Shown here piece after piece: positions 1-25,175 of a stretch of 25,175 nt of DNA. The notes below the pieces were generated by a model. It did no database searches, was not told where the DNA came from, and was given only the letters and a program-made list of their open reading frames with translations. The stretch is from IMG/VR virus record IMGVR_UViG_3300030098_002925, positions 1 through 25,175 of that record, one strand, 5' to 3'. The stretch comes from a virus. How positions within the stretch are numbered: the first letter of the stretch is position 1; each line of letters begins with the position of its first letter. The position numbers were made by a program, and so were the translations under genes.

Positions 1-7
1 GTTTTTT

Positions 8-160
8 ATGACTGACAGGGAAACAAAAATGCTTGTTCCAAACAGCCAGTTGAAGGCGTTGGTGATTGAGAAGAAATTACCGATCAATGGTGGTGCGGAA
101 TATTTGCCGAAAGGAAACGAAAAGGGTGCGATGAAAGTGGAGGTAGTTGAGAGTGAATAG
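8..160 (+). CDS. Small hypothetical protein (50 aa)
   Basis: This is a 50-residue ORF beginning MTDRETKMLV and ending VEVVESE. It is charged, with no membrane segment and no motif I recognise. The start ATG at 8 sits in an ATGA that could also close an upstream gene (TGA 9-11), as at many other junctions here. Its end overlaps the next gene by 8 bases. A second in-frame ATG lies at codon 8 and could be the true start. Coding status rests on the tight packing and coupled junctions; function is unknown. Confidence 0.6.
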   Translation: MTDRETKMLVPNSQLKALVIEKKLPINGGAEYLPKGNEKGAMKVEVVESE

Positions 161-302
161 GACGGACAAGATCACATTAGGTATATTCATTGCGGCACTC
201 ACGTTTATTGTAGTGATGAGTAGTGGGTGCAAGTCGCTACCCGGCAATCTGGAAATAGACACTCCATTTTTTGACATTGAGTATGAAGGTGCAAAGGAAT
301 GA
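153..302 (+). CDS. Small lipoprotein (49 aa), lysis-region candidate
   Basis: The start is GTG at 153, overlapping the previous gene. Residues 1-7 carry N, R, T, D, K, residues 8-22 are hydrophobic, and the sequence MSSGC ends at Cys26, which fits a lipoprotein signal cleaved before Cys26. The mature part would be only about 24 residues and acidic. Small lipoproteins beside holin-like genes in phages are often outer-membrane spanin subunits, so that is one inferred role, but a better o-spanin candidate lies at 828-1031. It ends in an ATGA overlap (299-302) with the next membrane protein, so the two are probably translated together. Confidence 0.7.
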   Translation: MNRTDKITLGIFIAALTFIVVMSSGCKSLPGNLEIDTPFFDIEYEGAKE

Positions 303-448
303 ATTTAGATGATATTAAAGTCGCAATTGCAAGTGTCACAGGACTGGGAAACTGGTTGGTGGACATTGACCTTGTTTTAAAGGTTGGTATTTCGGTTGCG
401 AGTTTAATTTATATCAGTTTGAAGATTAGGGAACTTTTGAGGAAATAA
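299..448 (+). CDS. Small one-pass membrane protein, holin candidate (49 aa)
   Basis: This 49-residue protein has an acidic, polar N-terminus (MNLDDIK), one clear hydrophobic helix at about residues 26-43 (LVLKVGISVASLIYI) and a short basic tail (KIRELLRK). The start is ATG 299, in an ATGA overlap with the lipoprotein gene. The size, single helix and basic C-terminus fit a small phage holin or holin-like accessory protein of the inner membrane. No family signature is decisive, and a virion-assembly membrane protein is possible. Neighbours on both sides are also small membrane-associated or lysis-type proteins. Confidence 0.65.
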   Translation: MNLDDIKVAIASVTGLGNWLVDIDLVLKVGISVASLIYISLKIRELLRK

Positions 449-450
449 TT

Positions 451-552
451 ATGCCACAAGGACGAGGTACATACGGAAGTAAAGTGGGCCGCCCACCGAA
501 AAAGAAATCAGCAACGAAACCCATGCGTTCAGCAAAGAAGAAACGTAAATGA
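451..552 (+). CDS. 33-aa highly basic peptide with GRPPKKK core
   Basis: The ORF starts at ATG 451, two bases after the previous stop, and its TGA (550-552) overlaps the ATG of the next gene (549). The product begins MPQGRGTYGSKVGRPPKKK and ends KKKRK; more than a third of its residues are Lys or Arg. From memory, very similar tiny ORFs recur in marine and freshwater podophage genomes, which supports real coding; this was not checked. The GRP core with flanking basic residues resembles an AT-hook, so DNA binding is a reasonable but unproven inference. Confidence 0.65.
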   Translation: MPQGRGTYGSKVGRPPKKKSATKPMRSAKKKRK

Positions 553-716
553 TTAAATCAAAAACATTCTGGACTGGAGTCACTGGCGTCATTGGTGCGC
601 TGGCTGGCTATCTCACTGGAGAACTGGAACTTGGCGCAGCCGTTAACGTAGGAATTACTTCGGCATTGGCAATTTTTGTCCGCCACGGAATCTCCAAGGT
701 AGAGAAAAGAGTTTGA
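549..716 (+). CDS. Two-helix membrane protein, probable holin (55 aa)
   Basis: The start is ATG 549, inside the stop codon of the basic-peptide gene. The 55 residues contain two hydrophobic segments (about residues 8-23 and 29-45) separated by a short acidic turn (TGELELG), followed by a charged C-terminus (RHGISKVEKRV). Two short helices joined by an acidic loop and a charged tail are typical of class II holins, which form the inner-membrane lesion at lysis. It is followed directly by the i-spanin-like and o-spanin-like genes, a common lysis-cassette order. The assignment rests on topology and context only. Confidence 0.65.
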   Translation: MIKSKTFWTGVTGVIGALAGYLTGELELGAAVNVGITSALAIFVRHGISKVEKRV

Positions 717-1015
717 TGGGGATAGTCAGTGCATTGGTCGCGCTACTCCGAGCCGTTCCGTCCTTGGAGCGGCTTTTTTTAAAAGTACACGACCAACTGC
801 GCGAAGCTAAAGCCCAACGCCGATACAATGAAAAACTGGATAAAATTGATACTGCCATTGCTAATGCTAGGGGCGGTGGGTTGTCAGACAGTAGAGTATC
901 GGGAACTGACTGGAGTCTCGACGTTGACCGAACACCCGCAGTTTCCAGCGGCGGCACAGTCCGCGCCAGAGTGGACGAGGGAAGCGTTGAGGAAAGTGGC
1001 AGAACTGGAGTTTGA
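716..1015 (+). CDS. Rz-like (i-spanin-like) protein, overlapped by lipoprotein gene
   Basis: I place the start at ATG 716 (TGATG junction with the holin-like gene); a TTG one codon upstream at 713 is an alternative. Residues 1-20 are amphipathic to hydrophobic (MGIVSALVALLRAVPSLERL). A charged helical stretch rich in K, R and E follows to about residue 55, then a low-complexity tail. The lipoprotein gene at 828-1031 begins inside this gene in another frame, the classic nested arrangement of Rz/Rz1 spanins. The N-terminal helix is weaker than a standard Rz signal anchor, so membrane association could be peripheral. The last 40-50 residues look unlike real protein and may be under selection mainly for the overlapping frame. 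An intrinsic terminator lies within codons 12-22. Confidence 0.6.
   Translation: MGIVSALVALLRAVPSLERLFLKVHDQLREAKAQRRYNEKLDKIDTAIANARGGGLSDSRVSGTDWSLDVDRTPAVSSGGTVRARVDEGSVEESGRTGV
751..780 (+). terminator. Intrinsic terminator inside the i-spanin-like gene
   Basis: AGCCGTTCC (751-759) pairs with GGAGCGGCT (766-774), nine base pairs with one G-T wobble and a 6-nt loop, followed at once by a run of T (775-780). It is a canonical rho-independent terminator on the + strand, but it lies within coding sequence for the residues around VPSLERLFL. It would reduce transcription between the small lysis genes and the tail genes. It may be coincidental to conserved codons. Confidence 0.6.
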
Positions 1016-1031
1016 GTTGGAGAGGAAATAG
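828..1031 (+). CDS. Rz1-like (o-spanin-like) lipoprotein (67 aa)
   Basis: The ORF starts at ATG 828 inside the i-spanin-like gene and ends in a TAG that overlaps the GTG start of the tail gene at 1031. The N-terminus has a signal peptide (MKNWIKLILPLLMLGAVGC) with two Lys, a hydrophobic core and a lipobox-like AVGC ending at Cys19. The mature part (about 49 residues) contains a Pro/Ala-rich middle (HPQFPAAAQSAPEW) and a C-terminal charged helix (LRKVAELEFELERK). Lipid anchoring, small size and nesting within a coiled-coil partner gene match outer-membrane spanins, which bridge to the inner-membrane partner and fuse membranes at lysis. No clear SD precedes it; translation may depend on the outer gene. 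Confidence 0.7.
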   Translation: MKNWIKLILPLLMLGAVGCQTVEYRELTGVSTLTEHPQFPAAAQSAPEWTREALRKVAELEFELERK

Positions 1032-3007
1032 TGCCGATAGTTGAACAGATGCAAGATGGCGACGTTGGATTCGCTGGAGTGAATATGCGGCTTGAGCCGG
1101 GACAACTCCAGCCGGGTTTCGTTGCGTCTGCCAAAAACAAACGGTTCAACAACGGAGTAGCCGAACCCCGCTTTGGCATTAAAAAAGTCATGTGGGCAAA
1201 TCCGAAAAATTCCGGTACTGCGCCCAATGTGGGGCTGGACGATTACACTAACGTGAAAGGAGTCGGCACGTTCAACGACCCCAACGGCAACAACTGGTTA
1301 CTCATTGCAACGCAGGAAAAAATATATGCGGTGCGAGAAGGCAACCCCACAAAAACTCTCAACACTGGAATGTCCAACACGGCGGACTGCACATTTGTTC
1401 AGTGTTTTAACAATGTGATTTTGTTCCGTGGAGAGGATTTGTCGCCCCTCCAAATGTCTGACATTAACACTGGATTTGTGGCAATTACTCAAACGTCCAG
1501 TGACACGGCAATAGATGAGAATGACTCGGACGGAACCGAGACAATTCCCAACGCCAACAACGGCATATTTTTTCAAAACCGACTTTTAATCCCGCACTCC
1601 CGCGACTTGGTAGCGGCCAGTGATTATTTGAACTACACACGCTACCAGCCCGTGTTGTCTAATTTTAGAGTTAACCAAGGTAGTGAGGATTCGCTAATAG
1701 CACTCTGGAAATTTGATGCGTCCACGATTCTTTGTTTCAAGGAATCCAGTGTGTACGCGGTGCGAAACATTTATGGTAATCTAGCCGACATATTTTTGGA
1801 TGAGATTAGCCGGGGATACGGGCTGAAGTCGGCTAAAGCCGTGGTGACGGTGGGTAAAGATATTTGGTTTTTGAGTGACCAACGCGGTGTGGTGAGTTTG
1901 GCAGTTAGTGAGTCTGGAAAATTGCAAGGCGTGGATGCGCCGGTTAGCGAACCAATCCAGCCGCTCATAGATAGAATCAACTGGGCATACGCTGATAAGT
2001 CTTCCGCCGCTTGGCATAACAACAAATACTATTTAGCAGTCCCAATAGATGGTTCCACCACAAACAACGCAATATTGGTTTATGATTTTAGAAACCAAGC
2101 GTGGAGTGGATTTGACCAATCCAGTGAAATCAACGGGCTAACTGATTTTGTCACTTTCAAGTACCTTGGGGCGAAGCGGTTGTTCTTCATGGCCAACGGA
2201 TTTCTAAATCTCTACGACGACCCCAACCTATCTGGATTCGTAGATGAGACAGTTGATACATCCAATAGTACCAGCCGCAACATTTCGCACACGCAGATTT
2301 CAACCGAACTACTAACCCGTGGATACAAGTGCGGAGCCGAAGACATGAAACGGTTCCAGCAAGCCAACGTCACGGTTTCCACAAATGGTGTGGTTGGTGG
2401 GTCTGGCGGCATAGACATTACTGCGGTGTTTGATGGTGTGGAGGAAACACACGCATTGGTTACGGACAAACGATTTGACCGGACTAAATACCATCAACCA
2501 TTTGATAAGGCAGACTTTCCAGAGGACAACTCCAACGGCGAATATCTTGTGGCATTTAGAGAAGACTACTCCACAGACATATCCTCTACGGCAAACACAG
2601 TCACGGCGACTGCCTCTGCGATAGACGGAGACTACACAAGTGGGGGTGGAGTATCGGTTAGTGCAATAGCAAAACGCATTCAGAAAAACACTCAAATTAC
2701 GTTTGCGACAACTGGGGGCGTATTAACGACAAGCGCAGATGCGTTAGCTGGAGCAACCACTTTATTCGGAACAATCGCAAGCGGCGGCATTTCCGTCTCC
2801 ACACCAACTGGAACATACAAAAGCATTGATCTTGGTTCCAACGGCATCAACCCCGACATACACCAAGAATCTATCCAAAAAAATCGGCTCAACAAATCGG
2901 GCCGATACGCACAATTAAAAATTTCAAATGATTTGGGACGCGCAAAGGTGGTTGGAACCGCCGTTAGTGCGCTGCCCGGCAAAACAATGGTAACAGAACG
3001 AGTATGA
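1031..3007 (+). CDS. Large tail protein, probable nozzle / tail tubular B-like (658 aa)
   Basis: The start is GTG 1031, overlapping the lipoprotein stop. The N-terminus (MPIVEQMQDGDVGFAGVN, then NMRLEPGQLQPGFVASAKN) resembles opening regions of podophage tail nozzle proteins. The central part has repeated beta-rich blocks, for example WLLIATQEKIYAV, NVILFRGEDLSPLQ, NRLLIPHSRDLVAASDY and KDIWFLSDQRGVVSLAV, consistent with a beta-propeller such as that of T7 gp12. The C-terminal 200 residues are Thr/Ser/Gly-rich and beta-like. It is the first of a run of tail genes leading to the fibre, so the role is inferred to be the distal tail tube through which DNA leaves. Sequence similarity to gp12 was not tested. 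Confidence 0.6.
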   Translation: MPIVEQMQDGDVGFAGVNMRLEPGQLQPGFVASAKNKRFNNGVAEPRFGIKKVMWANPKNSGTAPNVGLDDYTNVKGVGTFNDPNGNNWLLIATQEKIYAVREGNPTKTLNTGMSNTADCTFVQCFNNVILFRGEDLSPLQMSDINTGFVAITQTSSDTAIDENDSDGTETIPNANNGIFFQNRLLIPHSRDLVAASDYLNYTRYQPVLSNFRVNQGSEDSLIALWKFDASTILCFKESSVYAVRNIYGNLADIFLDEISRGYGLKSAKAVVTVGKDIWFLSDQRGVVSLAVSESGKLQGVDAPVSEPIQPLIDRINWAYADKSSAAWHNNKYYLAVPIDGSTTNNAILVYDFRNQAWSGFDQSSEINGLTDFVTFKYLGAKRLFFMANGFLNLYDDPNLSGFVDETVDTSNSTSRNISHTQISTELLTRGYKCGAEDMKRFQQANVTVSTNGVVGGSGGIDITAVFDGVEETHALVTDKRFDRTKYHQPFDKADFPEDNSNGEYLVAFREDYSTDISSTANTVTATASAIDGDYTSGGGVSVSAIAKRIQKNTQITFATTGGVLTTSADALAGATTLFGTIASGGISVSTPTGTYKSIDLGSNGINPDIHQESIQKNRLNKSGRYAQLKISNDLGRAKVVGTAVSALPGKTMVTERV

Positions 3008-3834
3008 GTTTAAGTGTAACAGTAACACCCAACGAAACATTTCCAGACGACAGCAACGTGACACGGGCGATGTTGCGGAATGCAGCAAGTCCCACCGTGG
3101 AAGTAACTGGAAGCGTAAGTAATTCCGACTTGGCTTCTGGATCGGCAGTGGCTCTTGAAAAACTTGTTGGTGTAACGGAGGGGCAGATATTAGTAGGAGG
3201 TTTGGTAGCTCATGCTTCTGGCGGCTCCAATAAAAAGATTGCCGCAGTCACTCCATCGTCAAATGCGTCAGTCACGGCTGGAGGCGAAATAACCCCAAGC
3301 GATTTAACGATAACAAAAGCCAAGCTGGAGAAGTCTGACGCAAACAACATCATCAATGGGCAGGACGAACTGACAAGCGTTGCGTCTGGTGATTCAGTTT
3401 TGCTTTACGACGCTTCGGCAACCTCTGGAGACAGACTAAAAAAAGCAACTGTTTCCAATCTGCTAAACGCTGGAGTTAGTTCTACCAGTCAAGACGTAAC
3501 AGACCTTGGAACATATACGTCAGGCACAACTCCAGTAAATGTTGATTTTGACCAAAACCCCGTACAAATATTAGAAATCAACACAACAACGGCATCTCAA
3601 ACATTAAGCATAACTGTGAGCAACCCACCCGGTGGTGCTACTTCTTCAAAATCAGTAGAACTACGCTTAAAACACATAGGTAGTGAAGACGTAGGGTTAG
3701 CTTTTAGTGGGATGACTTTTTTACGAACAACTCCAGACACATTAGGGCAAGGGTCAGGAAGTCCTAGATATGCAGTATTAGCATTAACCGCATATAACGA
3801 CACTGTAATAGCTGGGTACGCAGCACAAACATAA
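3004..3834 (+). CDS. Tail-associated virion protein (276 aa)
   Basis: The start ATG 3004 overlaps the previous stop (ATGA) and the end shares a base with the next ATG (TAATG at 3834). The protein is rich in Ser, Thr, Val, Ala and Gly with no Cys or hydrophobic helices, typical of beta-structured tail appendages. Residues 35-65 (SVSNSDLASGSAVALEKLVG, then VTEGQILVGG) look like the fibre-attachment modules of podophage tails, and a middle block (GDSVLLYDASATSGDRLKK) is common in phage fibre proteins. The C-terminal 100 residues (from DLGTYTSG) look like a separate beta-sandwich domain. It is probably part of the fibre complex encoded just downstream. Function is inferred from context. Confidence 0.6.
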   Translation: MSLSVTVTPNETFPDDSNVTRAMLRNAASPTVEVTGSVSNSDLASGSAVALEKLVGVTEGQILVGGLVAHASGGSNKKIAAVTPSSNASVTAGGEITPSDLTITKAKLEKSDANNIINGQDELTSVASGDSVLLYDASATSGDRLKKATVSNLLNAGVSSTSQDVTDLGTYTSGTTPVNVDFDQNPVQILEINTTTASQTLSITVSNPPGGATSSKSVELRLKHIGSEDVGLAFSGMTFLRTTPDTLGQGSGSPRYAVLALTAYNDTVIAGYAAQT

Positions 3835-4214
3835 TGAGTTTGTTGGCAAAACCATCTTTTGTGGCGGGGTTAGACGACGTAGCAACAACTACTTCTAGTT
3901 TTGCGTTTTTAACCCAGCCAGTTAGCCGGTATCCAGAATATGGGACAGACACTTCTTTTTCAGCGACAACAAATAAAGATAGTTCTGGCGCAACATACCA
4001 ATGGAAACATTCGTCAACTAGCAATTTTTCTGACGGAGGCACAAATTTTAGTAATGGTGGTGATGTCTCTGGAGCAACTACAACAACATTAAGTTTATCA
4101 AATTTAGACGATACTTATGACGCAAAATATATTCGTTTATACGCTACACATTCTGGAACAACAATTAAGTCTCTTTCTGTTGTGTTAAATGTTTCGTCTG
4201 AAGGTAATAATTAG
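3834..4214 (+). CDS. Small Ig-like virion protein (126 aa)
   Basis: This 126-residue protein from ATG 3834 is Ser/Thr-rich and contains the pattern of an immunoglobulin-like fold: FLTQPVSRYPEYGTDTSFSA, then GATYQWKHS, a TTTLSLSNLDDTYDAKYIRL stretch and a final strand SLSVVLNV. The W in YQW and the LDD...DAKYIRL block match the inner core of Ig-like domains widely attached to phage surface proteins. It ends in TAG, whose last base starts the GTG of the tail fibre. A decoration or tail-tip adhesion role is inferred; no catalytic motif is visible. Confidence 0.6.
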   Translation: MSLLAKPSFVAGLDDVATTTSSFAFLTQPVSRYPEYGTDTSFSATTNKDSSGATYQWKHSSTSNFSDGGTNFSNGGDVSGATTTTLSLSNLDDTYDAKYIRLYATHSGTTIKSLSVVLNVSSEGNN

Positions 4215-6205
4215 TGATTGAAAACAAAGACATAGCACCCGGCGCAGTAACCGAACCGAAGTTATCAAAAAACCTTCGGCTCAAGCTCGCCAATTTAGAG
4301 AAAGGCCAATCCGCCGAAATTCCAATTGTCCAGTCGGACGGGTCTATGGCATACAAGGCTATTGGTGGAGATGCCACTTTGGCCGATGACGGAACGCTAA
4401 CCGTCACAACTACAACCACCACAACTGGTGAAACGGTTCAAGGGCCAGCCGGGCCAGCCGGGCCAGCGGGTGCAACTGGAGCGCAGGGTGCAACTGGCCC
4501 AGCGGGTAGTGACGCAAGCGTGACTGCCGAGAACGTGGATGGTGCGCTTGGATTTACTGGCTCCACCGCTGGATTTGTTAAACGAACTGGCGACAACGCT
4601 TTTGACATAGACACAACCGTTTATGAGTCTGCATTTTCTAAAAACACCGCATTTAATAAAAACTTTGGAACTGCGGCTGGAGATGTATGTCAGGGCAATG
4701 ACAGTCGTTTGTCAGACTCCAGAACTCCTAATGCCCACAAAGCATCACACGCCACTGGTGGTTCAGATGCAATCGCTCCCAGCGACATAGGTGCGGAACC
4801 GGCATTTTCTAAAAACACCGCGCATAATAAGAATTTTGGCAGCACCACTGGAACAGTTTGTGAGGGAGACGACAGCCGGTTGAGCGATGCGCGGACTCCA
4901 GTTTCACATAGTCATGCTGCCAGTGAAATAACGAGTGGAACATTAGCAGATGCGAGAGTGGCACAATCCAACGTCACGCAGCATCAAGCAGCAATTGACC
5001 ACGACCAACTAACAAATTTTAGCGCAGATGAACATCGAGTCATCGACGACACCAGCACGACTGACACAGACAAATTGTGGAGTGCGTACAACATTACCAC
5101 AAACCTAGCACTCTACACTCCACTATCTACCTACTCTGGTCATGGTCACGGACAGTATGCAGTTAAGGCGAACAATTTATCTGACCTTACTAATGCTGGG
5201 ACAGCCAGAACAAACCTTGGACTAGGTACTGCGGCTCAATCTGCAACCGGCGATTTTGCCACCGCTGGACACTCTCACTCAAACGCAACCACAAGCGCGG
5301 ATGGGTTTATGTCCAGCACGGACAAGGACAAGCTGGATGGTGTTGATGACTTTGCAAACCTCTATGTGCTGCCACTTGGAACAAGCACAGTGCGGGGTGG
5401 GTACAAATTAGGATATGCAGAAAACGGCAAAAACTATCCGGTAGAGATTAGCAGTGAACAGATGTATGTGAATGTCCCGTGGACTGACACGCAACTATCC
5501 ACTGAAGAAGTGCAGGACATCGTGGGTGCAATGTTTACCGGCAACACTGAAACCAACATAACTGCAACCTACCAAGACGATGATGGAACTATTGATTTGG
5601 TTGCGTCTGCGGGTAGTGGTAGTGGAACCGTAAATTCTGGAACAGGAGACGAAATGGCATTCTACGCCGCCACTGGAACTGCCGTTTCGGGGACAAGCGC
5701 GTTCACATTTGAAAACACAACCGACGAAGAATTTAACATTGGTAATGGAACCAGCAAAGGGGAACTGGGAATTGCTTGTGGGGTAGGCAGTACATCAAAC
5801 GTGTACCGACTTTATGTAGGTGGTTCAACAAGAGCGAACGCATATTTCGGCACAACCGAAACAACCCCAACACATTTTGTTACACCGGACGCTGGGGATG
5901 GCGCAGCTTGTTTGTATGGACACGGGTATGTGGCACTCAAGTCAATGTCAAGCGAACCTTCAATGGGGGAACACTACGCTGGCATCTACGCGAAGGACGA
6001 CACAAGCAGCACATGGGCGAATTTATGGGCGGTAGGAACAGATGGTTCTGAAACACAAATCTCTCCCCACGATGAAAACGGAGATTGGATATTCCATTCT
6101 ATTGACCGCAAGCGTGGGAAGCGAACCAAGATTAACATGATTGAAGTGATTCGCGCTTTGGAGGAAGTGACAGGGGATCAGTACATATTGGAGGAAAACC
6201 TATGA
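4214..6205 (+). CDS. Tail fibre protein with collagen-like segment (663 aa)
   Basis: The start is GTG 4214. In order: a short N-terminal attachment region (residues 1-60), a Thr run (65-71), a collagen-like stretch of seven or eight Gly-X-Y triplets (77-98), two copies of a 35-residue module containing FSKNTA.NKNFG...DDSRLSD.RTP (138-172 and 195-229), His-rich fibre motifs (SHSHAASEITSGTLADARV, GHSHSNATTSADGFMSSTD), and a C-terminal beta domain with ENTTDEEFNIGNGTSKGELG. The final 35 residues are basic then helical (KRGKRTKINMIEVIRALEE), a usual fibre end rather than a self-cleaving chaperone. Triplet repeats and His motifs imply a trimeric receptor-binding fibre. It is the last of four coupled tail genes; host specificity probably resides in the C-terminal half. 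Confidence 0.85.
   Translation: MIENKDIAPGAVTEPKLSKNLRLKLANLEKGQSAEIPIVQSDGSMAYKAIGGDATLADDGTLTVTTTTTTTGETVQGPAGPAGPAGATGAQGATGPAGSDASVTAENVDGALGFTGSTAGFVKRTGDNAFDIDTTVYESAFSKNTAFNKNFGTAAGDVCQGNDSRLSDSRTPNAHKASHATGGSDAIAPSDIGAEPAFSKNTAHNKNFGSTTGTVCEGDDSRLSDARTPVSHSHAASEITSGTLADARVAQSNVTQHQAAIDHDQLTNFSADEHRVIDDTSTTDTDKLWSAYNITTNLALYTPLSTYSGHGHGQYAVKANNLSDLTNAGTARTNLGLGTAAQSATGDFATAGHSHSNATTSADGFMSSTDKDKLDGVDDFANLYVLPLGTSTVRGGYKLGYAENGKNYPVEISSEQMYVNVPWTDTQLSTEEVQDIVGAMFTGNTETNITATYQDDDGTIDLVASAGSGSGTVNSGTGDEMAFYAATGTAVSGTSAFTFENTTDEEFNIGNGTSKGELGIACGVGSTSNVYRLYVGGSTRANAYFGTTETTPTHFVTPDAGDGAACLYGHGYVALKSMSSEPSMGEHYAGIYAKDDTSSTWANLWAVGTDGSETQISPHDENGDWIFHSIDRKRGKRTKINMIEVIRALEEVTGDQYILEENL
4442..4507 (+). 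repeat. Collagen-like Gly-X-Y repeat in the tail fibre
   Basis: Codons 77-98 of the fibre encode GPAGPAGPAGATGAQGATGP followed by AG. At DNA level there are near-perfect 9-bp iterations of GGGCCAGCC, which makes this spot prone to slippage and length variation. Such triplets in phage fibres act as trimeric spacers. Confidence 0.9.
4625..4900 (+). repeat. Two 35-residue modules in the tail fibre
   Basis: Fibre residues 138-172 and 195-229 are diverged copies sharing AFSKNTA-NKNFG, a GDD/GND-SRLSD motif and RTP. They are separated by a 22-residue linker (NAHKASHATGGSDAIAPSDI then GA). The copies occupy about 4625-4729 and 4796-4900. Similar modules occur in many aquatic phage fibres. Confidence 0.8.
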
Positions 6206-6420
6206 AACCCAAACTCGGCAGAATAATAAAAATCGAAAACGACAACCCCAAGTTTGGCGCGTTGAAGAAATACAGTTTTTTGCGAGTCAAGGACAACTGG
6301 GGAGTGGAGATGAATTTAATGTTTACTGACCGGCAACTGCTGGAAGCGGAAAAACGTGCCGCCAAAAATCCAGAGGACGTAGTGAAGAAGATTAGTTTTA
6401 AGCAGTGGTTTAGAAGTTGA
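6202..6420 (+). CDS. Small hypothetical protein after tail fibre (72 aa)
   Basis: ATG 6202 overlaps the fibre stop (ATGA). The 72-residue product is basic and mixed alpha/beta: MKPKLGRIIKIENDNPKFGA, a YSFLRVKDNWGVEMNLMFTD block with strong beta character, then a charged helix (RQLLEAEKRAAKNPEDVVKK). No signal, membrane segment or known motif is visible. Its position directly behind the fibre, with coupled translation, suggests a fibre-assembly helper or a small virion component, but that is only contextual. Confidence 0.6.
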   Translation: MKPKLGRIIKIENDNPKFGALKKYSFLRVKDNWGVEMNLMFTDRQLLEAEKRAAKNPEDVVKKISFKQWFRS

Positions 6421-6653
6421 TGGAACACGGACACACATTACTGGAGTTGTTATTGGTCGTTGCGATACTGGGTATCGTTTACTCCATGTATGTGTCTGCA
6501 TTGGCAAAAGCAAAAGAGTCTGCACAAAAGGCAATTTGCAAACAGTATCAGTGGGAGTGGCAAAGTTTGAGGGAACTTGAAGACATTCCAAGAATGATAA
6601 AAGTGGCGGACAGATGTTTTAATTGCCACGCAACCGCACCACCTAATTGGTAG
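6420..6653 (+). CDS. Type IV prepilin-like (pseudopilin-like) small protein with CXXCH
   Basis: The start is ATG 6420 in a TGATG junction (TTG 6417 is in frame just upstream). The sequence MEHGHTLLELLLVVAILGIV reads as a class III prepilin signal: a 4-residue leader ending in Gly4, cleavage before His5, Glu at mature position +5 (residue 9), then a hydrophobic helix to about residue 27. The following SALAKAKESAQKAIC is very close to the conserved segment after the helix in pseudopilin-like proteins of Verrucomicrobiota and Lentisphaerae. The remainder is short and ends in CFNCH (residues 66-70) and APPNW. Host prepilin peptidase would be expected to process it. It lies between fibre and internal virion genes. 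The role is unknown: a virion-linked part, a decoy subunit for host pili or secretion systems, or captured host DNA. The +1 residue is His rather than Phe or Met. Confidence 0.7.
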   Translation: MEHGHTLLELLLVVAILGIVYSMYVSALAKAKESAQKAICKQYQWEWQSLRELEDIPRMIKVADRCFNCHATAPPNW

Positions 6654-6654
6654 T

Positions 6655-7083
6655 ATGTCACCAATCCAGCAAGCCAAGAAAAGCCATGAAGAAGATAGCA
6701 TCACATCGTTTGAACAAGACTTGGTCTGGCACTTGTACAACGCCTATGTCTGGTCAGGCGACGACGCATTCATCATGGGCCGACCAATGCCGCGCTCCAA
6801 GGTTGAGTCAGAGGCAGCTACAACAACCACATATCCACTGGAAAAATGTGACACTTGGTTCGTCTGGCGTGGGGCTGGGGAAGGTGCGCTTGCGAGATTT
6901 TTGGAGGTCGCGCCATTCAAACTGCCGTATGTGGCATGGCATCGTAGAGGCGATCAGTTAAGAATTTACAAATGGAGAACTTACGAAAGAAAGGTAAAAA
7001 AATATGGGATCAAAAAAGAAAGTAAGAGCAACTACCAGAAACTACGGGCAGGAGACACGCGACACGCTTCAAGCTCAAATTGA
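6655..7083 (+). CDS. Hypothetical protein, possible internal virion protein A-like (142 aa)
   Basis: The ORF starts at ATG 6655, one base after the previous stop, and its last 80 bases overlap the next gene. Residues 15-55 are helical (FEQDLVWHLYNAYVWSGDDA). The core has alternating strands: CDTWFVWRGAGEGALARFLE, then PYVAWHRRGDQLRIYKW. This layout resembles a small conserved podophage protein in the position of T7 gp13, some of which are related to GNAT acyltransferases, but no acetyl-CoA loop can be identified. The last 25 residues (SKSNYQKLRAGDTRHASSSN) lie in the overlap and look unconstrained. Virion assembly is inferred from position. Confidence 0.55.
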   Translation: MSPIQQAKKSHEEDSITSFEQDLVWHLYNAYVWSGDDAFIMGRPMPRSKVESEAATTTTYPLEKCDTWFVWRGAGEGALARFLEVAPFKLPYVAWHRRGDQLRIYKWRTYERKVKKYGIKKESKSNYQKLRAGDTRHASSSN

Positions 7084-8020
7084 TTTAGCTCCAGATTTAT
7101 ACGCAGCCGAGGCGGAGTTCCGTCCGATGTATAGCCAACTGGATGTGGACATAGCAAAATCCACGACTCCACAACTGTTGGATTTATACGAGACGACCCA
7201 AGGGAGGTTGGGCGAGATGGATAGACGTAATATGGCCGCGCAACGGGAGAGCGACATTGAGGCTATTGAGCGACTTGGTGGACGAGCGAGAGCCGCGCTG
7301 GATGCAGCAAATCCAGAACAGGCCGCGCTACTAGCCGAACTAAACCGACAGGCCCAAGAAGACCTAGCCGCTGGAGGCAACCTCTCTGCATTTGAACGCC
7401 GAGAAATCCAGCAATCAGCACGGGCTGGACAAGCCGCTCGCGGACTAGGGTACGGATTGGGAGATGCCGCGATTGAAAGTTTGGCCCAAATGCAAGGCGC
7501 GTCCGCACGACGCCGCGAACGTCAAGGATTCGCCCAGTCAATGGTTGGACTCAACAAAGCAACTGGAGCCGACCCATTCATGGCAATTCTAGGACGTCCG
7601 AGTTCCATGTCTCCAGCGATGGCAGGAGGCGTGGTTGGGCAAGCAAAAGGTTTCAACGCTGGACAGATGTTTAGTCCAGAATCCGCATACGCACAAAACA
7701 TTTACGCTGGAAACCAGCAACAACAACTAGCCGCACGAACCGCGAACGCATCAAACCGATCCGCCATGTTTGGTGGAGTGATGAAGGGTCTAGGTTCTAT
7801 TGGAGCGTCGATGTTCGCAGGATGTTGGGTAGCGCGTGAGGTGTTTGGTGTGGCAAATCCAAAGTGGATTGAGTTCTTTTATTGGAAAGAAGTTCAAGGG
7901 CCAAAGTGGTTCAAGAACCTATACAACCGCTATGGCGAATGGTTCGCTAGATTTATCAGCAACAAACCAAAACTAAAAAACATTGTTAAGCGTTGGATGG
8001 AGGACAGATTAAATGGCTAA
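7004..8020 (+). CDS. Internal virion protein (gp14-like position, 338 aa)
   Basis: The start is ATG 7004, supported by an AAAGG upstream and by the N-terminus (RNYGQETRDTLQAQIDLAPD, then LYAAEAEFRPMY), a conserved opening of podophage internal or ejection proteins. The middle is helical and Ala/Gln/Arg-rich with DLAAGGNLSAFERREIQQSA and ARAGQAARGLGYG, again typical. The C-terminal 65 residues hold the recognisable CWVAREVFGVANPKW motif followed by WFKNLYNRYGEWFARFISNK, seen at the ends of many podophage and prophage tail-associated proteins. A Gly/Ala-rich hydrophobic stretch just before it (MKGLGSIGASMFAG) may insert in membranes. The gene is placed with two other ejection-type proteins; a role in the DNA-translocation channel is inferred. 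Confidence 0.7.
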   Translation: MGSKKKVRATTRNYGQETRDTLQAQIDLAPDLYAAEAEFRPMYSQLDVDIAKSTTPQLLDLYETTQGRLGEMDRRNMAAQRESDIEAIERLGGRARAALDAANPEQAALLAELNRQAQEDLAAGGNLSAFERREIQQSARAGQAARGLGYGLGDAAIESLAQMQGASARRRERQGFAQSMVGLNKATGADPFMAILGRPSSMSPAMAGGVVGQAKGFNAGQMFSPESAYAQNIYAGNQQQQLAARTANASNRSAMFGGVMKGLGSIGASMFAGCWVAREVFGVANPKWIEFFYWKEVQGPKWFKNLYNRYGEWFARFISNKPKLKNIVKRWMEDRLNG

Positions 8021-9230
8021 CTATTTTTCACAGTATCAAGGGGGAGGCCCAGCCGCGTTGCCGCCGGGTTATATGCAAGCCGCTACTGCACCGGGTAGGT
8101 ATTTGGCGGAAGGACTAGCGAAGTTCGCTGACGACATTGGCACTGGCATAAAAGAACGCCGGGCCAAGCAGGAAGAACGAGCAATGCTGGAACAAATGGT
8201 TGAAGGCGAATACGGAGGACAACTGGAAAACGTAGATGCCAGCGGTCAACCAACTCCAGAAGCCGTTGAGTTCTTAACGAAGTTTGGCGAGAACGTGCGA
8301 GACACCAGCGACATGAGTGTTGGTCAGTTGAAAGGACTGGTTCAGACAATGCAGAACACTCGCAACCAAATGCAGAAGGATAAGGAGTTTGCGTTGCAGG
8401 AACGATTAGTTACTCTCGAAGAAGAAAAACAAGTTTCTGATATTGCGCTTGCTGGTAAAGGAGATGCTCGTGCTGAAAAAAAGCAAACGTCTGACATATT
8501 GCTTGCCCGTAACGCAGACAAACGTGCCGAAGAAATGCTAACGATAGAAAAAAACAAACGAGTAGATGCGGTAGCAAAAGAAAAGCGCGAAGATAAATCA
8601 AGAACCGAGACTCAAGCTGGACTTCGAGAAATGTTCAAAGGCGACACTAGCGATTTTGGAAAACAAGTATCCACAGCACTAGAAGGAGACTTCGATCCAG
8701 AAATCATGCGACCGTGGTTAGATTCAAAAATAAAAGCGGAAGCAGCAAGGATTACCAAAGACGAACTTGGGGAACCAAAACTCCACGACTTCGCTGGACA
8801 TAAAGTTCTTACATACGGAAACACCATCATAAAGCTGGACAACATTGATGGTAAATGGCGAATGCAACCGGACAAGCTGGAGCAACTTAAAGTTCGTATG
8901 AACGAAGCAATCGCTAAAGTGATGAGTGAACTACCATATAAAATGGAAGTTTCCAGATTTGATCCAGAATCACACAACTACGATCCAGAAGCCAAAAAAG
9001 GCCCGATCCAAACGCAAGTTGACCGTATGCTTGAAGCCATAAAAAACTTGGACAGGGACTACAAACCAGACGCACAAACTAAAAGTTCAACACCTTCAAC
9101 GGACACAACTCCACAGACAGCCCCAACATCCGGATCGCGGGTTGTGCTTATCGCCCCGGATGGAACGCAGATAACTGTTCCAGAACATCAAAAAGAACAA
9201 GCTCTCAGTAAGGGCTATAAATTGCCGTAG
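8013..9230 (+). CDS. Coiled-coil internal virion protein (405 aa)
   Basis: ATG 8013 overlaps the previous gene by 8 bases. The N-terminus (ANYFSQYQGGGPAALPPGYM, then ...YLAEGLAKFADDIGTGIKER) is typical of phage structural proteins that open with a Gly/Pro-rich arm followed by a helix. From about residue 45 to 215 the protein is strongly charged and coiled-coil-like, with a tandem ~18-residue repeat (KQVSDIALAGKGDARAEK / KQTSDILLARNADKRAEE). The C-terminus is a Ser/Thr/Pro linker followed by VVLIAPDGTQITVPEHQKEQ and ALSKGYKLP, a short module often found at the end of phage virion proteins. There is no enzyme motif. Position and structure suggest an ejected or core protein comparable in place to T7 gp15. 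Confidence 0.6.
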   Translation: MANYFSQYQGGGPAALPPGYMQAATAPGRYLAEGLAKFADDIGTGIKERRAKQEERAMLEQMVEGEYGGQLENVDASGQPTPEAVEFLTKFGENVRDTSDMSVGQLKGLVQTMQNTRNQMQKDKEFALQERLVTLEEEKQVSDIALAGKGDARAEKKQTSDILLARNADKRAEEMLTIEKNKRVDAVAKEKREDKSRTETQAGLREMFKGDTSDFGKQVSTALEGDFDPEIMRPWLDSKIKAEAARITKDELGEPKLHDFAGHKVLTYGNTIIKLDNIDGKWRMQPDKLEQLKVRMNEAIAKVMSELPYKMEVSRFDPESHNYDPEAKKGPIQTQVDRMLEAIKNLDRDYKPDAQTKSSTPSTDTTPQTAPTSGSRVVLIAPDGTQITVPEHQKEQALSKGYKLP

Positions 9231-9238
9231 CAAACGAC

Positions 9239-12200
9239 ATGGCAGAAGAACTAGACATTCAGCCAGTAGAAGAACTGGATATACAGCCGGTTGGAGAACT
9301 AGATGTTCAGCCGGTTGAAGAACTAGACATTCAGCCGGTTGGAGAACTAGATGTTCAACCAGTAGACGACACGCCTCCAGATTTCAACTCCATGTCAATG
9401 GAGGAAAAAGTGCAGCAGTATGGCGCGTGGAAATCTGCGCCGCCACCATCCAAGTGGAACGAGTTCAAGTATTGGTTTAGGACTAAATTCACTCCGTTTA
9501 TTGGCCCGTCTGAAGAACAAAAAATGCGGGAGGCCAAACCTCACTGGATTAAACACGATCCAATCACGGGGCAGGAAATGATTGAGTGGAAACCCAACGC
9601 GCCAAAGATTGTGCGCCAAGGAGCATTCAACACCCCTCTCATTGATTATTTAGACGAGAATTTTGGGTTTGATTCCAAAGACATACAAGAATTTGGGGTT
9701 CCAGAAGAATGGGCTAAGGGGATAGCCGGGGTACAGAAGGGCTATTTGCAGGGAATGGAACAACTCTCCAATCCAATTCTTGCTGCTGCCGCTGGTGTTT
9801 CTGCGGCTTCTGCCGTGGCTGGGCGAGTGTTGTCTGCTGGATTTGGAGTACACATGGCTTCCAGTGTTCCAGACATCCTTGAAACTTTTGAACAAGCTGT
9901 CGAAGCTGGGGATACTGAAACTGCGGCGGAAGCATTAACTGGTTTTGGTTTAACAACTTTATTTGCGGCGAAGGCAACTCAACACGCCTTTGGCAAAAAC
10001 TTGGCAATCCAATCGCCCGCCGCACGACGACTTTTAACTAACAGAATCACAACCGAGTACACTGGCCCACAACTCCGCGCAATTTACAATCGCGTAAACC
10101 GGGGAGAAGGCACACCGGCAGAAGCCGAAATGGTGCGCTTCATCAACGGAGAAATGCAGTCTCCCGGCCAACTACTTAAAAAAGGCGCGACAACTAAACT
10201 CACAAAAACAACTTCTAAAATTCAAAACAACTTTTTCAAACGCTACATGGGTTTGGAAGATGTGAAGGTTCCAATAGCCAGACGACAGATTGCCGAGAAG
10301 GCTGGAACTAAAGACCCAGTAGAGGCTCCAGAAGTTGTTGGCAAATACATGAAGCCAGAAGGAGTCCCAATTCCAATGTCAGTGGAAACTGCTATGGGGA
10401 TTCCTAAAGGTGCGAAGACCACAGTTGTCCCACCTAAAGTTGAAGAACCAGACTTTTTTGGCAAAGCAATCGGCAAGGCAAAAGACATTTATCGTAAATG
10501 GTTTACCTCTAAAGGGCGGCTTCAATTTACCGACCCAACCAGCGGCCTAACTGTAAATGTTCATGGCGGAAAAAGCAGAATGGAAGGGCGCACTCTGGCA
10601 GAACTTAAAAAGCTAGATCACATAAGCGCAGCACTTCGTCGTGCTGAGAAATCCAGTTACGACAAAAACAACCCCGCGCCCGAAAACCTCCGCGAAATGA
10701 TGAATGACTTTTTGGCTGGAGGTAAGGTTAATCTACCAAAACCAATCGTCAAACAACTCGCTAAAATGCGGGTTCACCGAAAGAAACTATCCAAGGAGTT
10801 GCAAGGGCTAGTCACTGGAGAACTCAAGACCACCATTGGCGACAACATGGAGGTGTACCTTCATAGGTCGTATGAGATATTTGATAATCCCGGGTTTGCG
10901 AAAACAATTTTGAAAGGCAAAGACGTTGCTGGTTCGACCTACGAAGTGGCAAAAAACTTTTTAGCCAAACACCGACGCACCGATTTAGAAGCCGAAGCAA
11001 TCAAAGCTGGAATAGAAAAGCCCAACGAAATAAATAACTATGTAGACCGTCGTTTAGCGGGCGAAATGGAAGCGATGCTGGATGTAACAGGCCGGGACAT
11101 TTTTGACGGGCTGGCAACAAACAAACGCATCACTGACATAATTAAAAAGCGGAAGGACATTCCAAAAGAACTGCGGGACATGATGGGGGAATACAAAGAC
11201 CCCTATTTGAACTACGCACGGACTGTTTCCAAAATGGCAGACTTCGTTCAGAAAACAAAATTCTACAATGAGTTGCGTGAAGCTGGACTAAATAGATTTT
11301 TGTTTGAAGAAAAGTTTGAAGGGTTTTCCACCAAGATTGGGGGCGGTGAACGGTTCTCGATTAAAAAAGATGGCAAGCTAGGCAAGAAGATTTCAACAAA
11401 TCCACGGCTTGGCGCAATAGATGGACTCTACACCACGAAAGAATTTGCCGAAGTGTTGACTACGTTAGATGCGCTGCCCCCAATGCAAAACAGAGCCGCT
11501 AGACTTTTTATGGTTCCAACGGCTGGGGCAAACATATCTGCAACAGTTTTGAGTCATGTAACTCAGTTTCGCAACATATACGGGGCTGGAATAATGGGGA
11601 TGGCCAACAATCGGCTTTCTGTAAAAGAAAGTGTGAAAGCCATGCAAACCATGTATCGTGACATATCCAAGAAAACTACGATTGAACAACGCAAAACACT
11701 AGAAAGTTATGCTGAACTTGGCTTGTTAGATCAAGCCGCAGTGCCAACTGAAATGATGGCAGTGTTAAAAGACATTGCCGGAACAAGATACAGTCGATTG
11801 CTGGAAGATTTATCTGCGGGACGAGTTACTAAAGGTGGGCTAAATAAATTAGTACAAGCCGGTAAACTACCTTTTGACATTTACCAAGGCGTGGACGCAG
11901 GGGCGCGAATTGCCAATTTTGAAGTGGAACTAGCCCGGTATTCCAAGGCACTTAAAATTAGTCCGAAAGACCCACAGCTTCGCCAGAGAGTCGCAGACGT
12001 AGTGAAAGACACCTACCCAACATATTCGCAAGTCCCACTTTCAATAAAGGCTTTGCGAAATTTTCCAGCTTTAGGTGTATTTGTTTCTTTTCCAGCCGAA
12101 GTTTTGAGAACAACAAAAAACACTTTCAGAATTGCGAGAGAAGAACTCAGGACTCCAGAGTTGAGAGAAATTGGCGCAAAACGAATGGCATCCTTGGCTG

Positions 12201-13165
12201 CGACAATGCTCGCCCCAACCGCAATGGTGTCTGTAATGAACACAATGAACGGAGTTTCGGACGAAGAAGAAATTGCACTCCGACGTTTTGTTCCGCCTTG
12301 GTCTGCCAACGGCAATTTACAAATGTCCAAGGACAAAGAAGGACACTGGAATTACATCGACTTAAAATACTCTGATCCGTATTCATATTTGAAAGAACCC
12401 CTTATTGCTGCGCTCCGTTCAAAAGAAGAACCAGACGTTCATTTTTACCAAGCATTTGGCACTTTAATTGCCCCCTTCACAGGTGAAAAAATCTTTTTTA
12501 AGCAAGCAAACGAAGCGTACAACAACAAAACAGAATCGGGCCGCAAAATATGGGAAGACACAGATTCAATAGAGGTTAAGAGTCAAAAAATAATGGCGCA
12601 TCTTGGCGAAGCAATACTGCCGGGCAGCGTCAAGTCCGTGAACCGACTTTACAAGGCATCTAAAGGAGAGAAGGGCGACTTCGGCAAAGAATACGATTTA
12701 AGCAACGAAGCCTTTGCACAACTTGGATTCAGAACATCCAAGCTGGACATTCAAAAGTCGTTGGCTATCTACAAACTACCGAAAGCAAAAAGCGACCTTA
12801 ACAGTTACGCTGCCACGTTCAGTCGTGAGATAGGACGACAAGAACTAACAGTGGAGGAACAAAGAGAACTCTACCGCGACGTTAACGACGACCGATTCAA
12901 AAAATGGCAGTCCATCTACCGGGACATTGAAGCCGCGAAAACGCTTGGCGTGAGTGGAATTGGAATTGAATTGGCGTTGCGCGAAAACGGTTTTAACAAG
13001 GATGATCGTGAGGCATTTGAAAATGGAATATTCATTCCGTATAAACCCAGTAACCAAAAGATATTGGAAATCCAGACGAGCGGTATTAACTCAAACTTTG
13101 ATTTCGCTAAACTGATTGACGTTTACACTAAAATGCTTGGGATGCCCCTAATATCCGATGAGTAG
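9239..13165 (+). CDS. Giant internal virion / ejection protein (1308 aa)
   Basis: The start is ATG 9239. Residues 4-43 are five tandem copies of an 8-residue acidic unit (ELDIQPVE/G, ELDVQPVE/G/D). A Pro/Trp-rich region follows, then a Gly/Ala hydrophobic stretch at about 175-245 (LAAAAGVSAASAVAGRVLSA, GFGLTTLFAAKA) that could insert in membranes. Long helical regions continue to the end, with further hydrophobic parts near residues 755-790 and 985-1010. No lysozyme or protease catalytic motif was found by eye. Size, position as last gene of the virion block and membrane-active character match T7 gp16-type ejection proteins, which enter the host envelope and help pull in DNA. Large polyvalent phage proteins of similar size are the alternative. 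Confidence 0.65.
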   Translation: MAEELDIQPVEELDIQPVGELDVQPVEELDIQPVGELDVQPVDDTPPDFNSMSMEEKVQQYGAWKSAPPPSKWNEFKYWFRTKFTPFIGPSEEQKMREAKPHWIKHDPITGQEMIEWKPNAPKIVRQGAFNTPLIDYLDENFGFDSKDIQEFGVPEEWAKGIAGVQKGYLQGMEQLSNPILAAAAGVSAASAVAGRVLSAGFGVHMASSVPDILETFEQAVEAGDTETAAEALTGFGLTTLFAAKATQHAFGKNLAIQSPAARRLLTNRITTEYTGPQLRAIYNRVNRGEGTPAEAEMVRFINGEMQSPGQLLKKGATTKLTKTTSKIQNNFFKRYMGLEDVKVPIARRQIAEKAGTKDPVEAPEVVGKYMKPEGVPIPMSVETAMGIPKGAKTTVVPPKVEEPDFFGKAIGKAKDIYRKWFTSKGRLQFTDPTSGLTVNVHGGKSRMEGRTLAELKKLDHISAALRRAEKSSYDKNNPAPENLREMMNDFLAGGKVNLPKPIVKQLAKMRVHRKKLSKELQGLVTGELKTTIGDNMEVYLHRSYEIFDNPGFAKTILKGKDVAGSTYEVAKNFLAKHRRTDLEAEAIKAGIEKPNEINNYVDRRLAGEMEAMLDVTGRDIFDGLATNKRITDIIKKRKDIPKELRDMMGEYKDPYLNYARTVSKMADFVQKTKFYNELREAGLNRFLFEEKFEGFSTKIGGGERFSIKKDGKLGKKISTNPRLGAIDGLYTTKEFAEVLTTLDALPPMQNRAARLFMVPTAGANISATVLSHVTQFRNIYGAGIMGMANNRLSVKESVKAMQTMYRDISKKTTIEQRKTLESYAELGLLDQAAVPTEMMAVLKDIAGTRYSRLLEDLSAGRVTKGGLNKLVQAGKLPFDIYQGVDAGARIANFEVELARYSKALKISPKDPQLRQRVADVVKDTYPTYSQVPLSIKALRNFPALGVFVSFPAEVLRTTKNTFRIAREELRTPELREIGAKRMASLAATMLAPTAMVSVMNTMNGVSDEEEIALRRFVPPWSANGNLQMSKDKEGHWNYIDLKYSDPYSYLKEPLIAALRSKEEPDVHFYQAFGTLIAPFTGEKIFFKQANEAYNNKTESGRKIWEDTDSIEVKSQKIMAHLGEAILPGSVKSVNRLYKASKGEKGDFGKEYDLSNEAFAQLGFRTSKLDIQKSLAIYKLPKAKSDLNSYAATFSREIGRQELTVEEQRELYRDVNDDRFKKWQSIYRDIEAAKTLGVSGIGIELALRENGFNKDDREAFENGIFIPYKPSNQKILEIQTSGINSNFDFAKLIDVYTKMLGMPLISDE
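9248..9367 (+). repeat. Five tandem 24-bp repeats at the start of the ejection protein gene
   Basis: Units begin with GAACTAGA or GAACTGGA at 9248, 9272, 9296, 9320 and 9344. Units 1 and 4 (ELDIQPV) and units 3 and 5 (ELDVQPV) are most alike, which suggests duplication of a two-unit block. Synonymous changes (CCAGTA versus CCGGTT) show that the peptide is kept while the DNA has diverged. Confidence 0.9.
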
Positions 13166-13572
13166 TGGAACACGCCGTCATCATAGGTGGCGTGGGGGAG
13201 CGGCTGGTTGAAGCCGAACTTCTCAAACAAGGGTTCGTGGTAGCCACTCCCAGCGTGGACATAGATGGGTACGATATGCTGGTGGAATGTGGGCCAAACT
13301 ACTTCCACAAACTCCAGATAAAAACCTCAAAACTTCCAGCACTGGAAAACAACAAACCCACTGGATATAGGTTTACAACTTTTTCCAGCCGCGCTGCCGA
13401 TTTCTGTATATTTGTCTGCCTGTTGCACAACGCATTTTACATCATGCCAATGTCCAAAGTCGGGTCTGGAGTCAAGGTTGCGGGCGATGGGAGCGGTCAT
13501 TCCAAGCATGAAAAATATTTTTCTGCATGGCACATTTTGAAGGAAAATCCGCACGAAAAAACCGTGGCGTAA
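13165..13572 (+). CDS. PD-(D/E)XK nuclease-like protein (135 aa)
   Basis: The start is GTG 13165, overlapping the TAG of the ejection gene. The fold signature is readable: GGVGERLVEAELLKQGF (helix with Glu12 and Glu17), then VDIDGYDMLVE with Asp37, then KLQIKTS with Gln51 and Lys53, giving D-X(13)-QXK. This matches the small PD-(D/E)XK family that includes group I intron-type endonucleases and Holliday-junction-resolvase-like proteins. The remaining part has beta strands (YRFTTFSSRAADFCIFVCLL) and a helical end. It sits between the virion operon and the attP/integrase module, a place where phages carry accessory genes. It could act in recombination, host DNA breakdown or homing; substrate unknown. 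Confidence 0.7.
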   Translation: MEHAVIIGGVGERLVEAELLKQGFVVATPSVDIDGYDMLVECGPNYFHKLQIKTSKLPALENNKPTGYRFTTFSSRAADFCIFVCLLHNAFYIMPMSKVGSGVKVAGDGSGHSKHEKYFSAWHILKENPHEKTVA

Positions 13573-13589
13573 GTCGTTGGTACTGAGGC

Positions 13590-13656
13590 GTGTAGCATGG
13601 TAGCACAGCGGTCTTTGACACCGTTAGTTCTGGTTCGAGTCCAGGCGGGACAACCA
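13590..13656 (+). other. attP-like site: tRNA-Gln(TTG) lacking its 5' acceptor strand
   Basis: The sequence folds as a tRNA from position 10 onward: D-stem GTGT/GCAC (13590-13593/13603-13606) with loop AGCATGGTA; anticodon stem GCGGT/ACCGT with loop CTTTGAC (13613-13619) and anticodon TTG for Gln; a T-arm with loop TTCGAGT (13634-13640); a 3' acceptor strand CGGGACA, discriminator A and encoded CCA (13654-13656). The matching 5' acceptor strand TGTCCCG is absent; TACTGAG stands there instead. An incomplete tRNA 3' portion 55 bp before an integrase gene is the hallmark of a phage attP that restores the host tRNA on integration. With phage genes on both sides, this would be the unintegrated form. 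A degenerate phage tRNA is the alternative. Confidence 0.8.
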
Positions 13657-13711
13657 CCTTCTAAAAGTTTTTTGTTGATTTACTCAGCAACCGAGTGCAT
13701 TTTCTCTGGCG

Positions 13712-14977
13712 ATGGCACACTCCGCTACGCACGACGATGGTACACTCTGGGTTCATCGAGAACAATCTGACTCCCAAAATCTGGATGACATTGCGGTTTT
13801 CCGAGACGATTACCGCGAAGAAAATACGCCCTATTATTATCGTGACGGTGAAAAACTTCGCTTCACCCACCGAGGCCGACACTACTCTCTGTATCAGCAA
13901 AAACTGGCTGGCCCATATTATGTGAAAATCCAGCGGAATGGATTTCGGAAACAAACCTCCACGCAAACAAACGAACCCGAACACGCCGTGCGGATTGCGG
14001 TGGATTTGATTGACCAATTCCTTTACGACGCCCCACGGCAAATGTCTACGGAGCCGAGGTCGTTTGCCAAACTAGGTACGCTCACAAAAACCTACTACAC
14101 CATTGGCCTCAAGCACGGGCTGAAGGAGAAGACCCTCTTGGACAACATCGCCGCACTAAAACGCATTGTCGGTAAACGCTCTGGATTTCCCACGACTCCA
14201 GTGAGTCATCTTTGCGGCAAGGTGATCCGCGATTTTTACGATGCCGAGATGGAACAAGTGTTGGGGCAGGGTGAGGAAGCGCGACAGAAGGCATTGCGCG
14301 GAATTAAACAGGCACTATCCAAGGCGCGGTCAATTTTCAAAACATCCTACCTCCACCGCTACGAGGATGTTGGATTGTATGTGGGAGACATTGAGCCGTT
14401 TTTGAAAGAGCCAGTGGAAGCTCCAGTCGTTTACGAACATGAGCCGGTGGATACGAAAATCATTGAAGGGCTGGAGGCCAAGCTCAAGGCGAACAAGGAG
14501 GCCCGGCCAGAATTTTGGGCGGCATATTTGTTGGCGAAAGCCACGTTGCGCCGGGGCGAAATCAACCGAGCCAAATGGGACTGGATAGATCACACGGACG
14601 GCAAGAACCCTGTCATTAAAATTTCAGCCGATCAAAAAGGCAAGCGACCCACAACCACCCCCATTGATCCAGAAGTTTTTAAAGAACTCCAGTGGTGGTG
14701 GAAAGTCACGGGCGACAAGGAGTACATCATTCCAGAAAATGGTTTCCCATCTGCGCGAGCCGGTAAGACGTTGATGGAACTGGACAACTGGTTTCGCCAA
14801 AATGGATTGGACACCGACCACACGTTCCACGAACTCCGCGCCCACACACTTCACCTAGTGCGAGAGAAATATGGAGAGGAAGTAGCGAGGCGGGTCGCAC
14901 GGCACAAGTCGGTGACAACCACGGTTCGCCACTATGCTGGTGAGAAAAAATTACCCGAAAAATTTTCCATAAAATAA
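13712..14977 (+). CDS. int: Tyrosine-type site-specific integrase (421 aa)
   Basis: The C-terminal half holds the tyrosine recombinase catalytic set: Arg280 in ATLRRGEI, Lys309 (or 311) in SADQKGKRP, His373 and Arg376 in HELR, His398 in ARHKS and the nucleophile Tyr408 in RHYAG. Residues 110-215 fit the core-binding helical domain (KTYYTIGLKHGLKEKTLLDN). Residues 60-105 (PYYVKIQRNGFRKQTSTQT) look like an arm-type DNA-binding beta domain. The first 50 residues are unusual and acidic, so a later start is possible. It should catalyse integration and, with a directionality factor, excision between the adjacent attP and a host tRNA-Gln gene. The gene has higher GC and different codon choice from the virion genes to its left. 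Confidence 0.95.
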   Translation: MAHSATHDDGTLWVHREQSDSQNLDDIAVFRDDYREENTPYYYRDGEKLRFTHRGRHYSLYQQKLAGPYYVKIQRNGFRKQTSTQTNEPEHAVRIAVDLIDQFLYDAPRQMSTEPRSFAKLGTLTKTYYTIGLKHGLKEKTLLDNIAALKRIVGKRSGFPTTPVSHLCGKVIRDFYDAEMEQVLGQGEEARQKALRGIKQALSKARSIFKTSYLHRYEDVGLYVGDIEPFLKEPVEAPVVYEHEPVDTKIIEGLEAKLKANKEARPEFWAAYLLAKATLRRGEINRAKWDWIDHTDGKNPVIKISADQKGKRPTTTPIDPEVFKELQWWWKVTGDKEYIIPENGFPSARAGKTLMELDNWFRQNGLDTDHTFHELRAHTLHLVREKYGEEVARRVARHKSVTTTVRHYAGEKKLPEKFSIK

Positions 14978-14985
14978 ATGGAAAA
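14963..14985 (-). terminator. AT-rich hairpin across the integrase stop codon
   Basis: TTTTCCAT (14963-14970) and ATGGAAAA (14978-14985) are perfect inverted repeats around a 7-nt loop that contains the integrase TAA. Read on the - strand the stem is followed by five T, like a weak intrinsic terminator; on the + strand it is followed by A. The stem is mostly A-T, so activity is doubtful. Confidence 0.35.
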
Positions 14986-15002
14986 AAAACTTGCAAAAGA
15001 TT

Positions 15003-15018
15003 CGGTGGTGTTCCACCT
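15003..15018. promoter_or_regulatory. Operator-like inverted repeat upstream of the first RHH gene
   Basis: CGGTGGTGTTCCACCT contains GGTG-N6-CACC and lies 34 bp before the ATG at 15052, in the only gap of this module. The same element occurs twice before the second RHH gene (15855 and 15879). This is consistent with a binding site for one or both of the RHH proteins. Confidence 0.55.
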
Positions 15019-15051
15019 TGGGTTTCGCAACCGTGATAGAACACAAACAAT

Positions 15052-15225
15052 ATGCCAAACCAACGCGACCCTGACAAAAAACAGCTACGCGCTTGGATGT
15101 ACTCAAGCGACCTTGATTTTCTTAAACGCAAGGCCGCAGAGTTAAATATGAATGTATCTGAATTAGTGCTTAAACTGACTAACGAACTAAAAAAGGAAAA
15201 CAAAAAGAACAATGGAGGAAAATGA
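15052..15225 (+). CDS. Ribbon-helix-helix regulator 1 (57 aa)
   Basis: This 57-residue protein fits the ribbon-helix-helix fold: a polar N-terminus (MPNQRDPDKK), a DNA-contacting strand KQLRAWMY, helix A SDLDFLKRKAAEL, a turn NMN and helix B VSELVLKLTNELKK, then a Lys/Asn-rich tail. RHH proteins dimerise and bind short inverted repeats, usually as autoregulators, antitoxins or plasmid-copy and lysogeny regulators. It follows the integrase by 74 bp with an operator-like element in between, and its last 14 bases overlap the membrane-protein gene. The ATG is fixed by the upstream stop context; no clear SD is present. Confidence 0.75.
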   Translation: MPNQRDPDKKQLRAWMYSSDLDFLKRKAAELNMNVSELVLKLTNELKKENKKNNGGK

Positions 15226-15841
15226 ACAACAAATGTTGGACGGTTTTGCCGAACAAAAGGGAGAAGCAAAATATGGACTGTATCGGAACGCCTCAAACGC
15301 GGCGCGATATGCGAAAAAAAATAGCACCCTGTTGGTGGTGATAATTGTGTTGCTGGCGTTTATTTTAATTGAGGACAAATGGCTATCTGACGAACAGGAA
15401 CAAACCACCGGCTTAAAACTACAAGCGGCGGAACATTTGGCGATTATTTCAGAACAGAAAAAACTAATTGAAACCCTGCACCATCATAAAGATGAATTCG
15501 ATGCGCGGGAGTTGGCGCAACTAAAAAAAATCCGACAATTAGCCGAAAGCGATTTGGTTTACAAAGGGATGCTATTTGATGAGCCGAATTTCTATATTTC
15601 CGCAGAAATGAAAAATGAATTTCGCCGACAGGGCCATTATGGAGAGCCGCACAAATTTACATTCTCGCGTTGGCACATTGCCTTGCGGGCCAGAATTATT
15701 GACCAATGCATTGCCGACAACAAAGTGAACAGTTTGCGCTGGTTTGCGGAACAAGATGGTTGGCAGTTGATTGATGAGAAACGCCGACTCGCTGCCGCGT
15801 TGGTGTTGGCCGAGGACACAGAAACCGCTTCCAATGATTAA
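15212..15841 (+). CDS. Single-pass membrane protein with coiled coil (209 aa)
   Basis: The start is ATG 15212, overlapping RHH gene 1 and preceded by no strong SD. Residues 1-37 are polar (MEENEQQMLDGFAEQKGEAK), residues 38-53 form one transmembrane helix (STLLVVIIVLLAFILI), and residues 56-115 are charged and coiled-coil-like. A compact C-terminal part follows (RWHIALRARIIDQCIADNKV, SLRWFAEQDGWQLIDEKRRL). Topology is probably N-in with the larger domain outside the cytoplasm. I do not recognise the family. Being between two RHH regulators and next to the integrase, it may be a lysogenic-conversion or superinfection-exclusion factor; that is inference from position only. Confidence 0.7.
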   Translation: MEENEQQMLDGFAEQKGEAKYGLYRNASNAARYAKKNSTLLVVIIVLLAFILIEDKWLSDEQEQTTGLKLQAAEHLAIISEQKKLIETLHHHKDEFDARELAQLKKIRQLAESDLVYKGMLFDEPNFYISAEMKNEFRRQGHYGEPHKFTFSRWHIALRARIIDQCIADNKVNSLRWFAEQDGWQLIDEKRRLAAALVLAEDTETASND

Positions 15842-15854
15842 CCTTTTTTTTCTC

Positions 15855-15894
15855 AGGTGATGCCACACCTTTTTTGCAGGGTGATGCCCCACCT
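15855..15894. promoter_or_regulatory. Paired operator-like repeats before the second RHH gene
   Basis: AGGTGATGCCACACCT (15855-15870) and GGGTGATGCCCCACCT (15879-15894) are near-identical direct repeats 24 bp apart. Each contains GGTG-N6-CACC. They fill the space between the membrane-protein stop and ATG 15901, ending 6 bp before it. The spacing of just over two helical turns suits cooperative binding of RHH dimers on one face of the DNA. A run of T lies between the stop codon and the first copy. Confidence 0.6.
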
Positions 15895-15900
15895 AAAACC

Positions 15901-16077
15901 ATGAACAACAACATAAAAATAAACTTTGAGATAAATCCAGAACAGCGAGAGAAGCTGAAAGTTTTGTCCCGCGTAACTGGAGTTCGTTTATCCGAGATGT
16001 ATCGCCAAGTTTTTAAGCGCGGCATGGAGGAATACGACGGCGTAGAAAAATTTGAACCACTTAAATTGTTGAAATAG
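15901..16077 (+). CDS. Ribbon-helix-helix regulator 2 (58 aa)
   Basis: I place the start at ATG 15901. A TTG at 15874 is in frame but would run through the operator repeats. The 58 residues show the RHH plan: strand IKINFEI, helix A NPEQREKLKVLSRVTG, turn VRLS, helix B EMYRQVFKRGMEEY and a short tail. It is clearly different in sequence from RHH 1, so the two are probably not recent duplicates. With paired repeats ending 6 bp upstream of its ATG it is a good candidate for negative autoregulation. Together with RHH 1 it may form the switch controlling lysogeny or replication in this phage. Confidence 0.75.
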   Translation: MNNNIKINFEINPEQREKLKVLSRVTGVRLSEMYRQVFKRGMEEYDGVEKFEPLKLLK

Positions 16078-16087
16078 TAGTTCCACA

Positions 16088-16195
16088 ATGCGTTCCCCCA
16101 AACGAAACATATCCGCCCTAGAGGCTTTCGGAATCACGGCACTAATGATCGCGTGGTTCTTCCTCTATTGGATAGGCGCAGCCGCATTTCTCTGA
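16088..16195 (+). CDS. 35-aa single-pass membrane peptide
   Basis: This small ORF from ATG 16088 begins 10 bases after RHH gene 2. It encodes a basic N-terminus (MRSPKRNISALEAFG) followed by a hydrophobic helix (ITALMIAWFFLYWIGAAAFL) reaching the C-terminus. It would sit in the inner membrane with its N-terminus inside. Such tiny membrane peptides occur in phage early regions, but nothing links this one to a known family. Its coding status is moderate; the positive-inside pattern and clean fit between neighbours support it. Confidence 0.5.
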   Translation: MRSPKRNISALEAFGITALMIAWFFLYWIGAAAFL

Positions 16196-16231
16196 ATAAC
16201 TGTGGCCATTTGTTCAGAGATCAAGGGTGGT

Positions 16232-16266
16232 GGGTGGCTGGAGTTTGTCAGTAGCTCCAGTCACCC
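16232..16266 (+). promoter_or_regulatory. 12-bp hairpin in the leader of the VSR-like nuclease gene
   Basis: GGGTGGCTGGAG (16232-16243) pairs with CTCCAGTCACCC (16255-16266) over 12 positions with a single G-T wobble and an 11-nt loop. It ends 9 bases before ATG 16276, where a ribosome binding site would normally lie, and no SD is seen. A run of T does not follow, so translation control or RNA processing is likelier than termination. Confidence 0.6.
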
Positions 16267-16275
16267 ATCTATTTT

Positions 16276-16626
16276 ATGGGGGAGAGAAGCATTCTGGAGC
16301 GGCGGTTCATTCTGTATTGGGATGGATTGGATGGGCCAGAATTGTGTGAAGAACTCAAGTTCCACCCGACTCGCAAGTGGCGATTTGACTTCGCCCACGA
16401 ACAAACGCAAGTCGCTATTGAAATTGAGGGAGGCGTGTGGAACCAGAGTCGCCACACAAAGCCCGCTGGATTTATCAAGGACTGCGAGAAGTACAACGCT
16501 GCCACGGCTCTCGGCTGGCGGATATTCAGACTGCCCGGCTACCTCATCACTCTCCCAAACCTCCAGCAAATAAAAGATTTTATAGAATGCCAGACGACCA
16601 CGCCAAATTCAGCCCCAGCGCATTGA
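16276..16626 (+). CDS. VSR/DUF559-like endonuclease (116 aa)
   Basis: The start ATG 16276 places MGERSILERRFILYWDGLDG at the N-terminus, as expected for this phage nuclease family. Key features: KFHPTRKWRFDFAH, with Asp in the first catalytic strand; VAIEIEGGVW, with Glu residues in the second; then GF-KDCEKYNAATALGWRIFRL, the helix and strand shared by very-short-patch-repair and DUF559-type PD-(D/E)XK enzymes. In phages such proteins are placed with replication and recombination genes and may nick or resolve DNA. The gene overlaps the next ORF by 40 bases. A 12-bp hairpin occupies its translation leader. Confidence 0.75.
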   Translation: MGERSILERRFILYWDGLDGPELCEELKFHPTRKWRFDFAHEQTQVAIEIEGGVWNQSRHTKPAGFIKDCEKYNAATALGWRIFRLPGYLITLPNLQQIKDFIECQTTTPNSAPAH

Positions 16627-16772
16627 AACATTATGCGGCGTGTCCGCAGTGGAGGAACGACGAGTCTGGCGACTCCACCGCAGCCGACGAAGGCACAATG
16701 CTCCACGATGTAATGGAGAGATGGGCCAAATGGTTGAGGGAAGGGAAGGAGGCTTCTGACAATGCTGACTGA
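16587..16772 (+). CDS. Cas4/RecB-like nuclease, N-terminal part in a separate ORF (61 aa)
   Basis: From ATG 16587 the product reads MPDDHAKFSPSALKHYAACP and contains Cys19, expected to be the first of four Fe-S ligands, then DEGTMLHDVMERWAKWL with His40 in the EGT-X-X-H motif. These are the standard first motifs of Cas4/AddB-type PD-(D/E)XK nucleases. The frame then stops at TGA 16770-16772, while the rest of the nuclease continues in another frame from ATG 16762. The 11-bp overlap and strong SD for the second ORF argue for two polypeptides that assemble. A sequencing error or programmed shift remains possible. Confidence 0.7.
   Translation: MPDDHAKFSPSALKHYAACPQWRNDESGDSTAADEGTMLHDVMERWAKWLREGKEASDNAD
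16746..16752 (+). promoter_or_regulatory. Strong ribosome binding site for the second nuclease ORF
   Basis: AAGGAGG at 16746-16752, 9 bases before ATG 16762, is one of the two best Shine-Dalgarno sequences seen in the window; most other starts lack one. It lies within the end of the first nuclease ORF and decides the start of the second. Confidence 0.75.
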
Positions 16773-17697
16773 TTTTAAGCTGGGTGACTACACGGACAAG
16801 CAGGAAGAGGCATTGGCCGAGGCGATGAAAATAATGGAGCCGTTGTTGCTCCAAGCGGAGGAAGCACATCTTGAAATGCGAGTGGAAATCCCCGGCATTA
16901 CATGGGGAACCAGTGATGTTGTTTTGAGGACGGGCAAACGCCTTACTCTGGTGGATTACAAATTTGGGGAGTGGCTAGTGGACGACCCCGAAGACAACTA
17001 CCAAGCCCGCGCATACACGCTTGGTGCGTTTCATGCCTTTCCAGATTGCACCACCGCCGAGTTCATTTTCCTCACGCCAAAGCGCAAACACATTCAGCGT
17101 CACACTTTTACTCGCGAGGAAGCAATGGGGTGGACGGCGAAGCTGAAGGCGATTGTTGAGCGGGCCGCTGATCCAGCCGCGCCCTACAAACCGGATAGCG
17201 AAAACTGCCTTTTCTGCGGAAACAAAACCGACTGCCCCGAACTACTCAAACGATCAATGGACATAGCAAAAGATACGGACGGACTGCAATTACCGGAAAC
17301 AATGCAAACCACGGCACTCACTGATCCAACGCAAATGAAACGCGCCCTTGATGTGGCGGCAGTGGTGGAGCGGTGGGCGAAGAACGTGCGGAGTGCTGCG
17401 TTGGAACTGCGCTTGGAAGGCGTGGAGATACCGGGGTACGACCTCAAGCAAACGCGAGGCAACCGGAAGATTTCAGATGTTGGGGGAGTTTGGTCAAACC
17501 TTAAAGATCATCTAACGGAGGAAGAATTTTTAGAGTGCTGCTCCATGTCGGTCACGGCGTTGGAGAAGTCACTGAAAGCACAAGCCCCACGGGGTCAGAA
17601 GAAGGAATTTGCCGCGTCCACTTTGGAAGCCTTGGAAAGTACCGGGCTGGTGAGACGCGGCGACGACAAGACTTACTTGTCGAAAACACGAAAATAA
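16762..17697 (+). CDS. Cas4/RecB-like Fe-S exonuclease, catalytic part (311 aa)
   Basis: The start ATG 16762 has a canonical SD. Motifs: GTSDVV with Asp52, LVDYKFG with Asp65 and Lys67, and NYQARAY with Gln81 and Tyr85 form the PD-(D/E)XK active site and QXXXY helix. CLFCGNKTDC (Cys149, Cys152, Cys158) gives the three C-terminal ligands of a 4Fe-4S cluster, as in Cas4 and AddB. The first Cys and the motif I His are missing here and lie in the 61-residue ORF upstream, in another frame. The C-terminal 140 residues are helical and basic. A 5'-3' or 3'-5' exonuclease working with the following putative ssDNA-binding protein in recombination is inferred. Confidence 0.85.
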   Translation: MLTDFKLGDYTDKQEEALAEAMKIMEPLLLQAEEAHLEMRVEIPGITWGTSDVVLRTGKRLTLVDYKFGEWLVDDPEDNYQARAYTLGAFHAFPDCTTAEFIFLTPKRKHIQRHTFTREEAMGWTAKLKAIVERAADPAAPYKPDSENCLFCGNKTDCPELLKRSMDIAKDTDGLQLPETMQTTALTDPTQMKRALDVAAVVERWAKNVRSAALELRLEGVEIPGYDLKQTRGNRKISDVGGVWSNLKDHLTEEEFLECCSMSVTALEKSLKAQAPRGQKKEFAASTLEALESTGLVRRGDDKTYLSKTRK

Positions 17698-17706
17698 ATA
17701 CACGAT

Positions 17707-18420
17707 ATGCCCAAAACATTATCTAAAAAAGAAGGGGCGACCACTGCTGTCGCCGTCGCGCAACCCGCTGTTGGAGTTGTTGGTGAAATCACTGCGAGTG
17801 ATCTGGTCATTCCAAACATTCGTATTGCCCACAAGACGGGTGAGTTGGGGGAATTGTTTGAACCCGGCTCCATCGTTTTAAATGGGGAGTATGCACTGCT
17901 TGGATGTCGCTCCGACGACCGGGAAAACGTGAAGGAAGACCCGGTTCTGATGACCGTTACCAGCGCGGAAAAATACTACAAGGAGAAGATTGCTTTCGGC
18001 GGCGAGGAAGCCCCGAAAACGGCAAGAACTCTGGACGAAGTATCCGACCTCGGCGGCTCGCTGGAATTTGGAGCGGACAAGCCGTGGATTGCATGCTTGA
18101 AAACCACTGTTTGTGTGAAAGGTGATGATCCAGCGTTTTTCCCATTCAGTTACAACGATGAAACGTATGCGTTTGCCACGTTGGATTTTGGGTCGTGGAG
18201 TTCCTACAACTATGCCGGGAAACAAATCCTCACGGCATCGTCGCTGAATTTCCAAGATGCCGAGAAATATCCACACGGATTGGCTCACGGGTCTTGGGAA
18301 CTCACGACCATTAAGCGGTCGATGAAGGACAATACCAAGTATTGGTGTCCTGCCGTTAAGAGCGGGAAAATCAACGACACGGAATTTGCGGAATGGGCCG
18401 CTACCTACTTCGCCCAGTAG
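17707..18420 (+). CDS. Putative ssDNA-binding protein (237 aa)
   Basis: ATG 17707 follows the nuclease by 9 bases. The N-terminus is flexible and Ala/Val-rich. The centre has beta strands with aromatic residues (NIRIAHKTGEL, EYALLGCRSDD, DPVLMTVTSAEKYYKEKI) and a later block YAFATLDFGSWSSYNYAGKQ. The end is acidic to aromatic (FAEWAATYFAQ), although not the DDxIPF type of cellular SSB. Phages often encode a protein of this size and character between a Cas4/RecB-like nuclease and the DNA polymerase, acting as ssDNA-binding or annealing protein. I cannot identify an OB-fold with certainty by eye, so the function is inferred from place and composition. Confidence 0.55.
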   Translation: MPKTLSKKEGATTAVAVAQPAVGVVGEITASDLVIPNIRIAHKTGELGELFEPGSIVLNGEYALLGCRSDDRENVKEDPVLMTVTSAEKYYKEKIAFGGEEAPKTARTLDEVSDLGGSLEFGADKPWIACLKTTVCVKGDDPAFFPFSYNDETYAFATLDFGSWSSYNYAGKQILTASSLNFQDAEKYPHGLAHGSWELTTIKRSMKDNTKYWCPAVKSGKINDTEFAEWAATYFAQ

Positions 18421-18452
18421 GCAGGGGGAACGCCACACGGGAGGAACCGAGG

Positions 18453-18489
18453 CGGCGGCACTGTTTTTTTTGCTTTGGCAGTGTCGCCG
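18453..18489 (+). promoter_or_regulatory. 11-bp hairpin with T-rich loop before the polymerase genes
   Basis: CGGCGGCACTG (18453-18463) pairs with CAGTGTCGCCG (18479-18489), eleven positions with one G-T wobble. The 15-nt loop contains eight T in a row. It lies in the 102-bp gap between the putative SSB gene and the leader ORF. T lies in the loop and not after the stem, so it is not a standard terminator; transcript processing, stability control or a recognition site are options. Confidence 0.55.
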
Positions 18490-18522
18490 TTCTCACCCCT
18501 CCACAAACAAGGAGATACAACT

Positions 18523-18585
18523 ATGCAATTACAACTTTTTACAATAGGCACTAATGGGGATTATGTCTACTGGCATCGCGATTGA
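18523..18585 (+). CDS. 20-codon leader ORF overlapping the polymerase start
   Basis: ATG 18523 is preceded by AAGGAG (18509-18514) at an ideal 8-base spacing. It opens a short frame encoding MQLQLFTIGTNGDYVYWHRD, ending at TGA 18583-18585, 32 bases inside the polymerase gene in a different frame. The polymerase starts have no comparable SD, so ribosomes probably load here and reinitiate on ATG 18554 or 18563. The peptide itself has no recognisable motif and may matter only as a translational coupler. Confidence 0.5.
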   Translation: MQLQLFTIGTNGDYVYWHRD

Positions 18586-20296
18586 TTTCGAGACGTATTA
18601 CGCGGCGGACTATTCCGTCAGAACTCTTGGGCCAGATGGGTACTGCCGTCATCCTCAATTCGACCCCTACCTCGTATCAATATATGGGGATGGGTTTGAC
18701 TATGTAGGCCCGACCGAATGTGCGCCGTGGGATACGATTCCTGCGGACGCACATTTTGTCGCCCACAACGCCGGGTTCGACTCGGTGGTTTTCCAAGCGG
18801 CCCAGCGGGACGGCATGATTCCAGAGCGAATCAAACCAAGCTGGAGTTGTTCCGCGAATCTCTCCGTTTATATCCAAGCTCCGCGTTCGCTCAAGGGGGT
18901 TGCGGAACAAATGTTGGGGGTAAAACCTGACAAGGCAGTGCGGGACGGCATGAAGGGCAAGCTGCCCAAGGACTTATCCGAGGACGAACTCAAGTCGCTC
19001 CTCGACTACGGGCGAATGGATTCGTTCTACTGCAAACGAGTTTGGGACAACTACAACGAGTTTTGGCCAGCGCAGGAGCAGCAACTAGCCCGTCACACAA
19101 TGACGAGCGGGCAACGGGGAGTCTACATAGATCAAGATTTGTTGAGGCTGGGGCTGGATGTTTTGGCCAACCAGAAAGAACGGAGTGCGAAGATTGTGCC
19201 TTGGGCAAAGGATGACGAACCCGTTAGTTCGCTGAAACATCTGAAGTCATTCTGCGGAAGGGAAGGCATCCCGGCTCCAGCCTCAACAAATCAAAATGAT
19301 CCAGCGTGTGCGGCGTGGGAAGCCGAGTATGGGGAGAAGTATCCAGTTGTTGCGGCATTAAGAGACTGGAGAAAAGCCAACCGATTGCTGCGGCTTTTTG
19401 AAACAGTCCAGACGCGGCTACGTCCCGATGGAACACTGCCCTTTGGCCTCAAGTATTTTGGCGCGGCACTAACGGGAAGGTGGAGCGGCGACACCGGACT
19501 CAATATGCAAAACCTTCCAAGGGGAGAAAGTTTCGGAGTCGATACTCGCAGCCTATTTATCCCACGGCCCGGCAAAAAATTTATTATCTGCGACCTCGCA
19601 CAAATTGAGCCGCGCTGTTTGGCGTGGTTGTGCGGAGACACGGAGTTGCTGGAAATCGTAGCCAGCGGCAAGGACATCTATACCGCCCACGCGATGGCAA
19701 CAATGGGGGCGAAGCGGGTCAGCAAACAGATGCGCCAACTCGCCAAGATTCGCGTTCTTGGATTGGGATATGGGTGTGGGGCGAAGAAGTTTCGCGAGAT
19801 AGCGGCGGGCTGGGGAATTCCTATGACCTCCAGTGAAGCCGAAAGCACCGTTCGCGAATATCGGCGGCAAAATCCCAAGGTACGTTGGTTCTGGAAGGAA
19901 TGCGAAAAAGGCATGAAGGACGAACGCGATCCAGAACACCTCATTTACTTACCCAGCGAGCGGCCAGTCCGATATTTCAACATCCAGCGGGACAAGGGGC
20001 AACTCACTGCCTCCACAACTCGCGGCCAAAACCCCTACTACTGGTACGGTGGGAAGATTTGCGAAAATTTAGTTCAAGCCACGGCCCGCGACGTTTTTGC
20101 CGACTGCTATGCGCGTGTTTTGAACGCGGGATTTGAGGTTGTTTGGTCAGTCCACGACGAACTCATTGTTGAAGTTGATGAGGACGACCAAGATGCAGCC
20201 AAAGAAATAGAAAATTTAATGAGCATAACTCCAGAGTGGCTGGAGGGTTGCCCGATTGGTGCGGAAGCCTATGAGGCCACAAAATATACAAAATGA
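18554..20296 (+). CDS. DNA polymerase I, family A, with 3'-5' exonuclease domain (580 aa)
   Basis: Residues 1-170 form the proofreading domain: ExoI DFETY (Asp11, Glu13), ExoII VAHNAGFDS (residues 69-77) and ExoIII YGRMD (152-156). The polymerase domain has motif A DLAQIEPRCLAWL (Asp347), motif B RQLAKIRVLGLGYG (Arg394, Lys398, Tyr406) and motif C SVHDELIV (His534, Asp535). The position matching Phe762 of E. coli Pol I is Leu402; in viruses, Leu here has been associated with temperate or slower-replicating phages, which agrees with the integrase. No 5'-3' exonuclease domain is present, as usual for phages. The start may be ATG 18554 or 18563; both keep the DFE motif. It should be the replicative polymerase, working with the primase and helicase downstream. 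Confidence 0.95.
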   Translation: MGIMSTGIAIDFETYYAADYSVRTLGPDGYCRHPQFDPYLVSIYGDGFDYVGPTECAPWDTIPADAHFVAHNAGFDSVVFQAAQRDGMIPERIKPSWSCSANLSVYIQAPRSLKGVAEQMLGVKPDKAVRDGMKGKLPKDLSEDELKSLLDYGRMDSFYCKRVWDNYNEFWPAQEQQLARHTMTSGQRGVYIDQDLLRLGLDVLANQKERSAKIVPWAKDDEPVSSLKHLKSFCGREGIPAPASTNQNDPACAAWEAEYGEKYPVVAALRDWRKANRLLRLFETVQTRLRPDGTLPFGLKYFGAALTGRWSGDTGLNMQNLPRGESFGVDTRSLFIPRPGKKFIICDLAQIEPRCLAWLCGDTELLEIVASGKDIYTAHAMATMGAKRVSKQMRQLAKIRVLGLGYGCGAKKFREIAAGWGIPMTSSEAESTVREYRRQNPKVRWFWKECEKGMKDERDPEHLIYLPSERPVRYFNIQRDKGQLTASTTRGQNPYYWYGGKICENLVQATARDVFADCYARVLNAGFEVVWSVHDELIVEVDEDDQDAAKEIENLMSITPEWLEGCPIGAEAYEATKYTK

Positions 20297-20610
20297 AATC
20301 ACTCAAAAAAGGACGGGCGGCTCGCGATGCCGCGATGGAAGAATCCAGTGGGGGCGCGAACGAGGCATGGAAGGAAGCCGCGCTTGATGCCATTTATGCC
20401 GCTGCCAAACGGCGCGACACACTTATCGTTGACGACATCTGGGCGCACTTTCGCTCCAGTGAAACCACAAAGGATTTGCGAGCCGTGGGGCCGCTCATGC
20501 GGGTCGCCCAGCGGGAAGGGTGGATTATTCCAACGGGTGAATTTCGCCCGTCGTATGTGCCAAGCCACCACGCTACTCCACGCAGAGTTTGGGAATCTAA
20601 AATCAAATGA
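20293..20610 (+). CDS. Winged-helix-like phage protein (105 aa)
   Basis: ATG 20293 overlaps the polymerase stop (ATGA). After a basic N-terminus, residues 25-85 read as helix-turn-helix-like: ALDAIYAAAKRRDTLIVDDI, then WAHFRSS, then DLRAVGPLMRVAQREGWIIP with the closing GWI-PTG wing. Small phage proteins of this form occur beside replication genes and may bind DNA. The C-terminal 20 residues (SYVPSHHATPRRVWESKIK) are basic and unstructured. It is translationally coupled to the polymerase and the kinase; no precise function can be given. Confidence 0.6.
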   Translation: MKSLKKGRAARDAAMEESSGGANEAWKEAALDAIYAAAKRRDTLIVDDIWAHFRSSETTKDLRAVGPLMRVAQREGWIIPTGEFRPSYVPSHHATPRRVWESKIK

Positions 20611-21110
20611 AACTAATCGGACTAACAGGCAAAAAACGCAGCGGCAAAGACGCCGTTTTCAAAATACTGGACAGGCCCAAGGTGGCGCGGGCTGCATTTG
20701 CCGACAACCTCAAGCGGGAGATTGCCCACATCACGGGGTTTCCGGTGTGGCAAGTTGAGGAAGAGAAGGAGTCGTTGCGGCTTTTGCTCCAAGCGTGGGG
20801 CGCGGACTTCCGCCGCAAATTCTTCGGGGAGGACTACTGGATAAAGGCGATGGATGCCGACCTCCAGAACCTTGAATTGGAAGGCTTTGAAACTGCCATC
20901 ATTACAGATGTTCGTTATCCGAATGAGGCGGAATACATCAAAGGGCAGGGCGGAACCGTTGTGCGAGTCGTGCGGGGAACCGACTCAACCGACCAACACT
21001 CCAGCGAAACAGCAATGGACGACTATCCAGTCGATTTCACCATCAATAACTGTGGCACGTTGGATGATCTCGCAGTAGAAACTAATAAAATGTGGAAACA
21101 ATATGTGTGA
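20607..21110 (+). CDS. Deoxynucleoside monophosphate kinase-like (167 aa)
   Basis: The start ATG 20607 overlaps the previous stop. The N-terminus MKLIGLTGKKRSGKDAVFKI is the P-loop of phage dNMP kinases (GKKRSGKD). RLLLQAWGADFRRKFFGEDY, then WIKAMDADL, matches the conserved nucleotide-binding region of the T4 gene 1 type family, and AIITDVRYPNEAEYIKGQGG, then TVVRVVRG, is its characteristic Walker-B-like strand and following segment. The enzyme converts dNMPs, possibly from degraded host DNA, to dNDPs for phage replication. Length and motif order are normal for the family. Confidence 0.9.
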   Translation: MKLIGLTGKKRSGKDAVFKILDRPKVARAAFADNLKREIAHITGFPVWQVEEEKESLRLLLQAWGADFRRKFFGEDYWIKAMDADLQNLELEGFETAIITDVRYPNEAEYIKGQGGTVVRVVRGTDSTDQHSSETAMDDYPVDFTINNCGTLDDLAVETNKMWKQYV

Positions 21111-21243
21111 ATACGATGACGACTACACGGAGTTTGAAGATCAGTGTCGCGATTGCGGCTCCACGTTCACGAATGAAGGACTGCACGGACTAAACCCCTG
21201 CCCACACTGCGAGGAAGAAGACAATGCCGAGGCCGAAAGCTGA
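21103..21243 (+). CDS. Zinc-ribbon mini-protein (46 aa)
   Basis: ATG 21103 overlaps the kinase stop. The acidic 46-residue product has two CXXC knuckles: Cys15-Arg-Asp-Cys18 and Cys33-Pro-His-Cys36, spaced as in a zinc ribbon. The C-terminal end is Glu-rich and its coding overlaps the start of the next gene by 20 bases. Such small zinc ribbons in phage replication operons are thought to bind nucleic acid or transcription components; the partner here is unknown. The clean Cys pattern gives good confidence that it is a real gene. Confidence 0.75.
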   Translation: MCEYDDDYTEFEDQCRDCGSTFTNEGLHGLNPCPHCEEEDNAEAES

Positions 21244-21475
21244 ATCGTTCTCCGCAAAACAGCGGTTGAAATTTAAGGCGCAGAAGATTGCCGCGAGTAA
21301 AGGGAAACTCCATGTGACTCGTCCGAGTTTGCCGAAGCTGGGACTCCTTTATTTTATCAAGGAGGCAACCCCCGAACAATTGGAAGAACTGATCCAGTAC
21401 ATGGAGAAGGCATTGGAGCCTAAGCTGGAGCGCGTCTATAAAAATGAAATAGAACAGGATTTGTTTGTAACATGA
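21224..21475 (+). CDS. Small hypothetical protein (83 aa)
   Basis: ATG 21224 begins inside the zinc-ribbon gene. The N-terminal 35 residues are strongly basic (MPRPKAESFSAKQRLKFKAQ, KIAASKGK), the rest helical and acidic (ATPEQLEELIQYMEKALEPK). A basic arm joined to an amphipathic helical part suits a small DNA-associated or adaptor protein, but I recognise no family. It overlaps the next gene by four bases (ATGA at 21472), so it belongs to the same translational unit. Confidence 0.65.
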   Translation: MPRPKAESFSAKQRLKFKAQKIAASKGKLHVTRPSLPKLGLLYFIKEATPEQLEELIQYMEKALEPKLERVYKNEIEQDLFVT

Positions 21476-21720
21476 AGATTACTGATCCAACCAAACACGT
21501 TAATGCGGAGGATTGGCACAAGAAATTTAAGAAATTCGCGCACCGGCATGGGCTTTTGGAAAGCGAAGTCGGGCGGCACGAATCCAGAACAATGGCATAT
21601 AGGACAAATTTCCCCGGTCGTGCAAAACGAATTAGATACGCGAGAAAAATGTACGGCGACCCAAAAAAATGGGTGAAATGGGCAGAATCAGATGGAACAA
21701 AAGCTCGTCCCAAAAATTAA
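21472..21720 (+). CDS. Small basic hypothetical protein (82 aa)
   Basis: Starts in an ATGA overlap at 21472 and ends inside the primase gene (29-base overlap). The product is very basic with many aromatic residues: EDWHKKFKKFAHRHGLLESE, RTMAYRTNFPGRAKRIRYAR, DPKKWVKWAES. There is no Cys, signal or membrane segment. Charge suggests nucleic-acid binding; place in the operon, just before primase and helicase, would fit a replication accessory such as a loader, but there is no motif to support that. Confidence 0.6.
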   Translation: MKITDPTKHVNAEDWHKKFKKFAHRHGLLESEVGRHESRTMAYRTNFPGRAKRIRYARKMYGDPKKWVKWAESDGTKARPKN

Positions 21721-22531
21721 ACCCTGCCCACCCGGCGGCACTGGCGTTCACAAGTGGATTTACCATGCGTGTTGTGTGTTGGCGGAAGATGGGTTTGGGC
21801 CAGATGATATAGAGTCCTACGTCAAGGCAAACGCGACCCGCGATCTCCAGCCGGGGGAAGTCCAGAATGCGCTGCGTAGTATTGCTGGAGGCCCAGCCGA
21901 ACGCCGCCCCATGTGGAGTCAGGTGAGTGTGTCGGGGCAGGAAGCGGCAAGGCGTAAGGAGGGTGGGTTGGGTGCGCTTGCGGAATCCAGTCCGCTTGAA
22001 TGTGAAGACGCCGATGATGCGGTGGAGGGTTTGTTTTTTGGGAACCCGCTATTGTGTTGTGGGTTGAGTACCAAGGAATTTGCAACCAAGCCACGGCTCC
22101 ACTGGCACAACCTCCACCAACTCCAATTCATTGTTCCGAATCCAATGACGGACAAGTGGGGAGAAACACAAGCGGGAACCAAGTCCCAGCGCACTCTGCA
22201 AAACACTGGGCCGCGCCACTACCTCGTCGTGGAATTTGACGAAGGGACATTTGACGATCATGCCGCATATCTTCAACAACTTAACAAGCTCCACAAAAAC
22301 ATTGTTCTGCGCTGTGCCGTGTTGAGTGGGGGCAAGTCCCTCCACGGGTGGTTCGATGTGCGGGATCGTGCGGAGGATGTAGTTAAGAAGTTTTTTCATT
22401 CAGCGTGTCAATTAGGTGCTGATCCAGCCACATGGACACGTTCACAATTTGTTCGTATGCCCCACGGTCGCCGGGCCAATGGCAACCCCCAAGACGTAGT
22501 ATATTTTAATCCATCCAATGAACCTTTTTGA
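21692..22531 (+). CDS. Archaeo-eukaryotic-type primase-like protein (279 aa)
   Basis: The start ATG 21692 overlaps the previous gene. Residues 1-75 form a helical N-domain (KWIYHACCVLAEDGFGPDDI, NALRSIAGG) seen before AEP domains in some mobile elements. The catalytic core shows three AEP-like motifs: HYLVVEFDEG with Glu181 and Asp183 as likely metal ligands, SGGKSLHGWF with Ser216 and His218 (SXH motif), and WTRSQFVRMPHGRR with Arg250/255 for the final strand. It overlaps the SF3 helicase gene by 14 bases. Primase and SF3 helicase in adjacent genes form the usual initiation pair of many phages, plasmids and integrative elements. It would make primers at the origin proposed just past the helicase gene. 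Confidence 0.75.
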   Translation: MEQKLVPKIKPCPPGGTGVHKWIYHACCVLAEDGFGPDDIESYVKANATRDLQPGEVQNALRSIAGGPAERRPMWSQVSVSGQEAARRKEGGLGALAESSPLECEDADDAVEGLFFGNPLLCCGLSTKEFATKPRLHWHNLHQLQFIVPNPMTDKWGETQAGTKSQRTLQNTGPRHYLVVEFDEGTFDDHAAYLQQLNKLHKNIVLRCAVLSGGKSLHGWFDVRDRAEDVVKKFFHSACQLGADPATWTRSQFVRMPHGRRANGNPQDVVYFNPSNEPF

Positions 22532-23792
22532 AATCCACCATCACGCTCCAACGCAGAAATTTTTCATGCAGGACAATCGGGACAAGTATTTGCCCCTCAA
22601 CGCGGACGCCACCAAGCGACAGTTAAAGTTGCTTGGCCTCAACGGCACGAAAGCCCAAGGCGATTTAATGAGTCAGGTCGAACAATGTATGGCAGAGTGT
22701 GTGGTGAAGAACTCATGCGAGTATGCGGGGCCACTTGCTGGTCACAAGGCTGGGCTGAAGAACTTCAAAGGCTCCAGAGTGCTAGTTACGGATGATCCAC
22801 ATATTATTAAGGGGGAGAACAAACCTTTCCCAATGCTTGAACAGATATTGAGCGACCTATTTATTGGTGAGTCCACCGATCAACTGTTCTATGTGTTTGG
22901 CTGGCTCCAGATGGCCCGCCGAATGTTGAACGCGGGCAAACCAATGCCGGGCCAAGCCCTCGTCATGGCCGGGCCGCGCAACTGCGGCAAGAACCTATTC
23001 CAAGACCTCATCACCGAGATGCTGGGAGGCCGCGTAGCCCGACCTTACCGCTACATGACTGGTAAGACGGAATTCAATGCTGATTTGTTCCAAGCCGAAC
23101 ACCTAATGATAGCTGATGAAGCTCCGTTCCACGACATATCCAGTCGGCGGCTTTTTGGCACACGAATCAAGGACTTCGCAGTGAACCAGTACCAGTCGTG
23201 TCATGGGAAGCACAAGGATGCGCTGATTTTGGCCCCATGTTGGCGGCTTACGATTTCAGTCAACGATGAATCGGAGAATCTTGTCATGTTGCCGCCGCTG
23301 GACAACTCCATAGAGGACAAAATCATGCTGTTTAAAGTCCAACAGGCCGAAATGCCGATGGAATGTGACTCTCCAGAGGGTCGGTCGGCTTTTTGGGATG
23401 CGCTTTTGGAGGAATTGCCGGGATTTATTTATTTTGTTGAGGAAATACATAAGATTGTGCCGGTTCACAAATGCCCTCGGTTTGGCATTAAGGCGTTCCA
23501 TCATCCCAGCATTGTGGAGGTGTTGGAGGACATGGCTCCAGAAGCGAGATTGGCTGAACTGATAGATGTGGTGATCCAGCCGAATGGTGTGCCGTGGAGA
23601 GGGACGCTTCAAGAGCTTGAGACGAGGCTCCTTGACGACCCCACCTACCGCTCCAGAGTGGAGAAATTGCTCTCCTATCCAACGGCTCTCAAGACCTATA
23701 TGCGGCGTCTCCACACCGCTAGGCCCGACATTTACTCCAAGACGAAATCCAACAGCCGCCATGTCTGGATGATCTCCAGTGTGTCAAGTTAA
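22518..23792 (+). CDS. SF3 (D5-like) replicative helicase (424 aa)
   Basis: The start ATG 22518 overlaps the primase gene. Residues 1-100 are an N-terminal domain with acidic/aromatic content. The AAA+ SF3 core has Walker A MAGPRNCGKNLFQ (Gly152 to Asn159), Walker B HLMIADEAP (Asp200, Glu201), motif C WRLTISVNDES (Asn249) and an arginine-containing segment after it. The Ser/Thr usually following the Walker A Lys is Asn159, a noticeable substitution also found in some phage and plasmid primase-helicases of this type. The C-terminal 130 residues include a winged-helix-like end (TALKTYMRRLHTARPDIYSK). It should unwind DNA as a hexamer and may recognise the iteron-like repeats that begin 18 bases after its stop. 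Confidence 0.85.
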   Translation: MNLFEIHHHAPTQKFFMQDNRDKYLPLNADATKRQLKLLGLNGTKAQGDLMSQVEQCMAECVVKNSCEYAGPLAGHKAGLKNFKGSRVLVTDDPHIIKGENKPFPMLEQILSDLFIGESTDQLFYVFGWLQMARRMLNAGKPMPGQALVMAGPRNCGKNLFQDLITEMLGGRVARPYRYMTGKTEFNADLFQAEHLMIADEAPFHDISSRRLFGTRIKDFAVNQYQSCHGKHKDALILAPCWRLTISVNDESENLVMLPPLDNSIEDKIMLFKVQQAEMPMECDSPEGRSAFWDALLEELPGFIYFVEEIHKIVPVHKCPRFGIKAFHHPSIVEVLEDMAPEARLAELIDVVIQPNGVPWRGTLQELETRLLDDPTYRSRVEKLLSYPTALKTYMRRLHTARPDIYSKTKSNSRHVWMISSVSS

Positions 23793-23809
23793 CCGCTGCG
23801 TCCACGAAT

Positions 23810-23921
23810 CCAGTGCCCCAAGTGCCTAAAGTGCCCCAGTTTAGATTTATATATGGAAATGAAAATAAATATATATAGAGTAAGTGGGAAATTGGGGCAC
23901 TTTGGGCACTTTGGGCACTGG
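23810..23921. repeat. Iteron-like inverted repeat array, candidate replication origin
   Basis: The left arm (23810-23838) contains three 9-bp units starting at 23812, 23821 and 23830 (AGTGCCCCA, AGTGCCTAA, AGTGCCCCA). The right arm (23893-23921) contains three inverted units starting at 23893, 23902 and 23911 (TGGGGCACT, TTGGGCACT, TTGGGCACT). Reverse-complemented, the arms match at 27 of 29 positions. The 54-bp centre is about three-quarters A+T, with runs such as ATTTATATAT and AAATAAATATATATA, fitting a DNA-unwinding element. Placement immediately after the primase and SF3 helicase genes supports an origin bound by one of them. A very large hairpin in RNA is another possibility. Confidence 0.7.
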
Positions 23922-23973
23922 CTGGAAAGTGTACCATCTGGAGGCCGGGCGGCTGGAAACGCGCCGCGCTGGA

Positions 23974-24178
23974 GTTAGTCAGTAATCGGTTCGATTACCG
24001 ACCGATACACGAGTAGGCATAAATGCCGCAATTATGCACCAAAGAAAAAAGCCCCGCCCACGCTGGAAAAACGAGGTTAGTCAGTAATGCGAACCGATTA
24101 CCGACCGATACAAGCGGTTGAAAATATATACATAATTAAAACTAATTTTTCTATGTTGGGAAATCGGCGCGATTACTG
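23974..24178. repeat. Three copies of a GTAATCG-N3-CGATTAC type palindrome
   Basis: Copy 1 (23974-24008) begins GTTAGTCAGTAATCGG and contains the perfect palindrome GTAATCG-GTT-CGATTAC. Copy 2 (24076-24111) has the same start and the same ending GATTACCGACCGATAC but a changed centre (GCGAAC). Copy 3 (24161-24178) is inverted and shorter: reverse-complemented it reads CAGTAATCGCGCCGATTT. These look like binding sites of one protein, distinct from the 9-bp iterons next to them. Confidence 0.65.
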
Positions 24179-24181
24179 CAC

Positions 24182-24215
24182 AAAAAAGCCCCGCCCCCAC
24201 TGGAGGGACGAGGCT
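24182..24215 (-). terminator. Intrinsic terminator of the - strand operon
   Basis: Read on the - strand from 24215, AGCCTCGTCCC pairs with the GGGGGCGGGGCT side through about 10-11 pairs including two G-T wobbles, followed by TTTTTT (24187-24182). It stands 21 bases beyond the stop of the last - strand gene (24236), exactly where a terminator is expected. Confidence 0.8.
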
Positions 24216-24235
24216 GGATGTGTGAGAAAGAGTGG

Positions 24236-24472
24236 TTATCCGTCTTTGTTGCAGTGGATGTTGAGAAATCTCACAAGTCCGTCCTTGCCTTTGCCGATTT
24301 CGTGTTTGAAAGGGCCGAGCCACCCGTCAAAGTCTTTTTGGTTCCCGTTGGCCCGGTATTTGGCCCTCACTTTGGCTTTGATGCTGGCAACATCGGCCTT
24401 TGATTTGGCCCAATGTCGGGTGAAGTAGGTTTCAGCCTCCATGTCTTTTTGGATGAGTTCGTAAATAATCAT
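24236..24472 (-). CDS. Small hypothetical protein (78 aa)
   Basis: I choose the ATG at 24472, with GGGAGGTGG just upstream as SD and an ATGA overlap with the RlpA-like gene; an in-frame start five codons earlier (24487) exists. The 78 residues start MIIYELIQKDMEAETYFTRH and include a charged helix (KSKADVASIKAKVRAKYRAN) and a KDFDGWLGPFKHEIGKGKDG segment. No signal or membrane helix is visible. It is the last gene of the - strand operon before the terminator. Function is unknown. Confidence 0.65.
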   Translation of the reverse strand: MIIYELIQKDMEAETYFTRHWAKSKADVASIKAKVRAKYRANGNQKDFDGWLGPFKHEIGKGKDGLVRFLNIHCNKDG

Positions 24473-24846
24473 TTCACCACCTCCCATTTTGGCGTGATAA
24501 GCCCGGCCTCCACTTGGGCCAATGCCGCGAAGGTCGCCTTGGAAAGATCAAACTCGCGGCCTTTAATAAATGGCCCACGGTCTGTGACTGTTGCGATAAT
24601 TGTGTTGGGGCCATGCTGGAAACGAACCCTCGTTCCGAAGGGCAACGTGCGATGCGCGACCGTCAAAGCATCTGGATTAAATGGGTTTCCATTCGCCATG
24701 AGCCGCCCCCGGTATTTCTCCCCATACCAAGACACCTTGGATTTTTGCATCTGAGCCTCTTTTGGTGTATGTTGGGTGTATGTGTACCCCTGCGATAATA
24801 AAAAGGCCGTGAGCGCGATTGTGGGGACAAAGAGAGCGTATTTCAT
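24469..24846 (-). CDS. RlpA-like double-psi beta-barrel protein (125 aa)
   Basis: The start is ATG 24846. Residues 1-24 (MKYALFVPTIALTAFLLSQG) are a signal peptide or signal anchor without a lipobox. Residues 36-123 are a clear RlpA domain: SKVSWYGEKYRGRLMANGNP, FNPDALTVAHRTLPFGTRVR, TVTDRGPFIKGREFDLSKAT and LITPKWEVV. Asp89 in TDRGPF is the conserved acidic residue linked to lytic transglycosylase activity in the family. It has no SPOR domain. In a phage this is a candidate peptidoglycan-cleaving enzyme acting in the periplasm, perhaps a signal-arrest type endolysin, which would complete the lysis proteins at 153-1031. It is encoded on the opposite strand, in a separate operon. Confidence 0.85.
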   Translation of the reverse strand: MKYALFVPTIALTAFLLSQGYTYTQHTPKEAQMQKSKVSWYGEKYRGRLMANGNPFNPDALTVAHRTLPFGTRVRFQHGPNTIIATVTDRGPFIKGREFDLSKATFAALAQVEAGLITPKWEVVK

Positions 24847-25067
24847 GCTTTCACCTCCCCGTGATAATTCCTGTGTTCGTATTTACCGGCGTAATACTTC
24901 ACTTTTTTGTAGGCCGTGGACATATAGTGATCGCTGGAATCTTTGACCAAAACAAGGTCGCCCCGCCTTGCGGCTTCGCGCTCTGAATCGGTCAAACCAC
25001 TGATCCATTTGTATCTATCGCTGCCCCGCCCGTTGATTTTGCCGGTTGTGGATATTATTGGTTTCAC
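24843..25067 (-). CDS. Small basic hypothetical protein (74 aa)
   Basis: Start GTG 25067 (- strand) overlaps the stop of the preceding gene (GTGA), with a GGAGGTGG sequence upstream as SD; the end overlaps the RlpA-like ATG by four bases. The product has a helical segment (LTDSEREAARRGDLVLVKD) followed by Tyr/Lys-rich strands (HYMSTAYKKVKYYAGKYEHR). There is no signal or membrane part and no known motif. It is coupled to the RlpA-like gene, but an involvement in lysis is only suggested by position. Confidence 0.65.
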   Translation of the reverse strand: MKPIISTTGKINGRGSDRYKWISGLTDSEREAARRGDLVLVKDSSDHYMSTAYKKVKYYAGKYEHRNYHGEVKA

Positions 25068-25174
25068 GCCGCCACCTCCAATTCTTCAACCCGCTGAGCC
25101 TTCGCCTCTAATTCAGCCTTTTTCGCCTTGGATTTGTACGCCTCCGCGCACCCGCGCCAGAATTTTGGGTCGTT
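25064..25174 (-). CDS. C-terminal end of a - strand gene, cut by the window edge
   Basis: An open frame enters from the right edge and ends at TGA (25066-25064). The last 36 residues read NDPKFWRGCAEAYKSKAKKA then ELEAKAQRVEELEVAA, a charged helix with coiled-coil character. The GTGA overlap with the next gene and the preceding GGAGGTGG support real coding. The start and family cannot be seen. Confidence 0.6.
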   Translation of the reverse strand, partial: NDPKFWRGCAEAYKSKAKKAELEAKAQRVEELEVAA

Positions 25175-25175
25175 T

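Follow-up and report, generated by a model that had tools for sequence, protein, structure and literature searches.

Phages are known to disable type IV pili through small proteins that act on PilB, PilZ, or PilC (PMC11656802, PMC11436027). These inhibitors, Tip and Aqs1 (PilB), Zip (PilZ), and the Pf4 proteins (PilC), may serve as an analogy for small phage proteins acting on the pilus machine, but they are not pilins and lack a prepilin signal. We know of no pilin mimic among phage anti-pilus proteins. Two PHROG families, phrog_3433 (annotated "pilin") and phrog_13280, are phage encoded and have a prepilin N terminus. A globular head is usual in pilins but not universal, as the Geobacter short pilin (geopilin domain 1, 2m7g/9egp) has none; this geopilin lacks both a Cys at mature position +36 and a CxxCH motif. 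Pilin-type genes number in the tens to hundreds in Verrucomicrobiota genomes, and most have no assigned function.

The stretch of DNA analyzed here (the window) spans an entire IMG/VR virus record, 25,175 bases long, and its gene at 6420-6653 encodes a 77-residue protein that can be set beside each of these systems. Its matches to phrog_3433 (1.2e-5) and phrog_13280 (3.1e-5) are confined to the first ~40 residues, leaving the C-terminal motif outside. Like geopilin, it is headless and essentially an N-terminal helix (profile match at 3e-9), but geopilin is chromosomal and assembles with its own partner genes. With the H-X9-DG-type or GspG-like pseudopilins of Verrucomicrobiota it shares a class III signal with a relaxed -1 position, a long hydrophobic N-terminal helix, and an ALxKAxxxAxxxxC block with Cys+36. 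Those proteins, however, have heads of 250 to 400 residues with a later CP motif, while the phage protein is nearly headless and has a CxxCH end that none of the inspected Verrucomicrobiota host copies shares. The features of the locus are as follows.

6420..6653, + strand: 77-residue minimal prepilin-like protein (P0001); ATG open reading frame, prepilin models, purifying selection
6420..6431, + strand: leader MEHG, with predicted class III cleavage after Gly4; Gly, Ser, or Ala at this position in 15/15 relatives
6432..6578, + strand: predicted long N-terminal pilin helix, residues 5 to 53 (AlphaFold2 helix 3-53)
6537-6539, + strand: C40, the Verrucomicrobiota-type Cys+36 (from Cys+36 counts among pilins); Glu+5 is E9
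6585..6650, + strand: second predicted helix (56-71) and C-terminal CFNCHATAPPNW (AlphaFold2, family alignment)
6615-6629, + strand: CxxCH, residues 66 to 70, invariant in the family alignment
6202..6420, + strand: upstream 72-residue open reading frame, sharing one base with the pilin start (TGATG)
4214..6205, + strand: tail fiber-like protein with a collagen-like stretch, upstream context
1..160, + strand: 3' end of an MscS-beta-domain-like gene, whose homologue lies immediately after the pilin gene in loci L002 and L208

The encoded protein reads MEHG followed by HTLLELLLVVAILGIVYSMYVSALAKAKESAQKAICKQYQWEWQSLRELEDIPRMIKVADRCFNCHATAPPNW; the leader is short and without net positive charge. 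The TGA of the upstream frame and the ATG of the pilin gene have one A in common, and the same one-base start/stop overlap occurs in L002 (TAATG) and L208 (TGATG), which form a close subfamily with the window protein (68 to 74% identical). The coupling that a sequence-only reading of this DNA had proposed was thus confirmed, while its placement of the gene between the tail fiber and the genes for internal virion proteins is loosely correct, a 72-residue gene coming before the pilin and a 142-residue gene after it. We looked for a family match to the 72-residue frame and found none, and the 1308-residue virion protein returned no relatives as a single-protein query of IMG/VR. Against L002, the closest relative (74% identity), codon-position differences are 20/9/42 and pN is 0.16 versus a pS of 0.86; purifying selection on the gene is strong. 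A comparable signal and hydrophobic helix arose in 6 of 200,000 shuffles of the protein. Given the prepilin models, the shuffles, the overlap, and pN/pS, we consider the gene real and selected at the protein level, and its coding signature, the curated models, and selection all agree with the gene call made earlier. The protein is short and its close relative L002 lacks Gly at -1, which might suggest a chance hydrophobic protein with a look-alike N terminus, or a host fragment mis-binned as phage. Such an origin is very improbable and is refuted by the shuffles, the selection, 15 relatives, the phage hallmark genes nearby, and the absence of the CxxCH form from every bacterial genome searched.

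The protein passes the curated cutoffs of two prepilin models, PF07963 (N_methyl; 23.3 bits, cutoff 21.2) and TIGR02532 (NCBIfam; 20.8 bits, cutoff 16.3), the check by which its prepilin nature had been proposed to be judged. L002, L089, L161, and L208 fall below the Pfam prepilin cutoff or have no match. We also built a profile from 15 small phage prepilins recovered from IMG/VR (alignment A6), which matched 19 PDB sequences at an E value of ≤0.01, most alignments starting from chain residue 1. Among the matches were PilA 6xxd (2e-9), geopilin 9egp (3e-9), and 5wda (1e-4), with Neisseria-type pilins and GspG near 1e-4. The two curated models, together with a family profile that matches solved type IV pilins from mature residue 1, bear out the prepilin-like reading. 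By contrast, scores against the equivalog models for GspG, GspH, ComGC, PilA, and the Verru_Chthon cassette were far below every whole-protein cutoff. Judged by its sequence, the protein is a member of the pilin superfamily outside its named families. AlphaFold2, run with a first alignment of eight sequences, predicted helices at residues 3-53 and 56-71 (mean pLDDT, 80; pTM, 0.49), the short second helix alone following the N-terminal one with no globular C-terminal head. For the longer relative L098, helix 3-53 was predicted confidently and the C terminus at low confidence. A PDB fold search with the 77-residue model gave nothing significant, only chance helical matches.

The earlier reading was silent on the C terminus, CFNCHATAP, which contains a CxxCH motif. 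Using CxxCHA[ST]AP as a guide motif, we ran a pattern scan followed by profile and pattern scans of IMG/VR, from which the A6 family derives. Its members range from 70 to 125 residues, and eight alignment columns are invariant: T+2, E+5, L+7, A35, C40 (mature +36), C66, C69, and H70. The form C[FY]xCH occurs in 15/15 members, position 67 being Phe or Tyr throughout. Relatives lacking the Gly/Glu motif had been named as evidence that would count against a prepilin; Glu+5 is kept in 15/15, while Gly at -1 is lost in some (Gly 8, Ser 5, Ala 2), including L002, which has Ser at -1, fails the Pfam model, and yet has a C terminus identical to that of the window protein. Leaders vary as well: in L089 (948-1316) and L096 (2644-3018) the cleavage site is preceded by an additional leader that resembles a zinc ribbon (CKYCGC...CPKC), and L048 (8938-9270) has a partial second prepilin motif in its leader (GFSLIELLEGFTLIELLV), as though the signal had been duplicated.

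An invariant CxxCH at the C terminus of all 15 members raises the possibility of a membrane-anchored c-type cytochrome, or another redox or metal protein on a pilin helix, in which CxxCH would bind covalent heme or, with Cys+36, zinc. Near-identical CY[AT]CHA[ST]AP sequences occur in apparent multiheme cytochromes of other bacteria (L103 and L122), and the predicted hairpin (3-53, 56-71) would bring C40 near C66, C69, and H70. However, the A6 alignment has no invariant Met or His as a distal ligand, there is no Pfam cytochrome match, and a cytochrome would not usually carry just one motif, a few residues short of the chain end; we regard this identity as quite improbable. Since residue counting around the turn would have C40 face C66/C69/H70, a disulfide or metal clasp is plausible. 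The Cys+36/CxxCH set may close the helical hairpin (by disulfide or metal) or hold a heme, and one or the other is probably its job. Heme or zinc binding would be compatible with a pilus, lysis, or virion role.

We asked whether the CxxCH form occurs in bacteria. Across 84,980 bacterial and archaeal species genomes, CxxCHA[ST]AP occurred at 28 places, none of them in a pilin; the matches in bacterial genomes were unrelated reading frames or apparent cytochromes. One Verrucomicrobia match, L126, proved on its full contig to lie in an unrelated frame. At 20 Verrucomicrobiota pilin loci inspected, none had CxxCH, and large heads with a later CP motif were found instead. Because it was not found in the bacterial pilins searched, the CxxCH form belongs, on present evidence, to a phage lineage.

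The rest of the protein resembles Verrucomicrobiota pilins, as the sequence-only reading had suggested in assigning it to a Verrucomicrobiota/Lentisphaerae type. We compared best matches in Verrucomicrobiota genome G001, which alone yielded ~90 pilin matches, and in further Verrucomicrobiota genomes with those from seven genomes of other phyla; both sets are samples rather than censuses, from unevenly sampled genomes, and all counts are among the matches listed. Cys at mature +36 was present in 45 of 46 distinct Verrucomicrobiota pilins versus 0 of 36 from other phyla among the matches listed, where the Verrucomicrobiota set comes from top matches to a Cys-containing family profile and so favors Cys-bearing pilins, the 0/36 having been obtained with the same profile. 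Among the matches listed, the window protein scored up to 35.5 bits against Verrucomicrobiota pilins versus 19.1 against those of other phyla, and both contrasts support the assigned type. Neither a large head with a later CP motif nor H-X9-DG is present in the window protein, which ends at residue 77. Position -1 is relaxed in the Verrucomicrobiota pilins (G 13, A 10, S 10, R 6, N 3) and is Gly in 47/57 of those from other phyla, again among the matches listed. The -1 variation of the phage family mirrors that of Verrucomicrobiota pilins, so the prepilin reading is not refuted where relatives have lost Gly. The window phage probably infects Verrucomicrobiota. It carries a tyrosine integrase (PF00589; 13712-14977) between its virion and replication genes, on which basis it is probably temperate. 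As a host clue, this integrase gave one weak match (59 bits) in 289 Verrucomicrobiota and none in 299 Pseudomonadota, which is weakly consistent with a Verrucomicrobiota host.

Gene neighborhoods bear on function. In the window, L002, and L208, a solitary small pilin follows tail genes. In L002 and L208, the genes that come immediately next code for an MscS-beta-domain-like protein, a lipoprotein, and holin-like products. These two loci, a small pilin after a phage lysozyme and a large pilin in L091, and the presence of the same lysis-like cassette in the window (1-1031) might point to a membrane-anchored lysis or egress helper, working with phage MscS-like, holin-like, and spanin-like proteins and using the prepilin signal merely for membrane entry. 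In the window, however, the cassette is at the left end and not beside the pilin gene; a pilin-like frame was found in only 4 of 79 other MscS loci searched (L005-L083), namely, L045/L046 (one pair), L048, and L080; most family members sit beside pilin and GspC-like genes; and strict conservation of Thr+2, Glu+5, and a small -1 residue would be unneeded in a simple anchor. We therefore consider a lysis helper rather unlikely. Mini MscS beta-domain proteins (about 145 to 170 residues) are common in phage contigs in their own right, with 126 confirmed candidates in one IMG/VR scan (e.g., window 1-160, L002 10236-10697, L048 1574-2008, and L208 2016-2525), and in several loci a small lipoprotein gene lies beside them, where a lysis or osmotic role is possible. 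The window lipoprotein frame at 713-1015 (MKNWIKLILPLLMLGAVGC...) and a membrane-protein frame at 828-1031 overlap in different reading frames, like Rz/Rz1 spanins, as do their counterparts in L002 (12476-12922 and 12585-12788). On the opposite strand (-), window 24469-24846 encodes a DPBB_1/RlpA-like lytic transglycosylase (69.4 bits) with a signal-peptide-like N terminus, likely the endolysin of this phage.

The one-base overlap behind tail-fiber genes in the window, L002, and L208, with internal virion genes downstream in the window, might instead indicate a fiber- or baseplate-associated virion component cut by the host prepilin peptidase, e.g., a small appendage of the tail for engaging host pili. 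Late-operon placement fits a lysis or a virion role equally well. But solitary small pilins occur in very different phages, and in L206/L207 a 70-residue one lies among early replication genes. The recurrence of one small pilin across phages this dissimilar suggests a host-directed accessory gene, and we know of no virion protein that uses class III signals; a virion component is accordingly an unlikely identity.

Elsewhere, in L088/L095, L098, L161/L197, L205, L140/L201, L089, L091, and L096, the small pilin stands behind one or two large pilins whose C termini read SWGWYWNDSWGHHPTWKPY or DSWGWYWNHQW; in the latter type, H-X9-DG can be read off the sequence itself (HIDGTALAFADG). The large-pilin C-terminal motif was found in 43 IMG/VR stretches. 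Large pilins with Trp-rich C termini (SWGWYWN...) often come as tandem pairs (L088 12684-14127, L201 8048-9999, L154, L164, and others). A secreted protein with weak GspC/T2SSC similarity adjoins in L048, L088/L095, L098, and L197 and lies a few kilobases off in L201 and L205; the GspC label is tentative, since the matches are weak and the host homologue lies outside any visible secretion operon. In L091, a lysozyme gene and both a large and a small pilin share a single 4.4-kb contig with a terminase that is 41% identical to that of L002; the L002 terminase in turn matches phrog_2 at 8e-26. Together on one contig, these genes indicate that the pilin association is viral. Searches of 50,697 records of sequenced phage isolates gave no match to the window protein, a relative, or a large pilin, and in the partial collection of literature searched we found no paper on phage-encoded pilins of the CxxCH kind. 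The view that phages rarely carry pilins therefore stands for sequenced isolates but not more broadly, as a PHROG "pilin" family exists and the clusters recur in IMG/VR. Both the recurrent phage family ending in CxxCH and its clustering with Verrucomicrobiota-type pilins appear to be new.

We favor, tentatively and at slightly less than even chances, a role as a minimal PVC-type phage pilin that the host prepilin peptidase processes and that either becomes part of a host pilus or secretion pseudopilus or jams it. Lysis help and a virion role are its live rivals; the sequence-only reading had listed blocking of host pili or secretion systems, an envelope anchor for assembly, and a virion part as possible roles. 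The headless CxxCH pilin would be made late and inserted in the inner membrane, the host peptidase would cut it after Gly4, and the mature stub would enter the assembly platform of a type IV pilus or a type II-secretion-like pseudopilus. There it could cap, jam, or repurpose the host fiber as a faulty subunit. The benefit to the phage is the most speculative part: by analogy, interference with or repurposing of the fiber is favored, most plausibly giving superinfection exclusion through changed surface access for rivals, or a late envelope change. Exclusion would rest on analogy with known inhibitors that are not themselves pilins. More broadly, though doubtfully, Verrucomicrobiota phages may carry pilin sets, made up of large pilins, the headless CxxCH form, and a partner resembling GspC, that seize the platform of the host's pilus or type II secretion system during infection, with the CxxCH stub, possibly heme bearing, as the shared and sometimes, as in the window, sole component.

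These results suggest that phages of Verrucomicrobiota, a group about which little is known, tamper with host pilus or secretion machinery. The pared-down form selected in phages, with its one invariant motif at the C terminus, reveals what part of a pilin a phage needs, and the small CxxCH pilin offers a testable handle on the pilin machinery of Verrucomicrobiota. In metagenomes, its C-terminal motif marks phages likely to infect this phylum. If the protein blocks or repurposes host pili, it would be, as far as we know, the first phage anti-pilus protein to mimic a pilin.
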